Shown: positions 1-64,000 of the stretch, one piece after another | How the letters are laid out: the number at the start of each line of letters is the position of its first letter | How positions within the stretch are numbered: the stretch's first letter is position 1 | From: Geothrix sp. | GTDB lineage: Bacteria; Acidobacteriota; Holophagae; Holophagales; Holophagaceae | Length of the DNA stretch: 64,000 nt | Assembly: GCA_030681515.1 (NCBI GenBank) | Contig: JAUXSE010000022.1 | Span: 1-64,000, forward strand | Direction: 5' to 3' | The notes under the pieces: generated by a model | Database searches by the model: none | Seen by the model: only the letters and a program-made list of their open reading frames with translations | What the model was told of the DNA's origin: nothing | Program-made: the position numbers and the translations under genes

Positions 1-19
1 TTAGAACCCGTTTCGAAAT

Positions 20-38
20 AACCAGTGCTTTTCTGGTT
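20..38 (-). terminator. possible hairpin downstream of hpf
   Basis: A 6-bp inverted repeat (AACCAG / CTGGTT, 7-nt loop) lies about 90 bp past the hpf stop. On the minus strand it is followed by ATTTCG, not a clean T-run, so termination is only a possibility. The rest of positions 1-129 shows no convincing gene. Confidence 0.25.
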
Positions 39-129
39 GTTTCGTTACGGATCCTTATGCCGTTCTGGCCATCGAGGCGAAAAGGTTATTTCGTGACAAT
101 GGCTTACCTGAAAACCGCAGGTTTCCAGG

Positions 130-453
130 CTACTCCTCCACCGCCCCCGCCTTGGCGCTCTCGTGGGGGCGGGTGTTCCGCTTGCCCTGGTGCTTGTGGG
201 CCTGCACGTCCAGCTTTTCGACCGCCTGGGTGATGCTCGCGTACATATCGTCCGTGGTGGCCGACGCCACGAAGGCGCTGGCGCGGGTCTTCAGGGTGAT
301 CTCCGCCTCGTGGCGGTGCTTTTCCACCCCCAGGATCACGTGGACGTCAATGATGTCGTCGAGATAGGTGGCCATCTTGTCCAGCCGTTCCTTCGTGAAC
401 TGTTTCAGGGGCTCGGTGAGCTCCATGTGACGGCCGGTGTAGTGGACCTTCAT
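130..453 (-). CDS. hpf: ribosome hibernation promoting factor (short HPF/RaiA family)
   Basis: A 107-residue protein of the HPF/RaiA family, which binds the 30S subunit at the mRNA/tRNA channel and silences ribosomes in stationary phase. The N-terminus MKVHYTGRHMELTEPLK and the central EAEITLKTRASAFVAS stretch are typical, and the length fits the short form without the dimerising C-terminal domain. The ATG is preceded by AGGAG at good spacing. It lies 51 bp downstream of rpoN, the order found in many Proteobacteria (lptB-rpoN-hpf), so it probably shares the rpoN transcript. The tail after residue 90 is Lys/Arg/Ala-rich and probably unstructured. Confidence 0.93.
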   Translation of the reverse strand: MKVHYTGRHMELTEPLKQFTKERLDKMATYLDDIIDVHVILGVEKHRHEAEITLKTRASAFVASATTDDMYASITQAVEKLDVQAHKHQGKRNTRPHESAKAGAVEE

Positions 454-504
454 GGGACACTCCTGAATGGGGCCGGGCGGCCCGGGGATCGTGGTCCGGC
501 CCTG

Positions 505-2073
505 CTATCGGCGCCGGCGCTGGGAGGCGGGAGGAATCTTCAGCTCCTCCCGGTACTTGTTCACCGTGCGGCGGGCCACCTTGATGCCATCCCGTTCCAG
601 CAGGCCCGCGATGGCCTCGTCGGACAGGGGCTTGGCGGGATCCTCGGCCTGCACGAAGGCCTTGATCCGGTGCTTCACCACGGTGGCGGACACGTCGGAA
701 TCCTTGGGACGGGCGGAGAAGAAGTAGTTCAGGTCGTAGAGGCCCTGGGGTGTGTGGATGGTCTTCGCCTTCACCACCCGGCTGATGGTGCTCTCGTGGA
801 ACCCCGTCGCCTCGGCCACGTCGCGCAGCACCATCGGCCGCAGGCGCTCGATCCCGTGCTCGATGAATTCCTTCTGCAGATCCACGATCTGCGCCGACAC
901 GCGAAGCACGGTGCGGTTGCGATCCTCCACGCCCCGGATGAAATCCCGGGCGCTGCGGAACCGCTCGCGGATGAAGTCCTTGTCGGACTTGGCCTCGCTG
1001 GAGGCCATGAACCGCTGGTAGTCGCCGTTCACGCGCAGCCGCGGAAGACCCTCGTCGTTGAGGTAGACCTTCCAGTTGCCATCCTCGCCCTTGAGCACCA
1101 CCACATCGGGCTTCACCACCCGCTCGCCCTCGGGATCGAAGGCGCGGCCCGGCGAGGGGTTGAGGTGCTTGAGCTGCTCCATGGCCAGAGTGAGCTCCTC
1201 GTCCGAGCAGCCGATGGCCTTGCGCAGCCTGGCGCTGTCGCGCTGGGACAGGAGCACCGAATGATCCTGGATGATGCGCACGGCCAGGTCGTCGGGCTCA
1301 GCCCCCGCGTGGCGGAGCTGCAGCAGCAGGCTCTCCTGCACCGTGAAGCAGCCCACGCCCGAGGGATCGAACTCCTGGAGCACATCCAGGGCCGCGCACA
1401 GTGCTTCCTCGGACACCCCAAGATCCGCCGCCAGCGCCGCGGGCGTGACTTCCAGTGAAGGCTGATCGGGATCCATGCGCAGGAAGCCCTTGGGATCCAT
1501 CCGGTCAATGAGGCGTTCCACCAGGGCGGCCCGGGGATCATCGTTCTCCAGGGTTTCGTAGAGCTGCCCCACCAGGTGGTCCTGGAGTGATTCGAAGGCG
1601 CTGAGCCGATCCTCCCAGGAGAGCCGGTCCTCCTCCGGCAGGTTGCTGGTCCGAGGCAGATCCTGATCCCAGCTGTTCTCGGCGCCCAGTTCGGTCTCCT
1701 GCACCTGGGCCACGCCCTCTTCCGTGAACTTCTCCAGATCGCCTTCGGGATTCATCTCGCCCGCCCCGTCCAGCAGGGGGCCCAGGTCAACGGTATCCAC
1801 CCCTTCGGAAAGATCCGGACCATCTGCCATCTGGTCGGCGGAGCCCTCGGTCACGTCGGAATCGCGCCCTTCCTCGATGGCCTCAAGGGTCGGCACCTCG
1901 TCGCTGTCATCGGCCAGCTCCAGGAGCGGATTGTCCTCGAGCTCGCGCTCGATGGTCTGCGACAGTTCCTGCAGGTTCATCTGCCACAGCTTGAGCTTGA
2001 GCTGCATGGCAGGCGTGAGCGCGAGGGTCTGGCTCTGGGCCAGGCGCTGGGAGAGGAACGGACCGGCGGCCAT
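505..2073 (-). CDS. rpoN: RNA polymerase sigma-54 factor
   Basis: A 522-residue sigma-54. Region I (residues about 1-50) has the Gln/Leu-rich sequence that contacts activators, followed by a long acidic region II (about 60-150). The core-binding region is next, then the DNA-binding part with the helix-turn-helix (ATGFHESTISRVVKAK), and the RpoN box reads ARRTVNKYRE, one residue from the canonical ARRTVAKYRE. The ATG at 2073 sits in a TGATG overlap with the lptB stop, so translation is coupled; an upstream in-frame extension encodes no sigma-like sequence. It would direct RNA polymerase to -24/-12 promoters such as the one at 58800, activated by NtrC-type AAA+ proteins such as the one at 57339. 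Confidence 0.97.
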   Translation of the reverse strand: MAAGPFLSQRLAQSQTLALTPAMQLKLKLWQMNLQELSQTIERELEDNPLLELADDSDEVPTLEAIEEGRDSDVTEGSADQMADGPDLSEGVDTVDLGPLLDGAGEMNPEGDLEKFTEEGVAQVQETELGAENSWDQDLPRTSNLPEEDRLSWEDRLSAFESLQDHLVGQLYETLENDDPRAALVERLIDRMDPKGFLRMDPDQPSLEVTPAALAADLGVSEEALCAALDVLQEFDPSGVGCFTVQESLLLQLRHAGAEPDDLAVRIIQDHSVLLSQRDSARLRKAIGCSDEELTLAMEQLKHLNPSPGRAFDPEGERVVKPDVVVLKGEDGNWKVYLNDEGLPRLRVNGDYQRFMASSEAKSDKDFIRERFRSARDFIRGVEDRNRTVLRVSAQIVDLQKEFIEHGIERLRPMVLRDVAEATGFHESTISRVVKAKTIHTPQGLYDLNYFFSARPKDSDVSATVVKHRIKAFVQAEDPAKPLSDEAIAGLLERDGIKVARRTVNKYREELKIPPASQRRRR

Positions 2074-2810
2074 CAATCGAGCCTGAAACGATCGCCCAGG
2101 TAGACCCGGCGGATATCCGGATCCTCTGCGATTTCGCTGGGCAGGCCGTGCTTCATGATCATCCCGTCCGCCAAGATATAGGCGCGGTCGGCGATCTGCA
2201 AGGTCTCGCGGACATTGTGGTCGGTGATAAGCACGCCGATGCCTCGCGCCTTGAGGTTGGCTATGAGGCCCTGGATCTCCAGCACGGACTTGGGATCCAC
2301 CCCCGCGAAGGGCTCGTCCAGCAGCATGATGCGAGGTTCCGTGACCAGCGCCCGGGCCAGTTCGCAGCGCCGCCGCTCCCCGCCGGACAGGCTCATGCCC
2401 AGGGTGTCGCGCACCTGCTCCAGGTGGAAATCCCCCAGCAGGCGCTCGCAGCGTGCCTTCTGCTCCGCCTTGGGGATGGGCTGCAACTCTCCCAGGGCCA
2501 TGAGGTTCTCCCACACCGTGAGCCCCCGGAACACACTGGACTCCTGGGCCAGGTAGCCGATGCCCAGCCGCGCCCGGCGGTGCATGGGCAGGGCGGTCAC
2601 ATCCTGGCCCAGCCAGCGGATGAGCCCCCGGTCCGGGGCCTCCACGCCCACCACCATGTAGAAGGTCGTGGTCTTGCCGGCGCCATTGGGTCCAAGAAGA
2701 CCCACCACCTCGCCCGTGCCCACGCAGAGGCTCACATCCCGCACCACGGTGCGGTCGCCATATCGCTTCTGGAGGTTCACGGCCTCAAGGCAGTGGGTGG
2801 GCTCGGTCAT
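2073..2810 (-). CDS. lptB: LPS export ABC transporter ATP-binding protein LptB
   Basis: A 245-residue ABC ATPase with Walker A ([10 protein letters not shown], about residues 40-49), the LptB-typical Q-loop segment [18 protein letters not shown], the signature LSGGERRR and Walker [12 protein letters not shown]. It energises LPS extraction from the inner membrane with LptFG and LptC. It overlaps rpoN by one base of its stop codon and is followed by hpf, the standard Gram-negative order. The LptC-like gene lies upstream at 6212, but a large BNR-repeat gene sits between them, and no separate lptA is seen here. Confidence 0.96.
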
Positions 2811-2852
2811 GGTTCCATCAGAACATACTGCCCGCCGGATCGCGCCGAAGGG

Positions 2853-2877
2853 CCGCGCGCCGAACGCCGGCGCGCGG
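2853..2877. other. GC-rich hairpin between BNR-protein gene and lptB
   Basis: Perfect 9-bp arms CCGCGCGCC / GGCGCGCGG with a 7-nt loop lie in the 78-bp gap between the BNR-protein stop and the lptB start. There is no T-run on the minus-strand 3' side, so it is more likely an attenuating or mRNA-processing structure than a full terminator. Confidence 0.3.
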
Positions 2878-2888
2878 AAAAACAGCTT

Positions 2889-5800
2889 CTACCGCGGGAC
2901 GCGTCCAGGGGTGTGGGGAGCCTTGGCGGCTTCGAGGGCGTCCTCCAGGGCCTTGAGCCCAGCCAGGGCGGCTTCCAGCTTCCCGTTCACCGCCTTCAAT
3001 CCCTCCTCCGCCCAGGCCAGATTCTGGGCTTGGGAGGCCGTGGGCAGTTGGGTGGTGCCCCAGACGCTGCCCGTGACATCTTCAATGCGGCCCAGGATGC
3101 CCGGGGCCGTGGGTTCCTGGCGGTTGGCCACGGTGGTATCGCCGCTGAGAAGATCCCGGAGATCCTTGAGGCCGCCATGGAGCGCCCGGGCCCGCGCCAG
3201 CATCGCCGCATCGGCGGCCGGGGTATCGAGAAGGGCCTTTCGCACGTGATCCAGCCGGTTCTGGGCCTCCGTCAGGATCTCAGAGGCCCCCAGGGCCGAG
3301 CGCTGGGCCTCGCCCATGCGGGCACAGAAGGCGCTGAACTCAGCCCACTGGGCCGGTGTGAGGCGATCGGCATCCAAGGGCTTCACGTCGAAGGCGACGG
3401 GGCCCGACACGGGCTTCATGACCCCATCCACCTGGAAGGCCAGGCTGGCCTGGTAGCGGCCGGGCACGGCCAGGGCTCCATGGGCGCCGTGATCCCAGGG
3501 ATCGCGCTCGGAAGGCACCTTCAGGCGGATCGGCGCGGGATCCTGGAGGCGCAGATCCCAGGCCATGCGATGGAGGCCCTTTTCCGCCTTGCCCGTGATG
3601 CGCCGGACCACCTGCCCGTTCACGGCGCTGATGGTCAGCACCGCTAGCGGCGGCAGCTCGCGGTCCTCCGCGCGCAGGGCTTCCCAGGACGGGGTGGCGG
3701 GATCCTGCCCGGCCTTGATCGCCTCCTTCTCCTTCTCCTGGCGCTGCTTTTTCAGGGTCTGCGGCTCCATCTTCACGTGGTAGGTGAACACCGCGCCAAA
3801 GTCGGGGTTGGGAGACAGGTAGAGCGAATCGCCCTGGAAGGACTTCCCGGGTCCGCCGAAGGGCACGGCTGGCACATAGGCCAGCGCGGGGCGCAGGCCG
3901 AAGAGGTGGGCCTCGCGGTCCAGAAACTCGGCGCGGGCCTCGCGCAGAGGCGTGAGGTCGTCGAGAATGTAAAAGCCGCGCCCGAAAGTCGCGATCACCA
4001 GATCGCCTTCGCGGGCCTGGATGGCCATGTCCTTCACGGCGATGGTGGGCAGCTCAGTGAACCGCGACCAGGATTTCCCTGCATCCAGGCTGAAGAAGAG
4101 GCCGAACTCCGTGCCGCAGTAGAGCAGGCCCTCCCGCGCCGGATCCTCCCGCACGGTGTAGACGCTGCCCCGCTCCGGCAGGCCGGTGGCGATGGATTCC
4201 CAGGTGCGCCCGCGGTCCCGGGAGCGCGACAGGTAGGGCCGGAAGTCGCCGGTCTTGTGGTTGTCGAAGGCGGCGTACACCGTGCCCTCCTGATGGGGGC
4301 TGGCGGCAAGGCAGGAGACATAGGTCAGCTCCGGCACGCCCGGGAAGCGATCCAGCTTGCGCCACGCCTTGCCGCCATCCTCGCTGACCTGGAGGAGGCC
4401 ATCGTCCGTGCCGGCATAGAGCAGGCCTTCGGCCCTGGGGCTTTCGGTGAAGGCCACGATGTTGCCGAAGAAGCTGGTGGAGGTGTTGCGCGCCACGGCG
4501 TCCACGCTCTGGACCTTGTCCATGATCTTCAGGCGGCTGCGGTCTATCTTCCGGGTCAGATCAGGGCTCACGGCGGTCCAGCTGTTCCCCCGGTCATCAC
4601 TGCGGAAGAGCTTCTGCGCGGCGAAATAGAGCCGCTTGCCGGAGTGGGGGCTGAGCAGCAGCGGCGCGTCCCAGTTCCAGCGGTAGGGTTCCTCGCCCGG
4701 GGCCGGCTGGGGCTGGATCGCCACCCGTTCCCCCGTGCGGCGGTCGAAGCGCACGAGGCCGCCGTACTGGCTTTCCGAATAGACCGTGTCCGGATCGCCG
4801 GGATCCACCTGGGTGTAGAAACCATCCCCGCCCTGGGTCACGAACCAGTCGAAGCCCGTGGCCCCGTGCAGGTTCCGCGTGCGGCTCGGTCCGCCCAGGG
4901 TGAAGTTGTCCTGGGTGCCGCCGTACACCGTGTAGAAGGGGCGCGCGTCATCCACGGCCACCCGGTAGTACTGGATGATCGGCAGATTGGCCTTGAACTC
5001 CCAGGTGGCGCCCTTGTCGCGGCTTTCGTAGACCCCGCCATCGCAGCCCGAGACCAGATGATCGGTATTCGCCGGATCAATCCACAGCGCATGGTTGTCC
5101 ACATGCTTGGAGGTTTCGCCCACGCGGCGCCAGGTCTTGCCGCCATCCTCGGTCACCTGCATCCAGGTATCCATGGCATAGACCCGCCTGGGGTCCTTCG
5201 GATCGCAGAAGATCTCCTGGTAGTACTGGGCACTCACGGAGACCCGCTCGTTGCGTCGCTCCCAGGTCTGGCCTCCGTCCGTGCTGCGGAAGAAGCCGCC
5301 GGCCTTGTTCGCGGCCTCGATGGTGGCGTAGACCGTATCCGGCTCGCCCTCGGGGATGGCCAGGCCGATGCGGCCCATGTCCTCCTTGGGCAGGCCCTCC
5401 TTCACGCGGGTCCAGGTCTGGCCACCGTCCGCGCTCTTGTGGATGCCGCTCCCCGGACCGCCGTTCACCATGCCCCAGACATGGCGGCGGCGCTGGTAGG
5501 TGGCCGCGTACAGCAGATCGGGGTTGCGCGGGTCCATGACGATGTCGGTGACGCCGGTGTGGGCATCCACGGTGAGCACGGCCTTCCAGGTCTTTCCGCC
5601 GTCCAGGGACTTGTACAGGCCCCGGTCGCCGCCCTCCTTCCAGAGGGGGCCCTGCGAGGCCACGAACACCACCTGGCTGTTCCGGGGATCCACCAGGATC
5701 TTCGCGATGTGCTGGCTGGCCTTCAGGCCCATGTTCTCCCAGTGCTTCCCGCCATCCAGGCTGCGGTAGACGCCATCGCCATAGGCCACGGAGCGCTGGG

Positions 5801-6161
5801 AGTTGTTCTCGCCCGTGCCCACCCAGACCGTGTTGGAATCGCGGGGATCCAGGGCGACGCAGCCGATGGAAAAGGAGGCCTCCTTGTCGAAGAGGGGCGT
5901 CCAGGTGGTGCCGCCGTTCACGGTCTTCCACACGCCGCCCGAGGACGCCGCCACGAACCAGGTATCGGGCTTGCGCGGATCCACGGCGATATCCCCCACC
6001 CGGCCCGAGGTGACCGCCGGGCCCAGGTTCCGGAAGGGCAGCGCCGCCAGGGGGGAATCCTTGGAGACCGCGGCCTCCTCCTTGGCCTTGGGAGCCGCGG
6101 CGACCAGGGGCGCGGCGATCAAGAGCACGGCGAGGGAGGGCAGGAATCGGAACCGGGACAC
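2889..6161 (-). CDS. secreted BNR/VPS10-type beta-propeller protein
   Basis: A 1090-residue exported protein beginning VSRFRFLPSLAVLLIAAPLVAAA, a clear signal peptide. Residues about 35-700 hold many Asp-box/BNR repeats (SxDGGxTW-type: SLDGGKHW, SADGGQTWTR, SEDGGKAW), as in VPS10/sortilin-like propellers and the WD40/YVTN/BNR-like glycosyl-hydrolase annotations common in Acidobacteriota. The C-terminal third is non-propeller with a helical end (about 960-1090). The start chosen is GTG at 6161, with AGGAGG four bases upstream; the open frame runs on for another 600 codons without protein-like sequence. The substrate is unknown; a catalytic glycosidase role cannot be claimed. It interrupts the expected lptC-lptB block. 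Confidence 0.88.
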   Translation of the reverse strand: MSRFRFLPSLAVLLIAAPLVAAAPKAKEEAAVSKDSPLAALPFRNLGPAVTSGRVGDIAVDPRKPDTWFVAASSGGVWKTVNGGTTWTPLFDKEASFSIGCVALDPRDSNTVWVGTGENNSQRSVAYGDGVYRSLDGGKHWENMGLKASQHIAKILVDPRNSQVVFVASQGPLWKEGGDRGLYKSLDGGKTWKAVLTVDAHTGVTDIVMDPRNPDLLYAATYQRRRHVWGMVNGGPGSGIHKSADGGQTWTRVKEGLPKEDMGRIGLAIPEGEPDTVYATIEAANKAGGFFRSTDGGQTWERRNERVSVSAQYYQEIFCDPKDPRRVYAMDTWMQVTEDGGKTWRRVGETSKHVDNHALWIDPANTDHLVSGCDGGVYESRDKGATWEFKANLPIIQYYRVAVDDARPFYTVYGGTQDNFTLGGPSRTRNLHGATGFDWFVTQGGDGFYTQVDPGDPDTVYSESQYGGLVRFDRRTGERVAIQPQPAPGEEPYRWNWDAPLLLSPHSGKRLYFAAQKLFRSDDRGNSWTAVSPDLTRKIDRSRLKIMDKVQSVDAVARNTSTSFFGNIVAFTESPRAEGLLYAGTDDGLLQVSEDGGKAWRKLDRFPGVPELTYVSCLAASPHQEGTVYAAFDNHKTGDFRPYLSRSRDRGRTWESIATGLPERGSVYTVREDPAREGLLYCGTEFGLFFSLDAGKSWSRFTELPTIAVKDMAIQAREGDLVIATFGRGFYILDDLTPLREARAEFLDREAHLFGLRPALAYVPAVPFGGPGKSFQGDSLYLSPNPDFGAVFTYHVKMEPQTLKKQRQEKEKEAIKAGQDPATPSWEALRAEDRELPPLAVLTISAVNGQVVRRITGKAEKGLHRMAWDLRLQDPAPIRLKVPSERDPWDHGAHGALAVPGRYQASLAFQVDGVMKPVSGPVAFDVKPLDADRLTPAQWAEFSAFCARMGEAQRSALGASEILTEAQNRLDHVRKALLDTPAADAAMLARARALHGGLKDLRDLLSGDTTVANRQEPTAPGILGRIEDVTGSVWGTTQLPTASQAQNLAWAEEGLKAVNGKLEAALAGLKALEDALEAAKAPHTPGRVPR

Positions 6162-6211
6162 ATTGCCTCCTAATACGATGGATGGTTCATCATGCCCGAA
6201 CGGGCGCGGCC

Positions 6212-7957
6212 TCACCAGCCGGGACCAGCGCCCTTGCCGCGCACGCGGCCCTGCCAGCGGACCGTCTGGGGCCCGGGCTCCAGTTCCAGCGCCTCGCCCT
6301 GCCCCTCGCCCAGGCGGCCCCGCAGGGTCACGGCGCCCTGGGCCTGCACGAGCTTCACCGAGCGGTCCGCGCCCACCGTGACGGTCACGGTATCCGCCGC
6401 GAGCCGCCAGCCCTGGCCCTGGCACTCCACGCCCCCGCTGAGGGTGATCCTCTGGGCCTCGCTCTGGCCCCGCTCGGCCCGCAGGAACAGATCCCCATCG
6501 GCGGCGGCCAGGGTGCCGTTCAGTCCCTCGGGAAAACTCACCACCTCGCCCCTCCGCAGGATGCGGGGACCGGAGAGCCGTTCCCGCAGGCGGCTCCAGG
6601 CCGCCGGGCGGCCGGTGAGCGTCCACAGGGCGTCCTCCCAGACCAGCCTCGCCCCCCGGAGACTGCCGCCGGAGAACAGGTTCACCTGCACGGGGCCCTC
6701 GATGGTCCAGGAGCGCGGATCGCCCTGGCCCGCACTTCCCGTGAAGGTGCCGTCCTCTCCCCGGCCCAGGACGGGGCCCTGGAGCTTCCAGCGCCGGGTG
6801 GCCCGCTCCACCTGGATGCGCGGCGATGACAGGGTGCGCCGGCCCCAGGTGAGCAGGGCCTGACCCTCCGCCACCGCCTGGCCCACGGGCAGGGATTCGG
6901 GCAGATCCCGCCCCGGGGCCTCGCGCATGAGGACCCGCGGCGCCTTCAGAGTGAGCCGCTGGCCCTCCACGGGCTGATCCCACACCACGCTGCCTTCGAG
7001 GCGCAGGCCGGCCGGCGTCCACCGGGCCCCATCGGTGGAGAGCTGTTCCTCTCCCCCGGCCAAGGTCCGGCGGGCCCGGAACCTCCGGAGCTCCACCTGC
7101 TGGAAACTCGCGCCGGGCGCGGGTCGAGGCGCCACCCCGCCCTGGGCCTCGCCGCGCCATCCGTCGGCCCGCTCGAAGGTCAGGGGGCCGGGCCACGTGA
7201 TGGTGTCCGGCGATAGATCGGCCACCGAAGCCTGGAGGGATCCCTCGCTCAGGCGGGCCTTCACGCCCTCCATGTGGCCCGTCAGGAAGCCGGGCGTGGT
7301 CCAGAGCCGCTCCGCGTCCATGGACTGGAGGGTGGCGGCAGGGCCGTCCGCCGGGGCCTGCCAGTGCACGGGGCCGCGATCCACGCGCAGGCGGCCGTCC
7401 AATTCGCGCCGCCAGCCCGCGGGCAGGTTCCACACCCCCCGGGAAGAGCCCTCCATGGATTCCCAGCGCAGGGGCGCCAGGCCTTCCCACTCGCCGCCGG
7501 TCCAGCGGATGGCCGGCCCTTCGCTCTCGATGCGGCCCTTGCCCAGCAGCAGGGTGGTGCCGGGCCGGGCCACACCCAGATCCATGGGCCCGTGCAGGGT
7601 CCAGACTCCGGCCTGGCGCCGGGCCTTGGGGGAGAGCATGCGCCACTGCCCGGCCGCCTCGTCCAGGCGGCCCGTCACCTTCTCCAGGCGCAGATCCTCC
7701 TCGGAGCCTTCGATGGTCTTGTAGGAGAGCACCATGAGATTGGGCCCCAGCTGCTCGGTGAGGGTGCCCACGCTGCCGCGGGTGCCCTCGCCAAAGAGCG
7801 GATCTCCTCCCACTGTCCGGCTCGGCATGCCTTCGCTTCCATTCATCATGAAGCGCAGGGTGAACCCCAGGGTGCCCGCGGCCAGAACCCAGCCCAGCCT
7901 CCGCCAGAGGGGATCCCGCGCGGGGGGGAGATCCTGGAGCAGGGAGGACACCTTCAC
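6212..7957 (-). CDS. LptC/OstA-like LPS export periplasmic protein
   Basis: A 581-residue protein with one N-terminal membrane anchor (about residues 20-38) followed by a long repetitive beta-strand-rich region (LTLKAPRVLM, LTGRPAAWSRLRE, ADTVTVTVGADRSVKLVQAQGAVTLRGR) of the kind seen in LptC/LptA/OstA. It is much longer than classical LptC (about 190 aa), so it may combine LptC anchoring with LptA-like bridge repeats. The GTG start at 7957 overlaps the recJ stop by 4 bp. Lying two genes upstream of lptB, it most likely serves LPS transport across the periplasm. The family call rests on topology, composition and context. Confidence 0.7.
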   Translation of the reverse strand: MKVSSLLQDLPPARDPLWRRLGWVLAAGTLGFTLRFMMNGSEGMPSRTVGGDPLFGEGTRGSVGTLTEQLGPNLMVLSYKTIEGSEEDLRLEKVTGRLDEAAGQWRMLSPKARRQAGVWTLHGPMDLGVARPGTTLLLGKGRIESEGPAIRWTGGEWEGLAPLRWESMEGSSRGVWNLPAGWRRELDGRLRVDRGPVHWQAPADGPAATLQSMDAERLWTTPGFLTGHMEGVKARLSEGSLQASVADLSPDTITWPGPLTFERADGWRGEAQGGVAPRPAPGASFQQVELRRFRARRTLAGGEEQLSTDGARWTPAGLRLEGSVVWDQPVEGQRLTLKAPRVLMREAPGRDLPESLPVGQAVAEGQALLTWGRRTLSSPRIQVERATRRWKLQGPVLGRGEDGTFTGSAGQGDPRSWTIEGPVQVNLFSGGSLRGARLVWEDALWTLTGRPAAWSRLRERLSGPRILRRGEVVSFPEGLNGTLAAADGDLFLRAERGQSEAQRITLSGGVECQGQGWRLAADTVTVTVGADRSVKLVQAQGAVTLRGRLGEGQGEALELEPGPQTVRWQGRVRGKGAGPGW

Positions 7958-9627
7958 GGGACCGCCTCCCCGATGACCGCGTCCACCAGCCAGGACCGGC
8001 CCCAGCGCGCGCTGCCCTGGGGCGCGGCGGCCACGCAGAGGCGGTCACCCGCGCGAGGCTGCGCGGGACGATCCTGGTTGGCGAACCAGGTGAGGGGATC
8101 GGAAAGGCCCGTCAGCCGCAGCTTCCAGTGGTCCGCTCCGAAGACGGCGGAGGAGGCGAGCACCCCCTCCAGCCGCGCCAGCGGCGGCGCGAAACCCTGA
8201 CCGAAGGGCTCCAGCCGGGCCAGATCCAGATCATCCGGCAGATCCTCGGGGCCGCCATCCAGCAGCCGGGACGGGATCCCGCGGCCCAGGGCCAGGGCCT
8301 GGGCCTCCGCGCCCCGCTGGAGGGCCTGGCGGACGAAGGCGAGGCGCGGAGCCTCGAAGCTGAGCCCCGCTGCGGCCCGGTGGCCGCCGCCCCCCAGGAT
8401 GAAGGGTTGGGCCAGGACCAGCAGCTCGCCCAGATCGTAGCCCTCCGGCGCCCGCAGGCTGCAGTGGGCCACGCCGTCAATCACGGTGCAGACACCCGAG
8501 GGACGGCCACTGGCACGCATGCGGTGGCCCGCCACGATGCCGATGACGCCCTTGTGGGCCGTGGGGTCCAGCACCAGGTCGAAGGCCCCGCCATCCGGTC
8601 CGGGCAGGCGGGCGGCCAGCTTCTGTTGGATGGCGCGGCGCTCCTGGTTGAGGGCCTCCACCCGCGCCATCAGAGACTCGGCTTCGGTCCCATCCCGCGT
8701 GAGCAACAGGCGCACGGCATCCTCCGCGCCGCCCATGCGGCCCACGGCGTTGAGCCTCGGGGCCAGGCCGAAGGCGATGTCCTGGGCCCCCAGGGCGCCT
8801 GCCTTCTTCGCAGCCCGCAGCAGAGCGGCCAGCCCTGGGCCGTTCTTCCCGGCGAGGGAATCCAGTCCCCGGCGCACCAGGAGCGCGTTCTCGTCCACCA
8901 GCGGCATCATGTCCGCCACGGTGCCGATGGCCACCAGCTTGAGCAGGCCATCCAGGAAAGCCGCATCGGCGCCCGCGGGATGCGGCACCGCTCCGAGCAG
9001 GGCCTGGGCCAGCTTGAAGGCCACGCCCACGCCCGCCAGGAAGCGGTTGGGGTAGTCCTCCAGGTGGGGATGGACCACGGCGCAGGCGCCTGGCAGTTCC
9101 TGACCCAGGGCGTGGTGATCCGTGATCACCCAATCGATGCCCAGCTCGGCGCTGGCCTTCACTTCGTCCATGCTGCGAACGCCACAGTCCACGGAGATGA
9201 TCAGGCCCGGATCGCGGGTGGCCTTCAACTCCTGGATGCAGTCCAGGTGCAGGCCATAGCCGTCCGAAAACCGGTTGGGGATGAAGAAGGACACATCGGC
9301 GCCGAGCTTCTCCAACGCGCGCACCAGCAGGGCCGTGGCGGTGACGCCGTCCACGTCATAGTCGCCGTAGACCACGATGCGCTCGCGGGTCTCGATGGCT
9401 TTCCGGATGCGGGCCACGGCCCCATCCACCCCCGGCAGCAGGTGGGGATCCGTGCTGCGCGTCCAGGCCGGATCCAAGCGCCAGGCCAGCGCCTCGGGCC
9501 GGTCCGTGCCCCGCAACCAGGCCAGCCGCGCCAGGCGGGGATCCAGATCCCAGTCCCCGGCCATGGTCTTCCAGGGCGCCGGTCCCGCCGGGATTTCCCG
9601 GCGGAGGCGCCAATGCACGGAAGTCAT
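7954..9627 (-). CDS. recJ: single-stranded-DNA-specific exonuclease RecJ
   Basis: A 557-residue DHH-superfamily nuclease. Motifs include VVYGDYDVDGVTAT (about residue 90), SVDCG, the DHH motif in WVITDHHALG, and the DHHA1 glycine motif GGGGHRAAAGLS (about 410), all typical of RecJ, a Mn/Mg-dependent 5'-3' ssDNA exonuclease of recombination and repair. The ATG at 9627 lies one base from the accA stop; an in-frame GTG at 9639 would add four residues and overlap accA, and neither has a strong ribosome-binding site. Translational coupling to accA is likely. Confidence 0.95.
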   Translation of the reverse strand: MTSVHWRLRREIPAGPAPWKTMAGDWDLDPRLARLAWLRGTDRPEALAWRLDPAWTRSTDPHLLPGVDGAVARIRKAIETRERIVVYGDYDVDGVTATALLVRALEKLGADVSFFIPNRFSDGYGLHLDCIQELKATRDPGLIISVDCGVRSMDEVKASAELGIDWVITDHHALGQELPGACAVVHPHLEDYPNRFLAGVGVAFKLAQALLGAVPHPAGADAAFLDGLLKLVAIGTVADMMPLVDENALLVRRGLDSLAGKNGPGLAALLRAAKKAGALGAQDIAFGLAPRLNAVGRMGGAEDAVRLLLTRDGTEAESLMARVEALNQERRAIQQKLAARLPGPDGGAFDLVLDPTAHKGVIGIVAGHRMRASGRPSGVCTVIDGVAHCSLRAPEGYDLGELLVLAQPFILGGGGHRAAAGLSFEAPRLAFVRQALQRGAEAQALALGRGIPSRLLDGGPEDLPDDLDLARLEPFGQGFAPPLARLEGVLASSAVFGADHWKLRLTGLSDPLTWFANQDRPAQPRAGDRLCVAAAPQGSARWGRSWLVDAVIGEAVP

Positions 9628-9628
9628 T

Positions 9629-10588
9629 TCAGCCCACACTGCCCATGCGGGCGAACTTCTGGTACCGCTCCTCGACGAGTTGCCCGGCGGAGAGTCCGGA
9701 GATCTCAGAGAAGGCCTCCATGATGGCCTCCTTCAGCGTGGCGGCGGCAGCGTCGAGGTCCGAATGGGCACCGCCCAGGGGCTCCTTCACGATGCCGTCA
9801 ATGATGCCCAGCTCCAGCAGGTGGGGAGCCGTGAGCTTCAGCGCCTCGGCCGCCTTGGGAGCCTGGGCGGCATCCTTCCACAGGATGGAGGCGCAGCCCT
9901 CGGGGGTGATCACGGAGTAGGTGGCATTCTCCATCATGAGCACCCGGTCGGCCACGCCCAGGGCCAGGGCCCCGCCGCTGCCGCCCTCGCCGATGACCAC
10001 AGCCACCACGGGGACTTCGAGCTTGGCCATCTCCAGCAGGTTCCGGGCGATGGCCTCGGCCTGGCCCCGCTCCTCGGCATCCACGCCCGGATAGGCGCCC
10101 GGCGTGTCAATGAGGCAGAGGATGGGCCGCTGAAACTTCTCGGCCAGCTTCATGAGCCGGAGGGCCTTCCGGTACCCCTCGGGCTTGGCCATGCCGAAGT
10201 TGCGCAGGATCTTCTGCTTGGTGTCCCGGCCCTTCTGCTGGCCGATGATCATGACGGGATTGCCCTCGATCCAGCCCATGCCGCCCACGATGGCCGCGTC
10301 ATCGCCGAAGCGCCGGTCGCCGTGCAGTTCCTCGAAGCGCTCGCAGATGCGTTCGAGGTAATCCAGCGTGTAGGGCCGTTTGGGGTGGCGGGCCAAGAGG
10401 ACTCGCTGCCAGTCCGTCAGGTTCGTGAACAGGTCGGCCTTCAGCTTGTCGAGCTTCTTGACCAGCTTCTCCCGTTCCCGGGACTGAGCCGGATCCATCT
10501 CCATGGCCCGGATCTGGGCCTCCAGCTCGAGCACCGGCTTTTCCAGCTGGGACAGATCCATGGCCTGTTCGGGGGCGGCATCTTTCAT
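9629..10588 (-). CDS. accA: acetyl-CoA carboxylase carboxyltransferase subunit alpha
   Basis: A 319-residue AccA, the carboxyltransferase alpha subunit that with AccD transfers CO2 from biotin-BCCP to acetyl-CoA in fatty-acid synthesis. Typical stretches are [48 protein letters not shown], and [16 protein letters not shown]. The ATG at 10588 has GAGGT at five-base spacing. A TACACT -10-like element lies about 30 bp upstream. accA leads the minus-strand block accA-recJ-lptC-like, so fatty-acid, repair and envelope genes may be co-transcribed. Confidence 0.97.
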
Positions 10589-10617
10589 GTGACCTCGGGT
10601 CAAAAAGAGGGAAGCCC

Positions 10618-10623
10618 AGTGTA
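10618..10623 (-). promoter_or_regulatory. candidate -10 box for accA
   Basis: TACACT on the minus strand, giving a leader of about 22 nt that holds the GAGGT site. The same GCTACACT context occurs ahead of the gene at 27154. No good -35 is visible. Confidence 0.35.
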
Positions 10624-10697
10624 GCCGATAGGTCTTCCTCGCCCCTGCCGCCGTTTAGACTCCCTTTCCGCCGCGCACGGAGGTGAAGGGGGTCACA

Positions 10698-12686
10698 TCA
10701 AGGAAGCACCCTGACGCTGAGGCCGTCCTCCAGGATCTGGCGCATGATGGCCCGATCCTTCTTCCATTCCGAGACGCCTTTCTCCTGCTCGGGCGGGTTC
10801 CAGACGGCATCCTTGCGGGCCTGGTGATACACCAACCGGAGCAGGCCCCCCTGCTGGAGGTTCTCGACGGATGCGGTCCATGCATAGGACCGGAAGGGAG
10901 TCTCCCCCGCCTTCTCCGCAAGGACAGGCTGGACGCGCAAGGGGAAGGTGACCTCCCCCTGATAGTCCCAGCCATCGGCGCTCCGGCTGACCACAGGGTG
11001 GATCCTCGGCTTACCCGCCCTCTGGATCAGGGGCGGCATCCCTGGAAGGCCCCAGGCCACCAGCACGCCTTCCTGGCCGATGCGATGGAACCCGTCCGGA
11101 TGCACCGCTTTTACCACCACTTCGAAGGGACGGCTGAAGTCCCGCGGGTCCGACTGGCTCACCAGCTGTACGGACCCCGTGGCAGGAAGGTCCACGAGGG
11201 TCCGCGCGATGAATTCCTGAAGCTTGCCCGATCCCATCGCCGCGCTTCGAAGCCCCAGTTTGTCACTGGTCTCCACGAACCGGAGCGTGGCCGTCAGCAA
11301 CCCGGACGGTTCCGCCGCGCCCTTCAGTTCCACCCGGATGTGCGGCTGGAGGATGGCGGCATCCGGTACCATCGCCCAGATCGCGCCCTGCTCAGTGCAG
11401 ATCATGACCCGGCGTCCCCGGTGCGCCGACGAAAGTTTCCCGATGGGGGTGGCGGGATCGGTCGGGTCCACCAGCAGGAACCGGCCCCCGGGGGTCTCGA
11501 CTTCCGCGGACAGGCCCAGGGTTCTGCTGAGCCGGAGCCCCGCGATGACGTGGTTGAAGCTGAGGGAGGGTGGCATGTCTGCCTCCATCTCCCCCTCGTT
11601 GATCCGGGCCAGCACTGGATGGATTCCGAGCCCAAGGGAACCCGCCTCAGCGAGCAGGCAGACGGTGAGATCCTTGCAGTCGCCGTATTTCTTGCGCCCG
11701 ATCTCGGCGGCGGACTCGGGAACCCAACCCCGATCGGGAGTCAGGTAGACCTGCTTGTAGGTGAAGTCCCGGCCCATCCAGGCATGGATGGCCTTCAATC
11801 CATCGAGGGGGTTCTTCCCGGCGAGGTCCACGCCCCCGGTCACCTGGGCCCGGGCCGTGTACTGGGCATGGATCCAGGTGGCCTGGGCATCCCAGCTCTG
11901 GAAGGAGGGGCTCTTCTTCAAGGCCGGGTCAAGGAACCGCACGTACACCGCCGGCAGGTTGTTGAAGGCATGGGGCCGGGCTTCCTCCCCCTTGGGCAGG
12001 GCCGGCAGGTTCGACACCATGACGCGCTGGCCGGGAACCACGTCAGCCTTGGGGATCCAGGGGGGGAAGTGACGGGTCTCCAGCTTCATCTCCACGCCCT
12101 GCACGCTGCTGAACCAGCCGGCCTTGAGGACGAGCTCCATCTCCCAGCGGCGGATGGGCACATCCTCGAGGAGGCCGGTGGAAGCCACGGGTCCCATCGG
12201 GTGATGGAAGACCTCAAGCGATTCAAAGGCCACCAGGCTGCCCTTGGCCACCCTGGGAAGCGCGGCGGCGGTGACCATTCGGGTTGATACAGAGCCATCG
12301 TCGGAAGCATTCAGGGTGATGACCGTATCTTGATCCAGCTTCTCCAGGGCACCATCGGCCCGGAGATTCCAGCCCTTCAGGCGTTTCACTTTGCTGGCGC
12401 CGCCGCCGAGCCCACCAAGGAAGAAGGTCCCATAGCCCAGCCCTCGTTCCGTGAGGATTTGAATCACCTTCAGCCTGCGGGTCTTCACCTCCCCATCACC
12501 GGAATAGGCGATCTCGGTGCGGTCGAGGAGGACCCAGGCATCGGCCTCGGAAGGGGGCGTTTCCAGGGCGGCCGCCCGGGCGTGGGGCCTGGCCCATTCA
12601 GGAAGGAGGTTGAAATCCTGGGCAACCGCTCCCGGACCCACCAGAAGAGCCAAGACAAATGTGAAGAATCTTCGGGGGCAGTTCAT
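10698..12686 (-). CDS. DUF3857 / transglutaminase-like secreted protein
   Basis: A 662-residue exported protein with signal peptide MNCPRRFFTFVLALLVGPGAVAQ. The N-terminal half matches DUF3857 (beta-rich, TRRLKVIQILTERG). The second half is a transglutaminase-like papain fold with the triad visible as Cys in KKYGDCKDLTV, His in SFNHVIAGL and Asp in LLVDPTDP, so it is potentially catalytic (peptide or isopeptide cleavage or crosslinking; substrate unknown). The ATG overlaps the stop of the upstream paralogue by ATGA, so the pair is co-translated. Such DUF3857 proteins are common, often duplicated, in Acidobacteriota and Bacteroidota. Confidence 0.88.
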   Translation of the reverse strand: MNCPRRFFTFVLALLVGPGAVAQDFNLLPEWARPHARAAALETPPSEADAWVLLDRTEIAYSGDGEVKTRRLKVIQILTERGLGYGTFFLGGLGGGASKVKRLKGWNLRADGALEKLDQDTVITLNASDDGSVSTRMVTAAALPRVAKGSLVAFESLEVFHHPMGPVASTGLLEDVPIRRWEMELVLKAGWFSSVQGVEMKLETRHFPPWIPKADVVPGQRVMVSNLPALPKGEEARPHAFNNLPAVYVRFLDPALKKSPSFQSWDAQATWIHAQYTARAQVTGGVDLAGKNPLDGLKAIHAWMGRDFTYKQVYLTPDRGWVPESAAEIGRKKYGDCKDLTVCLLAEAGSLGLGIHPVLARINEGEMEADMPPSLSFNHVIAGLRLSRTLGLSAEVETPGGRFLLVDPTDPATPIGKLSSAHRGRRVMICTEQGAIWAMVPDAAILQPHIRVELKGAAEPSGLLTATLRFVETSDKLGLRSAAMGSGKLQEFIARTLVDLPATGSVQLVSQSDPRDFSRPFEVVVKAVHPDGFHRIGQEGVLVAWGLPGMPPLIQRAGKPRIHPVVSRSADGWDYQGEVTFPLRVQPVLAEKAGETPFRSYAWTASVENLQQGGLLRLVYHQARKDAVWNPPEQEKGVSEWKKDRAIMRQILEDGLSVRVLP

Positions 12687-14635
12687 CGCTCGCGCCCCAG
12701 AATCAGGGTGCGATTGGTAGCGGTTGAAACCCACCCCATGAAGGTTCGGAAGGCCTGATATCCCTCCGCCTTGGCGGCGAATCCCGATGCCACGACGACC
12801 AAGTTGATTTCCAATTCACCTGGTTGCTCAAGGGGCGTCAATGTCCAGGAAACGGAACCAAATTCGTTCTGCTCCTGAATGGGTTCAATCTGGGGGATCA
12901 GAAAACCCTTGAGTACCCGGATTCTCGAAACGGCCCGGTGGGTGCGGAGATAAGGAATGACGATGGTGTCCGTGCGCTGATCGGGCCAGGCATCGGGCTG
13001 GTAAAGCGGAACCTGCATGCCCGGGAAGGGATAGACCTCGCGCCGCCGTCCCTCCTCTCGCTCGATTTTCCCTTCGACGTGCCAGCCGAAGGGATGGAGG
13101 GAATCCTGGGCATTGAGCACCTGGGTCTTGGTGAAGGTCGTCTGTTTCATGTAGCCCTCCAGTTCCTCCCTCAACAGGCGTTCCTGCTCCTTTCCTTCCA
13201 GTGAGAGGAAGCGGTATCGCTCCGCATACTCGGGGAAGCCGTCGAATCTGGTGTCGAAGGTGAAGCGGTCTTCGCTTTCATCCATGTCCATCTGGTACCG
13301 GTACTCGCGCACATTCATCCCGGAAGGCTGGGGAGGGATGCTCTCCCAGGTGACAGTCCACTTGGCCGGATCCACGATGGCAGCCTGCGTCCCCTGGAAA
13401 TCCGGGTGGACCATTCCCGGCGGAGCAAACCGTTTGGTGGGATCCAACCACAGGGTAGGCCGTCCAGGTTCGTCCACACCGATGAGGTAGTGCGTGAACT
13501 GGAAGAAATTGCGGGCATTCGGATTCACCAGCCGGATATCCCGGTCGGCCACCATGGCAATTTTGGGTCGCAAGCCCGCGGCCTTGAGCAACTGATAGAA
13601 CAGGATCCGCATCCCGTAAGAACTGGCTGATCCAGCTTCGATGACTGCATCCAAGTCCTCATCGCCCGGGTGCTTCTTGACCTTGGCCGTCTGCTTGGCC
13701 TCCTCGAAGGTGAGGTGCCTCCGGTTTTTGATCCGGGCCTCAAGGCTCCGCAGAATTCCCTGGGCCTGGGAGTGGGGCGATCCAACCAGCCCGGTAGTCA
13801 GTTCCTTGGCAAAGCCCATGAACGTCCTCCCCTTCTGCACCTCATCTTCGAACCAGCTCTGAAGAAAGATCCTGGCGGCGGCATCCCAATAGATCTGGGG
13901 CGTCCCATGCGTGTAACCTCCCAGCCTCGGAGGCTGAAAATAGATCGACAGGCGGGGGATGGGTCGCGTCACCTGAAAGGAGTACGGAGCTTCCTCAAAG
14001 GCAGGCAGGTTCCTGAAGGCGAAGATCCGGTATCCCCACTGCTCCCTCGCCTCCGGAGTGTGGAGGGGGCCGGGGAAGAGGGTGAAACCGTAGGGAAAAC
14101 GGGTGGGGATTTCCACCACGGATAATTCCGTGGGATAGGCGTCGCCCAAGGCCCATTCGCCGTCATAGCCCAATCGGCTAGGTAACGGGCTGTTATGCTG
14201 CACATCCGCGGATTCCTTCCAACGCACTTCCACCAGACAGTTGGACGTGACCCCGGGCGGGATCATGATCGTGCGTTTGATATCCGAATTCCCAACGGAA
14301 ACGGCTGTGCCTTTGGTGAAATCTTTCCGGTTGTTGAAGGGGATCACCCGCCCATCCGGATAGATCGTGCGCCCCTCGAAGCTGTGGGCCTCCTCACCGA
14401 ACTCCGCCAGATCGGCAGCCCTCCGTCCTGATTCGCTCAGGATCCTGATCCGGACCAGGTATTCAACCTGTGTGTTACGGAAACTCATTTTTCGTTCGAG
14501 AATCACCGCGCCCTTGATGCCCTTCGCCGGATCCTCCTTCATCGCCCATACCTCGGGGGGGATGGGGGCCCAGGAACCGGCGCAGACGGGTGCGATCGCA
14601 AGGCAGCAAAAGGAAAGGACGAGTCGGATTCGCAC
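12683..14635 (-). CDS. DUF3857-type protein with a degenerate transglutaminase site
   Basis: A 650-residue exported paralogue of the downstream gene (signal MRIRLVLSFCCLAIAPVCAG). It keeps the DUF3857 N-terminal region and the His (FFQFTHYLIGV) and Asp (LWLDPTKRF) positions of the transglutaminase fold, but where the partner has GDCKD this protein reads GSASSYGM, so the nucleophilic Cys is replaced by Ser. It is therefore probably non-catalytic and may bind substrate or pair with the downstream enzyme. Start: GTG at 14635 with AGGAG seven bases upstream; coaE-tldD is transcribed divergently 60 bp away. Confidence 0.82.
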   Translation of the reverse strand: MRIRLVLSFCCLAIAPVCAGSWAPIPPEVWAMKEDPAKGIKGAVILERKMSFRNTQVEYLVRIRILSESGRRAADLAEFGEEAHSFEGRTIYPDGRVIPFNNRKDFTKGTAVSVGNSDIKRTIMIPPGVTSNCLVEVRWKESADVQHNSPLPSRLGYDGEWALGDAYPTELSVVEIPTRFPYGFTLFPGPLHTPEAREQWGYRIFAFRNLPAFEEAPYSFQVTRPIPRLSIYFQPPRLGGYTHGTPQIYWDAAARIFLQSWFEDEVQKGRTFMGFAKELTTGLVGSPHSQAQGILRSLEARIKNRRHLTFEEAKQTAKVKKHPGDEDLDAVIEAGSASSYGMRILFYQLLKAAGLRPKIAMVADRDIRLVNPNARNFFQFTHYLIGVDEPGRPTLWLDPTKRFAPPGMVHPDFQGTQAAIVDPAKWTVTWESIPPQPSGMNVREYRYQMDMDESEDRFTFDTRFDGFPEYAERYRFLSLEGKEQERLLREELEGYMKQTTFTKTQVLNAQDSLHPFGWHVEGKIEREEGRRREVYPFPGMQVPLYQPDAWPDQRTDTIVIPYLRTHRAVSRIRVLKGFLIPQIEPIQEQNEFGSVSWTLTPLEQPGELEINLVVVASGFAAKAEGYQAFRTFMGWVSTATNRTLILGRER

Positions 14636-14695
14636 GAAATGCTCCTGGCATCGGATGGCGAGGGAATCCAGAATCTTTCCCAGGAGTGGTCCACC

Positions 14696-16801
14696 TTGAC
14701 AACCTCTATTTCGTTACAAGCTTCCCTTCCCTTCCCCATCCTCGGTCTCAGCGGCGGCATCGCGGCGGGGAAGAGTTTCGTGGCGTCCCTCCTGGTGGCC
14801 CGGGGCTGGACCCTGATTGACGCGGACGCCCTGGCCCGCGAGGCCGTGGCGCCGGGGAGCGAGGGACTGCGCGAGCTGGCCGCGGCCTTCGGCCCGGCCT
14901 GCCTCCATCCCGATGGATCCCTCGACCGCGCATGGGTGGCCGCCCATGTGTTCTCGGACGGGACCGCCCGGGCCCGGCTCAACGCGATCCTCCACCCACG
15001 CATCGAGGCGCTGCTGGAGATGCGCCTGCGGGAACTTCCCGCGGCCACCCGTGGCGCGGTGCTGGATGCGGCGCTCTGGGTCGAACGGGGAACGGCCCAT
15101 CACTTCGACGCCTTCTGGACCGTGGACGCACCGGAGGAGCTGCGCGTGGAGCGCCTGATGGCGCGGGATCGCATGACCCGGGACGCGGCCCTGGCGCGCC
15201 TGCGGGCCCAGGCCCAGGCCCCAGAGCGGGCCCTTCACGCGGACCTGGTGATCCCCAGCGACGGGAGGGAACTGTCGGGAATCCTCGCGGGATCCGAGGC
15301 GGCCCTTCTGGCAGACTGGAAGGTCCGCCGCGCGCGGATCTGGAGACTTCCCATGCCCGCACCCTTCAGCGCAGATCAGTTGCGCGAGATCCTATCCGGG
15401 CTGCTCAGCCGCGGCGGCGATTTTGGCGAAGTGTTCGTGGAACGGCGCCGGGCCCATGCCCTGGGCATGGACGATGGCCGCATGGAGGATGTGCTGGCCT
15501 CGGAAACCTACGGTGCCAGCCTGCGCCTGATGGACGGGGAAACGACCCGCTTCGCCGATCTCATCGCCCCGGCGTTCCATGAATTGATGGAGGCGGCCCG
15601 CACTCTGGCCGCGCCCGGGCTTGGCCTGGCAGCCACCATCCCCGCCTTGGCGGCGAAAATCCATCCCACGCCGAGTCCCGTGGAGCGCGATCCGGGCCAG
15701 GTGCCCCTCACGGAAAAGGTGTCCCTGGTGCGCCGCGCCGAAAGCCTCGCCCGGGAGCACGCCGAATCCGTCCGCCCCGGGGCCCTGAAGCAGGTTTCCG
15801 TGGGCTATGGCGATAGCACCCAGCGCGTATGGATCGCCGCCGTGGAGCAGGGGGAGGGGGTGTGGTCCGGCCGTCTCACAGAGGACCACCGCACCCAGGT
15901 GGTGCTGCGCGTGAATGTCACCGCGGGCGATGGCACGCAGTTGCAGACCGGCTATCAGGCCCTGGGAGAGACCCGCGGTTTCGAGCTGTTCACCGGGGAT
16001 GCGGTGAGAGAAACGGCGCATGAGGCCGTCCGCCTGGCCATGCAGGCCCTGGACGCCCAGCCCGCGCCCGCGGGGACCTTTCCGGTGGTGCTGAGCAGCA
16101 GCGCCGGCGGCACCATGATCCACGAGGCCTGCGGCCACGGCCTCGAAGCCGACCTCGCCCTGGCTGGCATGAGCGCCTTCGCCGGCAAGCTGGGAGAGAA
16201 AGTCGCCGCCGAGGGCGTGACGATCATTGATGACGGCACCCTGCCCCACAAGCGCGGCAGCCAGGCCATTGATGACGAAGGCAACCCCGTGAGCCGGGTC
16301 GTGCTCATCGAGAACGGCGTGCTCAAGGCCTACCTGCAATCGCGAAAAACCTCGCGGAAGATGGGCACGGAACCCACCGGGAACGGCCGCAGGGAAAGCT
16401 ACCGCCACCTCCCCATCCCGCGGATGCGCAACACCTTCCTGGCCGCCGGCGGCGAGGCCCCCGAGGCCATCCTCCGCGACCTCGACCGCGGACTGCTCGT
16501 GAAGCGCATGGGCGGCGGACAGGTGGACACGGTCACGGGCAATTTCGTGTTCCAGGTGACCGAGGGCTACTGGGTGGAGAAGGGGGAACCAAGGTACCCC
16601 ATCAAGAACGCCACCCTCAGCGGCTGCGGCCCCGAGGTGCTGAGGAACCTCACCCGCATCGGCAGCGACCTGCACCACTTCGACATCGGCACCTGCGGCA
16701 AGGATGGCCAGGGTGTGCCCGTCAGCGACGCCCTCCCCACCATCCTCTGCCCCGCCCTCGTGGTCGGCGGCACGGCAGAACCTTTGCCGAGCGTGATCTG
16801 A
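14696..16801 (+). CDS. in-frame fusion of dephospho-CoA kinase (CoaE) and TldD metalloprotease
   Basis: One uninterrupted frame of 701 residues. Residues 1-219 are CoaE-like: P-loop GGIAAGKS, then LIDADALARE and the C-terminal ADLVIPSDG; CoaE phosphorylates dephospho-CoA in the last step of CoA synthesis. From residue 220 (MPAPFSADQLREIL) the protein is a full TldD, with metal motif HEACGH at about 476-481 and the C-terminal GTCGKDGQGVPVSD. TldD with TldE forms a zinc protease that processes peptides and some RiPP precursors. No stop separates the two. GGAG seven bases ahead of ATG 15353 could also give free TldD. Start: TTG at 14696 with AGGAG nine bases upstream, because ATG 14639 would leave almost no promoter space. 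Confidence 0.88.
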   Translation: MTTSISLQASLPFPILGLSGGIAAGKSFVASLLVARGWTLIDADALAREAVAPGSEGLRELAAAFGPACLHPDGSLDRAWVAAHVFSDGTARARLNAILHPRIEALLEMRLRELPAATRGAVLDAALWVERGTAHHFDAFWTVDAPEELRVERLMARDRMTRDAALARLRAQAQAPERALHADLVIPSDGRELSGILAGSEAALLADWKVRRARIWRLPMPAPFSADQLREILSGLLSRGGDFGEVFVERRRAHALGMDDGRMEDVLASETYGASLRLMDGETTRFADLIAPAFHELMEAARTLAAPGLGLAATIPALAAKIHPTPSPVERDPGQVPLTEKVSLVRRAESLAREHAESVRPGALKQVSVGYGDSTQRVWIAAVEQGEGVWSGRLTEDHRTQVVLRVNVTAGDGTQLQTGYQALGETRGFELFTGDAVRETAHEAVRLAMQALDAQPAPAGTFPVVLSSSAGGTMIHEACGHGLEADLALAGMSAFAGKLGEKVAAEGVTIIDDGTLPHKRGSQAIDDEGNPVSRVVLIENGVLKAYLQSRKTSRKMGTEPTGNGRRESYRHLPIPRMRNTFLAAGGEAPEAILRDLDRGLLVKRMGGGQVDTVTGNFVFQVTEGYWVEKGEPRYPIKNATLSGCGPEVLRNLTRIGSDLHHFDIGTCGKDGQGVPVSDALPTILCPALVVGGTAEPLPSVI

Positions 16802-16803
16802 GC

Positions 16804-18189
16804 ATGAGCGATTTCACCACCTTCATCCCCGAATCCCTTGAGGCCCGCCTGCAGGACGGCATCCAGCATGCGCTGAAGCTGGGCGCGGACGGGGCGGAGG
16901 CCTTCATTTCCGTATCCCGCAGCCGCAGGGCCAAGGTGCAGAACGGTGCCCTGGAGGACCTCACCGCCAGCAAACGGGGCGGGCTCGGCGTACGCGTCAT
17001 CCGCGCCGGCTCGAAGGGCTTCCGCACAGGCCTGGCCACCACCACGGACCTCGCCGCCGTGGATTTCCGCGACCTCTTCGCCCAGGCCTGGGAACTCAGC
17101 GCCCTGGGCGACGAGGATCCCTGGCTCCGCCAGGCCGATCCCTCCGGCACCGACGATCTTCCCAGCCGCTTCGACGGGGCTGTGGAAGCCATTTCACCCG
17201 AGCAGCGCATCGCCTGGGCCATGGAGCTGGAAGCCGAGGCCCGGAAGGCCTCGTCGAGGGTCGCCGCCGTCCGCGAGTCTTCTTCCAGCGATGGTTCCGG
17301 CGCCAGCCTGCTGCTCACCCAGAAGGGCGTGCGGGCCGCGGACCTCTGGTCGAGCTGCTCCGCTTCCATCGAGCTGGCGGTCGCCGTCGGGGGGGAGCGC
17401 CAGGCGGCGCAGCACTGGGATGCATCCCGCCGGCCCGGGCTCGACCTCGCCGCCATCGGCGCCGAGGCCGCCCTCAAGGGTGAGCGGAAGCTGAATCCCC
17501 GGCGGCTTCCGGCCGGGAGGTACCCGGTGGTGTTCCACCCGGAGGTGGCGGTGGATCTGCTGGGCATCGTGGCCGGCATGCTGGACGCGGAATCCGTGCT
17601 CAAGCGGCGCAGCCTCTTCGCGGGGAAGCTGGGAGAACGCATCGCCTCACCCCTGCTCACGCTGGTGGACGATGGGCGCCTTGCCGAGGCCCCGGGCCGC
17701 CCGGCCCTCGGAACCGAGCCCTGGGACGCGGAGGGCCTGCCTACGCGACGCAATGTGCTGCTCGAAGGCGGCGTGCTGAGGACCTATCTGCACACCCTCA
17801 AGACCGCCGCCGAGATGGGCATGGCCCCCACCGCCACCGCCGGACGGGGCTTCGGCAGCCAGCCCGGGGCCACCACCTTCAACCTGTTCCCGCTGGCCGG
17901 AGATACAGCCCCGGCGGATCTCTATCGCATGGCCGGCGACGGCGTGCTCATCACGGAGATCATGGGCCTGCACACGGTGGATCCCGTCAGCGGCGACCTC
18001 AGCGTGGGTGCCAGCGGCCTCCGCATCCGCGATGGCGTGCTGGCCGAACCCGTGGACCAGATCACCTTCGCCGGCAACCTGCAGGACTTTCTCATCCGCA
18101 TCGTGGCCCTGGGCAGCGATCTCCGCTGGTACGGCAGCAGCGCCGGTCTGAGCATCCTCCTGGAGGACATCGCCCTGGGCGGCGCGTGA
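16804..18189 (+). CDS. tldE: TldE/PmbA metalloprotease partner
   Basis: A 461-residue TldE/PmbA homologue starting two bases after the coaE-tldD stop. It shares the TldD fold (GADGAEAFISVSRSR at the start; VFHPEVAVDLLGIVAG in the centre; C-terminal GVLAEPVDQITFAGNLQDFL) but, as expected for TldE, lacks the HExxxH metal motif. The functional protease is a TldD-TldE heterodimer, so tight linkage makes sense. No RiPP precursor or microcin gene is visible nearby, so a general peptide-turnover role is more likely. Confidence 0.94.
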   Translation: MSDFTTFIPESLEARLQDGIQHALKLGADGAEAFISVSRSRRAKVQNGALEDLTASKRGGLGVRVIRAGSKGFRTGLATTTDLAAVDFRDLFAQAWELSALGDEDPWLRQADPSGTDDLPSRFDGAVEAISPEQRIAWAMELEAEARKASSRVAAVRESSSSDGSGASLLLTQKGVRAADLWSSCSASIELAVAVGGERQAAQHWDASRRPGLDLAAIGAEAALKGERKLNPRRLPAGRYPVVFHPEVAVDLLGIVAGMLDAESVLKRRSLFAGKLGERIASPLLTLVDDGRLAEAPGRPALGTEPWDAEGLPTRRNVLLEGGVLRTYLHTLKTAAEMGMAPTATAGRGFGSQPGATTFNLFPLAGDTAPADLYRMAGDGVLITEIMGLHTVDPVSGDLSVGASGLRIRDGVLAEPVDQITFAGNLQDFLIRIVALGSDLRWYGSSAGLSILLEDIALGGA

Positions 18190-18234
18190 CCGGCATTCCC
18201 CCTCCACCAATTGCATCATTCCTGCGAGGTCCCC

Positions 18235-19935
18235 ATGTCCCTGAGCGCCGCGAGGCAGTACCTCTCCTTCCCCCATCTCGAGCCCGGCCTCCGCGCGGAA
18301 CTGGAACCCCTGGTGAAGGCCGCCGAGGGTGGTGACGCCGGGGCCGGGGCGGAGGTGGAGGACCGGTTCTTCGAACCCCTCGCCTTCGGCACTGGCGGCC
18401 TGCGCGGCTTCATGGCCGCCGGTCTGCGGCGCATGAACCAGCCCAATGTGCGCCGGACGACCATGGCCCTGGCGGCCATCGCCCATCGCCACGCGCCGGA
18501 GAAGAAGATCGCCGTGGTGGGCTACGATACGCGCATCAAATCCGATGTGTTCGCCGCGGAAAGCGCTGCCGTCCTCGCCGCCGCGGGCTACCAGGTGTTC
18601 ATCGGCACGCGCCCCCTGCCCACGCCGTTCCTCTGCTTCGCCATGAAGGCCCTGGGATCGGCCTGCGGGGTGATCATCACCGCCAGCCACAATCCGAAGG
18701 AATACAACGGCTACAAGGCCTACAACGATCTCGGGGGTCAGGTGGTGGATCCCTGGGACGCTGAGATCGAAGCCCACATGGCCTCCCTTCCCATGGTGCC
18801 TGAGCCGCCCGTCGCGCCGCGAGGCCGCATCAGCCCGATTCCCGTCGAAGTCGAGAACGCCTACCTCGCCCTCGGCCAGAACCTGCTTCAGGATCCCAAG
18901 CCGTTCACGCCCGCCCGGATCCTCTACACCCCCTTCCACGGCACGGGCATCGCCTTCGTGCCGGCCCTGTTCGAACTCGCCGGGATCCCCCTCACCATCA
19001 GCGCCAGCCAGGGCATCCAGGACGGCACCTTCCCCACGGCCCCCCGGCCCAACCCCGAGGAGTTGGCGGCCTACGCGGCGCCCCTGAAGGAGGCCGAGGC
19101 CATGGACGCGGAGGTCATCCTCGCCAACGATCCCGATGCGGACCGCATCGGCGTGGTGGCCAAGCGGAACGGCGCCTGGGAGCTCATGTCCGGAAACGAT
19201 CTCGCCGCCCTCACCCTCGACTACCTCTGCACCCAGAAGGGCCGGAAGGGCGCCGTGGTGAGCACGGTGGTCACTTCCGACTTCATGGCCGAGGTGGCCC
19301 GCCACCATGGGCTGCCCGTGGTCTGGACCCTCACCGGCTTCAAGAACATCGCGGTGTGCATGGACCGCCTCGACGCCCTGGGGGAAGCCTACGCCTTCGG
19401 TGCCGAAGAGAGCTACGGCATGCTGATTCCCCCCAGCCTGCGGGACAAGGACGGCGTCACCGCGGCCCTGGTGGTCGCAGAGCTGGCCGGGCACCACAAG
19501 GCGATGGGCCTGACCCTCTTTGAGGCCGTGGACGCCCTGATGGCCCGGGTCGGCACCTTCCACAACCGCCTGGTGAACCTCGAGGACCCCCGTCCCGGTG
19601 GCTCCATGCGCTTCGCCGAGGCCATGGGCCGCATCCGCGCCGCGGGCCTCGCCACCCTCGGCGGGGAAAAGGTCGTCAGCTGGGAGGATTTCCAGACCGG
19701 CCTCTGGCATGGCGAGGGCCGCGCCGAACCCATCCTCGACCGGCCCGATGCTCGCGCGAAGGCCCTGCCCATGCCCCGCAGCAATGCGCTGAAGTTCCGC
19801 CTGGAAAGCGGCGCCTTCGCCGCCTTCCGCCCCAGCGGCACCGAACCCAAGTTGAAGGTCTACCTCCAGAGCCGGACCGATGCCGCCCTGCTGGACCGCC
19901 TGGAGTCCGAAGCCCGTTCCCTTCTCGGCCTTTAA
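18235..19935 (+). CDS. phosphoglucomutase/phosphomannomutase (alpha-D-phosphohexomutase)
   Basis: A 566-residue alpha-phosphohexomutase. Visible motifs are FGTGGLRGFMAAG (domain 1), the phosphoserine loop ITASHNPKEYNGYKAYN, the Mg site NDPDADRIG, the sugar loop GAEESYGML and the phosphate-binding FRPSGTEPKLKVYL. The length and the PKEYNGYK type fit the long phosphoglucomutase/phosphopentomutase-like subfamily. It interconverts hexose 1- and 6-phosphates and would feed glycogen or surface-polysaccharide synthesis. The ATG at 18235 has GAGGT upstream; it lies 45 bp after tldE and ends at a strong terminator. Confidence 0.94.
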   Translation: MSLSAARQYLSFPHLEPGLRAELEPLVKAAEGGDAGAGAEVEDRFFEPLAFGTGGLRGFMAAGLRRMNQPNVRRTTMALAAIAHRHAPEKKIAVVGYDTRIKSDVFAAESAAVLAAAGYQVFIGTRPLPTPFLCFAMKALGSACGVIITASHNPKEYNGYKAYNDLGGQVVDPWDAEIEAHMASLPMVPEPPVAPRGRISPIPVEVENAYLALGQNLLQDPKPFTPARILYTPFHGTGIAFVPALFELAGIPLTISASQGIQDGTFPTAPRPNPEELAAYAAPLKEAEAMDAEVILANDPDADRIGVVAKRNGAWELMSGNDLAALTLDYLCTQKGRKGAVVSTVVTSDFMAEVARHHGLPVVWTLTGFKNIAVCMDRLDALGEAYAFGAEESYGMLIPPSLRDKDGVTAALVVAELAGHHKAMGLTLFEAVDALMARVGTFHNRLVNLEDPRPGGSMRFAEAMGRIRAAGLATLGGEKVVSWEDFQTGLWHGEGRAEPILDRPDARAKALPMPRSNALKFRLESGAFAAFRPSGTEPKLKVYLQSRTDAALLDRLESEARSLLGL

Positions 19936-19936
19936 A

Positions 19937-19966
19937 AAAAGCGGCGCCGTTCCCGGCGCCGCTTTT
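19937..19966. terminator. strong bidirectional intrinsic terminator
   Basis: Perfect 13-bp arms (AAAAGCGGCGCCG and its complement) around a TTCC loop give an A-run/GC stem/T-run arrangement that works in both directions. It lies between the convergent hexomutase gene and the monoheme cytochrome gene. Confidence 0.93.
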
Positions 19967-19981
19967 CCGTGGAGCAGAGAC

Positions 19982-20239
19982 CTACTTCTTCTTCGCGTAG
20001 TACTCCTTCATCCACGCGACATCGCACTCGGCGGCCTTCCTGGCGGCCTTCTGCTCGATCATCCACTTGCCGGCCTCGTTCAGGCTGTCCTTGGTGTTCT
20101 TTTCGGCGTGGCAGGACTTGCAGTTCTCGATCTGCGTGATGCCGAGATCCTTGGCCTTCTTGACCATGGGCATCGTGGCCTGGGCGGCGGGCGCCACGGC
20201 CAGGGCGAGAAGGGCGGTGAACAGGGTGGTGCGACGCAT
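19982..20239 (-). CDS. small periplasmic monoheme c-type cytochrome
   Basis: An 85-residue precursor with signal peptide (MRRTTLFTALLALAVAPAAQA) and one CKSCH heme site at about residues 40-44, followed by a Lys-rich helical tail ending WMKEYYAKKK. It is clearly paralogous to the small cytochromes at 24668 and 25065: same length, same LGxxxxxNCKSCH layout and same WxKxYxxKK ending. The ATG has AGGAG six bases upstream. It is probably a soluble periplasmic electron shuttle for the two large cytochromes next to it. A CRP/FNR-like palindrome lies about 100 bp upstream. Confidence 0.92.
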   Translation of the reverse strand: MRRTTLFTALLALAVAPAAQATMPMVKKAKDLGITQIENCKSCHAEKNTKDSLNEAGKWMIEQKAARKAAECDVAWMKEYYAKKK

Positions 20240-20259
20240 GGTGGCTCCTCTTGGGGTGG

Positions 20260-20280
20260 GACTCGAGATCAGATCGAGTC
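20260..20280. promoter_or_regulatory. 21-bp inverted repeat upstream of monoheme cytochrome
   Basis: GACTCGA and TCGAGTC arms (7 bp, perfect) surround GATCAGA, 21-41 bases ahead of the start codon. The core GATCAGATC recurs at 25388-25396 upstream of the paralogous cytochrome. It could be an operator or a 5'-leader hairpin. Confidence 0.4.
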
Positions 20281-20339
20281 AGGGGTGGTTCGCAAGCGGG
20301 ATTTCCTTTTGCAGTGTGAAGGATGGCCGAACGAGGATC

Positions 20340-20355
20340 AGTGACTACAGTCACA
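20340..20355. promoter_or_regulatory. CRP/FNR-family-like operator
   Basis: AGTGA-CTACAG-TCACA, one base from the TGTGA-N6-TCACA consensus, within a 245-bp AT-richer gap (20240-20484). It faces the monoheme cytochrome gene (start 20239). The related palindrome at 24633 precedes the second large cytochrome gene. Confidence 0.5.
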
Positions 20356-20484
20356 GATGAATCATTACAACTCTTTGATTATCAATTCTTATACATCATC
20401 AACTTCCGTTTTCACTGGACATGTGGCCCTCCAGCTTCGATTCATCCCGCGGCCGGACCGGTTTCCGGAGACGAGCGGCTCCCA

Positions 20485-22659
20485 TCAATGGGTGAGGCGC
20501 GACACCATGGCATAGATCATGAGGAAGAGCAGCAGGATGCCAAGGCCGAAGAACATGTAGCCGAAGGTTTTGGCGATGCCCTTCCAGGCATCCCATTCAT
20601 CCTTGACGCGGAAATCCTCCAGACGGCCTTCGGCCAGCAACCGGTCATACCAGCGCTTGCGCTCGTGGATCATCTCGGACTTGGCGATGCGGCCAGAGAA
20701 GATCACCGTGTCCATGGGGAATTTCTCCAACCGGAAATGCGTGTTGAAGAAGTGGACGGTGAAGATGAACCCCGCGGCCAGCAGGGCCTCATCCGAGTGG
20801 ACGATGAGCGCGACGTTGATCATGCAGCCCGGCATGAAATGGCTGAAGAAGACGGGGAACCACATGATCAGACCCGAAAGGCCGATGGCGAAGATGCCCC
20901 AGAACACGGCCAGATAATCGAACTTCTCCCAATAGGTCCAGCGGTCGAATTGCGGTCGCGCGCCCTTGCCGAAGAACCACTTGTTGTGGTCCTTGAGGTC
21001 CTGCAGGTCCTGCCGGGTGGGGATCATGGAATCGGGATGGCTCATGGCCTTCCATAGCCGCGCCAGGCGGACTTTCCCGGTCTCGGGATCGCGCAGGAAC
21101 CCGCGGCGCTTCCAGAGGTTGCCCGCCGTGTCCACGATGTGCAGCGTGAAGTAGACGAAGGTGATCACCGCGCCGAAATGGTGCAGGGTTCTCGCCACTT
21201 CCGGGCCGCCCATGAAACCGAAGAGCGCCTTGGCCCAATCGGAGTAGTAGAACTTCAGGGGCATGCCCGTGAGCACCAGTAGCAGGAAGCTGGTGACTAC
21301 CAGCACGTGGAGGAAGCGTTCGAAGGGCTTGAAGCGGGTGTACTGCTCCTCGTCCTTCTCGATCTTCGCCTTGGCCTCGCGGAACTGCTTCGAATCGTGA
21401 CGGTAGAGCCAGACGGAGCGGAACAGCCACAGGATGGTGTGCCCGCCGAACAGCGCGAAGGTGAAGACCAGCAGGCTCGTCATGATGATGAAGACGTAGT
21501 ACAGCACCGGGTAGTTCTTGCGGTCCATGGGGTTCGCATGGGGCGCGTACTTGGTGAAGCTGGTGTTGGCCTTGGGGTGGCACTGCTTGCAGGTGTTGAC
21601 GATGTTGCCGGGGGAAAGCCTGGAATCCGGGTCTGCGGTCCTCAGCACGTCATGATGCCCATGGCAGTCGTAGCAGGCGGCCACGGAACTCGCGTTGTTC
21701 GCCTTGCCGAGGGCCATGGCCTTGCCGTGATAGGTATCGCGGTAGTGCTCGAGGCGATCGGCGTGGCACTTGCCGCACACCATGTCGCTGTTGGCCTTGA
21801 AGTGGCCGTTGACGGGCGGCTCGATCTGGTGGGCCGTGTGGCACTGGATGCACACGGGGCCCCGGGGGTCCCCCTTGGCGAGCAACTGGCCGTGAACGCT
21901 CTTGTTGTAGATCTCCTCGACCGTGACGTGGCACTTGCCACAGGTCTTGGCCACGTTGGCGTGGTTGATCGGAGAACTCCGATCCACGCTGCGCTTGATG
22001 TCGTGCACGCCGTGGCAGTCGTTGCAGCTGGGCGCCACGATGAGCCCCTTCTGGAGCAGCGCCACCCCATGGATGCTCTCCTGGTACTGGGAGCCCACGC
22101 TGGGGAACTTCATTTTGTATTCGTCCGTGATGTTCTTGTTGGCGTGGCATTTCGCACAGGTCTTGGGCAGGTTCATCTTGTAGACCGGCGAATCCGTCTG
22201 CTTCGAGGGGACGATGTAGTGGTTCCCGTGGCAGTCCGCGCAGTTGGCCGAGGCCGAGGCACCCATGGCCTTGCTCATGCCGTGGATGCTGCCCTGGTAG
22301 GCCTTGTCTTCCTCTGCGTGGCAGCTCCCACAATCCACCTTCGGCGGTGGGTTGCCGTCGCCCGGATGATCCTTGTGGATGGCCGCATGGCAGCTTTTGC
22401 AGGTGAGCGAGCCATGGACGGCCTTCCCGTAGCGGGCCGCGTCCACAAAGAGAGAAATGGCCGTGCCGCTGGGACCTTCCTTGGTGGCGTCCTTGTCGCC
22501 ATGGCAGTCCAGGCAGGTCTCCTTCACCTCCTTCTTGGGGGGCGCCGCGTCCAGCGGCGCCGTCCATACGAGGAGACATGCGGACAGGGCGAGCAGGAGG
22601 CGTCTGCCGTGGCGGATCGCGCCGGTACGGCCCAGGAGGACGGAATAGGTTCGAGTCAT
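20485..22659 (-). CDS. undecaheme c-type cytochrome fused to a b-type membrane cytochrome (CbcL-like)
   Basis: About 724 residues. After a signal or anchor (about 20-38) come eleven CxxCH motifs up to about residue 360: CLDCH, CKSCH, CGSCH, CADCH, CAKCH, CNDCH, CGKCH, CIQCH, CGKCH, CYDCH and CKQCH. About six membrane segments follow, with His residues suited to b-heme ligation (FERFLHVL, LHHFG, IVHSDE). The design resembles Geobacter CbcL (multiheme c plus diheme b), an inner-membrane quinol oxidase for extracellular or metal respiration. The start chosen is ATG 22659, with ATG 22707 possible. The gene is 54 bp behind its 11-heme neighbour and probably in the same operon. Confidence 0.9.
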   Translation of the reverse strand: MTRTYSVLLGRTGAIRHGRRLLLALSACLLVWTAPLDAAPPKKEVKETCLDCHGDKDATKEGPSGTAISLFVDAARYGKAVHGSLTCKSCHAAIHKDHPGDGNPPPKVDCGSCHAEEDKAYQGSIHGMSKAMGASASANCADCHGNHYIVPSKQTDSPVYKMNLPKTCAKCHANKNITDEYKMKFPSVGSQYQESIHGVALLQKGLIVAPSCNDCHGVHDIKRSVDRSSPINHANVAKTCGKCHVTVEEIYNKSVHGQLLAKGDPRGPVCIQCHTAHQIEPPVNGHFKANSDMVCGKCHADRLEHYRDTYHGKAMALGKANNASSVAACYDCHGHHDVLRTADPDSRLSPGNIVNTCKQCHPKANTSFTKYAPHANPMDRKNYPVLYYVFIIMTSLLVFTFALFGGHTILWLFRSVWLYRHDSKQFREAKAKIEKDEEQYTRFKPFERFLHVLVVTSFLLLVLTGMPLKFYYSDWAKALFGFMGGPEVARTLHHFGAVITFVYFTLHIVDTAGNLWKRRGFLRDPETGKVRLARLWKAMSHPDSMIPTRQDLQDLKDHNKWFFGKGARPQFDRWTYWEKFDYLAVFWGIFAIGLSGLIMWFPVFFSHFMPGCMINVALIVHSDEALLAAGFIFTVHFFNTHFRLEKFPMDTVIFSGRIAKSEMIHERKRWYDRLLAEGRLEDFRVKDEWDAWKGIAKTFGYMFFGLGILLLFLMIYAMVSRLTH

Positions 22660-22713
22660 GGGGCGTTTCCGGGGATGAGGATGAATCAAGAAGGCGGTGG
22701 ACCGCATGGAAGA

Positions 22714-24573
22714 TCAGTGGATGTCAGGATCATTCTCCTTGTTTTCGTAGGTCTTCCGGTAGTGATCTGGCCGGGTCTCGCGCATATGGTCGGCGGAGGC
22801 CTTGCCGGTCAGCCAGGCCAGGTCCATGGGGTAGACATCGGGGTCGAAGATCACCAGATACCAGTGCCAGACGAGGATCGAGAGCGTGGCGAGGATGGCC
22901 TCGTACCAGTGGGCCGCCGTGGCCGCATCGAGCACCCAGGTGGGGAAGTGGCGCAGGCTCCAGTTCTGGGCCCAGAGCAGAAGGCCGGTCAAGGCCATCA
23001 CCACCGTGCCCCACATGAAGGCCCAGTACTCCATCTTTTCCGCATAGCTGAACATCCCGAAGGTGGGGCGAATGGTGGTCAAGCCCAGGTTGTAGCGGAG
23101 GGTGTTGACGATGTCCCTGGCGTCCTGCCAGCCCGGCAGCAGCCCCTTCAGGACCACACGATCCCGCTTGACCAGGACCAGGTGGATCAGGTGGAACAGG
23201 GTGGCGGCCATCATCACCAGGGCCGCGATCCGGTGGACCCACCCGCGGACCAGTCCCTCTCCGCTCATCCCCATGGCCTTCACCCATCCCGCTTCGGGGA
23301 ATTTCAAGGCGAAGCCGGTGATGACGAGGGCAACGAAGCTGATCAACACCATGGCGTGGGTGATGCGGAACAGCTTGTTCATTCGCGGAACCTGCTCGCC
23401 CGTGCCATGGTGGGGCTTGTGGCGGCGGAGCTTCGCCAGGTAGTCCAGACCGTTGTGGAAGAGCATGAAGCCGATGGTCATCGGGATGAGGGCGTAGTAG
23501 GTCCAGCGGATCCACTTCACGGAGATGTGCTCGGCGCCTCCGGCGGTGCGCACGTGCACCTTGCCGCGGGTGATCATCGCGCCCAGTCCGGGGTGGCACT
23601 GCCCACAGGTCTTCTGGAGGTTGGCTGGATTGACCGTGGAGCGGATGTCCTCCGAACGCAGGATGTTGTGCACGCCGTGGCAGGAGGCGCAATTGGCGGC
23701 GGTCTGCTGGCCACCCCGAATGGCAAGGCCGTGGAAACTGTCCTGGAAGGCCGGCACCTTGTCGCCGAAGCTGTAGCGCGAATTGAGCCGCTCATCGCCG
23801 TGGCATCGTCCGCAGGTGACCGTGGACACCCGAGCTGAGTTCACCAGGGAGCCGGATTCTTTGGGTGCCAGGATGTCGTGCTCGCCATGGCAATCCGTGC
23901 AGGTGGGTGAGTCTTTGGACCCACGCTTGACCGCCAATCCGTGGACGCTGTCGGCGTAGATCGTCTGGACCTCGTGGTGGCAGACGCCGCAGGTCTCGGC
24001 CACGTTCGCGCGATTCACCTTGGCCATGGGATCCGAGGAGGGCAGGATGTCATGGCTTCCGTGGCACTGGGAGCAGGAGGGCGCGGCGGGGTTATCCTTG
24101 GCCACCTCGCGGCCATGCACACTCAGGCGGTAGGCCTCCACGGGTTTCGCGAAGGGGATCTTGTGCTTGGCGAGGAAGTCGGGATTGGAGTGACAGGCCC
24201 CGCAGGTGTCCGCCAGGTTCTTCTTGGCCACCTTGGAGGCCGGGTCGCTGCCCCCCAGGATCGCGTGGGGCGATCCGTGGCAGGAGTCGCAGGTGGCGGC
24301 GTCGGCCATGCCGTGCTGCTTGGCCGTGCCGTGGACGCTCTTCTTGTAGGCCTTGACCTGATCCTCGTGGCAGGCCGCGCACTTGACGGGCGCGGGCTTC
24401 TCCGCGTGAGGCAGCTTCGTGATGCTGCTGTGGCACCCCACGCAGCCCATGCTTCCATGCTTGGAAGCCTCGAACTTCACAAGGTCCACTTCATGGCAAG
24501 AGGTGCAATCCTTCGCGGCCGGCGGTGCCGCGGCGAGTACGAAGGAAAGCAATCCAGCCAAGAGAAGACGCAT
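22714..24573 (-). CDS. second undecaheme c-type / b-type fused membrane cytochrome
   Basis: About 619 residues with signal peptide MRLLLAGLLSFVLAAAPPAA, then eleven CxxCH motifs (CTSCH, CVGCH, CAACH, CDSCH, CGACH, CSQCH, CGVCH, CTDCH, CGRCH, CASCH, CGQCH) within residues 20-330, then about five membrane helices with candidate b-heme His (RITHAMVL, WVHRIAAL, LFHLIHLV, LVWHWYLV). It is distantly related to the neighbour but shorter, so this is an ancient duplication rather than a recent copy. The likely role is quinol:cytochrome electron transfer across the inner membrane. ATG 24573 has GAGG upstream; a perfect GTGA-N6-TCAC palindrome lies 60 bp upstream. Confidence 0.9.
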   Translation of the reverse strand: MRLLLAGLLSFVLAAAPPAAKDCTSCHEVDLVKFEASKHGSMGCVGCHSSITKLPHAEKPAPVKCAACHEDQVKAYKKSVHGTAKQHGMADAATCDSCHGSPHAILGGSDPASKVAKKNLADTCGACHSNPDFLAKHKIPFAKPVEAYRLSVHGREVAKDNPAAPSCSQCHGSHDILPSSDPMAKVNRANVAETCGVCHHEVQTIYADSVHGLAVKRGSKDSPTCTDCHGEHDILAPKESGSLVNSARVSTVTCGRCHGDERLNSRYSFGDKVPAFQDSFHGLAIRGGQQTAANCASCHGVHNILRSEDIRSTVNPANLQKTCGQCHPGLGAMITRGKVHVRTAGGAEHISVKWIRWTYYALIPMTIGFMLFHNGLDYLAKLRRHKPHHGTGEQVPRMNKLFRITHAMVLISFVALVITGFALKFPEAGWVKAMGMSGEGLVRGWVHRIAALVMMAATLFHLIHLVLVKRDRVVLKGLLPGWQDARDIVNTLRYNLGLTTIRPTFGMFSYAEKMEYWAFMWGTVVMALTGLLLWAQNWSLRHFPTWVLDAATAAHWYEAILATLSILVWHWYLVIFDPDVYPMDLAWLTGKASADHMRETRPDHYRKTYENKENDPDIH

Positions 24574-24632
24574 AGCTACCTCACCAGTCCTCAATACCCT
24601 AGCCTGAGACTCCAGGAAGGTGTGAGGTGCTG

Positions 24633-24646
24633 GTGATCTAGATCAC
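24633..24646. promoter_or_regulatory. perfect 14-bp CRP/FNR-like palindrome
   Basis: GTGATCTAGATCAC, fully palindromic, with GTGA-N6-TCAC spacing like the site at 20340. Its centre is about 50-55 bases upstream of a plausible -10-derived start for the 11-heme cytochrome gene at 24573. Confidence 0.5.
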
Positions 24647-24667
24647 TCGGAAGGAAGGATAGGGCGG

Positions 24668-24922
24668 TTACTTCCCCTTGTAGTCCTTCAGCCAGGCCAG
24701 ATCCACCTGGTCCGCCTTCCGGGCCGCCTTCTGCGCCTTCAGGTACTGTCCGCGCTCGGTCATGGGCCCATCCTTGGCGGGTTTTTCCCCGGCATGGCAG
24801 GACTGGCAGGTCTTGATTTCGGAGAAGCCCATGCCCTGGGCCTTCTTGAGGAAGGGGAGCTTGGCCTGGGCCGGAAGGCCTGCCAGGGCCAGGATCAGAA
24901 GGGCGGACAGCATGCGGATCAC
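24668..24922 (-). CDS. small periplasmic monoheme c-type cytochrome
   Basis: An 84-residue precursor reading VIRMLSALLILALAGLPAQA as signal, one CQSCH heme site at about residues 38-42, and a tail ending DLAWLKDYKGK. It is paralogous to the genes at 19982 and 25065. The GTG start at 24922 is preferred because GGAGG lies four bases upstream; the in-frame ATG three codons later is too far from that site. It sits between the second 11-heme gene and the third monoheme gene, all on the minus strand. Confidence 0.88.
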   Translation of the reverse strand: MIRMLSALLILALAGLPAQAKLPFLKKAQGMGFSEIKTCQSCHAGEKPAKDGPMTERGQYLKAQKAARKADQVDLAWLKDYKGK

Positions 24923-25012
24923 GGAACCTCCGGAGCGGGACGAGGACGGGAAGGGGCGCCCAGCATGGCACGGCCACGGCGGGATCACCATCCCTGCCGG
25001 AGCGTACAGAAA

Positions 25013-25041
25013 GGCGCCGGGGGGTGGACCCGCCCGGCGCC
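25013..25041 (-). terminator. intrinsic terminator after monoheme cytochrome
   Basis: Arms GGCGCCGGG / CCCGGCGCC (9 bp) with an 11-nt loop; on the minus strand the stem is followed by TTTCTG. It lies 24 bp past the stop of the cytochrome gene at 25065. Confidence 0.55.
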
Positions 25042-25064
25042 CGATCTCAAGCCGGATCAGCGGC

Positions 25065-25316
25065 TCACTTGCCCTTGTAGTCCTTCTGCCAGTTGAGGTC
25101 CACTTCCGCGGCCTTCTTCTTGGTCTTCATGTCCTCAAGGAACTTGCCGCGCTCGGACAGCTCTCCGCCCTTCTTGGCCGCGCCCACGTGGCAGGCCTTG
25201 CAATCCTTCACTTCGGCGAAGCCGAGCTCCTGGGACTTCTTGACCCAGGGCATCTTGGCCTGGGCGGGAACGGCGATGATCAGCGCCGCGGCGGCGATGA
25301 GGGTGGTGATGCGCAT
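25065..25316 (-). CDS. small periplasmic monoheme c-type cytochrome
   Basis: An 83-residue precursor with signal peptide MRITTLIAAAALIIAVPAQA, a CKACH heme site at about residues 38-42, and the family ending NWQKDYKGK. It is closest to the paralogue at 24668. The ATG at 25316 has AGGAGG with four-base spacing. It has its own plausible promoter (25377-25404) and terminator (25013-25041), so it is probably transcribed alone; a diffusible electron carrier is the likely role. Confidence 0.92.
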   Translation of the reverse strand: MRITTLIAAAALIIAVPAQAKMPWVKKSQELGFAEVKDCKACHVGAAKKGGELSERGKFLEDMKTKKKAAEVDLNWQKDYKGK

Positions 25317-25376
25317 GGTGCCTCCTGGTGTGGGGTCCCGCGGAACGGGACGGGGGTGAGTCACTGCATTGCAACA

Positions 25377-25404
25377 AGAGTACCCGGGATCAGATCTCTT
25401 ACAA
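25377..25404 (-). promoter_or_regulatory. sigma-70-like promoter for monoheme cytochrome
   Basis: On the minus strand TTGTAA and TACTCT are separated by 16 bp, giving a leader of about 54 nt. The spacer holds GATCAGATC, also found upstream of the paralogue at 19982. Confidence 0.45.
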
Positions 25405-25426
25405 GACGCTCAAGGCATTTAAGTGA

Positions 25427-27082
25427 TTAAAACACCAAATGCTCCTGGTACTCCCCGAAAACGGTGCGCAGGGCGTCGCAGATTTCTCCCACCGTGGCCT
25501 CGGCCTTGACGGCCTCGAGGATGCGCGGCATCAGGTTTTCCGTGCCGGCCGCCGCGGCGCGGAGCGAGGCCAGACGGCCCTCCACGGCGGACTGGTCCCG
25601 GCCAGCCCTCACGGCGGCGATCTGTCTCCGGCGCGCCACGCCCAGGGCCTCGTCCACCCGCAGCAGGTCCGGCTTAGGCTCGCCGGTGACGGTGAAGCGG
25701 TTCACGCCGACGACGACCTGCCCGCCCTTCTCCACCGCTTTCTGATGCCCGTAGGCCGCGTTCTGGATCTCCCGCTGGGGGAAGCCCTTCTCGATGGCGC
25801 TGACCATGCCGCCCAGGTCATCCACCCTGGCCAGCAGCGCGGCGGCGCGGGCCTCCAATTCGTCGGTGAGGGATTCCACGAAATAGCTTCCCGCGAAGGG
25901 ATCCACCACGTCCGCCACGCGGGATTCGTAGGCGAGTATCTGCTGGGTCCGCAGGGCGATGCGGGCGCTCTGCTCCGTGGGCAGGGCCAGGGCCTCGTCC
26001 CGGCTGTTGGTGTGCAGGCTCTGGGTGCCGCCGCAGACGGCGGCCATGGCCTGCACCGTGGTGCGCACGATGTTGTTGTCCGGCTGCTGGGCGGTGAGGG
26101 TGCTACCCGCGGTCTGCGTGTGGAAACGCAACATCTGGCTTTTTGCATCGGTCGTCTTGAAACGTTCCTTCATGATCCGGGCCCAGAGACGCCGGGCGGC
26201 GCGGAACTTGGCCACCTCCTCGAAGAACTGGTTGTGGGCATTGAAAAAGAAACTCAGCCGGGGCGCGAAGGATTCGAGATTCAGGCCGGCGCCCAGGGCC
26301 GCTTCCACGTAGGCGATGCCATCGCCCAGGGTGAAGGCGATCTCCTGGGCCGCGGTGCAGCCCGCCTCCCGGATGTGATATCCCGAGATGGAGATGGTGT
26401 TCCAGTTCGGCACCTGGTCCGCGCAGAAGGCGAAGATGTCCGTGATGAGGCGCAGGCTCTGGCGCGGCGGGAAGATGTAGGTGCCGCGGGCCATGTATTC
26501 CTTGAGGATATCGTTCTGGATGGTGCCGCTCACCTGATCCCAGCGGACGCCCTGCTCTTCGGCCACGGCGAGGTACATCGCCAGCAGCACCGCGGCGGGC
26601 GCATTGATCGTCATGCTGGTGCTGACCTTGTCCAGGGGGATGCCCCGGAACAGGGTGCGCACGTCGTGGATGGAGCTGATGCTCACGCCCACCTTGCCCA
26701 CTTCGCCCAGGGCCATGGAATGGTCCGGATCCATGCCGATCTGCGTGGGCAGGTCGAAGGCCACGGAAAGCCCCGTGGTGCCCTGCTCCAGCAGGAAGCG
26801 GTACCGCGCGTTGCTCTCTTCGGCCGTGCCAAAGCCCGCGTACTGGCGCATGGTCCACAGCCGTCCCCGGTAACCCGTGGGCTGCACGTGGCGCGTGAAG
26901 GGGAACTTCCCGGGCGCGCCGAGATCCCGCAGGGGATCGTGGTCCGCCAGGTCCGCCGGCGTGTAGCTGTTCTTCAGCGGAATCCCCGAACTGGTCTCGA
27001 AGGTCCGCTCGCGCAGCCTGGCGGGATCTTCCGCCACCGTGAGCTGCGAGCGCACCTGGTCGAGGAAATCCTTCTGGTACAT
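25427..27082 (-). CDS. methylmalonyl-CoA mutase large subunit (catalytic domain only)
   Basis: A 551-residue acyl-CoA mutase. Typical sequences are [64 protein letters not shown] and GYHIREAG. It has the TIM-barrel substrate domain but ends near residue 551 without the B12-binding domain (DxHxxG absent), so it needs a separate small subunit, not found in this window. The family interconverts methylmalonyl-CoA and succinyl-CoA; the isobutyryl/ethylmalonyl type cannot be excluded. ATG 27082 has GGAGG upstream. It has no operon partner here, since the divergent neighbour is an amidohydrolase. Confidence 0.93.
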
Positions 27083-27128
27083 GGGGCCTCCGATTTATCC
27101 ACCTTATCGCCCACCCAAGGGGGGACGC

Positions 27129-27134
27129 TACACT
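27129..27134 (+). promoter_or_regulatory. candidate -10 box for the amidohydrolase gene
   Basis: TACACT in a GCTACACTGG context, 20 bases ahead of ATG 27154, which has no clear ribosome-binding site. It matches the element upstream of accA. Confidence 0.35.
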
Positions 27135-27153
27135 GGCCCTCTGCTTCCGTGAG

Positions 27154-28767
27154 ATGCCCATGCCCCTTCCCGCGCCCCCGCCCCCCGCCGAGTACCAGAT
27201 CCTCCAGGGAGCCACCCTGTGGACGGACCATGGCCCTCGACAGGGCGAAGGCATCGCGCTCCACCGGGGGAGAATCCTGGCCGTGGGTCCGATCGAATCC
27301 CTGGCCAAGGCCCATCCCAAGGCCCAGCGCGTGGATCTGCCGGGGGGCACCCTGCTGCCGGGCCTGATCGAAGGCCACGCCCATGTGGGCGGCCTCGGGG
27401 CACTCAGACGCAAGGTGGATTTGACGGGCCTGGAAAGCCTGCCGGTGACCCTGGGACGCATCCGCGAATGGTCCGCGGCCCATCCCCGGGGCTGGCTGCT
27501 GGGCCGAGGCTGGGATCAGAACCGCTGGCCCGCCCAAGCCTTCCCCCGCGCCCTGGATCTGGATGCCCTCACCGGATCACGCCCAGTCTTCCTCCAGCGG
27601 GTGGATGGCCACGCCGCCTGGGTGAATACCGCCGCCCTGGCCGTGGCCGGCATCGGCCCCGGAACGCCGGATCCCGAGGGTGGACGCATCCTCAAGGACG
27701 CCTACGGCAGGCCCAACGGCATCCTCCTCGACGCCGCCATGGACCTGGTGCAGAAACACATCCCGCGACTCACCGACCGGGAGCTGGAATCCCAGATCAA
27801 GGCCGGTCTGGCCTCGCTGCGGGCCGAGGGGTTCACCGCCGTCGCGGACATGGGTGTGGACGGCCGGGAACTCGCCGCCTACCGCCGTCTGGCCGCCGCC
27901 AACGCCCTGCCCATCCGCGTCTTCGCCTACATGAACCACGACCATCAGCTCATGCTCCGGGAATTGAAGCAAAGCCGTCCGAAGCAGCTGTCCTTCTTCC
28001 AGGTGCAGGGCGTGAAGTTCTACCTGGACGGCGCCCTCGGAAGCCGTGGCGCCCGCCTGCTGGCCCCCTACTCGGATGAGCCCGGCACGAAGGGCCTGTG
28101 GGTCACGGACCCCGCCAAAGTCGCCCTCGACGCTGCCATCACCCTGCGGGCCGGCTACCAGCCCGCCATCCACGCCATCGGGGACGCCGCCAACCGCACC
28201 GCCCTCGACCTGCTGGCCGCGGCCCTGAAGAAGGGCAAGGGCGCCCTGCCCCCGCGCATCGAGCATGCCCAGATCGTCACCGCCGAGGACGCCGCCCGCT
28301 TCGGCCAGCTGGGCGTGGTGGCCAGCATCCAGCCCGTGCATTGCACCTCCGATCACAGATGGACCCCCGCGCGGCTGGGCCCCGCGCGCCTGAACGAAGC
28401 CTTCCCCTGGCGCAGCTTCGCGAACGGCGGCGCCCTCCTGGCCTTCGGCAGCGACGCGCCCGTGGAGGACGCCAATCCCTTCGTCGCCCTCGCCGCCGCT
28501 GAAACACGGCAGGATCCCGAAGGAAACCCGCCCGGCGGCTTCCTGCCCGCCCAGCGTCTCACCCGCGTCGAGGCGATCCGCGCCTATACCGCCGGCAACG
28601 CCGCCGCCCTGGGCCGCGCCAAGGATATGGGCACCCTGCAGAAGGGCGCCGTGGCCGATCTGCTGTGGGTGCAGGCGCCCCTCGGCGAGATCACGCCCGA
28701 GGCCCTGAGGAACGTGAAGCCGGGGCGGCTGTGGGTGAACGGGGTGGAAGTTCCGCTCCCTCACTGA
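27154..28767 (+). CDS. YtcJ-type metal-dependent amidohydrolase
   Basis: A 537-residue amidohydrolase of the YtcJ/Amidohydro_3 group. The metal-binding HxH appears in LIEGHAHVGG (about residue 75). The C-terminal barrel has RIEHAQIV, PVHCTSDHRW and the Asp in AFGSDAPVEDANP. No signal peptide is visible, so it is probably cytoplasmic. Substrates of this family range from N-acyl amides to exoenzyme-type N-formyl compounds, so none is assigned. ATG 27154 or 27160 could start it. It is followed directly by a palindromic repeat element. Confidence 0.87.
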   Translation: MPMPLPAPPPPAEYQILQGATLWTDHGPRQGEGIALHRGRILAVGPIESLAKAHPKAQRVDLPGGTLLPGLIEGHAHVGGLGALRRKVDLTGLESLPVTLGRIREWSAAHPRGWLLGRGWDQNRWPAQAFPRALDLDALTGSRPVFLQRVDGHAAWVNTAALAVAGIGPGTPDPEGGRILKDAYGRPNGILLDAAMDLVQKHIPRLTDRELESQIKAGLASLRAEGFTAVADMGVDGRELAAYRRLAAANALPIRVFAYMNHDHQLMLRELKQSRPKQLSFFQVQGVKFYLDGALGSRGARLLAPYSDEPGTKGLWVTDPAKVALDAAITLRAGYQPAIHAIGDAANRTALDLLAAALKKGKGALPPRIEHAQIVTAEDAARFGQLGVVASIQPVHCTSDHRWTPARLGPARLNEAFPWRSFANGGALLAFGSDAPVEDANPFVALAAAETRQDPEGNPPGGFLPAQRLTRVEAIRAYTAGNAAALGRAKDMGTLQKGAVADLLWVQAPLGEITPEALRNVKPGRLWVNGVEVPLPH

Positions 28768-28896
28768 AAAAGGCACACCACGAAGGACACGAAGTCGCCC
28801 TTCCGGCGCACGAAGACACACCAAGGAACGATCTTCCGCTGGGCTGGTTTCCCTTCGTGCCCTTGCCTTCCCTTCGTGTCCTTCGTGGAGGTCTTT
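28768..28896. repeat. palindromic intergenic repeat, copy 1
   Basis: An imperfect inverted repeat of about 129 bp immediately after the amidohydrolase stop. The outer arms are CACGAAGGACACGAAG and CTTCGTGTCCTTCGTGG, with inner CGCACGAAGACACACC and CCCTTCGTG sequences. It matches the element at 42937-43075 in inverted orientation. No coding potential is evident; a long RNA hairpin that terminates or stabilises 3' ends is plausible. Confidence 0.8.
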
Positions 28897-28933
28897 ACCG
28901 TCCAGGATCACCCGCCTCTGGGATACTGATCCC

Positions 28934-29617
28934 ATGACCCTCCGTCCCCCCTCTCCCCTCCTGGCCCCGTCGCTGCTCTCCGCGGACTTCACGCGGCTGG
29001 GGGAGGAGCTGTGGATGATCGAAGCCTCCGGTGCCCAGGTGGTGCACGTGGACGTCATGGATGGCCGCTTCGTGCCCAACATCACCATCGGCCTGCCGGT
29101 GGTGGAGAGTCTGCGCAAGGCCACCATGCTGCCCTTGGATTGCCACCTGATGATCGTGGAACCCCTGCGCTACGCCGCCGACTTCGTGAAGGCGGGTGCC
29201 GACTGGGTGAGCATCCACCAGGAGGCCGATCCCCATCTGCACCGCACCCTGGCCGCCATCCGGCAGGCGGGCGGCAAGGCCGGCGTGGTGCTGAACCCGG
29301 GTACACCTATCGAGACTCTGGTGGACCTGGTGGGCGATTTCGACTTCGTGCTGCTCATGAGCGTGAACCCCGGCTTCGGCGGGCAGAGTTTCATTCCCCG
29401 GGTCCTCGACAAGATCAAGCGCCTGGACGCCCTCCGCACCGAGCGGGGCGTGCCCTTCTTCATCCAGGTGGATGGTGGCGTGAGCCTGAAGAACGCCGCC
29501 GGCCTCATCCGCGCCGGTGCCGACTGCCTGGTGGCCGGCAACGCCGTGTTCAAGGCCGAGGATCCGAAGGCCGCGGTGGCCGGATTACTCGGCGAGATGC
29601 AGAAGGGACGCGCATGA
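28934..29617 (+). CDS. rpe: ribulose-phosphate 3-epimerase
   Basis: A 227-residue TIM-barrel epimerase interconverting ribulose 5-phosphate and xylulose 5-phosphate in the pentose phosphate pathway. Diagnostic sequences are APSLLSADFTRLGEE, VHVDVMDGRFVPNITIG, DCHLMI, MSVNPGFGGQSFIP and QVDGGV. The metal and catalytic Asp residues (VDVMDG, QVDGG) and His residues are present. The ATG at 28934 has no ribosome-binding site but a GATACT -10-like box six bases upstream, suggesting a leaderless mRNA. Confidence 0.97.
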   Translation: MTLRPPSPLLAPSLLSADFTRLGEELWMIEASGAQVVHVDVMDGRFVPNITIGLPVVESLRKATMLPLDCHLMIVEPLRYAADFVKAGADWVSIHQEADPHLHRTLAAIRQAGGKAGVVLNPGTPIETLVDLVGDFDFVLLMSVNPGFGGQSFIPRVLDKIKRLDALRTERGVPFFIQVDGGVSLKNAAGLIRAGADCLVAGNAVFKAEDPKAAVAGLLGEMQKGRA

Positions 29618-30372
29618 AACTCGATCTGGACCGGTACAACCGCGTGGTCTGGGCCCTCCTCGGCACCCTGGCCCTGCTGGGGCTCGGGGCCTCCCTCGTC
29701 GCGGGACTGGCCGCGCTCTGGCCCTCCTCCCGCCATGCCGGGACGATCCCGACGCCGGGCACTCCCCACACCCAGGACACCACCGCGGCCCCACCCTCCC
29801 TCCGGCTTGGCATCCCGGAAAAGATCCAGGGCACCGAGTTCGTCCTGATCCCCGTGGAAGCCATGGTGGAGGGCAGGAACGGAGCAGGAGGTGGTGGTTT
29901 CGGTAGCTACTCGAAGGGCGATGCGGGGGGCCCTCTCTTCAACATGGTCTTTCTGAATTCCACGACTGGCGCCTCCCACGCCCTGCTGGCGAAAAAGGCC
30001 CTCATCACCAGGTACGAGATGCTTGAAGATCGGCGTGGGGAGGCGGTGAAGGCCGCCGGACTGGTGTTCCGCATGGTCGAAGCCGACACGAACGGGAACG
30101 GGCGCCTGGACCAGGAGGATGAAGACAAGGTCTACCTGTGCGACCCGGCCGGAAAAGGGCTGCGGGAGATCGGGCCCCCGGACTCGCTTTGCGAGCGGTG
30201 GGAGTTCGACGCGGGCCGGAGGATCCTGTATGTCCTCACCCGCCCCAAGGGTCCATCCGATGGCAGCGGGCCGCGGGATCTCCTCTTCACCTCCCTGGAC
30301 GGCAACCAGCCCCTGCAGCCTCTGCTTTCAAAGGCCCGCATGGATGAGCTCCGCTCCGTCCTTCAGCAATGA
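29614..30372 (+). CDS. membrane-anchored hypothetical protein with an EF-hand-like loop
   Basis: A 252-residue protein not recognised by family. It starts with a short basic stretch and one strong membrane segment (about residues 12-34), then a Pro/Thr-rich linker and a globular region. A calcium-loop-like sequence DTNGNGRLDQEDED lies around residues 153-166. The ATG overlaps the rpe stop (ATGA), so it is coupled to rpe. It is probably an inner-membrane protein with a periplasmic domain. It ends one base before the stop of the convergent GIY-YIG gene, with no terminator between. Confidence 0.75.
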   Translation: MKLDLDRYNRVVWALLGTLALLGLGASLVAGLAALWPSSRHAGTIPTPGTPHTQDTTAAPPSLRLGIPEKIQGTEFVLIPVEAMVEGRNGAGGGGFGSYSKGDAGGPLFNMVFLNSTTGASHALLAKKALITRYEMLEDRRGEAVKAAGLVFRMVEADTNGNGRLDQEDEDKVYLCDPAGKGLREIGPPDSLCERWEFDAGRRILYVLTRPKGPSDGSGPRDLLFTSLDGNQPLQPLLSKARMDELRSVLQQ

Positions 30373-30373
30373 G

Positions 30374-30619
30374 TCAGGCCCGGCCCAATAGACGGGCCTT
30401 CGCCGCCCGCCGCATCCGCTTGATCTCCCGCTCCCGCCGCAGCGCCTCGGCCCTGGTGCCGCAGGCCTCTCGGTAGACCAGCCTCAGCGGCCCCCGCCCC
30501 CGGGTGTACTTGGCGCCCTTCCCCTCCTGGTGCTGCTCCAGGCGGGCCTCCACATCGAGGGCGATGCCGCAGTACAGGGTTCCGTCACCGCAGTGCAGGA
30601 GGTAGACCCACCAGGTCAT
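30374..30619 (-). CDS. GIY-YIG domain protein (UPF0213/YhbQ-like)
   Basis: An 81-residue single-domain GIY-YIG protein: WVYLLHCGDGTLYCGIALD gives the two-part GIY-YIG signature, followed by the Arg-containing helix RLEQHQEGKGAKYTRGRGPL and the Glu in YREA. The family is DNase-like, but cellular roles of the stand-alone members are not settled. The ATG overlaps the stop of the SpoIID-like gene (ATGA), placing it at the 3' end of the macroglobulin operon; this looks like positional coupling rather than shared function. Confidence 0.88.
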   Translation of the reverse strand: MTWWVYLLHCGDGTLYCGIALDVEARLEQHQEGKGAKYTRGRGPLRLVYREACGTRAEALRREREIKRMRRAAKARLLGRA

Positions 30620-32088
30620 GGTGTCCGCCACGAAAGCGGAAAGGCCTCGGCCAGGATCTGTTCCGCGGTGGCGCCGTTCGCGGCGCGGAAGCGGGCGGTG
30701 GCGAGGCAGAGGCCCACGTTGTGGCCCCATCCCCGGCCCTGCAGGCGCAAGGATCCATCGGGCTGAATCTCCGCCTCACAGGCATTGCTGGGCCAGCTCG
30801 TCCAGCCGAAGCGGCGCCCCGCGGCCAGGCGCAAGTCCTCCGTCGCGTAGGGTCCGGAATCCCCCAGCCTCAGGCCGAGCTGCCCCGGCTTCAGACCGGG
30901 CTTCACATCCCGCTTCAGGGCGGCGGCCTGGGCGGCGCTGAGGGTGCGTTCCCAGCTCCCCCAGCGATCATCGGGAACCTCGGCGGCACCACCGGGATCG
31001 GAGGGGCCATCCCCCCAGATCTGCCGCGGGCTGAGTGCGCGTCCCCCGGCCGACCCGGTGAAGAAGGCCCAGCGGGGATCCAGGTCCAGGATGGGGGTCG
31101 TGGACGCGGCCCGTGCCGAGTCCGCCGAGGCCGATCCCCGCACCACGGCGCAGTGGGTGAGTGGACAGAGGACACCGCCTGGATGCTGATGCGGATGTCC
31201 CTCGATCCATCGCCCGAGGACCGCCGCCAGGGCCCGGCGGGCCTCGAAGGGTGCGTCGGATCCCAGCTCGCCCTCCGTGGCGGCGGCGACCCAGGCGGCC
31301 CGGGATGCGGTCCAGGAAAGGCTCCAGCCGTGGGTTTCGGCCTGGACCTTCACGGCACCCTGAAGATCCCGCACCGGAAAACCAGCTGGGAAACGAACCT
31401 GCCCGCGGAAATGCCATGCCTGCCCGACCCGATGCGACAATTGTTGTCCATTCACAGTCAGGGGCCCCCGGAGGCGCTCCGCGGGCCAGACCACGGTGAT
31501 GGTCCCGGCCAGAGTGGTGGCCTCCTTCATCCAGGCATCCGTTCCCGGCGACCGGCGTCCGGGCGGTCCTGGAAGCGGTTCCCGCCGCAACCAGGCCCGG
31601 AGGCAGCGGTAGGCCCAGGCCTGCTCGCGGGTGGTGCCGCCCGCCAGGGCCCTGTCGAGCCGGTCCTGCAGCGGGCCCGTAGGCACTGCGGGCCACGGCT
31701 CCAGCGGCCGGCGGTGGGATTCCGCCCAGAGGCAGCGGGCCTCCTCCTCCCAGCGGTGCAGGTCTTTCAAAATCAGGCGCCGATGGGTCAGTTCATGCCG
31801 GAGGATGGCCCCCAGATTCCGGCGCCGCAGCTGCTCCCAGGGTCGCAGGTGGAGTGTATCGCCCATCCACTGGCCACTTCTTCCCGGAGGGGCGCCCGTG
31901 GCCCGCTCGAAAGCGGCGGCCTCCGCATGGATCCGGACCCGCCAGGGTTCCGCCGGCCATGCTCCGTGGGCCATCGTCGCGGCGAAGGCCGCGCGGAGGG
32001 CCTCCTCCACCGCGCCCCGGGCCTCGGTTTCCCCTTCGAGGATCGGTGGCGTGAAGGGTGGTACCGGTGCCTCGACGACCAGGAGCAT
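30616..32088 (-). CDS. SpoIID/LytB-like protein with an HExxH motif
   Basis: A 490-residue protein. The C-terminal domain (about 330-490) has SpoIID/LytB features: SNACEAEIQPDGSL, then GRGWGHNVGLCLATARF and the ending TAEQILAEAFP. SpoIID proteins cleave denuded peptidoglycan strands. The N-terminal half contains HELTH at 98-102, a zinc-metallopeptidase-like motif in an AILRHELTHRRL helix. The start is in a TGATG overlap with the transpeptidase-like gene, and no signal peptide is obvious at ATG 32088. It may correspond to part of the YfaQ/DUF2300 component of Yfa operons, but that equivalence is unverified. Confidence 0.7.
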   Translation of the reverse strand: MLLVVEAPVPPFTPPILEGETEARGAVEEALRAAFAATMAHGAWPAEPWRVRIHAEAAAFERATGAPPGRSGQWMGDTLHLRPWEQLRRRNLGAILRHELTHRRLILKDLHRWEEEARCLWAESHRRPLEPWPAVPTGPLQDRLDRALAGGTTREQAWAYRCLRAWLRREPLPGPPGRRSPGTDAWMKEATTLAGTITVVWPAERLRGPLTVNGQQLSHRVGQAWHFRGQVRFPAGFPVRDLQGAVKVQAETHGWSLSWTASRAAWVAAATEGELGSDAPFEARRALAAVLGRWIEGHPHQHPGGVLCPLTHCAVVRGSASADSARAASTTPILDLDPRWAFFTGSAGGRALSPRQIWGDGPSDPGGAAEVPDDRWGSWERTLSAAQAAALKRDVKPGLKPGQLGLRLGDSGPYATEDLRLAAGRRFGWTSWPSNACEAEIQPDGSLRLQGRGWGHNVGLCLATARFRAANGATAEQILAEAFPLSWRTP

Positions 32089-32894
32089 CAATCCTTCAGT
32101 CCCAGGATCTCCCGGATGCGGGTCATCCCTTCCTGCTTGCCCCGGCCCCGGGGAAGGTGGAGCACCACGAGCGCCGAACCGCGCCCGCCCGCCACCCAGG
32201 CGCTGGTGGCCGAAGGATCGCCGGGGACGGGCGCGGTGCCCGTCTTGAACCACCAGCCCTCCTTGCCGAAGAGGTCCTGCACCTCGACCCAGAAACTGGC
32301 GAGGAACCGCTTCCCGAAGGTCACCACCTCGGCCTTGTCCGGTTCCATGAGCCAGCGCAGGAAGGCCTCGGGGCTCGTCCGCAGCAGATCGCCATCCCCC
32401 ACCCAGGCGGGGGTCAGGGGTGGCAGGGCTTCCCCTGGCGGCAGGCGGGACCCGAGGAAAGGCGCGAAGACCTCTTCCATGCGCGCCCGGGCCGCGGCCT
32501 CCCCGTAGTCCGTCTTCCAGCGGGCATGGGCGTCCTGGATCCAGGCGAGGAAGGCGAGGTTGCAGCTCTCCCGGAGCGCTTTGCCCACATCCACCCGGCC
32601 ATGGCCCTCGTGGTTCCAACAGGTGAAGGAGCCCGCCGTGCCCTTGCAGGTGTACCGCACCCCCCGGCTGGACCATTCGGAACCCTCCAGGCGCATCCAC
32701 AACAGCTTGGCGAGGCTGCCCATGGGGGCCTCCTTCCGGGCTTCTCCGTAGGCGCGCACCTCGCCATCTCCCAGCGTGATGGCGAAACCCTCGCCCGGCC
32801 GCAGGGCCGGCGCCTGCATCGTAGCGGGCGCGGATGGGGCCGCCAGCAGCAGCGTGGCCATGGATGCGGCCAGCAGGAGCCTAGGGTTCCACAT
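32088..32894 (-). CDS. serine transpeptidase / class D beta-lactamase-like protein
   Basis: A 268-residue exported protein (signal about 1-25) with the three penicillin-binding motifs in order: SxxK as GSLAKL (Ser60/Lys63), SxN as ESCN (Ser110/Asn112) and KTGT at about residue 220. The short length and KTGT box fit a class D-like or stand-alone transpeptidase fold. Cys83, Cys92 and Cys111 could form a disulphide. ATG 32894 overlaps the end of the DUF2135-like gene by 14 bp. In this operon it may link the macroglobulin to peptidoglycan, much as ECAM is linked to PBP1C. Beta-lactam resistance should not be assumed. Confidence 0.72.
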   Translation of the reverse strand: MWNPRLLLAASMATLLLAAPSAPATMQAPALRPGEGFAITLGDGEVRAYGEARKEAPMGSLAKLLWMRLEGSEWSSRGVRYTCKGTAGSFTCWNHEGHGRVDVGKALRESCNLAFLAWIQDAHARWKTDYGEAAARARMEEVFAPFLGSRLPPGEALPPLTPAWVGDGDLLRTSPEAFLRWLMEPDKAEVVTFGKRFLASFWVEVQDLFGKEGWWFKTGTAPVPGDPSATSAWVAGGRGSALVVLHLPRGRGKQEGMTRIREILGLKD

Positions 32895-33744
32895 CAAAGG
32901 TCCCGAAGGTGACGGGTCCGGTGCCCGGCAGGATGAGGCGCTCCCAGGTCCAGCGGCGCTCCTGATCCGTGCCGCCGTCCAGCACGGCCTCCACCTTGAT
33001 GCGCGCGGGCTTGCCGCCGCGATATCCGCCCGTCCACTTCAGGGTGTAGGTGCCAGGCGGGGGCGTGTCGTGGGTGTACTCGCCGGACCAGCGCAACATG
33101 CCGCCGGAAGCCGTGCGGCGCCCGCCTTCCGCCAGTGCGCCATCGGGCTCCTGCACCTGGAGGCTGCCGCCGGTGTACTCGTCGTTGGCCTGGATGGATA
33201 CGACCCGCAAGCGCGTCCTGGCCGTGGACACCCACCAGCTGCGCACCACCCTCAGGCCCGAATCCGGTTCGAGGATCTCCAGGCGGTTCTCGCCGTTCTG
33301 GGCCGTGATCTCCATGTTCAGCGTGGTGCCGACCCGGGTGGACCAGGTGAGGGTCGAGCCGTTGAACCACGCCTTCAGGCTGCGTGGCCGCCAGGCCTGG
33401 CGGGCCGACTCGGCCTCCCGCTGCAGACGCTCCTGGCGGAGCTGCCCGGCCGTGCGGGTGTCCTCGGCTCCGGGATCAGTGCCGCCCTCATCCTCTTCGT
33501 CGTAGCCGTACTGCGGCCCTGGTTCATCCTTCGGTGGATTCGGGTCCTTGGGATCCACCAGCTTGATCCGCAGGTTCACCGTGCGGTCGCTGGACCAGCC
33601 GCCCAGGGCCGGGGACAGTTCCAGGCGCCACTGCTTGAGGTCGGGCACATAGGCTGCCGGTGGCGGGGGCTTGGGTGCCCGGGCCTGCTGCGCGCCCAGG
33701 AGGGCGGTGCTGAGGAGGAGGGCCAGAATCTTAGGTGGCCTCAT
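32881..33744 (-). CDS. YfaP-like (DUF2135) secreted protein
   Basis: A 287-residue exported protein (signal MRPPKILALLLSTALLGAQQA). It has an acidic/Pro-rich linker (about 60-100) and a beta-rich C-terminal region with WSGEYTHDTPPPGTYTLKWTGGY and RRWTWERLILPGTGPVTFGTFDVEP. This fits DUF2135, the YfaP component of E. coli Yfa-type macroglobulin operons, mainly on gene order and fold type. The ATG overlaps the macroglobulin stop (ATGA). It is likely a periplasmic partner of the macroglobulin. Confidence 0.65.
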   Translation of the reverse strand: MRPPKILALLLSTALLGAQQARAPKPPPPAAYVPDLKQWRLELSPALGGWSSDRTVNLRIKLVDPKDPNPPKDEPGPQYGYDEEDEGGTDPGAEDTRTAGQLRQERLQREAESARQAWRPRSLKAWFNGSTLTWSTRVGTTLNMEITAQNGENRLEILEPDSGLRVVRSWWVSTARTRLRVVSIQANDEYTGGSLQVQEPDGALAEGGRRTASGGMLRWSGEYTHDTPPPGTYTLKWTGGYRGGKPARIKVEAVLDGGTDQERRWTWERLILPGTGPVTFGTFDVEP

Positions 33745-36700
33745 CGCGCACCTCCATCCTGAATCTTCAGATCCACGCCATCGCTGGTGACCCACTGCCC
33801 TTCGTTCGACATCAGGCTCAGCTTCGCGGGGCGGAGCCGGTAGCTGCCTGCCATGCCTGCCCGCAGCAGGATCCTCACGGTATGCGTGTTCCAGCTCCAG
33901 GTCCGGTGGAAGAGGAAGGTCACCTTGTCCGCGTGGACCTCGATGCGGGGCTTCGTCCAGGCATCCGAGGATCCCTCCTCTGTGAAGGCCTTGCCTTCAA
34001 GCACGAAACCCTCCAGCTTCACCGTGGGATTGAGGCCGCCCGGAATGGGCACCTCGAGCATCACGTAGTCGGCATCGCGGTCCGTGCGGAAGGATACCTG
34101 CATCCAGGCCTCGTCGCCGGCCTTCAGGGTTCCGGTCCATGGCTGACGGATCCAGCCCTGGCTGGCATTCCCGGTTTCCTGGGGCGTCTTCAGGCGCCAG
34201 AGGTTCCGGGTCACGGTCATGCGCAGGGCCGAGGAGGATTCGCCCTTGGGAACACCGGCGGCACTGCCGGGCACCTGATAGGCATAGGTCCACGCCAGCA
34301 GGCCCCTGCCGCTGGCGGTGACGGTCACGGCCTTCGGCTCCGCCATGGCGTAGCTGCCCGCCCGGGGTTCGCGGGCATTCCAGCGGCGGATTTCGGGACG
34401 CTCCTTGAATTCCCAGGAGGGACCGCCCTGCACCGCGGCCTGAATGGACAGCGGGCTCCAGTCCAGCTTGCGGGTCTTCATGAGGTAGGGGAGCAGGTCC
34501 ACGATCTGCGAAGTGCTCCAGGTGGAATACCATCCGTAGCCGCGGTATTCGGAGGCCAGGAAGGTCTCCCCCTGGCGGATCAGCGGCGACTGCGGACGCG
34601 CCAGGCAGAGGGCCTTCAGCGCCATCACCGTGGGCACGATATCGCCCGAGGCGAAGCTCCACCAGTCCTCCCGGCGGCCCTCCCATCGGGCCAGGCCGCC
34701 CTTCACCACAGCCCGCTGTTCCAGCCGCTCGGCCAGGGCCGCGGCCTTGGGGTGTTTCGTCAGGGCGGCGGCCAGGGCGGTCATCGCATGGACATGCGCG
34801 CCACTCCAGGTGGCCGTCAGCACCTTGTCGGCGGAACTGTCCACCAGGCCCGCGATGGGTTCGCCGGTCAGGGCCAGCGAAAGCAGCAGGTAGGCGGCGT
34901 CCGCCTGGGGGTCGGCGCTGCGGCCCCTGGCCTGGTTCCCGGCGGCCTGATCGGCCTGCCGCGCAACCTGCTGGAAGAGGCTCATGGCGGCCATGCGGCC
35001 CCGGCGATAGACCCCTTCGTCCACGGTGTAGCCCAGGCGCTTCATGGAGGCAAAGCTCTGGATGGCATAGCCGGTCGTGTGGGGATTGGCATCCAGGCCA
35101 AAGTCGCCGGGCGCGTACCAGCCCCAGCCGCCGTTGGGCTGCTGGTAGGCATAGACCTTGAACACGCCGTCGCGGATGTTGCGATCCAAGTCCGTGAGCT
35201 TCTTCCAGTCCAGATCGGGCATGGCACCCTGCTTCACGAGGTCGGCCACCAGCAGGTTGGGCACGAAGCTCGACAGGGTCTGCTCGACGCAGCCGTAGGG
35301 ATAGCCGATGAGGTAGGGCAGCGAAGGCGCGGCTAGGTGCTCCAGATTGCCCACGGGGGTGAGGACCAGGGCCGCATCCCCTTTCGCCGACGGAGGCGGG
35401 GGGATGGTGAGGGTCTGCGATCCGCCGTCGAGCACCATGGAGCCCGACATCGTGGCGGGCACCAGCTGATCTTGCACGGTGACGCGCTGCCGTTCGGCGT
35501 CCTTCAAACCGCCACCTTCGACCCGGGCGGTGACCGTGAGTGGGCCGGTCTTCTCCGAGAACAGCGGCAGGGCGAAGCGGTACTCGCCCTGATCCTGAAG
35601 GGCGAAGGCGGCCTCGGGCGTGCCCGTGAACCGGCCGTTCTGGACTTCCATCCGGATCTTGCCGCTGATGGGCTGGCCGGAGAGATTGCGCACCAGGGCG
35701 ATGGCGCGGGCCTCCTCGCCCACGCTCAACGTGCGCGGCAGGGTGAGGGCCACCTGGAGGGGTTTCGAGGCGGGCCTGGAACTGCGGCCCACGCCGACTT
35801 TCGTATCGGCAGTCACGGCCGTGGCCGTGGCCCGCCAGGCCGTGAGGTTATCCGGCAGCACCAGGTCCACGGTGGCCTTCCCATCGCGGCCCGCGGCCAC
35901 GAAGGGCGTCCAGTGCGCCGTGTCCTTGAAGTTCTGGCGCACCTTGTCATCGTCGTCGGCCTTGAAGTCGCCGCGCTTCGTCTGCTTGAGGCTCCACACG
36001 GGACGCTGGCGGCGCAGCAGGTCGTGGAAACTCCAGTCCGTGGAGCCCGACCGCAGCACGCCGTGGCGGCGGGTGGGGTGGAAGAAGCGTACCGGATCCG
36101 GATGCAGTTCCTGGCTCAACGCATAGATGGCTTCGTCCACCACGCCCACGCTGAGATCCGCGGCGGAGGGCCGCCCGGCGGTGTCCGTCACTTCCACGAA
36201 CACCTTCATGGGCTGGCCGGGCTGGTAGCGCTCCTTGTCCGTGGTGACGGCCACCTGCAGGCGGCGGTCCCGCTTGGGCACGCGGAGGGGCACCTCCACC
36301 ATCTGTCGGCGGCCTTCGGCCACGATCTCGAACACGGCCCAGACATTGGGCTGCATGGCGGCGGTGACGGGCAGCTCCACCATGGCGGTGGTGCCCTGCA
36401 CGACGCGGCTCTGGCGCTGGCCGAGGCCTTCGTGTTCCAGGGCCCAGTGCAGGGTCAGTTTCGGCCGGGGCAGCTGTACGAGGATGCGCGCTGTGTCGCC
36501 GGGCTGATATTCGGGCTTGTCCGCGGTGGCGCGGAGATCCGGCACCGCGGGCAGCGGCGTGCCTTCGGCGGCCACGGTGATCTGCCGCTGGGCCATCACG
36601 GGGCGCCCCTTTGCATCCTTCGCCTCGGCCACCAGCAGGAAGGCCCCGCCTTCGGGAATGGTCAGCATGGCCTGGGGGCCCGGAGCCGAAGCCACGGTTT

Positions 36701-38486
36701 CGCCAGGCTTCAGGGCATTGGGCCTCGACCACCAGTAGGCGTTGTCCTTCTGGGCCACGATGCGGGCGGCGCGCAGGACGATGGCCACGCCCGGCACCTC
36801 CTTGCCATCCAGATCCAGCGCCCGGGCCGTCACCTGGAAGGGCTTGCCGGGCAGCGCCACCTGGCGGTCCGCGGCGATCATCAGCACCAGGTCACCCGCG
36901 GCGGCGCGCACCTGGGCCTGGCCGCTGTTGCGCTGACCCGAGGCATCCGCCACCTTCACCACCATGCGCCAGAGGCCGTCGCTCTCCGCCTTGAAGCTGG
37001 GCAGGTCGGCCTCGCCTTCGTCATCCAGTTCCAGCTGGCCGCTTTCCATCAGTTCGGGCGCGGGACCCGAATCCTCGTCATCCCAGATCCAACGGCTCTT
37101 GGGCGGAACCACCTTGTAGAGGAACCAGTCGGCCTTGGCGCCGCGCACCGCCGCGCCATAGAAGTAGCGGGCGTTCACATGGAAGTCCAACGCGTCACCC
37201 AGCCCGACCTTGGTCTTTTCGGTCGTGACCTTCACCTCGAAGGCGGGTTTCACGAACTGCTCGACCTTGAACTCGGCCTGGCCGGGCCCCTGCGGCCCCT
37301 GGAACACCATGCGGTAGAGACCCAGGCGCCCCGCCCCCGGCAGGTTGAACTGGGCGGCGTAGGTGCCGGTTTCGGCGTTCAGCAATGTCGCCTGGCCCTC
37401 GGTGACCTTGGTGTCCTCGGGATCCAGCACGGTGAATGCGAGGGTCTGGGAGCCATTGGCTACGCGGTTCTCCCCATCCTCCACGCGCCGCAGGATGGCC
37501 TTGGCGAAGACCTCCTGGCCAGGACGGTACAGGGGCCGCTCGGTGAAGGCGTAGAGACGCTGGCGCACCCCGGCGGCACTCTGCCCTTCGCTGGCGAGGA
37601 TGGCGAAGCTGGCTCCGCTCCGCGCCATCACGACGCGGCGGACGCCGGGTGCGACCAGGGCCTCGGCCTTGCCAGCGCCGTCGAAGGCCAGCGGCTGGAC
37701 TTTCGCGCCCTCGATGATCTGACCGGATGCACCAGCCTTCACCGCGCCATCCCGGCCATCCACCGCCTGCACGCGGATCCGTGAACCGTCCTGTTCCGAG
37801 AGCAGCGCCAAGTCCGTGACCATCCAGGGCACATAGGCCGCATCGCCACCCCGCAGCACCTCTACCAGATAGAGGCCCGCCGCCTGCGCCGGCAGTTCCA
37901 CGCGGCTGAGGAAGCCGTCATCACCGGATTCATCGTCCTCATGGCCCTTCTTCCCAGTGATGTCCTCGTTCACCTTGGGCACGATCTCAGTAACGAAAGT
38001 GATGCCAGGCTGGCCTTCGAGCGGTAGCGCGGACCCTTCCCGAACCGGCGCTGGAGAGGTCTTCGCGGAGGTCAGCCGCTCGGTCTGCTTGGCAGCGTCC
38101 CGCAGCCCCTGGGTGGCCGTGCGGTGGACGGTGACGAAGGCGCGCCGGCCGCCCCAGAGCACCGCCTCCCGCAGCACGTCCAGGGGATCCTGCGCGCCTC
38201 GCCCGCCCTCGGCGACCGCCGCGCCCCGGTCCAGCAGCACCTTCTTCAGGAAGGCCTCCGGGTCCTCCACGCGGTAGATGCGGATGCGGGCCTCGGCGGG
38301 GATGGGGCCCGCGGCCTCCAACTGCCCTGGTTTCCCCGGCAACGTGGGCCGCAGGGTGGCGAAGGCGCCGGTCCAGCCGCCTTCGCGCCAGGGCGCCTCG
38401 GCGGCCCGTTTCTGGGCCGTCCCCATGGTGGGCAGCAACAGGACCGCGGGAATCAGGAGGGAGATAAACGGTCGGAACCAGCGCAT
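33741..38486 (-). CDS. bacterial alpha-2-macroglobulin with a CVEQ thioester motif
   Basis: A 1581-residue exported macroglobulin (signal MRWFRPFISLLIPAVLLLPTMGTAQ, no lipobox). MG-type beta domains run to about residue 900 (TERPLYRPGQEVFAKAILRR; TDKERYQPGQPMKVFVEV). The A2M family block VVDEAIYALSQ...LPDNLTAWRATATAVT comes next, then the thioester domain GYPYGCVEQTLSSF with Cys1066 followed by GGWGWY helical repeats, and a C-terminal receptor-binding-like domain. Such proteins trap proteases that breach the periplasm. The operon order (DUF2138-like, DUF1175-like, A2M, DUF2135-like) is Yfa/Mag type, yet those macroglobulins are described as lacking the thioester, whereas this one keeps CxEQ. 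The start lies one base after the upstream stop. Confidence 0.95.
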   Translation of the reverse strand: MRWFRPFISLLIPAVLLLPTMGTAQKRAAEAPWREGGWTGAFATLRPTLPGKPGQLEAAGPIPAEARIRIYRVEDPEAFLKKVLLDRGAAVAEGGRGAQDPLDVLREAVLWGGRRAFVTVHRTATQGLRDAAKQTERLTSAKTSPAPVREGSALPLEGQPGITFVTEIVPKVNEDITGKKGHEDDESGDDGFLSRVELPAQAAGLYLVEVLRGGDAAYVPWMVTDLALLSEQDGSRIRVQAVDGRDGAVKAGASGQIIEGAKVQPLAFDGAGKAEALVAPGVRRVVMARSGASFAILASEGQSAAGVRQRLYAFTERPLYRPGQEVFAKAILRRVEDGENRVANGSQTLAFTVLDPEDTKVTEGQATLLNAETGTYAAQFNLPGAGRLGLYRMVFQGPQGPGQAEFKVEQFVKPAFEVKVTTEKTKVGLGDALDFHVNARYFYGAAVRGAKADWFLYKVVPPKSRWIWDDEDSGPAPELMESGQLELDDEGEADLPSFKAESDGLWRMVVKVADASGQRNSGQAQVRAAAGDLVLMIAADRQVALPGKPFQVTARALDLDGKEVPGVAIVLRAARIVAQKDNAYWWSRPNALKPGETVASAPGPQAMLTIPEGGAFLLVAEAKDAKGRPVMAQRQITVAAEGTPLPAVPDLRATADKPEYQPGDTARILVQLPRPKLTLHWALEHEGLGQRQSRVVQGTTAMVELPVTAAMQPNVWAVFEIVAEGRRQMVEVPLRVPKRDRRLQVAVTTDKERYQPGQPMKVFVEVTDTAGRPSAADLSVGVVDEAIYALSQELHPDPVRFFHPTRRHGVLRSGSTDWSFHDLLRRQRPVWSLKQTKRGDFKADDDDKVRQNFKDTAHWTPFVAAGRDGKATVDLVLPDNLTAWRATATAVTADTKVGVGRSSRPASKPLQVALTLPRTLSVGEEARAIALVRNLSGQPISGKIRMEVQNGRFTGTPEAAFALQDQGEYRFALPLFSEKTGPLTVTARVEGGGLKDAERQRVTVQDQLVPATMSGSMVLDGGSQTLTIPPPPSAKGDAALVLTPVGNLEHLAAPSLPYLIGYPYGCVEQTLSSFVPNLLVADLVKQGAMPDLDWKKLTDLDRNIRDGVFKVYAYQQPNGGWGWYAPGDFGLDANPHTTGYAIQSFASMKRLGYTVDEGVYRRGRMAAMSLFQQVARQADQAAGNQARGRSADPQADAAYLLLSLALTGEPIAGLVDSSADKVLTATWSGAHVHAMTALAAALTKHPKAAALAERLEQRAVVKGGLARWEGRREDWWSFASGDIVPTVMALKALCLARPQSPLIRQGETFLASEYRGYGWYSTWSTSQIVDLLPYLMKTRKLDWSPLSIQAAVQGGPSWEFKERPEIRRWNAREPRAGSYAMAEPKAVTVTASGRGLLAWTYAYQVPGSAAGVPKGESSSALRMTVTRNLWRLKTPQETGNASQGWIRQPWTGTLKAGDEAWMQVSFRTDRDADYVMLEVPIPGGLNPTVKLEGFVLEGKAFTEEGSSDAWTKPRIEVHADKVTFLFHRTWSWNTHTVRILLRAGMAGSYRLRPAKLSLMSNEGQWVTSDGVDLKIQDGGAR

Positions 38487-38487
38487 G

Positions 38488-39444
38488 TCAGGACCTTGGA
38501 AGGGAAGGCTCAAAGGGCTCACCCGCCAGCAGACGCCAGCGGTAGAGGCCCAGGAAGGCGGGGTTCTCAGGCAGGGGGCGGAAATCAGGATCGGGGTGGT
38601 GCAAGAGGTCATCGAGCCGGGCGCGGCGGATCTCGCCGGGCTGGCGGATGGCGCCGCTGCCCTCGGGGCCCGTGTGGTAGATGAGCATGGATGCGCCGTC
38701 CACGTCGGGCCGCACGAAGGCCATGGCATGGTCCGGCTGGGATCGCGCCCCGCCCCGGGCGAAGAAAATCAGATCACCGGGCCGCGCCAACTGGAGATCC
38801 CGGCCCATGGAAACGCAGGAAAGGCGGCGAAGGTACAGGCTCCGCGCAAAGGGCTGGGGGCCTTCGGGTGTGGGAAATCCTGCGCGCCAGGGCCGCGCGA
38901 AACCGGGCGATGGATCCTGCCCTGGTGGCCCGGATGTGAAGGCCACGCGCTCCCGCCAGGCGGTCGTGTGCCCGGCCAGGGCTTCGCGGAAGGCGAAGCG
39001 AAGCAGGCCCGCGCAATCACGCTGGGCTGGCTCCCAGGCGGGGCTGGCCGCCTCCAATTGCTGTTCCAGGATGGCCACGAACCAGGTGCGGAAGGCCTCG
39101 CGATCGCCTTCCTCGCGCAGCGCGACAGGGGACAGTCCCATCGTCCGCGCCAGCATCAACGATTGTCTATAACCCGGCCAGGCTGTCAGGGTCAGATCCT
39201 GTGGGTGGTCCGTCACCAGGAGAAAAAAGCCTCCATCCTGGTCCTGCCAGCCAGGGGCGCCCGAAAGAACCACCTTCCACCCGGGCCTTTTCAGGCCAAG
39301 CAGGCTCCGGCTCTCCACGCGGATATGCTTCACCGGATTGGTGGCATTGGATTCAACCGTCACCCGGTGGCGCACTGGAGCCAGCATTGCAAAGGCGGCG
39401 GCGGCCACGACCATGGTCGCGGCAAGGATGCGGATTCTTTTCAT
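38488..39444 (-). CDS. YfaT-like (DUF1175) protein
   Basis: A 318-residue protein with an N-terminal membrane segment or uncleaved signal ([23 protein letters not shown]). The body has a papain/NlpC-like arrangement: Cys in [16 protein letters not shown], and later [12 protein letters not shown] and DHAMAFV with a candidate His, followed by LIYHTGPEG. This pattern fits DUF1175 (YfaT), which neighbours the macroglobulin in E. coli-type operons. The ATG overlaps the upstream stop (ATGA) and the stop is one base from the macroglobulin ATG, so expression is tightly coupled. Confidence 0.72.
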
Positions 39445-41621
39445 CGCGGCCGTCCCTCCAGTCCGCCGGGGGTCCAGTTCCACTCCAGGCGCACCGGGCC
39501 CAGGGCCTTCACGGCACCCAGGAAGGGACCGAGGCTGAAGGCCAGCTCAGCGGCGGCCTCATCCGCGCTGGTCGTCTCGCCGATCCACCACCCGCTGCCC
39601 GAGCGGCTGCGAAGATAGGCCAGCAGCAGGTTCTCCAGCTCCTTCGAGGCCCGTGCGCCGTCCACCTCCATGCGGGCCCAAGCCCGGGATTCGCTGTCGG
39701 CCAGGGTCGGCGCCTGGCCCTGGAGACCCGCGGACACCGCCTTCACCGCGGCCTCGTCCGTGCCCAGCACCAGGGTGTCGGCCACCAGCGTCCAGGCAGG
39801 ACGGAAGGCCTGGGCGGTCTGGATGCGGTGCAGTTCCGATGCGCCGGCGGCCTGCTTCTGGTTCTGCCCCTTGAAGAGCCGGGGCAGCACCTTCTTCAGG
39901 AGGTTCTCCACCTGGACCCGCTTGGCGCCCTGCACCGGCAGGGCCAGGGCCAGGCTGGGGGTCATGCCCGGCTCGCCGAAGCCGCCAAAGGCCGCGATCT
40001 TCCCATCGCGCTGGGCCTGCACGGCACGCCAGGGATCCTCGCGCCGCAGCTTGGCCAGTTCCGCCAGCGAAGCCTTTTCGGCGGGATCCAGGGGCGGCGC
40101 GCTCACCCATCCGTTCCAAAACAGCGCCGCGCCGCGCAGATCCAGGCAGGCTTGCAGGGTCGTGGCATCCTGGCGCATGGCCGTCCGCTGGCGCTGGCGC
40201 TCCTGGGCCCTGGCGAGGGCCTCCCGATAGCCCTTCATCTGCGTCGGACTGAGCGACTGGCCGCCGTTGGCGAATTCGGGCAGCTCCGGCAGCTGGAAGT
40301 CGCTGGCATCGTCCACGCGGAGGATGGCTTCGACCATCTTCTCAGTAGGACCGGCGCCGAGCGCCACGGCCAGAGCCCCGGTCCGGGGCGCGGCCTTGGC
40401 CACGGACGGGTTGAGCCAGGTCCCCTGCTGGGCGCCCGACAGACGGCGACGGAGGGCCTGGTTCTCGAAGGCGGCGTCCGCGCCGATGCGCGGCGTCACC
40501 CAGAAGGACAGCTCCGTATCCGGCGTCATGGCGGACAGCGCCACCCGCGCCCACTCGCGGCGCTCTCCCAGACTGGGATCCGGGCCCGGGAACAGCAGGG
40601 CCCGGAGGGGTGCTTCCCGATCGCTGATCCAGGTGCCCTCGGCCTTCTGGATCAGGTGGAAGACGCCGCCGGATCCGCGCAGCTGCTGAACCTCCGTGGA
40701 GGTGCCAGGGCCGGTCCACTTCACCACCCGGGATCTCGCCCCCGCACTCATGGGATTCAGCTTGAGCAGCGCCATCATCAGCTGGGTGCGGGTCGGCAGG
40801 TCGCCAGGGATGAACACCAGGTTGCCCTGGATCGTCTGGCCGCCCTCGCGGTCCGTCCCGTAGTGCAGCACCCAGGCTTCGCGGTTCGCCAGGGGCTCCA
40901 GGGCCGGGGAGGCCTGCTTCAGCCACGGATCCAGATGCCGCACGGCGAAGCCGGCGCGGGTGCCCTGGGCCAGGGCTGGTACGATGCCATTGGCACTTCC
41001 ATTGGAAGCCGCCCCCGCGCCACCGGCCAGCGCCACCAGCTTCTCGAGCCCGGGCCGCAACTGCTTCAGATGGATGAGCACACCGGGTTGGACGGCCAGT
41101 TCCATGCCCTTCGGAAGCGTTGCGTGGCCGGATTGCGTGAACAGCGCGGGACTGGGAATCCACTGGAAGCGCCAGCCGCCCTTGTCCAGATGCAGGCCCA
41201 GGCCATGGGTCCAGGGGCGATCCAGATGGTCGGCAGAGCCGAGGTAGGTGTAGGGGTCCGCGCCCCCGCGCCTGTAGCCCCGCTGGTAAAGGAAGAGAGC
41301 CGTGTCCTGGTCCCAGGACTTCAGCGCCTCCTCAGCCCAGACGGACACTGAGTGCTGGCCGAGAAGCGCCAGAGCCACCCTGCGGGATTCGCGGCCCTGC
41401 TTCAGATGCGCCATCATCTGGCCCCACTGCTCGGCCGGCGTCATCTTGGAAAAAGGCACGGACTGCCAGATGCGCTGCCCCCGAGCATCGTTGCGATAGG
41501 TGGACCATCGCTCCGCCCGCTCCTGCGCCCAGGCCGGAACCTGGCCGCCACTTTGGGCCAGGGCCGGCAGCCCCGCACAACCCAGGGCAAGCACACACGA
41601 TCCCTGCGCGATGTGTCGCAT
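39441..41621 (-). CDS. YfaA-like (DUF2138) protein, first gene of macroglobulin operon
   Basis: A 726-residue exported protein (signal [23 protein letters not shown]). No enzyme motif is recognised. Features include [49 protein letters not shown] and a helical Lys/Arg/Gln-rich middle. The place ahead of DUF1175-like and macroglobulin genes matches the DUF2138 (YfaA) component; the assignment is by context and approximate length. ATG 41621 is preferred because AGGGGG precedes it, although a GTG at 41642 is in frame. The promoter is likely in the 106-bp divergent gap shared with hutI. Confidence 0.62.
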
Positions 41622-41727
41622 CCAAATCCCCCTGCCCCGCACTGGAACCTCCGGTGTCGAGCGATGCTACCAAGAATTGAGGCCCCCGACGGATCCATGC
41701 GTGGAAATTCCCTGGCAGACTGATCCC
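41622..41727. promoter_or_regulatory. divergent promoter region, macroglobulin operon / hutI
   Basis: 106 bp between divergent starts. A TAGCAT -10-like sequence on the minus strand near 41667-41672 could serve the macroglobulin operon; on the plus strand ACTGATCCC directly abuts the hutI ATG, as at rpe. No clear operator was seen. Confidence 0.4.
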
Positions 41728-42936
41728 ATGTCGGACCGTCGTGTGCTTGTGAACCTCCGGGGCCTGCTGACCCCCGATCCCGCCAAGGCCTGGGTGGTGG
41801 ACCGCATCCCGGAGGCTGCTCTGGCCATGGCAGGCGGCCGCGTGGCCTGGATGGGCCCCGCCGTGGACCTGCCCGCCGCCTGGGCTGACGCGCCCAGGGT
41901 GGACGGCGGCGGCGCCTGGGCCACGCCGGGCTTCGTGGATCCCCACACGCACCTGCTCTTCGGCGGCAACCGCTCGGGGGAATTCAACCGGCGCCTGGCG
42001 GGCGTCAGCTACCAGCAGATCGCCTCCGAGGGCGGTGGCATCCGGGAAACCGTGCGGGCCACCCGCGGCGCCACGGTGGAGGAGCTGGTGGCTTCGGGCG
42101 AAACGCGGCTGCGGGCCTTCCGGGAACGGGGCGTGGTCCATCTCGAATGCAAAACGGGCTACGGCCTTGAGCTGGAGACCGAATCCCGCCTGGCGGCGGC
42201 CTACGCGGATCTGAAGAAACGGGGCTGGAGCCTGGATGTGACTCTCCTGCCCGCCCACGACTTGGCGCCGGAGTTCGGGGGCGACGCCGAGGCCAACGCC
42301 CGGGCCGTGGCCGAGGACTGGCTGCCGGAACTGGTGCGCCGTCATCCCGGCGTGGCCCGGTTCTGCGATGTGTTCGTAGAGACCGGCGTGTTCACCGCGG
42401 ACCAGGGGCGCCGCATCTTCGAGGCGGGCAAGGGCCTCGGGCTCACGCCCCGGGTCCACGCCGACGAGCTCACCTGGACCGGCGGCGCCGAACTGGCGGC
42501 GGAACTGGGCGCCGCCAGCGCGGACCACCTCATGTTCTGCAGCGAGGCCGGCATGAAGGCCATGGCCGCGGCGGATGTCACGCCCGTGCTGCTGCCGGGG
42601 ACCACGCTCTTCCTCGGGATGCGCGAATGGGCGCCGGCCCGGAAGATGATCGAAGCCGGCTGCCGCGTGGCCCTGGCCACGGACTTCAACCCGGGTTCCT
42701 GCCCCTGCCTGGACCCCCTCACCATCCTGCGCCTGGGCTGCCTCCAGCTGCGCATGACCTTCGAGGAGGCCTTCACGGCCATGACCCTCCACGCCGCCCG
42801 CAGCCTGCGCCATGGCGACCTCGGCCACCTGCATCCCGGGGCCAGGGCCGAAGTGCTTTTGTGGGATGTGGAGGAGCTGCTGGAGCTGGTGTACTGGGTC
42901 GGCGAATCCTACCGGCCTAGGTTCCTTCCCAGCTAG
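41728..42936 (+). CDS. hutI: imidazolonepropionase
   Basis: A 402-residue amidohydrolase that opens imidazolone-5-propionate to N-formimidoyl-glutamate, the third step of histidine degradation. Typical features are FVDPHTHLLFGGNRSGEF (metal HxH), GGGIRETVRATR, HLECKTGYGLELE, LLPAHDLAPEF, HADELTWTGGAELA, and the Asp in VALATDFNPGSCP. No hutH, hutU or other hut gene is adjacent, so the pathway must be dispersed. The ATG lacks a ribosome-binding site and shares the 12-base context ACTGATCCCATG with rpe, suggesting a leaderless start. It is followed at once by a palindromic repeat. Confidence 0.95.
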   Translation: MSDRRVLVNLRGLLTPDPAKAWVVDRIPEAALAMAGGRVAWMGPAVDLPAAWADAPRVDGGGAWATPGFVDPHTHLLFGGNRSGEFNRRLAGVSYQQIASEGGGIRETVRATRGATVEELVASGETRLRAFRERGVVHLECKTGYGLELETESRLAAAYADLKKRGWSLDVTLLPAHDLAPEFGGDAEANARAVAEDWLPELVRRHPGVARFCDVFVETGVFTADQGRRIFEAGKGLGLTPRVHADELTWTGGAELAAELGAASADHLMFCSEAGMKAMAAADVTPVLLPGTTLFLGMREWAPARKMIEAGCRVALATDFNPGSCPCLDPLTILRLGCLQLRMTFEEAFTAMTLHAARSLRHGDLGHLHPGARAEVLLWDVEELLELVYWVGESYRPRFLPS

Positions 42937-43075
42937 AAAGACCTCCACGAAGAACACCAAGGGAAAACAAGAACACGAAGACATCCGGGCGGTGGCTTCG
43001 CCGTTCCTTTCTTTTCCTTGGTGCAGCTTCGTGCGCCCAAAGGGCGCCTTCGTGTCCTTCGTGGAAATCCTTTTC
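42937..43075. repeat. palindromic intergenic repeat, copy 2
   Basis: About 139 bp directly after the hutI stop, same family as 28768-28896 but inverted. The left arm is ACCTCCACGAAGAACACC, the right arm CTTCGTGTCCTTCGTGG, and the inner CTTCGTGCGCCCAAAGGGCG matches the complement of copy 1. It is noncoding and can fold into a long imperfect hairpin. Confidence 0.8.
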
Positions 43076-43098
43076 GCAGAATGAAACCGTACAAACCG

Positions 43099-43126
43099 AA
43101 GCCCCGGGCCGATTCCCGGGGCTTCT
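43099..43126 (-). terminator. terminator downstream of the DUF465 gene
   Basis: Perfect arms GAAGCCCCGGG / CCCGGGGCTTC (11 bp) with a 6-nt loop, 19 bp past the DUF465 stop on the minus strand; followed by a T-rich but interrupted stretch (GGTTTGTACGGTTT). Confidence 0.65.
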
Positions 43127-43144
43127 CCCGCGAGTGCGAGGGGC

Positions 43145-43378
43145 CTACTGTTCGGCGTGCCTGGAGGCCTCCTGCACGATGTGATAGATGCGCTCCTTGG
43201 CGCGCAGCTTGGTCTTCTTCAGCTCCACCTCTTCCAGGGATTCCTTGGCGGAGAGGCCGGGCTTCTTCTGGAGATCACCCAGGCGCGAGTCGGCGGCCTT
43301 GTGTTCTTCCATGAGCTTCCGGAATTCGAAGTGTTCTTTCATCAGGCGCTCCTGAAGGTCTGGGCGCAAGAAATCCAT
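43145..43378 (-). CDS. DUF465/YdcH-family small coiled-coil protein
   Basis: A 77-residue, highly charged, helical protein (EFRKLMEEHKAADSRLGDLQK, then EEVELKKTKLRAKERIYHIVQEA). The heptad-like pattern and the ELKKxKLRAKDRIY ending are typical of YdcH/DUF465 proteins, whose function is not established. ATG 43378 has GGAGGAG upstream at proper spacing, so the gene is very likely real despite its size. It has its own terminator at 43099, and a TACTCT -10-like box lies about 50 bp upstream of the start. Confidence 0.88.
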   Translation of the reverse strand: MDFLRPDLQERLMKEHFEFRKLMEEHKAADSRLGDLQKKPGLSAKESLEEVELKKTKLRAKERIYHIVQEASRHAEQ

Positions 43379-43527
43379 GACTCCTCCATGCCGTGGCGGA
43401 ACCGGATCGGGCTCCGCAGGGTGATCGGGTGGCCCAAGAGTAGGACCGCCCCGCAGGGCGTCAAGGGCAATTCCGATGAAGGATGGAACCCCTTCTAGGC
43501 CATTCACTTCCGTGCGAACCTGTGCGC

Positions 43528-44466
43528 ATGTCCCTGGCCATTGACGCACTGGTCCTCCAACGGTCGGATGGGGTCCGACTGCTGGGGCCCCTGAGCCTTT
43601 CCCTGGCCCCCGGGGACCGGCTCGGGCTGGTGGGGGAGAGCGGTTCGGGCAAGAGCCTGCTGGTGCGGGCCCTGTTCGGGGTGCTGCCTCCCGGGGTGCG
43701 CCTGGCCAGCGGATCCATCACGGCCTTCGGGACGCCCATGGACCCGCCCGGCCCTGATCGCGACCGCATCCGTGGCGCCCGCCTGGCCTGGGTGCCCCAG
43801 GAGCCGCTCCAGGCCCTGAACCCCTTCCTGACCCTGGGCGAGCACCTGGCCCTGCTGCCGGGGATCCATCGGAAGGAGTCTCCCGGTGCGGCCCTGGCCC
43901 GGCTGGCCCCGCTGCTGGAGCGCCTCCACCTGCCCGCCGGCGCCGCCTTCCTGGCCCGCTTCCCCCACCAGGTTTCCGGTGGCCAGCGGCAGCGCATCTG
44001 CCTGGCCATGGCCCTGTCCTGCGATCCGGAACTGCTGATCCTGGACGAGCCCACCACGGCCCTGGACCCGGTGGCCCAGCGGGCCTTCATGGACCTGGCC
44101 CTCGGCCTCCAGCGGGAGCGCGGCCTGGGCTTCCTGTGGATCACCCACGACCTGGGGGTGGCCTCGGCGGCCTGCGATCGCCTGCTGGTGCTCTACGGCG
44201 GCGAGCCCATGGAAGCCGGTCCCGTGGCCCGGCTCCTTGCCGCCCCCCGCCACCCCTACACCGCCCGCCTGCGGTCCGCCGCCCTGCGCCAGCCCTCCAC
44301 CGAATCCGGATTCCTCCCGGCGCCCCAGGACCGCCCGGCGGGCTGCCCCTTCCATCCGCGATGCGCTTTCATCCAGGGTACCTGCGCGACCTGGAGGCCC
44401 TGGAGAGGGACACCGGACCAGGGTTGGCGCTGCGAGCAGCCGCTGGAACCCGCGCCCCGCCCGTGA
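43528..44466 (+). CDS. peptide/nickel-type ABC transporter ATP-binding protein (DppD/OppD-like), orphan
   Basis: A 312-residue ABC ATPase: Walker [13 protein letters not shown]-loop [12 protein letters not shown], signature VSGGQRQRI, Walker [14 protein letters not shown] and H-loop WITHDLG. The C-terminal oligopeptide-transporter extension with CPFHPRC supports the DppD/OppD type. The family drives uptake of di- and oligopeptides or nickel with two permeases, a partner ATPase and a binding protein, none of which is adjacent. ATG 43528 has no clear ribosome-binding site. It ends 53 bp before guaB. Confidence 0.88.
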
Positions 44467-44519
44467 GACCCTGTCCTGCAAGGTCCCGCAGGCCAGCGGG
44501 CCCCGAACGAAGGCTCCCC

Positions 44520-45980
<1,461 letters not shown>

Positions 45981-45987
45981 GGCCTTT

Positions 45988-46057
45988 GGCTCTCAGCTCT
46001 CGGCTGTCAGCTCTCAGTCACTGATAGCTGACAGCTGACAGCTGATAGCTGACAGCC
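45988..46057. repeat. palindromic repeat of GCTGACAGC/GCTGATAGC units
   Basis: About 70 bp made of short units (CTCAGCTCTCGGCTGTCAG, then TGATAGCTGACAGCTGACAG) forming an imperfect inverted repeat around TCA. It starts 8 bp after the guaB stop and ends before a TAGACT -10-like box of pyrC. It can fold as an RNA hairpin. Confidence 0.75.
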
Positions 46058-46090
46058 CCCGCTAGACTGTCCCCATCCCCGGAGCCTCCC

Positions 46091-47383
46091 ATGTCCCTCC
46101 TCGTGAAGAACGTCCGCCTTGTGGATCCCGCGCAGAACCTGGATGGGCCAGGTTCCTTGCTGGTGGTGGACGGCAAGGTGCTCGCCATCGGGGCGGATGC
46201 GGCATCGCACCCGCAAGCGGCGGGCGGGGAGGTGGTGGATGGCGGGGGCGCGGTGCTGGCGCCGGGCTTCGTGGATCTGCACGTGCACTTCCGTGAGCCG
46301 GGGCAGACCCGCAAGGAGAGCATCGAGTCGGGCAGCCGCGCCGCGGTGGCCGGCGGGTTCACCTCCGTCTGCGCCATGGCCAACACCAAGCCCGTGAACG
46401 ACAGTGTGGCCATCACGGAGATGATGCTCTCCCGGGCCGCCCAGGCCGGCCTCTGCCGCTACTTCCCCATCGGCACCGTGAGCCGCGAGATGCAGGGCGA
46501 GGAACTGGCCGATATGGGCACGCTGAAGGCCGCGGGCTGCGTAGCCTTTTCTGACGACGGCCTGCCCATCTCCAACGCCTCGCTCATGCGCCGGGCGCTC
46601 GAGTACACGCGCTGGCTGGACGTGCCCGTGGTGGCCCACGAGGAGGACCGCGACCTCGCGGGCAAGGGCTACATGCACGAAGGCGCCGTGAGCGCCTCCC
46701 TGGGCTGCCTGGGCATCCCCGCGGCCGCGGAAGAAGCCATGGTGGCCCGGGACATCGTGCTGGCGGAGCACACGGGTGGCCACCTGCACCTGGCCCACCT
46801 CAGCACCAGGGGCTCCCTGCGCATGGTGCGCGAAGCCAAGGCCCGGGGCCTCCGCGTCACCTGCGAGGTGACGCCCCACCACTTCGCGCTGTCGGACAAG
46901 GAGCTGATGAAGTTCGACAGCGACTTCAAGATGAACCCGCCCCTGCGCACCGAGGCCGATATCCAGGCCCTGCTGGAGGCCATCGCCGATGGCACCGTGG
47001 ACGCCATCGCCACGGACCACGCCCCCCATGGCTGGGACGACAAGGAGGTGGAACTGCCCATCGCCGCCTTCGGCGTCATCGGCCTGGAAACCGCCCTGCC
47101 CCTCACCCTGGAGCTGCTGGTGAACCGCCAGGTCATCAGCCTGGCCAAGGCCATCAGCCTCCTCGCCTGGGAGCCCGCCAAGGCCTTCCACCTCGACCGC
47201 CAGGGCCTCGGCAGCCTCCAGCCCGGCGCCCCTGCCGACTTCGTGATCTTCGATCCGAACGAGAAAGTCCAGGTGGACCGCGCCTTCATCCAGTCCAAGT
47301 CCTACAACACCCCCTTCAAGGGCTGGAACCTGCCGGGCAAGATTGTCGGCACCTGGGTGGGGGGGAAGCGGGTCTGGGGCTGA
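46091..47383 (+). CDS. pyrC: dihydroorotase (class I)
   Basis: A 430-residue dihydroorotase cyclising carbamoyl-aspartate in pyrimidine synthesis. Metal-site motifs are FVDLHVHFREPGQTRKE, the Asn in MANTKPVND, the His of TPHHFAL, and the Asp of ATDHAPHG. The class I (long, PyrC/PyrX-like bacterial) form is indicated by length and HFREPG. ATG 46091 has GGAG upstream and a TAGACT -10-like box lies 20-30 bp ahead. No pyrB is adjacent. Confidence 0.96.
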   Translation: MSLLVKNVRLVDPAQNLDGPGSLLVVDGKVLAIGADAASHPQAAGGEVVDGGGAVLAPGFVDLHVHFREPGQTRKESIESGSRAAVAGGFTSVCAMANTKPVNDSVAITEMMLSRAAQAGLCRYFPIGTVSREMQGEELADMGTLKAAGCVAFSDDGLPISNASLMRRALEYTRWLDVPVVAHEEDRDLAGKGYMHEGAVSASLGCLGIPAAAEEAMVARDIVLAEHTGGHLHLAHLSTRGSLRMVREAKARGLRVTCEVTPHHFALSDKELMKFDSDFKMNPPLRTEADIQALLEAIADGTVDAIATDHAPHGWDDKEVELPIAAFGVIGLETALPLTLELLVNRQVISLAKAISLLAWEPAKAFHLDRQGLGSLQPGAPADFVIFDPNEKVQVDRAFIQSKSYNTPFKGWNLPGKIVGTWVGGKRVWG

Positions 47384-47429
47384 TCTTCCTGGCGACCCGC
47401 CGGGCTCCCCTCGAGATGCGGAGGTACCC

Positions 47430-47582
47430 ATGCAGAAGGTTTTCGTCGCCCAGCACCATGCCGAGGCCCATCTGGTGAGTGCCCTGCTACATGCCCGTGG
47501 GATCGCCGCGGAAGTGCGCGGCGAAGCCCTGTTCACCGCCTGCTGGAAATGCGACACCGCCCAGCCGGATTCTGTTTCCTGA
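47430..47582 (+). CDS. truncated DUF2007-like small protein
   Basis: A 50-residue frame reading MQKVFVAQHHAEAHLVSAL, then HARGIAAEVRGEALF, which matches the start of DUF2007 (putative signal-transducing) proteins, normally about 70-90 residues. After ALFTA the sequence departs from the family and stops, so the conserved C-terminal half is missing. GAGG lies upstream of ATG 47430, so it may still be translated. It could be a decaying gene or a short variant; no frameshifted remainder was found downstream. Confidence 0.5.
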   Translation: MQKVFVAQHHAEAHLVSALLHARGIAAEVRGEALFTACWKCDTAQPDSVS

Positions 47583-47601
47583 CGCCATTCCCGAGGCGCC
47601 C

Positions 47602-47991
47602 ATGAGCCATGCCACCCCCGCATCCCTCATCACCGCCTGGGTCGCGGCGTTCAATCGCCGGGATGGGGAGGCGCTGGCCGCGATGTACTCTGAGGACGCG
47701 GTGAACCATCAGGTGGCGGAGGCTCCGGTGATGGGGCGGGAGGCGATCCGGGCCATGTTCCTTGCGGGCTTCGCGGCGGCGGAGATGGTGTGTCTCGTGG
47801 AAAACCTCTTCGAGGAGGGCGAGTGGGCCATCCTGGAGTGGCGCGACCCGCTTGGTCTGCGGGGCTGTGGCTTCTTCCACGTGGTGGACGGGCAGATCGT
47901 CTTCCAGCGGGGCTACTGGGACAAGCTCACCTTCCTCCGTCAGCACGGCCTGCCCATCCCACGGGGTGGATGGGCGTCCGGAACGGGCTAG
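47602..47991 (+). CDS. SnoaL-like / NTF2-fold protein
   Basis: A 129-residue alpha+beta-barrel protein of the SnoaL-like/NTF2 superfamily: SLITAWVAAFNRRDGEALAAMYSEDAVNHQV at the start, a central GREAIRAMFLAGF helix, and a beta sheet ending FQRGYWDKLTFLRQHGLP. These proteins include small-molecule isomerases and many of unknown activity. ATG 47602 follows GAGGCGCCC. It lies 19 bp after the DUF2007 fragment and is convergent with the TPR gene, with 3 bp between stop codons. Confidence 0.82.
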   Translation: MSHATPASLITAWVAAFNRRDGEALAAMYSEDAVNHQVAEAPVMGREAIRAMFLAGFAAAEMVCLVENLFEEGEWAILEWRDPLGLRGCGFFHVVDGQIVFQRGYWDKLTFLRQHGLPIPRGGWASGTG

Positions 47992-47994
47992 CCT

Positions 47995-48807
47995 TCACTC
48001 CGTTTTGTGCACCTGGGTCGCCGGCGCCTGGGCGGCGGCTGCCAGGACCGCCTGCTTGAGCTCGGGACGGATGGCGATGTGAGCGGCCTCGGCCCGGCCC
48101 AGATCCACCCGGGCCTGAGCGTGGTCCCCGGTCTCCCACTGGAGGCTGATGAGGTTGTTCCACGCGTTCGGGTGGGTCGGGTCGGTCTGCAGGGTCAGCC
48201 GGTACTGAGCCATGGCCTCGGCCCGGCGGCCCAGACGGTAGAGGCAGTTGCCGCGCAGGAACCGGTAGTCGGCGGGAACGCCGAAGGGATTCTCCCGCTG
48301 GTAGAGGTTCCCTTTTTTCGATTCCAGGAATTCAAGGGCGTTCTGTTTGGTCGTGAAGAGGACCGCGGAACATCCGTTGGGGTCCACGCCTCGCGCGTAG
48401 AGGTTGTCCAGACTCGAACGCATGGCCTGTTCCTCGGCCTCCCCCTGGGCCTTCAGGTCGGCGATCTCCTCGCGGTACCGACGATCCAGCTCCGCGAGGC
48501 TGCGCTCCGAAATTTCCAGGTGGGCGAGGGCTCCGGCATAGTCTCGCCCCTCGTAGGCGATGCGCGCCAGCAGGAAGTGGCCCTCGAAGTGGTCGGGAAC
48601 CAGGGCCAGGCATGGGTCCAGCAGGCGCTTCGCCGCCTCGAACCGCCGGGCCGCCACCTCCCGGCCGGCCTGATCCATGCGGGTGCTCAAGGCCATGTAG
48701 CGCTGGAAGATCGAGATGTCGCTGCCCTGGGCCGCGGCCATGGGCAGAACGACCGCCCCCGCGATGAGGCAGGTGAGGATGAAGGATCGGCGGGGGGGAA
48801 GCAGCAT
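47995..48807 (-). CDS. exported TPR-repeat protein
   Basis: A 270-residue protein with signal peptide or anchor (about residues 10-28, FILTCLIAGAVVLPMAAAQ) and TPR-like helical repeats: AARRFEAAKRLLDPCLALVPDHFEGHFLLARIAY, and near the C-terminus GRRAEAMAQYRLTLQTDPTHPNAWNNLISL. The middle (about 105-135) is a Glu/Arg-rich coiled coil. It is likely a periplasmic scaffold with unknown partner. ATG 48807 has AGGAGG at four bases. A 19-bp palindrome and a TATTCT -10-like box lie just upstream. Confidence 0.83.
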   Translation of the reverse strand: MLLPPRRSFILTCLIAGAVVLPMAAAQGSDISIFQRYMALSTRMDQAGREVAARRFEAAKRLLDPCLALVPDHFEGHFLLARIAYEGRDYAGALAHLEISERSLAELDRRYREEIADLKAQGEAEEQAMRSSLDNLYARGVDPNGCSAVLFTTKQNALEFLESKKGNLYQRENPFGVPADYRFLRGNCLYRLGRRAEAMAQYRLTLQTDPTHPNAWNNLISLQWETGDHAQARVDLGRAEAAHIAIRPELKQAVLAAAAQAPATQVHKTE

Positions 48808-48818
48808 GAAACCTCCTG

Positions 48819-48837
48819 CACCACCCCTGGGGTGGTG
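48819..48837. promoter_or_regulatory. 19-bp palindrome overlapping the TPR gene transcription start
   Basis: Perfect 9-bp arms CACCACCCC / GGGGTGGTG around one central base, between a minus-strand TATTCT box (48843-48848) and the ribosome-binding site. It would overlap the first transcribed bases, fitting an operator or a 5' hairpin. Confidence 0.45.
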
Positions 48838-48863
48838 ATCCAAGAATAGTCCCGGAGGCCTTG

Positions 48864-49907
48864 CTACAGCGTCTTCATGTCCAGTACGAAGCGGTAGCGG
48901 ACATCGTTCTTCATCATGCGCTCGTAGGCCTGGTTCACCTGCTGGACGGGGATGATCTCGATGTCGGAGACGATGCCATGCTCGGCGCAGAAATCGAGCA
49001 TCTCCTGGGTCTCCTGGATGCCGCCGATGAGCGAGCCGGTGAGGGTGCGGCGGCCGAAGATCAGCGAGGTGGCGGCCACGGGCGTGGGCTCGGGAGGCAC
49101 GCCCAGCAGCACCATGACGCCTTCGACGCGGAGCAGGCCCAGATACTTGTTGTAGTCATGCGGCGCGGAGATGGTGTCAATGAGGAGGTCGAAGCGGCCC
49201 GCCAGCTGCTTGAAGGTGGCCTCATCGGAGGTGAGGCCGAAGTGCTGGGCGCCCAAGCGGCGGGCATCGGCTTCCTTCGACTTCGAGGTGCTGAGCATGG
49301 TGACCTCGGCGCCCATGGCGGCGGCGAGCTTGACGGCCATGTGGCCCAGGCCACCCAGGCCCACCACGCCCACCTTGTCGCCCTTCTTCGTCTTCCAGTG
49401 GCGCAGGGGCGAGTAGGTGGTGATGCCCGCACAAAGCAGGGGCGCGGTGGCCGCGAGATCGAGCTTGGGGGAGATCCTCAGGGTGAAGGCCTCGTCCACC
49501 ACCACGCGGTCGGAGTAGCCGCCGTAGGTGAGCGTCGTCCGGTCCATCTCAGTGCCGTTGTAGGTGAAGGCGGCGCCTTTTTCGCAGAACTGTTCGAGGT
49601 TCCGCTGGCAGCTGGGGCAGGCGCGGCAACTGTCCACCATGCAGCCCACGCCCGCCAGATCACCCGCCTTGAAGCCCTTCACGTGGGCGCCCACGGCGGT
49701 GACGCGGCCCACGATCTCGTGGCCGGGCACCATGGGGTACTTCGAGCCGCCCCATTCATCGCGCACCTGATGGATGTCGGAATGGCAGATGCCGCAGTAG
49801 GCGATCTCAATCTGGACATCGTGGGGTCCCACGGCGCGGCGTTCGATCTGGAGGGGCGCGAGGGCGGCGGCGGGTGAGGCGGCGGCGTAGGCCTTGGTGG
49901 TGGACAT
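48864..49907 (-). CDS. zinc-dependent NAD(P) alcohol dehydrogenase (YahK/CAD-like)
   Basis: A 347-residue medium-chain dehydrogenase. The catalytic zinc site is Cys in YCGICHSDIH, His-Glu in PGHEIVG and a later Cys; the structural zinc ligands are the four Cys of CRACPSCQRNLEQFC. The Rossmann fold has VGLGGLGHMAVK. The pattern fits the YahK/cinnamyl-alcohol-type group, which reduces aldehydes with NADPH, but the substrate is unknown. ATG 49907 has AGGAG upstream. It is transcribed alone on the minus strand. Confidence 0.93.
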   Translation of the reverse strand: MSTTKAYAAASPAAALAPLQIERRAVGPHDVQIEIAYCGICHSDIHQVRDEWGGSKYPMVPGHEIVGRVTAVGAHVKGFKAGDLAGVGCMVDSCRACPSCQRNLEQFCEKGAAFTYNGTEMDRTTLTYGGYSDRVVVDEAFTLRISPKLDLAATAPLLCAGITTYSPLRHWKTKKGDKVGVVGLGGLGHMAVKLAAAMGAEVTMLSTSKSKEADARRLGAQHFGLTSDEATFKQLAGRFDLLIDTISAPHDYNKYLGLLRVEGVMVLLGVPPEPTPVAATSLIFGRRTLTGSLIGGIQETQEMLDFCAEHGIVSDIEIIPVQQVNQAYERMMKNDVRYRFVLDMKTL

Positions 49908-49986
49908 GGAGGCTCCTTGAAGCTGGAGTTTCACTCTAGACCAAGGGCGGCGACCGGACAGAAGGCACTTCGGGGTGCGTGGCGGA

Positions 49987-50538
49987 TCAGAACACCTGCG
50001 CGATGGGCCCGGGGGCGGTCTTGTCCTGGTGGTGCAGCAGGATCAGATACCAGCCCAGGGCCGCGAGCAGGGGTACCCGGGGGCTGAAGTGGCCCGCGGG
50101 CGTGACCTCGACCTCGGCCTGGATCCGGTGGGGCCCGGGGCCGGTCTCCAGATCGGGTTCGAGTTTGAGGGTGATCAGCACCTCGCCGCCGTCGCCACGG
50201 AAGGACCAGACCGCCGAGCCCAGGCCCTCATGGCGCCAGTGGAAGGTCACGCCATTCGTGAACTGGAGCTGGCCATGGCCCAGCAGGCCCGGGTGGAACA
50301 CGGCGAGGTCCAGATCGGAGTCCTCCTCCCGCAGGTGGACGGTGGGGCGGAGGAACCCGGCCTGCTGGAGGGTCCAGTGTCCTTCCACGGTCTCGACGGT
50401 GGCCAGGGTCCGGCACGGCGATCCGAAGGACAGCGCCGCCAGGAGATCCTCCCCGGCCCACAGCTCGTACCGGGGGCCGCCGGCCACGGGATCCTTCCAT
50501 TCGAGGGACGATGCGGTGGTATTGCTGATCGGCTTCAT
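49987..50538 (-). CDS. hypothetical beta-rich protein
   Basis: A 183-residue protein of unrecognised family, starting at an ATG with GGGGGAG upstream, so translation is likely. The sequence is rich in beta-type stretches (YELWAGEDLLAALSF, TFHWRHEGLGSAVWSF, GEVLITLKLEPDLE) and ends with a hydrophobic segment (VPLLAALGWYLILLHHQ) that may be a buried helix or a membrane anchor. No signal peptide. It lies 79 bp upstream of the alcohol dehydrogenase on the same strand, but no functional link is evident. Confidence 0.7.
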   Translation of the reverse strand: MKPISNTTASSLEWKDPVAGGPRYELWAGEDLLAALSFGSPCRTLATVETVEGHWTLQQAGFLRPTVHLREEDSDLDLAVFHPGLLGHGQLQFTNGVTFHWRHEGLGSAVWSFRGDGGEVLITLKLEPDLETGPGPHRIQAEVEVTPAGHFSPRVPLLAALGWYLILLHHQDKTAPGPIAQVF

Positions 50539-50865
50539 GGCTCCCCCATCCTGCGGAATGAGATCCGCGCCACCCCAAAGGTAGGCCCCGAAACGATGGC
50601 GGGCAGGGCCCGGTCAGAAGACCTCAAGAGACCCCCTGCCCCGCCCCGGCACGGCACGATCTCACTCAGCAGGGAATCCAGTGGCGCGTCCCCGAGGTGT
50701 CTTGAATGTTTTCGGCACTCCGAGACGCGCCACTTGCCGGGGGTTCGGGGGCGCGGCATGGCGCCACCGAGGGGTGACAGCCCGAAAAGCATGGCTTTTC
50801 GGGCGCCAAAGGGGGCTTGCCCCCATGGGGTGCGACATCCCCAGCAATAAGTTAATTTAAGGAAG
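50539..50865. other. 327-bp gene-free region with three stacked hairpins
   Basis: No supported gene. Hairpins: 50781-50803 (CCCGAAAAGC arms, ATG loop); 50811-50824 (GGGGGC/GCCCCC); and a 15-bp inverted repeat whose arms are 50828-50842 and 50869-50883. The last arm encodes the C-terminal GCDIP of the TrmH-like protein. The structure could terminate or protect the methyltransferase mRNA. Confidence 0.6.
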
Positions 50866-51660
50866 TCAGGGGATGTCGCACCCGCCCCCCATCTGGAACA
50901 TCAGGATCGCCCCGGCGGCGGCCACATTGAGGCTGTCCATGCCGGAGGCCATGGGAATGGCCACGGCGCGGTCGCAGCGGGCCAGCTGGCCTTCGTCCAG
51001 GCCCGTATCCTCGGGCCCCATCACCAGGGCACAACGGGGTGCGGGCCGCCAGCTCCGGGCATCCTCCGCGCCCGGCGCCAGGGCCGCGGCGATGATCTCG
51101 GACGCCGGATCCGACGCCTTCCAGTCGGCGAGGGGTCCCCAGGGATCCTCCACCCGCCACACGGGAATCCGCCACACGGCGCCCATGGAGACCCGCACGG
51201 TGCGTCGGCTCCACAACCCGGGCCCGGGGCCTGCCAGCACGCCGTCCAACCCCAGGGCCGCGGCGCTGCGCAGCAGCAGGCCCAGGTTCTCGCTGTCGTA
51301 CAGGCGCGGCAGCACCAGCAGGCGCCGGACCGCGAGCAGGGCCGCTGCGGGTGGCGGCGAGGGCACCTGGGCGCAGGCCATGAGGCCCCGGTGGAAGGGG
51401 AAGCCCGCCAGTTCCGATAGGGCCGCGGGCTCCGCCGTCAGCAGATCGGTCCCCGGGGGAAGCCGGTCGCGGATCTCCGCCGCCGCGGTGGTCGTGGCGG
51501 CCACGGAGATCACCCTCATGCGGCCCGCCCGAGCCGCCGCCAGCAGATCCTCCACCAGGATCCGTCCCTCCGCGATGAAGCAGGTCCCATGCTCCGGGTG
51601 TTCCCGCGTGCTGGCGAAGCGCAGGTCTCGGTAGGGGTCCCAGGGATCGAAGGCGGTCAT
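50866..51660 (-). CDS. TrmH/SpoU-family RNA 2'-O-methyltransferase
   Basis: A 264-residue SPOUT methyltransferase. The knot motifs are LYDSENLGLLLRSAAALGLDGVL (motif 1; usual NxGNxG-Arg here as DSENLG-R), ALVMGPEDTGLDEGQLARCD (motif 2) and AIPMASGMDSLNVAAAGAILMF (motif 3). The N-terminal HEPEHGTCFIAEGR-like substrate domain fits the TrmH/RlmB type. The exact rRNA/tRNA target is unknown. The ATG has no ribosome-binding site; TACGCT lies six bases upstream, as at rpe and hutI. The 3' end is embedded in an inverted repeat. Confidence 0.88.
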   Translation of the reverse strand: MTAFDPWDPYRDLRFASTREHPEHGTCFIAEGRILVEDLLAAARAGRMRVISVAATTTAAAEIRDRLPPGTDLLTAEPAALSELAGFPFHRGLMACAQVPSPPPAAALLAVRRLLVLPRLYDSENLGLLLRSAAALGLDGVLAGPGPGLWSRRTVRVSMGAVWRIPVWRVEDPWGPLADWKASDPASEIIAAALAPGAEDARSWRPAPRCALVMGPEDTGLDEGQLARCDRAVAIPMASGMDSLNVAAAGAILMFQMGGGCDIP

Positions 51661-51875
51661 GGGAACAGCGTAGCCCTGGCGTGGGTTCAGGCCGAATCGC
51701 CCCGCAATACGTCAAGAAAGATTGATGCCAATACCAACCGGCTAATTTCAATAACACACCTTGACATCTCAACAGCCAGACTCACCCTTTAATTCCGTCT
51801 GTTTGTTGGTCCTTTAAAGATTCCGAGCCTTATTCCTGCCTTTTTTTTCTAAGTCATTGATTCTCACCACAATCT
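51661..51875 (+). promoter_or_regulatory. AT-rich leader of polysaccharide locus
   Basis: About 215 bp, clearly lower in GC than the preceding 50 kb, with T-runs (TTTTTTTT near 51841-51849) and TTAATTTC-like tracts. It precedes the CapD/FlaA1-like gene. No sigma-54 element or clear operator was seen; the composition shift suggests a boundary of an acquired region or a strong regulatory zone. Confidence 0.45.
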
Positions 51876-53993
51876 ATGGAGTTTTCCTTGGGAATGCATG
51901 TCCCTTCGCTCCGCAACAGGGTGTACTCGGCTCTCCGTTCCGCCGTTGGACCCCGGTTCGATTCGCTTCTTCTCCAAGCCAGGGCCCTGGTGGCGCGGAC
52001 CTGCTCACGTCCAGGTGTCCGGCAAGCGGTGAAACTGGTGCTTGATGCGGGCTTGGCCGCACTTGCCTGGGCCGTAGCTTTCAGCCTCGTCCGGGTGCAC
52101 CTTCCTCACGCCACCTCGGTCCTGGCATGGGTCTGCTTCGCAATGGCGCTGAATCTCGCATTCCAGCACACCCGCCAGCACTACCGGCTCACGGGCATCG
52201 AGGAGGTCAGATCCCTCCTGTTGAGCATGGCGGTGATGATCGCGGTCGTCCTGGGGTCCTACCAGATAGGCAGCTACTTCAACCTGGTGGTCGAACATCC
52301 GAGGATCACGCTGGCGGCAGGCCTGCTCACCTCGCTGACCTGGCTCATGGTGCGCGCCGCTTCCGTGGCCTACTTCCAACGCCGGGTTTTCCAGGAATAC
52401 TCACAGCACCCCCGCGATGGGCATCCCTCGGCTTCTGAATCGGTCCACCGGACCCTCATCGTGGGCGCGGGTCAGGCCGGGGCCATGCTTTGCCATGAGC
52501 TCCGTGCGAACCCGCAACTGAACTGCCATGTGGTCGGATTCGTGGATGACTCGCTTGAAAAACAGGGGGTGAGGATCCAGGGTGTGCCGGTGTTGGGGCA
52601 TTCCAAGCTGCTTCCAACCTTCATCCAGGAGACCGCCGCGACCCAGGTGATCCTGGCCATGCCCAGCGCCCCCGGTTCCCGGATCCGGGAATTGGCATCC
52701 ATCCTTCAAGCCGAAGGTGTCCGGGTGAAGACCTTGCCCAGCATGTTGAGCGTTCTGGGGAGCAAGGACTGGAAGCCGGAGCTCCGCGACATCGCCATCG
52801 AGGACCTTCTCCGGCGGGAGCCGGTCAGCCTGGATCTGGGGTCCATCCGCCAGGAACTGGAGCACTCGGTGGTGCTCATCACGGGTGCCGGGGGATCCAT
52901 CGGCAGCGAGCTGGCGCGGCAGGTGGCGACTTTCCATCCATCCCACCTGGTCCTGCTTGGCCGCGGCGAGAACAGCCTCTGGGAAGTGGAACGGGAGATC
53001 CGCCGGCTGTTCCCCAGGCAGCGCCTCGAAGTGGAGCTCTGCGATATCCGGAATCCCGTCCGCCTTCAGCGGGTCTTTGAGGCCTGGCACCCCAAAACCG
53101 TGTTCCATGCCGCCGCGCACAAGCACGTCCCCTTCCTTGAAAGGCACCCGGAGGAGGCCGTTGAGAACAACATCTTCGGCACACTCAACATCCTCCAGGC
53201 GGCCCTGGCCATCGGAACCACCACATTCGTCAATGTGTCCACCGACAAGGCGGTGAACCCCACCAGCGTGCTGGGGATCACCAAGCGCATCGCGGAATTC
53301 CTCGTCTTGAGGGCCGCCGCCGACGCAAAGGCAGGATGCCGATACGTGAGTGTCCGGTTCGGGAATGTCCTGGGCAGCCGGGGAAGCGTGATTCCCCTGT
53401 TCCATGATCAGATCCGCCACGGGGGCCCCATCACGGTGACCCATCCCGACATGACCCGGTATTTCATGACCATTCCTGAAGCGAGCCAGCTGGTGCTCCA
53501 GGCGGGCATGTTGGGACAGACGGGCAAGGTCTTCGTGCTGGACATGGGAGAACCCGTCCGGATCGTGGACCTTGCCATGGACATGGCCCGTCTTTCCGGG
53601 CTCAGGCCAGGCTACGACATTGATATCCAGTTCACGGGTGTCCGCCCAGGCGAGAAGCTTTATGAAGAGCTCTTCACGGACCAGGAGCAGAGCCGGTCGG
53701 ATGTTCACGCGAAGGTCTTTGAAGCCATCCCGGACCAGCGGGATCGGGCGGTCCTGGACCGGGTGCTCCGATCCCTGAGGGACGCCTTGAACCTTCCCGA
53801 CGGATCCCGGCAGCAGGCCATCCTCCATGGCTTCCTGGAACTGGTGCCCACCTACCGTCCTTCCCTCGCGGGATTGGGGAAACACCTCGCGGAATCGCTT
53901 CCCGGCCCCGGGAGCAGACCACCGAAACCTGTGCCACCCCCCACGATCCGTGTCCGGCGGCCCTCCCTTCCGATCGCGCAACTGCAGTCCTGA
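51876..53993 (+). CDS. membrane-bound nucleotide-sugar 4,6-dehydratase (FlaA1/CapD/WbpM-like)
   Basis: A 705-residue protein (starting at ATG 51894 would give 699). It has about four N-terminal membrane helices (about 50-170), a CoA-binding-like/Rossmann domain (VGAGQAGAMLCHEL) and a C-terminal SDR dehydratase with TGAGGSIGSELARQ, HAAAHKHVPFLERHPEEA, STDKAVNPTSVLGITKR and RFGNVLGSRGSVIP. The TDK triad variant is typical of UDP-GlcNAc 4,6-dehydratases. It supplies modified sugars for capsule, O-antigen or exopolysaccharide and opens the polysaccharide region; both candidate start codons lack an ideal ribosome-binding site. Confidence 0.92.
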   Translation: MEFSLGMHVPSLRNRVYSALRSAVGPRFDSLLLQARALVARTCSRPGVRQAVKLVLDAGLAALAWAVAFSLVRVHLPHATSVLAWVCFAMALNLAFQHTRQHYRLTGIEEVRSLLLSMAVMIAVVLGSYQIGSYFNLVVEHPRITLAAGLLTSLTWLMVRAASVAYFQRRVFQEYSQHPRDGHPSASESVHRTLIVGAGQAGAMLCHELRANPQLNCHVVGFVDDSLEKQGVRIQGVPVLGHSKLLPTFIQETAATQVILAMPSAPGSRIRELASILQAEGVRVKTLPSMLSVLGSKDWKPELRDIAIEDLLRREPVSLDLGSIRQELEHSVVLITGAGGSIGSELARQVATFHPSHLVLLGRGENSLWEVEREIRRLFPRQRLEVELCDIRNPVRLQRVFEAWHPKTVFHAAAHKHVPFLERHPEEAVENNIFGTLNILQAALAIGTTTFVNVSTDKAVNPTSVLGITKRIAEFLVLRAAADAKAGCRYVSVRFGNVLGSRGSVIPLFHDQIRHGGPITVTHPDMTRYFMTIPEASQLVLQAGMLGQTGKVFVLDMGEPVRIVDLAMDMARLSGLRPGYDIDIQFTGVRPGEKLYEELFTDQEQSRSDVHAKVFEAIPDQRDRAVLDRVLRSLRDALNLPDGSRQQAILHGFLELVPTYRPSLAGLGKHLAESLPGPGSRPPKPVPPPTIRVRRPSLPIAQLQS

Positions 53994-54101
53994 CGGGGGA
54001 CCCTGGTGGACCCGTCATCACCTTTCGCGACGCAAGTCGGGCCCGTGGTCCGAAGCCTTTGAGGGAATTGCGGGAATGCAGGATGTCGAGTGATAGCATG
54101 A

Positions 54102-54166
54102 ACCACTAAGTGCCAATAGTGGTGCGGATTTCAGAAGCTTTTTTGACCCTTCATGATCCGGTCAAA
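54102..54166. promoter_or_regulatory. two inverted repeats upstream of the dehydrogenase-LytTR gene
   Basis: ACCACTA/TAGTGGT (7-bp arms, 8-bp spacer; 54102-54123) and TTTGACC/GGTCAAA (7-bp arms, 11-bp spacer; 54142-54166), 25-90 bases ahead of ATG 54191. They are candidate operators, possibly autoregulatory, although LytTR proteins usually bind direct repeats. Confidence 0.4.
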
Positions 54167-54190
54167 TTTGATTTCCCGTTTGGAGTGTTC

Positions 54191-55633
54191 ATGCGCATCG
54201 GCTTCCTGGGACTCGGAGACATGGGCACGCCCATGGCCCGGAATCTCCTGCGGCTGGGGCACACGGTCACCGTCTACAACCGCACTCCGGGGAAAGCCGA
54301 AGCTCTGATCGCTGATGGGGCGAGGGAATCCACCACCGTGGCCGAAGCCGTGATGGACGCGGAGGTGGCCATCACCATGCTCGCGGATAGCGTGGCCGTG
54401 GCGTCGGTGGTCTATGGTCCCGCGGGGCTGCTCCAGCACCTGCCTCCCAAAAGCATCCACCTCTGCATGAGCACCATCGAAGTCCAGGTCTCCGCCGAAC
54501 TGGCCTCGGCCCATGCCCAGGCTGACCAGGGCTATGTGGCGGCTCCCATCTTCGGGAGGGCCGGCGCTGCGGCCTCCCGCCGCATTTGGATCATGGCCGG
54601 AGGACCTGAACCCCTGGTGAACCGGTGCCTCCCCATCTTCGTCGCCCTGGGAAAGGGCCTTACGCGCGTGGGTCCCAAGGCCGCACTCGCCCACGCCCTC
54701 AAGCTGAGTGGCGTCGCGCTCTCGGAGGCCATGGAGAAGGCCCTCTCAGAGATTGTCGCTTCCTGCGAGAAGGCGGGAATGGCTCCTGCCGACTACCTCC
54801 GGTTTCTGAACACGGAGACCTTCAAGTTCCCGCTGGTGGATGCCTTCAGCGGCGTCATGATCCCGGGCTCCCTCGACCCGCCAGATCCCTCCCGGGATCT
54901 CGCGGCCAATGAATGGCTGATGGCCCTTGAGGCCTCGAATGGATTGGGCACGACCCACCCGGTGGCAGATCCGCCCAAGACCCGGATCCAAGCCGCCGGT
55001 ACCCGGGGCATGAGGGGAGAGGATCCGGCGGCCCTGTCCCGGGCCTCCCGCATGGAGACAGGATGGGTAGGGAGCCCTGCCCTGGGTCTGAAACCGGTTC
55101 CGCCCGCGCCACCCCCTTCGCCCCTGGACGGGCGCCACACGCCGGACCCGGAAAGGGCCGCTGATCCGAAGGGCACCCTGCTCAAACGGATGGTGAAGCC
55201 CCGGCCTGTTCCTCCCCCCGCGGAGGTGGCTGCACACGCCTCGCCCGATCAGAAGGCGGGCACCCCCACCGGCGGCATCGCCGGGCCCCCGCAGGTGGAC
55301 CCTTTTCACACCTTCACCGCCACGGATGGCGGATCCCAGGTGACGCTGCATCTGGACCAGACCAGCCATTTCGAGGCGATCAAAGGCCAGGTTTGGGCCT
55401 GGTCCCACGGAAAGCGCTACAAAACGCCCTGGGGCAACCTGGGCGAAGTGGAGTTGGCCTTCAGGCACATCCTGTTCCTGTTGATCCAGCGCCACATCCT
55501 GCTGCGGCCCGAGGCCACCCTCGACTTTCAGCCCACTTTTGGCGGAGGAGCGAAGGCGCGGGTTGGTGAAAACCTGGAACTCAGTGTCAGCCGGGCCGCC
55601 GCACCCCGACTCAAGGAGTTGCTGGGATTGTGA
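54191..55633 (+). CDS. hydroxyisobutyrate/6PGDH-type dehydrogenase fused to a LytTR-like DNA-binding domain
   Basis: A 480-residue protein in one frame. Residues 1-245 are a beta-hydroxyacid dehydrogenase: Rossmann GLGDMGTPMARNLL with VYNRTPGKA (NADP-type), AAPIFGRAGAAA, and the family lysine at Lys171. Residues 250-370 form a Pro-rich, low-complexity linker. Residues 373-480 look like LytTR: HLDQTSHFEAIKGQV, then HGKRYKTPWGNLGEVELAF, a central RHILLRP and the end LELSVSRAAAPRLKELLGL. LytTR domains bind DNA as transcription factors, usually behind a receiver. Here the dehydrogenase could sense NAD(P)H or a metabolite. ATG 54191 starts the GLG motif; the LytTR call is by pattern, not alignment. 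Confidence 0.78.
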   Translation: MRIGFLGLGDMGTPMARNLLRLGHTVTVYNRTPGKAEALIADGARESTTVAEAVMDAEVAITMLADSVAVASVVYGPAGLLQHLPPKSIHLCMSTIEVQVSAELASAHAQADQGYVAAPIFGRAGAAASRRIWIMAGGPEPLVNRCLPIFVALGKGLTRVGPKAALAHALKLSGVALSEAMEKALSEIVASCEKAGMAPADYLRFLNTETFKFPLVDAFSGVMIPGSLDPPDPSRDLAANEWLMALEASNGLGTTHPVADPPKTRIQAAGTRGMRGEDPAALSRASRMETGWVGSPALGLKPVPPAPPPSPLDGRHTPDPERAADPKGTLLKRMVKPRPVPPPAEVAAHASPDQKAGTPTGGIAGPPQVDPFHTFTATDGGSQVTLHLDQTSHFEAIKGQVWAWSHGKRYKTPWGNLGEVELAFRHILFLLIQRHILLRPEATLDFQPTFGGGAKARVGENLELSVSRAAAPRLKELLGL

Positions 55634-55648
55634 TGGGCTGGCCTGGGT

Positions 55649-55923
55649 CTAGGAGCGTGTCCAAGTAATGGGTGGGGGCTGCACTGGGGCGCCAGCCGAG
55701 GGAGGCAAGGAAGGCGACGAAGGCCCTGGTGGTTCCAAGGACGAGGAGCCTGACGCAGCATCCCGACGGCTGCCGCCCCAGCCCGAAGGGTTGATGGCAA
55801 AGGGCCCCCATGCGGCGTCACCGGGCTGGAACGGTGAACCCGCACCGCCCTGCGCCCGCTTCCTGGCCTGGTAGCCCTTTGCCATCAATGCAGCCCCTGT
55901 CGATTACTTGGACACGCTCCTAG
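55649..55923. mobile_element. MITE-like element with perfect 21-bp terminal inverted repeats
   Basis: 275 bp bounded by CTAGGAGCGTGTCCAAGTAAT and its exact complement. If the outer CTAG is the target duplication, the element is 55653-55919. An internal inverted repeat (55791-55805 and 55874-55888, TTGATGGCAAAGGGC) is also present. It carries no transposase, so it is a non-autonomous or internally deleted element, perhaps of an IS5-like CTAG-targeting family (inference). Confidence 0.75.
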
Positions 55924-56028
55924 TTCTGGACCCAACTCGTGCCACGGGGCCGAGGCAGTAGCGAGTGAATGAAAAAACCGCCACCTGCCGATGGAATTTG
56001 GTAGATTAGCGTATGGGGGGAGGGTCCC

Positions 56029-56133
56029 ATGCATGGTGAGCGAGTCCGGTTCCGGTTGCTCGAAGTACTGGCCCTTGGAACGATCTGCCCGCTGATCGGC
56101 TCCATGTGGGGTACCGCTAGCGATGCCAGGTGA
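56029..56133 (+). CDS. possible 34-residue small protein
   Basis: ATG 56029 with GGGGAGGG upstream encodes 34 residues including LLEVLALGTICPLIGSMWG, a hydrophobic stretch that could be a membrane or signal segment. The end overlaps the region ahead of the sensor gene. The strong ribosome-binding site is the only support; it may be a leader peptide or chance. Confidence 0.25.
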   Translation: MHGERVRFRLLEVLALGTICPLIGSMWGTASDAR

Positions 56134-56170
56134 CAACGTTGCGCACGACCTGATTCCCGGGAGTACTTTT

Positions 56171-57331
56171 GTGAACCCGAGCGATTCATTCCCCATCCAG
56201 TCCCAACCCGGCATCTCACAGCGGCATGGATTCACTGAATCCGAATCCGAAAGCATGTTGCGAGATTTGATTCTCCTTGCCGCGACCTTTACCGGCGCCA
56301 TCACGGCATTGGCGCTGCGTGACGAAACGGGCATCTGGTACCGGGATGACAGCGGTCTCAACGCTGAACAACAGGCGGCGCTTGAGGCAGCCATGTCCCA
56401 AGGCTTGACCCTTGAATCGAGCGGCCGCCTGCTGCAGGAGCATGGGATCCAGGTCGTCGAGGCCGTGCCACTGGTGGATCTCTACCACCGTACCATCGGC
56501 ACCTTGTGCGTGTTATCCCCTTCCCCGCTCACGCTATCGGCGAGCCATCGGGATGGCCTCGAACTGGTGGCCGGCCATATCCAGACACTCCTGGCAGCGG
56601 ATCGGCAACAGATGGAGCTGCGTGCCACACCTCGTGCTCCGTCCGCCGCCTCCTTTGTGCCAGGCCTCGTCCATGAGCTGGGAAGTTTCATTTTTGGGAT
56701 CTCGGCGAACCTCGATGCCTTCGAGGCGAGGTTCGCCGGGATGGATGATGTCAGCAAATACGGAGCCAGCATCCGGAGAAGCCTGGATCGAATGAGCGCC
56801 TTCATCCAGGAGTTGAGAGAATACGCGGATCCGCGGCGGTACTCATGGACCGCGCGCGAATTGGAACCCCTGCTGCGGGAGGCCATCGAACACCACAATC
56901 CCATGGCCGCGAAGAACCACGTAGATCTCCACCTCCATGTCGAGGGGCCCTTGCCTACGCTCAATGTGGACGAACTGAGTCTCCGGTCGGCCTTCATCCG
57001 CGTGATTGATCTTGTCTTGCGGCAGGAAGAAGCGGGCGGTCGCGTCGTGCTCCATGTCGAGAAGCGCCTCCTGGGTGAGAGGCTCGTGATCTGCGGACAC
57101 CTGGATGGTTCCAGCTTGAAACTCAAGGATGTGGATCCAGCCCGCCTATTCGAACCCTTCTACTTCCGGGCGTCCGGATTTGGCCGCCTTGCCCTGCCTG
57201 GGGCCAGGCGAGTCCTGGAATCCCACGGAGGGAACCTCACGGCAGGTCCCGGACCCGAAGGAGGCATGAGGATCAGCTTCATGTTGCCCGTGGTACTGAC
57301 CTATCCTTTGCAATCAGCCAGCCAATCTTGA
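56171..57331 (+). CDS. GAF-type sensor protein with a degenerate histidine-kinase core
   Basis: About 386 residues. An N-terminal GAF-like domain (about 20-150; GTLCVLSPSPLTLSASHRDGLELVAGHIQ) is followed by a dimerisation helix with His in FVPGLVHELGSFIFGISANLDAF and an HATPase-like end (RLFEPFYFRASGFGR, then VLESHGGNLTAGPGPEGG). The N-box Asn and the DxGxG loop are not recognisable, so ATP binding may be weak. It lies 7 bp before the NtrC-type regulator gene, its likely partner. Start: GTG 56171 with GGGAG seven bases upstream; ATG 56123 lacks such a site. It has no membrane segments. Confidence 0.75.
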   Translation: MNPSDSFPIQSQPGISQRHGFTESESESMLRDLILLAATFTGAITALALRDETGIWYRDDSGLNAEQQAALEAAMSQGLTLESSGRLLQEHGIQVVEAVPLVDLYHRTIGTLCVLSPSPLTLSASHRDGLELVAGHIQTLLAADRQQMELRATPRAPSAASFVPGLVHELGSFIFGISANLDAFEARFAGMDDVSKYGASIRRSLDRMSAFIQELREYADPRRYSWTARELEPLLREAIEHHNPMAAKNHVDLHLHVEGPLPTLNVDELSLRSAFIRVIDLVLRQEEAGGRVVLHVEKRLLGERLVICGHLDGSSLKLKDVDPARLFEPFYFRASGFGRLALPGARRVLESHGGNLTAGPGPEGGMRISFMLPVVLTYPLQSASQS

Positions 57332-57338
57332 GGGTTCC

Positions 57339-58694
57339 ATGGCGAAAGCGAAGGTCCTGGTGGTTGATGATGATGAGACGATCCGCTTTGCGATAAGGGA
57401 TTTCCTGGAACTCCACGGCTTCCTCGTGGATGAAGCGGAGACGTGCGCCGAGGCGGAAATCAGATTTCGCGCGGATGTGTTCGATGCCGTCACCCTGGAC
57501 TACTCCCTGCCGGATGGGAACGCCATGGATCTGCTTCCAAGGCTGAAAGCCCTCGATGCCGGGGTACCGATCATTCTCCTCACCGCCTATGCCAGCATCG
57601 AACTCGCCGTGCGGGCCATTCAACTTGGAGCCGAACATTTTCTGGTGAAGCCCCTGGATCTTCCAGCCCTCCTGATGGTGCTGGAGCGGGCACTGGAAAA
57701 CCAGCGGAACCGCCGAAAACAGGTGGCCCGCGATTCCATCGAACAACCCCAGCGAGCCGTGAATCCCTTCATCGGACAAAGCGCCGCCATCCAGAAGCTG
57801 GCGGAGCAGTCGCGGCAGGCCGCTGCGACCGAAAGCCCCGTACTCATCCAGGGCGAGACCGGCACGGGCAAAAGCGAATTGGCCCGATGGATTCACCGCT
57901 TCAGTTCGAGGGCTTCCGAGCCCATGCTGGAACTCAATTGCGGTGGATTCACCAAGGATCTCCTGGAAACCGAACTTTTCGGACACGAAAAAGGCGCCTT
58001 CACGGGTGCGATCACAACCAAAGTCGGCCTTCTGGAGGCAGCCCATCACGGTACGGTCTTTCTGGATGAAATCGGTGACATTGATCTGCAGATCCAGCCA
58101 AGAATCCTCAAGGCCTTGGAAGAAAAACGGTTCCGCCGCCTAGGCGGAGTCCAGGACCGGAAAGTGGATTTCCGTCTGATCGCCGCCACCCACCAGAACC
58201 TGGACCGGCTCGTGCAGGACCAGCTCTTCCGGTCTGATCTTTTCTATCGCATAAGCGTCATCCAGATCTCCGTACCCCCACTGCGCGAGCGCGCAGAGGA
58301 TATCCCCGACTTCGCCCAGCGCCTCCTGGACCGCCTTACCAGCGAGTGTGGGCGGGAGCCAATGAAGCTCACCCAGAGTGGACTGATGAAGCTGCAAAAG
58401 CATTTGTGGCCCGGCAACATCCGCGAGCTGCGGAATGTCCTGGAACGGGCCTTGATGGGAGCCAGCTCCTCCGAGATCCATGCGCTGGATCTGGATTTCG
58501 CGTCCAGCCCCCAAGCCCGGATCCAGGAAGGGCTTCCTAAAATGACGTTAAAGGAACTGGAGCGGCACTATATTATCCAGATCCTTCATGAGGAGGGAGG
58601 CCAGGTGGATCGTGCCGCCAAACGGCTCGATATCCCTCGCAGTACGCTCTATCAAAAGCTCAAAACCTTTGGTCCCGAATTGTCCAGATCCTAG
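57339..58694 (+). CDS. NtrC-family sigma-54-dependent response regulator
   Basis: A 451-residue regulator: receiver (residues 1-120, phospho-acceptor Asp54 in TLDYSLPDG, Lys in FLVKPLD), AAA+ domain (about 140-375) with Walker A GETGTGKSELA, the sigma-54 contact loop GAFTGA, Walker B VFLDEIGD and the arginine-finger region LFYRISVIQISVPPLRER. The C-terminal Fis-type helix-turn-helix reads QVDRAAKRLDIPRSTLYQKLK. It activates RpoN-dependent promoters, and the sigma-54 promoter at 58800 drives the gene immediately downstream. It is paired with the sensor protein at 56171. Confidence 0.95.
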   Translation: MAKAKVLVVDDDETIRFAIRDFLELHGFLVDEAETCAEAEIRFRADVFDAVTLDYSLPDGNAMDLLPRLKALDAGVPIILLTAYASIELAVRAIQLGAEHFLVKPLDLPALLMVLERALENQRNRRKQVARDSIEQPQRAVNPFIGQSAAIQKLAEQSRQAAATESPVLIQGETGTGKSELARWIHRFSSRASEPMLELNCGGFTKDLLETELFGHEKGAFTGAITTKVGLLEAAHHGTVFLDEIGDIDLQIQPRILKALEEKRFRRLGGVQDRKVDFRLIAATHQNLDRLVQDQLFRSDLFYRISVIQISVPPLRERAEDIPDFAQRLLDRLTSECGREPMKLTQSGLMKLQKHLWPGNIRELRNVLERALMGASSSEIHALDLDFASSPQARIQEGLPKMTLKELERHYIIQILHEEGGQVDRAAKRLDIPRSTLYQKLKTFGPELSRS

Positions 58695-58727
58695 AATCCG
58701 GATCCAGAATCCAGAATCTAGTATTTT
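58691..58727 (+). terminator. hairpin terminator from an AGAATCC repeat
   Basis: An imperfect inverted repeat between two CTAG tetramers (58691-58721), made of GAATCCAGAATC-type units, followed by TATTTT. It overlaps the regulator stop codon. It is plausible as an intrinsic terminator and resembles other short-unit intergenic palindromes in the window. Confidence 0.55.
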
Positions 58728-58799
58728 CCGTGTTTCACTATGGACATATAAACACTTGAAACACAGGATCTTATATAGCAACCCGTCATTGAATTTTCA

Positions 58800-58815
58800 T
58801 GGCACCTCCCTTGCC
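58800..58815 (+). promoter_or_regulatory. sigma-54 (-24/-12) promoter
   Basis: TGGCAC-N5-TTGC, an exact match to the consensus, 24 bases ahead of ATG 58839 with GGAGG between. Transcription would start around 58826. It lies directly behind the NtrC-type activator gene. Confidence 0.85.
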
Positions 58816-58838
58816 TTTACTGGCCTGCGGAGGTTCCA

Positions 58839-61214
58839 ATGCGAACGGGAAGTTGCCTTGCCACACTTCAGGGAATGGCCATTGTTGGAGTGCTGATCCA
58901 GTTCGCGTGTGGTGGAAGCGCCAGTGCCAATGGTGGAGGCACGGTGGGTGTGACTCCGGTGAGCCCACTGACCGTAACGCTCACGACCGCCCCCACCGAA
59001 GTCACCTCCGGTGGCACCTTATCCTTCACGGTTCAGGTCGTGGGTTCCACAAACACAGCCGTGACCTGGTCGGTGGATAGCATCCAGAACGGGAATGGCA
59101 CTGTTGGCACAATTTCCGGCACCGGGAACACCGTCACTTACACGGCCCCCGTGGGCGCAAGTAGCCATGTGGTGGCTGCCACCAGCGTTTCGGATCTGAC
59201 CAAGTCGGCCAGCGCGAATGTGTCCGTCCGCCTTTCCTCCACAATCTCATCGGTGACGGTGAGCCCCACATCCTTGACCCAGGTCGTGGGCACCCAGAGG
59301 CAGTTCACCGCGACGGTCACGGGCACGGGAAGCTACAACCCAGAGACAACCTGGTCCGCTCTGCGGGGCAGCATCTCCAGCACCGGCCTCTACACCGCTC
59401 CATCCACCAGCGGCAGTGACGTGGTGACCGCCAAGAGCCTGCAGGACCCCACCAAGGCCGCCGCCACCAGCGTCACCGTTTCCGCGGCCGTTTCCTCCAC
59501 CATCAGCTCCGTGGCCGTGAGTCCCACATCCTCGACCCAGAATGTGGGCACTCAGAAACAGTTCACCGCGACGGTCACGGGCACGGGAAGCTACAACCCA
59601 GGGGTCAGCTGGTCCGCCCAGCGGGGCAGCATCACCAGTGCCGGCCTCTACACCGCTCCATCCACGAGCGGCACGGACGTGGTGACCGCCGCGAGCCAGC
59701 AGGACGCCAGCAAGGCCGCCACCGCCAGCATCGTGGTCAGCAGCACTGCCACGGTCACCCTCGGACCACTGGCAGCCTTCCCCGGATGTGAAGGCATGGG
59801 AAGTGGAGCCACGGGAGGCCGCGGCGGGGTCGTCTACACCGTGAACACCCTCGAAGACACCACCAATCCTGGGGCCGTGCCACAGAATGGACCGAACGGG
59901 CCCACCTGCTCGCTGCGCGACGCCATGCTGAAGAGTGGACCACGGACCATCGTTTTCTCGGTCGGCGGGACCATCACGCTCCACTCGACCCTATGGCCAG
60001 TGCCTCCCGGTTTGACCATCGCCGGGCACACCGCGCCAGGCGGAGGCATCCAGATCAAGGGGGATGGCAGTTTCGGCAACGGTGGAAGCATGATCTGGAT
60101 CAACGGAAACAGCATCGTCCGATACCTGAGGATCCGCCCCGGCAATGCTCCCGTGAACGCCAGCTATCAAGGCCTCACCGGATTGGCGGTGTCCATGGAC
60201 ACCACGGATGATGTGGTGCTCGATCACAACTCATTCGAATGGGATGGGAACAAGGCCGTGGCATGGTGGTCGGAAAATGGGGTCCGTCGCGGCACCTTCT
60301 CCTGGAATCTCGTGGCGGAATGTCTCGCGCCGCACAGCACGGGGATGCTGATCGGCGGGTACAACATGGGCCAGGCCAATATGGATCAATCCAGCTGGGA
60401 CGGGCACCACAACGTGCTCGCCACCATTGACCACCGTCTTCCCTATACAAACCTCAAATACGGGCGCTGGATCAACAACTTCATCTTCGGCTACAACTAC
60501 GCCATGCTGGTTCGCGGTGGCACACAGTTCGACATCATCGGCAATGTCTACGATGGGCTGACGTCCAGACTCCCGGCCCTCGACACGAAGAACGAGGTCC
60601 GTTGGGCCGATACCGTCGAACACAACGAAAACAACATTCTCCCGAGTGGCACCGCCCAGATTTTCATGAGCAACAATTTCGGCCCCAGCAACCCCCAGGG
60701 GACATCCGACGACTTCACCACCATGCTCCGGATCGCCTCCAGCGAGAATAGCCAGCTCGACGACAATGTTGTGGATTTCAAGTACAAGGCCCTCGGACCG
60801 ACCATACCGGCTTCCCTCAACGCATGGCCCATCACCATCTCGACCCTGACTTCGGCGAACGACCTGAAGGCCATCCTGACCCCGGCCGCTGGCGCCTACC
60901 GCCGGCTCGCTCCGGACGGTTCCTGGGTCGCGAACCGGGATCCAGTGGATGCCCGGGTCATAGGCTACATCCTGAATCCCGCCACCAGCCCGACAGGATA
61001 TGTGTACACCGCCGGACCTTATCCGGTTCTGTCCGCCGGCACGGCTGCTGTAGACACCGATGGGGACGGCATGCCTGACATCTGGGAGGATGCCCACGGC
61101 CTCAACAAGGCGGATCCATTGGATCGCAACATCGCCAGGGCGAACGCCCGTGGGTATACGAACCTTGAGCTGTATCTCTCAGGTCTGTTTCCCAACGGCA
61201 CTCCCTTGCCGTGA
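58839..61214 (+). CDS. secreted Big-domain protein with a pectate-lyase-like beta-helix
   Basis: A 791-residue exported protein. The signal region is MAIVGVLIQFACGG, possibly a lipoprotein site at Cys, though the lipobox is imperfect. Residues about 40-305 hold three Big-type immunoglobulin-like domains, the last two nearly identical. A pectate-lyase-like beta-helix follows ([39 protein letters not shown]). The end has DTDGDGMPDIWEDAHGLNKADPLD, a calcium-binding type 3-like repeat. The likely target is a polysaccharide, perhaps made by this locus. It is driven by the sigma-54 promoter at 58800; GGAGG precedes ATG 58839. Confidence 0.88.
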   Translation: MRTGSCLATLQGMAIVGVLIQFACGGSASANGGGTVGVTPVSPLTVTLTTAPTEVTSGGTLSFTVQVVGSTNTAVTWSVDSIQNGNGTVGTISGTGNTVTYTAPVGASSHVVAATSVSDLTKSASANVSVRLSSTISSVTVSPTSLTQVVGTQRQFTATVTGTGSYNPETTWSALRGSISSTGLYTAPSTSGSDVVTAKSLQDPTKAAATSVTVSAAVSSTISSVAVSPTSSTQNVGTQKQFTATVTGTGSYNPGVSWSAQRGSITSAGLYTAPSTSGTDVVTAASQQDASKAATASIVVSSTATVTLGPLAAFPGCEGMGSGATGGRGGVVYTVNTLEDTTNPGAVPQNGPNGPTCSLRDAMLKSGPRTIVFSVGGTITLHSTLWPVPPGLTIAGHTAPGGGIQIKGDGSFGNGGSMIWINGNSIVRYLRIRPGNAPVNASYQGLTGLAVSMDTTDDVVLDHNSFEWDGNKAVAWWSENGVRRGTFSWNLVAECLAPHSTGMLIGGYNMGQANMDQSSWDGHHNVLATIDHRLPYTNLKYGRWINNFIFGYNYAMLVRGGTQFDIIGNVYDGLTSRLPALDTKNEVRWADTVEHNENNILPSGTAQIFMSNNFGPSNPQGTSDDFTTMLRIASSENSQLDDNVVDFKYKALGPTIPASLNAWPITISTLTSANDLKAILTPAAGAYRRLAPDGSWVANRDPVDARVIGYILNPATSPTGYVYTAGPYPVLSAGTAAVDTDGDGMPDIWEDAHGLNKADPLDRNIARANARGYTNLELYLSGLFPNGTPLP
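59235..59750 (+). repeat. tandem 258-bp repeat encoding two Big domains
   Basis: Two adjacent units start at 59235 and 59493 and share long identical blocks, such as GACGGTCACGGGCACGGG and CTCCATCCAC. The unit is 258 bp (86 codons), in frame. High identity suggests recent duplication or gene conversion; copy number may vary between strains. Confidence 0.85.
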
Positions 61215-61249
61215 ATGGCAACTCCGTTCAGGCGGGCGGGAACGGGAAA

Positions 61250-62509
61250 CTACGGGCAGGTGTCGGGGTGGTTGTTCCTCAGTTTGTTCGGACCGATCGT
61301 GTTGGCACCTGACGGGTAGGCATTCCGTATGCCACATGCCGCGCTATTCCGTACGGTATTGCCAGTGAGGATGTTGCCGGCCGTATCGTACAGGAGAATG
61401 CCGTACCCGATGCTTCCGGGGGGAGGGGCCGCCCTGGTTCCTGTCACCGTGTTTCCCGTGAGTAAGATGCTGTTGGCCTGGTTCCTCAGGTAGATTCCAT
61501 TCCCGATGTTGTCTGTGACCGTGTTGTTGCTGATCTGAAGGCCGCTGCAATTGCTGACTCCGATCCCGGAGGCCCCGTGATGCCGGCCATTGCCCAGGGC
61601 CTTGTTGCCATCCACCACCACATCGGTCACGAAGGCCCTCCCCCTGTTCGCGATCGCGGGCCCGATCGCGAGACCATCCGTCGCGTTTGAAGCGAATGTG
61701 CATCCCGTGAATCGGACATTGCACACGGTTTGCCCGATATTGGGCTCGATGGCGGTTCCGGCCCCGCAGACAAAAACGCCGTTCTCCATGAAACCCGTCG
61801 TGTTCTTGAACGTGCAGCTTTCCACCACCAGGCCATCAACACTGGTCACAGACATTCCCTGACGGCGATTCCCATCCGCCACAACCCTGCACAGGGTCAC
61901 ATCCCAGGACGCCTCGCCAATGTAGAACCCGTCCAGCCAGCAATCCTTCGAGGTCAGGCCTTGCACGACCACGTGCCGGGATCTCGCCACCTTCAGGCCA
62001 ATTCCCCCTTCCCGGGTATCCAGAATGCTGTTGTTGTGGCGGTTGCCAATGATTGTGCCGCCAAGAATTTGGACGTTTTGAACGCCACCAACGAGCAGTA
62101 CGACATAGTTGGATGTGGATGTGGGAAGGGCCTGAAGGACCGCTCCGGGTTCGAATCGCAGCGTCATGTCACTCCTGAGGCGGATTCCGGCATGGGTACT
62201 GGCCACTGGATCCACCAGGTAGATCCCAGCCGGGATGACGACCGAGCCGCCGGTGCCGGCCACAGCATTGACGGCCTTCTGGATGGCGGACGTATCATCG
62301 GTGACGCCGTCCCCCCTGGCTCCAAACATGGCATCCTTCACATTCACCATGAAGTCTGACGATGGCGCAGGCGCGCAGTGGGTCACGGCCGGAGGCCTTG
62401 CATCGGTGGAGGCAGGATAGCCATCCCCATTCCCAGAAGCCTGGCAAAGGGTTCCATACGCCAGAATTGCAATTCGAAGCAGTCTGGAGCCGCCTGGACC
62501 TGCAAGCAT
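61250..62509 (-). CDS. secreted right-handed beta-helix (pectate-lyase-3-like) protein
   Basis: A 419-residue protein with an N-terminal hydrophobic signal (RLLRIAILAYGTLCQASG; Cys may be a lipid site but the lipobox is imperfect). The body starts with the typical pectate-lyase-3 sequence VKDAMFGARGDGVTDDTSAIQKAV and then has parallel beta-helix coils with many Asn/Gly ladders (LQISNNTVTDNIGNGIYLRNQANSILLTGNTV). ATG 62509 has GGGAG upstream. It is convergent with the lyase-like gene at 58839, with 35 bp between stops. Probably acts on extracellular polysaccharide or forms a surface structure; catalytic residues could not be assigned. Confidence 0.85.
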   Translation of the reverse strand: MLAGPGGSRLLRIAILAYGTLCQASGNGDGYPASTDARPPAVTHCAPAPSSDFMVNVKDAMFGARGDGVTDDTSAIQKAVNAVAGTGGSVVIPAGIYLVDPVASTHAGIRLRSDMTLRFEPGAVLQALPTSTSNYVVLLVGGVQNVQILGGTIIGNRHNNSILDTREGGIGLKVARSRHVVVQGLTSKDCWLDGFYIGEASWDVTLCRVVADGNRRQGMSVTSVDGLVVESCTFKNTTGFMENGVFVCGAGTAIEPNIGQTVCNVRFTGCTFASNATDGLAIGPAIANRGRAFVTDVVVDGNKALGNGRHHGASGIGVSNCSGLQISNNTVTDNIGNGIYLRNQANSILLTGNTVTGTRAAPPPGSIGYGILLYDTAGNILTGNTVRNSAACGIRNAYPSGANTIGPNKLRNNHPDTCP

Positions 62510-62840
62510 CACGGCTCCCAAAGAATGAAACAGACATGACTGGTTCCCACCGGTCACCCCTGTCCCGAGAAAAGTCAACCTCCCAGAATTCTGCCTACAC
62601 TAGAATCTACCCCCGAAGGGAGTATTGGATCTATCACGACTTTCGTGCGGTTGAACATGGGTTCCATTATGATATTTTCGACCAAGCTTGATCACGATAT
62701 CCTTTTTCATCGAGCGGGTCCCGGAACGCCAGGCTGGGACCCTCCGGCGTACCAGCCGATCCATGCCCTCCATCCGGAACTGATCGAAGGAAGTCAGCGA
62801 TGCACTCAACCATCCATGCCATCCAGGGAGGGTCGTCATC
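62510..62840. other. 331-bp divergent gap between beta-helix and acyltransferase genes
   Basis: No supported gene. It is AT-richer, with an inverted repeat GGGTCCC/GGGACCC (62716-62742) and TATGATATTTT-like sequence near 62669-62680 that could hold a promoter. GGGAGGG precedes the acyltransferase ATG. A short frame starting at 62645 has no family resemblance. Confidence 0.5.
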
Positions 62841-63344
62841 ATGATCGGTGATTGGATCAAGCGGTATCGGCTGAAGAGGTTGGTCAGGCAGGGGCTTCAG
62901 ATCGCCGATGACTGCCGCCTGATTGGCATGCCCGATTTGGGTTCTGAATGTTGCCTCATCAGCATCGGCAAGCATGTGACCATCGCGAGCAAGGTCACCT
63001 TCATCACCCACGATGGGGGCACCAGGGTTTTCCGTGACCAACCCAGATACCGGGATGTCATCAAGTACGGCAGGATTACGATTCACGACAATTGCTGGAT
63101 TGGAAAGGGTTGCACCCTCCTGCCCGGCATAAGTATCGGCCCCAATTCGGTGGTGGGCGCTCGTTCCGTGGTGACCAAGGACATCCCTCCCAACTCGGTG
63201 GCCTGTGGCAATCCCGCCCGAGTCATCAAAACGCTGGAAGCCTATGCGGAGGCGTGCCTGGCCGCCACGCCCGAGTACGACCGCGAGGCCTACCATCGGG
63301 ACAAGAACGCTGAGTTGACCCGATTGTTTCCCCGCCCCTGGTGA
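62841..63344 (+). CDS. hexapeptide-repeat (LbH) acyltransferase
   Basis: A 167-residue left-handed beta-helix acyltransferase of the WbbJ/serine-acetyltransferase type: SIGKHVTIASKVTFITHDGGTRVF (the HDG loop often carries the catalytic His), then GRITIHDNCWIGKGCTLLPGISIGPNSVVGARSVVTKDIPPNSV and the family end GNPARVIK. It probably acetylates a sugar of the locus polysaccharide. ATG 62841 has GGGAGGG eight bases upstream. The next gene begins 13 bp later, so they form an operon. Confidence 0.92.
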   Translation: MIGDWIKRYRLKRLVRQGLQIADDCRLIGMPDLGSECCLISIGKHVTIASKVTFITHDGGTRVFRDQPRYRDVIKYGRITIHDNCWIGKGCTLLPGISIGPNSVVGARSVVTKDIPPNSVACGNPARVIKTLEAYAEACLAATPEYDREAYHRDKNAELTRLFPRPW

Positions 63345-63357
63345 AGGAGCCCAAGTC

Positions 63358-64000
63358 TTGACCGATTCCCACTACCTTCTCCGCTTCGACGATATCTGTC
63401 CCACCATGAACTGGGTGGTGTGGGAAGCGATTGAACGCCATCTGGTGCTGCACCAGGTGCGGCCCATCCTCGCGGTCGTTCCGGACAACCGCGATCCGAA
63501 ACTCATGTGGGGCCCCCCCGTTCCTGACTTCTGGGACCGTGTCCGGCGCTGGCAGGGCATGGGATACACCATCGCCTTGCATGGCTACCAGCATGTCTAT
63601 GTCAATCGGGAACGGGGGATGACGAGGTTGACACCCAACAGCGAGTTCGCCGGCCTCCCCTACGAGGAACAAAAGGCCAAGCTTGAGAAAGCATTGGCCA
63701 TCTTCGGGGAACAGGGAATCCGGGTTGATGCCTTCGTGGCTCCCTCCCATTCCTTCGATCGCACCACCCTGACGGTGCTCACCGAATTGGGTGTGAAAGT
63801 GATCAGTGATGGTCTGTGGCCCTGGCCTCATGCCGGGGAGGATGGGATGTTCTGGGTGCCCCAGCAGCTTTGGGACTTCCGGCCCAGATCCTCGGGCATC
63901 TGGACCGTATGCAACCACCACAACGCCTGGACGGAACAACAGGTGGAGGCATTCGGGAAGAACCTGGCCATCCACGCTGGGCGGATGACCGACCTTGCCC
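63358..64000 (+). CDS. DUF2334-type polysaccharide deacetylase-like protein (3' end outside window)
   Basis: Reads from TTG 63358 (AGGAG nine bases upstream) to the window edge, so it is incomplete. The first residues LTDSHYLLRFDDICPTMNW carry the DD of the metal site, and later ALHGYQHVY and AFVAPSHSFDRTT give the His and conserved sites of DUF2334, a carbohydrate-esterase-4-like family. An ATG at 63406 would lose the DD motif, so the TTG is preferred. It is probably a deacetylase of the exported polysaccharide, in an operon with the acyltransferase. Confidence 0.85.
   Translation, partial: MTDSHYLLRFDDICPTMNWVVWEAIERHLVLHQVRPILAVVPDNRDPKLMWGPPVPDFWDRVRRWQGMGYTIALHGYQHVYVNRERGMTRLTPNSEFAGLPYEEQKAKLEKALAIFGEQGIRVDAFVAPSHSFDRTTLTVLTELGVKVISDGLWPWPHAGEDGMFWVPQQLWDFRPRSSGIWTVCNHHNAWTEQQVEAFGKNLAIHAGRMTDLA

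Follow-up and report, generated by a model that had tools for sequence, protein, structure and literature searches.

The only alpha-2-macroglobulin (A2M), a protein of the protease-trapping type also present in humans, in the genome of the soil-type bacterium Geothrix sp. (GCA_030681515.1) is encoded in an operon of the Yfa/Mag type and keeps the thioester motif CVEQ. The window analyzed was a 64,000-nucleotide stretch of contig JAUXSE010000022.1 (positions 1-64,000, forward strand), in which six tightly overlapping genes on the minus strand, as read from their ORFs, form a macroglobulin cluster. It is likely that this cluster is a Yfa/Mag-type operon that retained an older, thioester-bearing A2M, which would trap proteases covalently in the periplasm, be coupled to enzymes of peptidoglycan, and carry a rebuilt lock over the thioester. 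What we infer is that the thioester forms, that proteases are trapped covalently, that the enzymes are active, that a complex assembles, and that the operon serves in defence.

The A2M gene (33741..38486, minus strand) starts with ATG, ends with TGA, and encodes 1581 aa with a signal-peptide-like N-terminus that has no lipobox cysteine. Pfam matches above the cut-off for MG2, MG3, the bait region domain (BRD), A2M, TED, and bMG10 assign the product to the A2M family, and the modelled fold agrees; an NCBIfam search gave no A2M match. The bait region domain spans aa 652-790 (36117..36533, minus strand; PF07703, E 8e-17) and the thioester domain match aa 1055-1270 (34677..35324, minus strand; PF07678, E 7e-8). 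The motif YPYGC1066VEQ was read at aa 1062-1069 (35280..35303, minus strand), with Cys1066 lying within GYPYGCVEQTLSSF and GCVEQ at aa 1065-1069. The Pfam domain layout indicates that CxEQ is at its proper place, the start of the thioester domain; the sequence-only reading had identified both the exact ORF and its motif. The motif carries both tyrosines that shield the thioester bond in SaA2M and ECAM (pocket residues as described in PMC4498604). A chance occurrence of CxEQ is ruled out by the presence of YPYGCVEQ in 17/17 DUF1175-linked A2Ms of the same genus or family; in the five of these compared, identity to the Geothrix A2M goes down to 64%.

A structure model was obtained for aa 850-1581 (pLDDT 82.5, but only ~62 in the block containing Cys1066). 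The Cys (model residue 217) precedes helix H218-236, and the model is closer to native forms (C3, ECAM 4ziu/5a42, and SaA2M; TMq 0.62-0.65) than to activated forms (0.29-0.37). As evidence for the thioester domain, the model matches complement C3d/C4d at 2.8 Å across 259-266 residues.

Immediately upstream of the A2M gene, with one base between, lies the gene for a DUF1175 protein of the YfaT/MagC family with an NlpC/P60-like fold (38488..39444, minus strand), the adjacency that marks this operon family. The protein was matched by PF06672 (E 3.3e-44) and by YfaT (hhalign 99.7%), and the DUF1175 family profile matches P. aeruginosa MagC (PDB 7bk8, E 2.6e-67). Start/stop overlaps join the cluster genes. 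The DUF1175 ATG overlaps the stop codon of the first gene (39441..41621, minus strand; ORF of 726 aa, signal-peptide-like N-terminus), and the A2M stop overlaps (ATGA) the ATG of a gene for a secreted DUF2135-like (YfaP-like) protein of 287 aa (32881..33744, minus strand). An hhalign profile comparison with YfaP (146 columns; E 1.5e-7, calculated for one comparison) supports the latter as the DUF2135 partner, and no Pfam match was found for it. The cluster ends with genes for a penicillin-binding-protein-like transpeptidase (32088..32894, minus strand) and a SpoIID-like protein with a HELTH metal-site-like motif (30616..32088, minus strand). Neither the cluster itself nor the neighbouring genes that were examined include pbpC. 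The cluster is conserved in 17/17 DUF1175 loci from the same genus or family, and DUF1175 and A2M are both present or both absent in 10/10 same-genus genomes sampled for both.

The sequence-only reading had named four genes of the Yfa/Mag set and missed the last two of the cluster. Its DUF1175, A2M, and DUF2135-like assignments held, whereas the first gene, which sits in the YfaA/MagB (DUF2138) position, shows no sequence similarity to YfaA: Pfam and NCBIfam gave no support for DUF2138, and the hhalign E of 0.19 was no better than that of unrelated pairs. DUF2138 homology was rejected on the sequence evidence, only position and size being in keeping with it. An orthologue of the first gene occupies the same position in all 17 same-genus or same-family DUF1175 loci.

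The transpeptidase-like gene has the motifs SLAK60-63, SCN110-112, and KTG217-219. It was matched by NCBIfam pbp2_mrdA at E 5e-6, which is under the curated cut-off of that model, by PBP2 in the PDB (E 7e-4), and by the N-terminal half of YfaQ (hhalign, E 6e-5). SxxK, SCN, and KTG are intact in 18/18 loci (Geothrix and 17 relatives) and in 8/8 other non-enterobacterial loci checked, locus L204 aside; E. coli, Citrobacter, and L204 have degenerate versions (SCG, KTW/KTF). The SpoIID-like gene itself had no Pfam match; phmmer related it to Transpeptidase-SpoIID fusions of other Acidobacteriota (E 4e-5 to 3e-10), and in locus L055 the SpoIID-like and transpeptidase-like genes are fused (SpoIID_LytB, E 0.0042). 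Its direct hhalign comparison with the C-terminal half of YfaQ was weak (E 0.015), and DUF2300 had no match anywhere in the genome. Other Acidobacteriota loci hold the Transpeptidase-SpoIID fusion in the place of YfaQ (DUF2300), and the transpeptidase-like and SpoIID-like genes together are probably the counterpart of YfaQ.

The thioester of this A2M had been taken for an exception among such operons, on the ground that YfaS and MagD lack CxEQ. The absence was confirmed for YfaS by sequence here and for MagD according to PMC5764988, but the exception was not: CxEQ was present in 127 of 132 non-redundant DUF1175-adjacent A2Ms longer than 1000 aa from Acidobacteriota, Deinococcota, Myxococcota, and others, and a CxEQ A2M adjoins DUF1175 in 36/36 other Acidobacteriota loci. 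The thioester motif is the rule: outside Gammaproteobacteria, almost all A2Ms linked to DUF1175 carry CxEQ. The counts were based on 166 DUF1175 loci. Of these, 16 were set aside because no same-strand A2M lay within 2.5 kb, and 9 because their A2M pieces were all <=1000 aa; string matching served to discard near-identical rows before counting. The sample covered 18/21 positive genomes in Deinococcota, 15/87 in Myxococcota by region (8 strong and 7 weak matches) plus four further strong ones, and 3/5 genomes plus one more in the phylum of genome G297, with proteobacterial YfaS represented by E. coli and Citrobacter and MagD taken from PMC5764988. YfaS of E. coli and Citrobacter lacks CxEQ, as does a single Myxococcota locus. 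Among the five motif-less entries, L068 is the K-12 yfaS pseudogene, and L100 belongs to a split ORF in which the motif lies on the other fragment. A scan of viral contigs with the YfaS/Citrobacter sequences gave 91 pattern stretches and no relative, and a scan with YfaT gave six enterobacterial-looking yfaA-yfaT fragments beside a 360-aa ORF, with no A2M next to any of them.

The relationship to YfaS is illustrated by L204, from a genome that shares its phylum group with a Candidatus Zymogenaceae MAG; this locus has a full yfa operon (DUF2138, 8e-117; DUF1175; A2M; DUF2300, 4e-40; two DUF2135). Its A2M has YPWGCVEQ, groups with YfaS at SH-aLRT 100, and is the closest YfaS relative in the set. 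In E. coli YfaS the thioester motif is absent; the changes on the YfaS branch are C to G, E to I, and Q to N. Since the sister of YfaS in a complete yfa operon keeps YPWGCVEQ, loss of the thioester on the YfaS branch would be the simplest reading. The suggestion that the Geothrix protein is an ancestral form thus holds at the level of the operon family, YfaS's closest relative having CVEQ and CxEQ being near universal outside Gammaproteobacteria. The alternative suggestion of a hybrid form is not supported: the proposed phylogeny was computed, and its clade of five pbpC-linked A2Ms (support 99, 100) leaves out the Geothrix A2M, so that nesting within the YfhM clade was rejected. The branch leading to the Geothrix A2M is long, and grouping its family with the pbpC clade, apart from all others, was not rejected by an AU test on 22 of 64 rows (p 0.166), so its exact place in the tree is tentative. 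That p value, together with the type I motif, would also be expected if a type I (YfhM-like) A2M had landed in a Yfa-type cluster. We give this origin the least credence of the explanations weighed, and only a slight chance: besides the separate pbpC clade, the cluster has no pbpC and the A2M no lipobox, nearly every sampled locus shows the link to DUF1175, and the nearest rows by path outside the Geothrix A2M family are DUF1175-linked Myxococcota proteins.

Type II A2Ms are defined in print by the absence of CXEQ, and the thioester of type I is described as required for trapping (PMC5764988). The Geothrix A2M has the CxEQ of type I, which sets it apart from type II, and is without the pbpC of type I. 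With P. aeruginosa magABCDEF and E. coli yfaA-yfaT-yfaS-yfaQ-yfaP the Geothrix operon shares the DUF1175-A2M core, a DUF2135 protein, a secreted A2M without lipobox, a tight gene arrangement, and probably YfaQ-like functions. It differs from them in the CVEQ motif, the intact transpeptidase motifs, the Met-Ser lock, the first gene not recognisable as DUF2138, and a probable YfaQ counterpart that consists of two genes and follows the DUF2135 gene. With type I systems (ECAM/YfhM and SaA2M, with PBP1C) it has in common CxEQ, the YPY pocket tyrosines, bait, TED, and MG10 domains, and coupling to a peptidoglycan enzyme, whereas it lies outside their clade, lacks pbpC and the lipobox, and has Ser for the lock Tyr. 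L204 likewise has a DUF1175-linked CVEQ A2M in a yfa-type operon; unlike Geothrix, its A2M is sister to YfaS and keeps Met-Tyr, and it has true DUF2138 and DUF2300 with degenerate transpeptidase motifs.

It is conceivable, as a tentative proposal, that the type I/II split (thioester and PBP1C versus no thioester and a six-gene operon) is not basic. The DUF1175-linked operon would first have combined a covalent trap with an active transpeptidase and SpoIID-type enzymes, MagD/YfaS with YfaQ would be a doubly degenerate branch, and the Geothrix family would have built a new lock (Met-Ser...Trp for Met-Tyr). The textbook division of bacterial A2Ms into two types may then need redrawing. Studies of MagD regard its lack of a thioester as a hallmark and seek to explain how type II proteins function in spite of it; the distribution turns this into a question of loss on one branch. 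The thioester-bearing relatives from free-living bacteria, including the full yfa operon next to YfaS, provide comparison partners.

In the preferred explanation, the A2M would be exported, and a protease cutting the bait region would trigger the conformational change of the family. The thioester Cys1066-Gln1069 would become exposed and Gln1069 be transferred to a protease nucleophile, so that the protease is caught covalently. Because the partners, namely the DUF1175 (NlpC/P60-like), transpeptidase-like, SpoIID-like, and DUF2135 proteins, would form a peptidoglycan-facing module, the operon may be a 'trap and repair' unit with a logic comparable to that of YfhM-PBP1C, whereas on the YfaS branch the thioester would have been lost and YfaQ become degenerate. 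The distribution also suggests that a trap coupled to enzymes of peptidoglycan may be common to both A2M operons, in agreement with the report that MagD protects P. aeruginosa from some peptidoglycan-targeting T6SS effectors (PMC12663445). That protection, the peptidoglycan-type partners, and a model that fits native C3 as well as A2M would also agree with a real thioester that attaches to the cell wall or to injected wall hydrolases, as C3 marks surfaces. Such a target is highly improbable, given the bait region domain and protease capture as the activity measured in the bacterial A2M family (PMC5764988, PMC4498604).

The Met-Tyr lock over the thioester, located in MG10, is replaced by Met1559-Ser1560 (33807..33812, minus strand) in the Geothrix A2M and by Met-Ser in all 17 sampled relatives (18/18), whereas Met-Tyr is kept in 99/100 other thioester-bearing members. 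The replacement makes covalent trapping less certain in the Geothrix lineage than in its relatives, and could mean that the bond is hydrolysed or changed in some other way. The CVEQ might then be a relic, with the bond hydrolysed or never formed and the protein trapping non-covalently like MagD, which binds partners and captures proteases without a thioester (PMC5764988). The CxEQ-less L149, L150, and L195 are also without Met-Tyr, in line with such decay. We regard a relic as unlikely: decay would be expected to erode the motif, yet YPYGCVEQ is identical in 18/18 despite the divergence of the family, and the replacing segment LMS.E..W is conserved within it, which looks like a rebuilt lock. 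Under the retained-trap explanation, the bond in the Geothrix family would be shielded by other means or be more reactive, since the motif stays while Met-Tyr has become Met-Ser. The replacement offers a clean test of what protects the thioester. L081, the one CxEQ member without Met-Tyr in the lock count outside this family, has an unrelated-looking tail, perhaps owing to a frameshift.

The macroglobulin gene (33741-38486, minus strand; ATG start, TGA stop) encodes a protein of 1581 aa, in which Pfam detected MG2, MG3, the bait region, A2M, TED, and bacterial MG10. Judged by eye, its N-terminus resembles a Sec signal that lacks a lipobox cysteine. Translation of the gene bore out the CxEQ motif that the sequence-only reading had placed at Cys1066, within GYPYGCVEQTLSSF, and a genome-wide search found only this A2M gene in the 3.2-Mb genome. 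An AlphaFold2 model of aa 850-1581, made with 46 relatives in the input, had a pLDDT of 82.5 and a pTM of 0.77; Cys1066 lies just ahead of a helix (218-236 in model numbering), in a block with a pLDDT of about 62. The model resembled native C3, A2ML1, ECAM, and SaA2M (TMq 0.62-0.65 by Foldseek and VIA-align) and fitted activated forms more poorly (TMq 0.29-0.37). It aligned with 4ziu at a VIA Z of 24.7 and 4.3 Å across 595 residues, and TED alone aligned with C3d/C4d at 2.8 Å across 259-266 residues.

The A2M gene is the third of six minus-strand genes, the ends of which overlap or almost touch. The first gene (41621-39441), earlier labeled DUF2138-like, fits that label by position only, since similarity to DUF2138 was not found by Pfam, NCBIfam or hhalign. 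The labels of the second (39444-38488, DUF1175; Pfam E 3.3e-44) and the fourth (33744-32881, DUF2135-like; hhalign to YfaP of E. coli, Citrobacter, and the sampled locus L204, E 1.5e-7) were upheld. The transpeptidase-like fifth gene (32894-32088) is similar to penicillin-binding protein 2 around the active site and to a portion of the N-terminal half of YfaQ (hhalign E 6e-5), and carries SLAK, SCN, and KTG, as do 17/17 relatives. The SpoIID-like sixth gene (32088-30616), which gave no named domain with Pfam or NCBIfam, was tied by phmmer to Transpeptidase-SpoIID fusion proteins placed after the DUF1175-A2M pair in other Acidobacteriota, and at locus L055 genes 5 and 6 are fused in a single ORF. 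Its direct comparison with YfaQ gave a weak match (hhalign E 0.015). Every one of the 17 DUF1175 loci sampled within the genus or family retains all six genes, although the outer genes of L059 run off the contig. A small GIY-YIG gene (30377-30619, minus strand, E 9e-17) directly follows the operon end on the same strand.

The second gene belongs by profile match to the same family as P. aeruginosa MagC (PDB 7bk8). The DCA and H..M residues, with H and M each invariant, are conserved in eight diverse DUF1175 sequences (alignment A1) and are also found in MagC. A survey, in its accessible part, describes DUF1175 as inactive and peptidoglycan-binding, with the MagC paper as its source (PMC10318531), whereas none of the eight sequences varies at the NlpC/P60-type Cys and His positions (window gene 38488-39444).

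Of 297 Acidobacteriota genomes, 37 have DUF1175, and at all 36 loci besides the window a CxEQ-bearing A2M adjoins it. A scan of species genomes added 80 DUF1175 loci, several of them already sampled contigs; positive genomes numbered 21/111 in Deinococcota, 5/247 in the phylum of genome G297, and 87/195 in Myxococcota, from which 18, 3, and 15 regions were taken, respectively. Among the pooled non-redundant DUF1175-adjacent A2M ORFs of >1000 aa, 127 of 132 carry CxEQ. The five exceptions are E. coli YfaS (L149), a K-12 pseudogene (L068), Citrobacter (L150), a Myxococcota protein (L195), and one piece of a split ORF (L100), whose CxEQ sits on the other piece. At seven Myxococcota loci where DUF1175 matched weakly, YPYGC/YPFGC..EQ lies at a distance of 0.6-1.6 kb. 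The Deinococcus plasmid loci L154 and L155 have DUF1175 genes without an adjoining A2M; in AJ005, the plasmid carries a thioester A2M (L178) at another site.

The possibility that the window A2M groups firmly within YfhM-type proteins, raised by the sequence-only reading, was not borne out by the trees: the five pbpC-linked A2Ms (E. coli YfhM, one from S. meliloti, and three from Acidobacteriota) make up a clade of their own, with support of 99 and 100, that excludes it. The window family has a long branch of uncertain depth, and an AU test did not reject a topology that unites this family with the pbpC clade against the rest (p 0.166). The window family may thus be sister to type I; only a position inside type I is contradicted.

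In line with the sequence-only reading, E. coli YfaS lacks CxEQ, its motif region being EPWGGVINTGSRLIPL. L204 is a full yfa operon by Pfam (DUF2138, 8e-117; DUF2300, 4e-40; two DUF2135; A2M domains), with DUF1175 found by profile, and the motif region of its macroglobulin is AYPWGCVEQTASRLIPL. In both the 64-row and 22-row trees, built without the motif columns, this A2M grouped with two YfaS proteins (SH-aLRT 100). Because CxEQ is present in L204 and in pbpC-linked A2Ms too, the simplest reading of these sequences is loss of the thioester motif on the YfaS branch. The genome that carries L204 shares its phylum group with a Candidatus Zymogenaceae MAG; a possible binning error of the contig would alter the host and leave the argument intact. 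The window family and eight other loci have intact transpeptidase motifs; in E. coli, Citrobacter, and L204 these motifs are degenerate. Since L204 still carries the thioester motif, YfaQ decay probably preceded loss of the thioester. In L195:6157-10413, a DUF1175-linked A2M with a DUF2135-like neighbor, the thioester region is eroded, and CxEQ and the MG10 lock are gone; as judged from sequence, this is a second loss within the DUF1175-linked operon type. The A2Ms of the Deinococcus plasmid records L179, L180, and L181, without DUF1175 neighbors, CxEQ or Met-Tyr lock, probably represent another.

In SaA2M, two tyrosines of TED and the Met-Tyr pair of the C-terminal MG domain cover the thioester, according to the accessible part of PMC4498604. 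The window A2M keeps YPY ahead of Cys1066, and its MG10 reads RPAKLSLMSNEGQWVTSDG, versus APARAELMYQP in another member. Among complete, non-redundant proteins, Met-Tyr is kept in 99/100 thioester-bearing proteins outside the window family, and LMS is found in 17/17 of the window family. The five pbpC-linked A2Ms also keep Met-Tyr. Met-Tyr is absent from all four proteins without CxEQ, of which the K-12 fragment lacks its true C-terminus and is uninformative. A Trp five residues past Ser1560 is present in 18/18 (window plus relatives), and our guess is that it takes over the lock role. More large Acidobacteriota A2Ms (L157, L159, L161, L168, and L172; frames of about 1540-1980 aa) with GCxEQ bear a C-terminal motif of the YYNP/YYDP/YYAP type rather than Met-Tyr, and one Acidobacteriota genome (G051) has 11 PF00207 matches.

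By analogy with the family, bait cleavage would change the conformation of the window A2M, exposing the thioester for covalent capture. The predicted functions of the cluster partners point to the cell wall. In the accessible part of PMC5764988, bacterial A2Ms fall into two types, type II being defined by absence of CXEQ; MagD catches protease without a thioester and has MagA, MagB, and MagF as binding partners. MagD is also reported to protect against some peptidoglycan-targeting T6SS effectors (PMC12663445). In a literature search beyond which most subscription papers lay, titles and displayed abstracts described neither a retained thioester as typical of the DUF1175-linked operon nor the Met-Ser lock replacement, and the accessible parts of two 2026 reviews (PMC12939704, PMC13069473) discuss neither.

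In 6/6 IMG/VR contigs (L182-L187), an opposite-strand ORF of 360 aa lies close behind yfaT at the expected yfaS start (for example, L182:8625-9704 and L187:2467-3546), and the two scanned with Pfam are lambda-type integrases. Prophages seem to integrate at the yfaT/yfaS junction, an event that would cut the operon.

Follow-up and report, generated by a model that had tools for sequence, protein, structure and literature searches.

A HIBADH-type dehydrogenase fused to a LytTR domain in Holophagaceae, a candidate one-component regulator

Introduction

Among the one-component LytTR regulators, RcoM consists of a heme sensor joined to a LytTR domain and CoxC of an MHYT domain joined to a LytTR domain (PMC11347149). 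The most conserved motif of the LytTR domain, FhRhHRS, includes the residues Arg198, Asn201 and Ser202 through which AgrA contacts DNA (PMC4227749), and Arg233 of AgrA is a further DNA contact (PMC4064291). In the literature that we found, a LytTR domain takes its input from a receiver, from a gas sensor of the heme or MHYT type, or from a separate partner in the membrane. A dehydrogenase domain is coupled to DNA-binding or chromatin-binding parts in NPAC/GLYR1, where it is an inert tetrameric scaffold (PMC13144531). In the plant protein AtGLYR1, Lys170 and Asn174 are catalytic and Asp239 binds the substrate (PMC5399074). No fusion of a dehydrogenase to a LytTR domain, and no paper linking LytTR and Geothrix, was found in the open literature searched, in which most subscription journals are not covered.

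The gene analysed here lies in a stretch of 64,000 nucleotides (the window) at the start of contig JAUXSE010000022.1 of a Geothrix sp. genome, which is assembled to 3.2 Mb in 66 contigs. An earlier note made from the sequence had described a single frame in which a dehydrogenase is followed by a proline-rich linker and a LytTR domain.

Results

Gene structure and domain layout

The frame at 54191–55633 on the forward strand is indeed open: it starts with ATG, encodes 480 residues and contains all of the motifs that had been quoted for it. Its parts are as follows.

54191–55633, + strand: whole fusion gene, 480 amino acids plus stop codon; open frame with an ATG start; full-length orthologues in the genus are ∼45–64% identical
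54191–54679, + strand: Rossmann NAD(P)-binding domain, residues 1–163, with GLGDMG and YNRT; from Pfam NAD_binding_2, AlphaFold2 pLDDT and dN/dS
54680–55060, + strand: C-terminal half of the dehydrogenase, residues 164–290; Lys171 present, Val in place of Asn175, Asn-Glu in place of Lys240-Asp241
55061–55306, + strand: Pro/Ala-rich disordered linker, residues 291–372; from low pLDDT, composition and fast evolution
55307–55630, + strand: LytTR domain, residues 373–480; from Pfam LytTR, the AlphaFold2 fold and PDB matches
54182–54185, + strand: likely ribosome-binding site GGAG just 5′ of the ATG, read from the upstream sequence

A similar GGAG is present at the equivalent position in several fusion orthologues of which the upstream sequences were read. 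Translation from an alternative upstream GTG at 54110 would give a protein of 507 amino acids; the homologues all begin at the MRI/VRI position.

The AlphaFold2 model of the full protein consists of two folded parts and the linker. In the Rossmann part the pLDDT exceeds 90 in each block of ten residues. The C-terminal half of the dehydrogenase is modelled as helical, with low pLDDT at residues 209–242, and pLDDT drops below 50 at residues 291–370. The linker, in which 21 of the 82 residues are proline, is shorter than the 120 residues originally claimed. That dehydrogenase and LytTR parts are joined in one protein is supported by the Pfam matches, the predicted fold and the conserved orthologues. 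A receiver domain is absent from the Pfam matches of the window protein and of the orthologues tested. Because the fusion has neither a receiver nor a membrane domain, its architecture follows the plan of a one-component regulator, with the unusual input domain that the earlier note had pointed out.

The C-terminal LytTR domain

The Pfam LytTR profile is matched over nearly its whole length by residues 386–478, weakly when the whole protein is searched (E = 0.04, 14.5 bits). The domain alone gives E = 0.0015 and 19.1 bits against PF04397, which is below the curated cutoff of 22.6, and this score would be unsafe if taken alone. Four fusion orthologues (G004, G015, G019 and G419) exceed the cutoff with 23.3–25.4 bits, and that of G063 reaches 20.8. 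PF04397 is matched by all 24 of the aligned relatives with E values up to 0.01, the best being 4e-11, and the C-terminus of the fusion shares 38% identity with a REC-LytTR regulator of this genome.

The AlphaFold2 model of residues 373–480 has a mean pLDDT of 96.7. Its top match in the PDB is entry 3d6w (Z = 14.9, r.m.s.d. 2.2, 107 aligned), which the sequence profile of the domain also retrieves at 1e-5. AgrA (Z ∼12.5, r.m.s.d. ∼2.5, 96 aligned) and ComE (Z = 11.5, r.m.s.d. 4.0, 104 aligned) match as well. The 13 PDB chains with Z of at least 5 are LytTR only, and the next structure has Z = 4.8. By transitivity through its relatives and by its predicted fold, residues 373–480 are thus a LytTR domain. 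The assignment made in the earlier note is borne out by the predicted LytTR beta fold and by the Pfam matches of the relatives, the Pfam score being below the cutoff in the window protein and above it in four orthologues. Its description of a full LytTR pattern goes too far, as the FhRhHRS motif reads FLLIQRH in the window protein.

The genus has many REC-LytTR regulators (L059, L061, L002 and other loci) that share the signature VWAW, RIQRHLLLRPEAV and SRxxTPxLKExLGL. The REC-LytTR regulator of the present genome itself exceeds the Pfam LytTR cutoff only by a small margin, and LytTR counts in Holophagaceae may therefore be underestimated.

DNA-binding surface and upstream region

The position of AgrA Arg198 is occupied by Leu in the window protein and in three of the four aligned fusion orthologues. 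At the position of AgrA Asn201 the window protein has Arg, as do the same-genus paralogues; the response regulators of the genus read, for example, LLRIQRH or LLRIHRH at this motif. AgrA Arg233 corresponds by alignment to Arg468, and an arginine is retained here in the aligned fusions. Both Arg434 and Arg468 remain in the LytTR domain of the window protein. With the Arg198 position lost and the next arginine and that at the Arg233 position kept, DNA binding with an altered specificity is plausible from the alignment.

The loss of the Arg198 equivalent to Leu would also fit a LytTR-like domain that does not bind DNA specifically and serves, for example, in protein–protein contact, in which case the fusion would not be a transcription regulator. 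The net charge of the aligned fusion LytTR domains, which is just −1 to +2, and the Pfam score of the window protein below the cutoff point in the same direction. Against this stand a fold that is intact at high confidence, purifying selection on the domain and the arginine retained at the Arg233 position, and we consider such a role improbable.

No recognisable LytTR-type repeat operator (paired 9 bp direct repeats) is present upstream at 53990–54200, and no sigma-70 promoter-like site was found upstream of the window gene. In five orthologues a GGTATCTTGA-like element is located 29–33 nt 5′ of the start codon of the fusion (L035 200, L037 7346, L038 8582, L040 8241 and L068 8487), and GGTATCTTGA may be a conserved promoter element. 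It is missing upstream of the window gene and shows no clear enrichment in the window.

The dehydrogenase domain and its catalytic residues

Residues 2–159 match Pfam NAD_binding_2 with E = 2.5e-36 and contain the motifs GLGDMG and NRT. The best NCBIfam matches are to 2-hydroxy-3-oxopropionate reductase and its relatives, all of them scoring so far under the equivalog cutoffs that the substrate cannot be named. NAD_binding_11 (PF14833) is undetected by Pfam in the window protein. Five of the six same-genus orthologues tested give 20.1–34.7 bits for this domain, the fusion of G419 gives 46.6 and unfused relatives give about 80.

Lys171, Asn175 and the Lys-Asp pair (240–241) are conserved throughout the 23 unfused relatives in the comparison. 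Among the 11 fusions the GxGxxG motif is invariant, Lys171 is present in ten (it is Arg in G152) and Asn175 in four. The Lys240-Asp241 pair is retained in two, both from the sister genus, and is lost in all nine fusions of the genus. The fusion of G419 keeps all of the residues compared, and the window protein has Lys171, with Val for Asn175 and Asn-Glu for the pair. The HIBADH/6PGDH-type identity put forward in the earlier note therefore stands as far as NAD_binding_2, GLGDMG and Lys171 are concerned, while Asn175 and Lys-Asp are replaced. This pattern suggests a cofactor-binding fold that is kept while normal catalysis is being lost, as might be expected of an enzyme that is becoming an input domain. 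Since Lys171 is kept in ten of the 11 fusions and G419 has all of the compared residues, the enzyme may not be dead.

A bifunctional protein, in which the dehydrogenase still turns over a hydroxyacid or semialdehyde and genes are regulated in response to this turnover, would account for the near-constant Lys171, for Asn175 in four of 11 fusions, for the complete set in G419 (Lys171, Asn175 and Lys-Asp) and for the strong purifying selection across the dehydrogenase between G019 and G028. It is less easily reconciled with the loss of Lys-Asp in nine of nine same-genus fusions, with the loss of Asn175 in the window protein and others, and with an NAD_binding_11 domain that escapes detection in the window protein and scores low in the orthologues, compared with ∼80 bits in the unfused proteins. 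We regard this alternative as unlikely.

NPAC/GLYR1 is one of the best matches of the dehydrogenase both in sequence and in fold, and by fold it ranks second. Its inert tetrameric dehydrogenase (PMC13144531) and the loss of catalytic residues in the fusions suggest another arrangement, in which NAD(P) is bound constitutively and the domain only scaffolds the LytTR domains. Control would then come from the expression level or from a partner, for example the OmpR-type regulator that is encoded directly downstream of the fusion in G031, G004, G015 and G063 (by Pfam for the G031 and G015 copies). A pure scaffold has no need of Lys171, which is nevertheless found in ten of the 11 fusions and is Met in NPAC. 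We regard a purely structural role as rather unlikely, though less so than bifunctionality.

Relaxation of the C-terminal half was also considered. The ratio of C-terminal half to Rossmann distances is 1.65 (1.31–2.12) in the same-genus fusions and 0.64 (0.45–0.91) in the unfused proteins of the genus. In unfused relatives across the phylum it is 1.34 (1.07–1.67); the fusion ratios overlap with these and the hypothesis was set aside.

Distribution, origin and selection

With a threshold of E up to 1e-45, the fusion is found in nine of 47 genomes of the genus and an unfused relative in 14; 24 have neither, and no genome matched both. Full-length single-frame fusions are encoded in the present genome (G000) and in G033, G031, G004, G019, G015, G028 and G063. 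In G013 only the dehydrogenase part is seen, running to the end of the contig. In the sister genus the fusion is intact in G419, and in G152 the halves lie in adjoining frames. The same two-domain architecture, which the earlier note had suggested looking for in related genomes, thus occurs in the nine genomes of the genus and in two of the sister genus. Among 396 genomes of the phylum, with the best four candidates per genome scored, the fusion is confined to Holophagaceae. A scan of genome contigs returned two distant unfused relatives only.

In the dehydrogenase tree the 11 fusions form one clade (support 100/99) with unfused genes of the same genus as its sister, and in the LytTR tree ten fusion domains likewise form one clade (99/94). 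The simplest reading of these trees is that the fusion arose once, long ago, and was then inherited and in some lineages lost. For the close pair G019/G028, dN/dS is 0.033 in the Rossmann part, 0.052 in the C-terminal half of the dehydrogenase, 0.375 in the linker and 0.133 in the LytTR domain. The low values at both ends compared with the linker indicate that both domains are maintained as protein while the linker drifts.

These data bear on the possibility that an error of sequencing or assembly has merged two genes, for which the domains of G152, being in different frames, could be cited. Full-length single-frame fusions from separate assemblies, in eight genomes of the genus including the present one and in G419, together with congruent trees that each place the fusions in a single clade and a non-random dN/dS pattern, refute this explanation almost beyond doubt.

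The frame-shift of G152 lies inside a long Pro/Ala repeat linker (L070 7438–9105, − strand; G152:C1 near 3549400–3551104). It may reflect decay, an error in sequencing or a slippery repeat through which the LytTR domain could be turned on or off.

Genomic neighbourhood

The fusion gene is flanked in the window, and followed in other genomes of the genus, by these genes.

51894–53993, + strand: NDP-sugar dehydratase/epimerase (Polysacc_synt_2, Pfam E = 5e-113) of polysaccharide synthesis, the 5′ neighbour of the fusion
56123–58694, + strand: histidine-kinase-like protein (HATPase_c) and NtrC-type sigma-54 response regulator, by Pfam, 3′ of the fusion
L035 1887–2579 and 2699–4297, also L039, L036 and L068: OmpR-type regulator and hydroxylase

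A Wzz/Wzc-like gene follows on the same contig at 64998–67151, beyond the window. In G033, G019 and G028 the fusion adjoins genes for a glycosyltransferase, an epimerase, a UDP-sugar dehydrogenase, a DegT aminotransferase and a sugar transferase, and in G004, G013 and G015 it is near Wzc-like and polysaccharide-export genes. Polysaccharide genes therefore adjoin the fusion in seven of the nine loci of the genus, the window included. Next to the fusion of G063 are a PilZ-like gene and the genes of the kinase and the NtrC-type regulator. In G031 the downstream flank alone is assembled and contains an OmpR-type regulator and a hydroxylase. The neighbours of the fusions in G419 and G152 are unrelated to polysaccharide.

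The histidine-kinase-like and NtrC-type pair is also found near the fusion in G033, G019, G028 and G063. Kinase and Wzz-like genes are present in genomes without the fusion too, so that their co-occurrence lends no specific support and the link is positional and not exclusive. The unfused relatives occupy a different conserved neighbourhood, near a gene that resembles ruvX/yqgF.

Several further features of these loci were observed. HATPase_c is the sole Pfam match of the histidine-kinase-like protein of the window (56123–57331). Beside the polysaccharide locus the window encodes a large protein with an Ig-like match (58875–61214) and a right-handed beta-helix protein of the pectate-lyase type (61250–62350), and relatives of both recur at orthologous fusion loci. 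The fusion is followed directly, in several of the genus genomes, by genes for a response regulator of the OmpR type and a biopterin-dependent aromatic amino acid hydroxylase.

Discussion

On balance we lean, by a narrow measure, towards the fusion being a cytoplasmic one-component transcription regulator in which the dehydrogenase is a ligand-responsive input and oligomerisation domain. We infer cofactor binding, oligomerisation, DNA binding, ligand response and the targets of the fusion. The HIBADH-type domain, its catalysis partly lost and its NAD(P)-binding Rossmann part kept, would serve as the input and oligomerisation module, and the flexible Pro-rich linker would tether it to a LytTR domain that reads direct repeats in DNA. 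Binding of NAD(P)(H), or of a small carboxylate at the former active site, would alter the dimer or tetramer state and thereby how paired LytTR domains are positioned on the DNA. The likely targets in the genus would be the neighbouring polysaccharide genes. More specifically, and as a tentative proposal to which we give clearly less credence, the protein could sense NAD(P)H or a hydroxyacid and link redox state to polysaccharide production, making it in its plan a bacterial counterpart of NPAC/GLYR1 and CtBP.

If a dehydrogenase does act as the input to a LytTR domain, this would represent a route from enzyme to sensor. Its intermediates are preserved as the intact enzyme in the unfused relatives, as a fusion with the compared active-site residues in G419 and as the eroded fusion of the genus. 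The question of how an enzyme becomes a sensor can therefore be addressed with natural orthologues in place of engineered mutants. A dehydrogenase input would, in addition, suggest that the redox or metabolite state of the cell is linked directly to surface polysaccharide genes in Acidobacteriota.

Comparison with known systems

Unfused oxidoreductases of the HIBADH-like type from the genus, L041 and L043 among them, and PDB entry 4gbj are 44–48% identical to the dehydrogenase of the fusion and share its APxFGR motif. The genus proteins differ from it in having neither linker nor LytTR domain, in keeping Lys171, Asn175 and Lys-Asp, and in their different conserved locus. With the REC-LytTR regulators, such as AgrA, AlgR, ComE and same-genus paralogues including L002, the fusion has the LytTR fold in common, and the homology to the same-genus paralogues is clear in sequence. 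Unlike them, it has no receiver, an altered FhRhHRS motif and a LytTR clade of its own.

RcoM and CoxC resemble the fusion in combining an N-terminal sensor with a C-terminal LytTR domain and no receiver, and CoxC also has a disordered linker (PMC11347149). They differ in that their input domains sense gas, through heme or a membrane MHYT domain, whereas the fusion has a soluble HIBADH-family dehydrogenase of the NAD(P)-binding type in this place. Human NPAC/GLYR1 (PDB entry 2uyy) in turn couples a HIBADH-type domain with eroded catalytic residues to DNA-binding or chromatin-binding parts. These are an N-terminal PWWP domain and an AT-hook, and the catalytic lysine is lost, whereas the fusion has a C-terminal LytTR domain and mostly keeps Lys171: the plan is the same and the DNA-binding part is different. 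By analogy, RcoM and CoxC would be the closest working analogues for the output plan of the fusion and NPAC/GLYR1 for its input plan.
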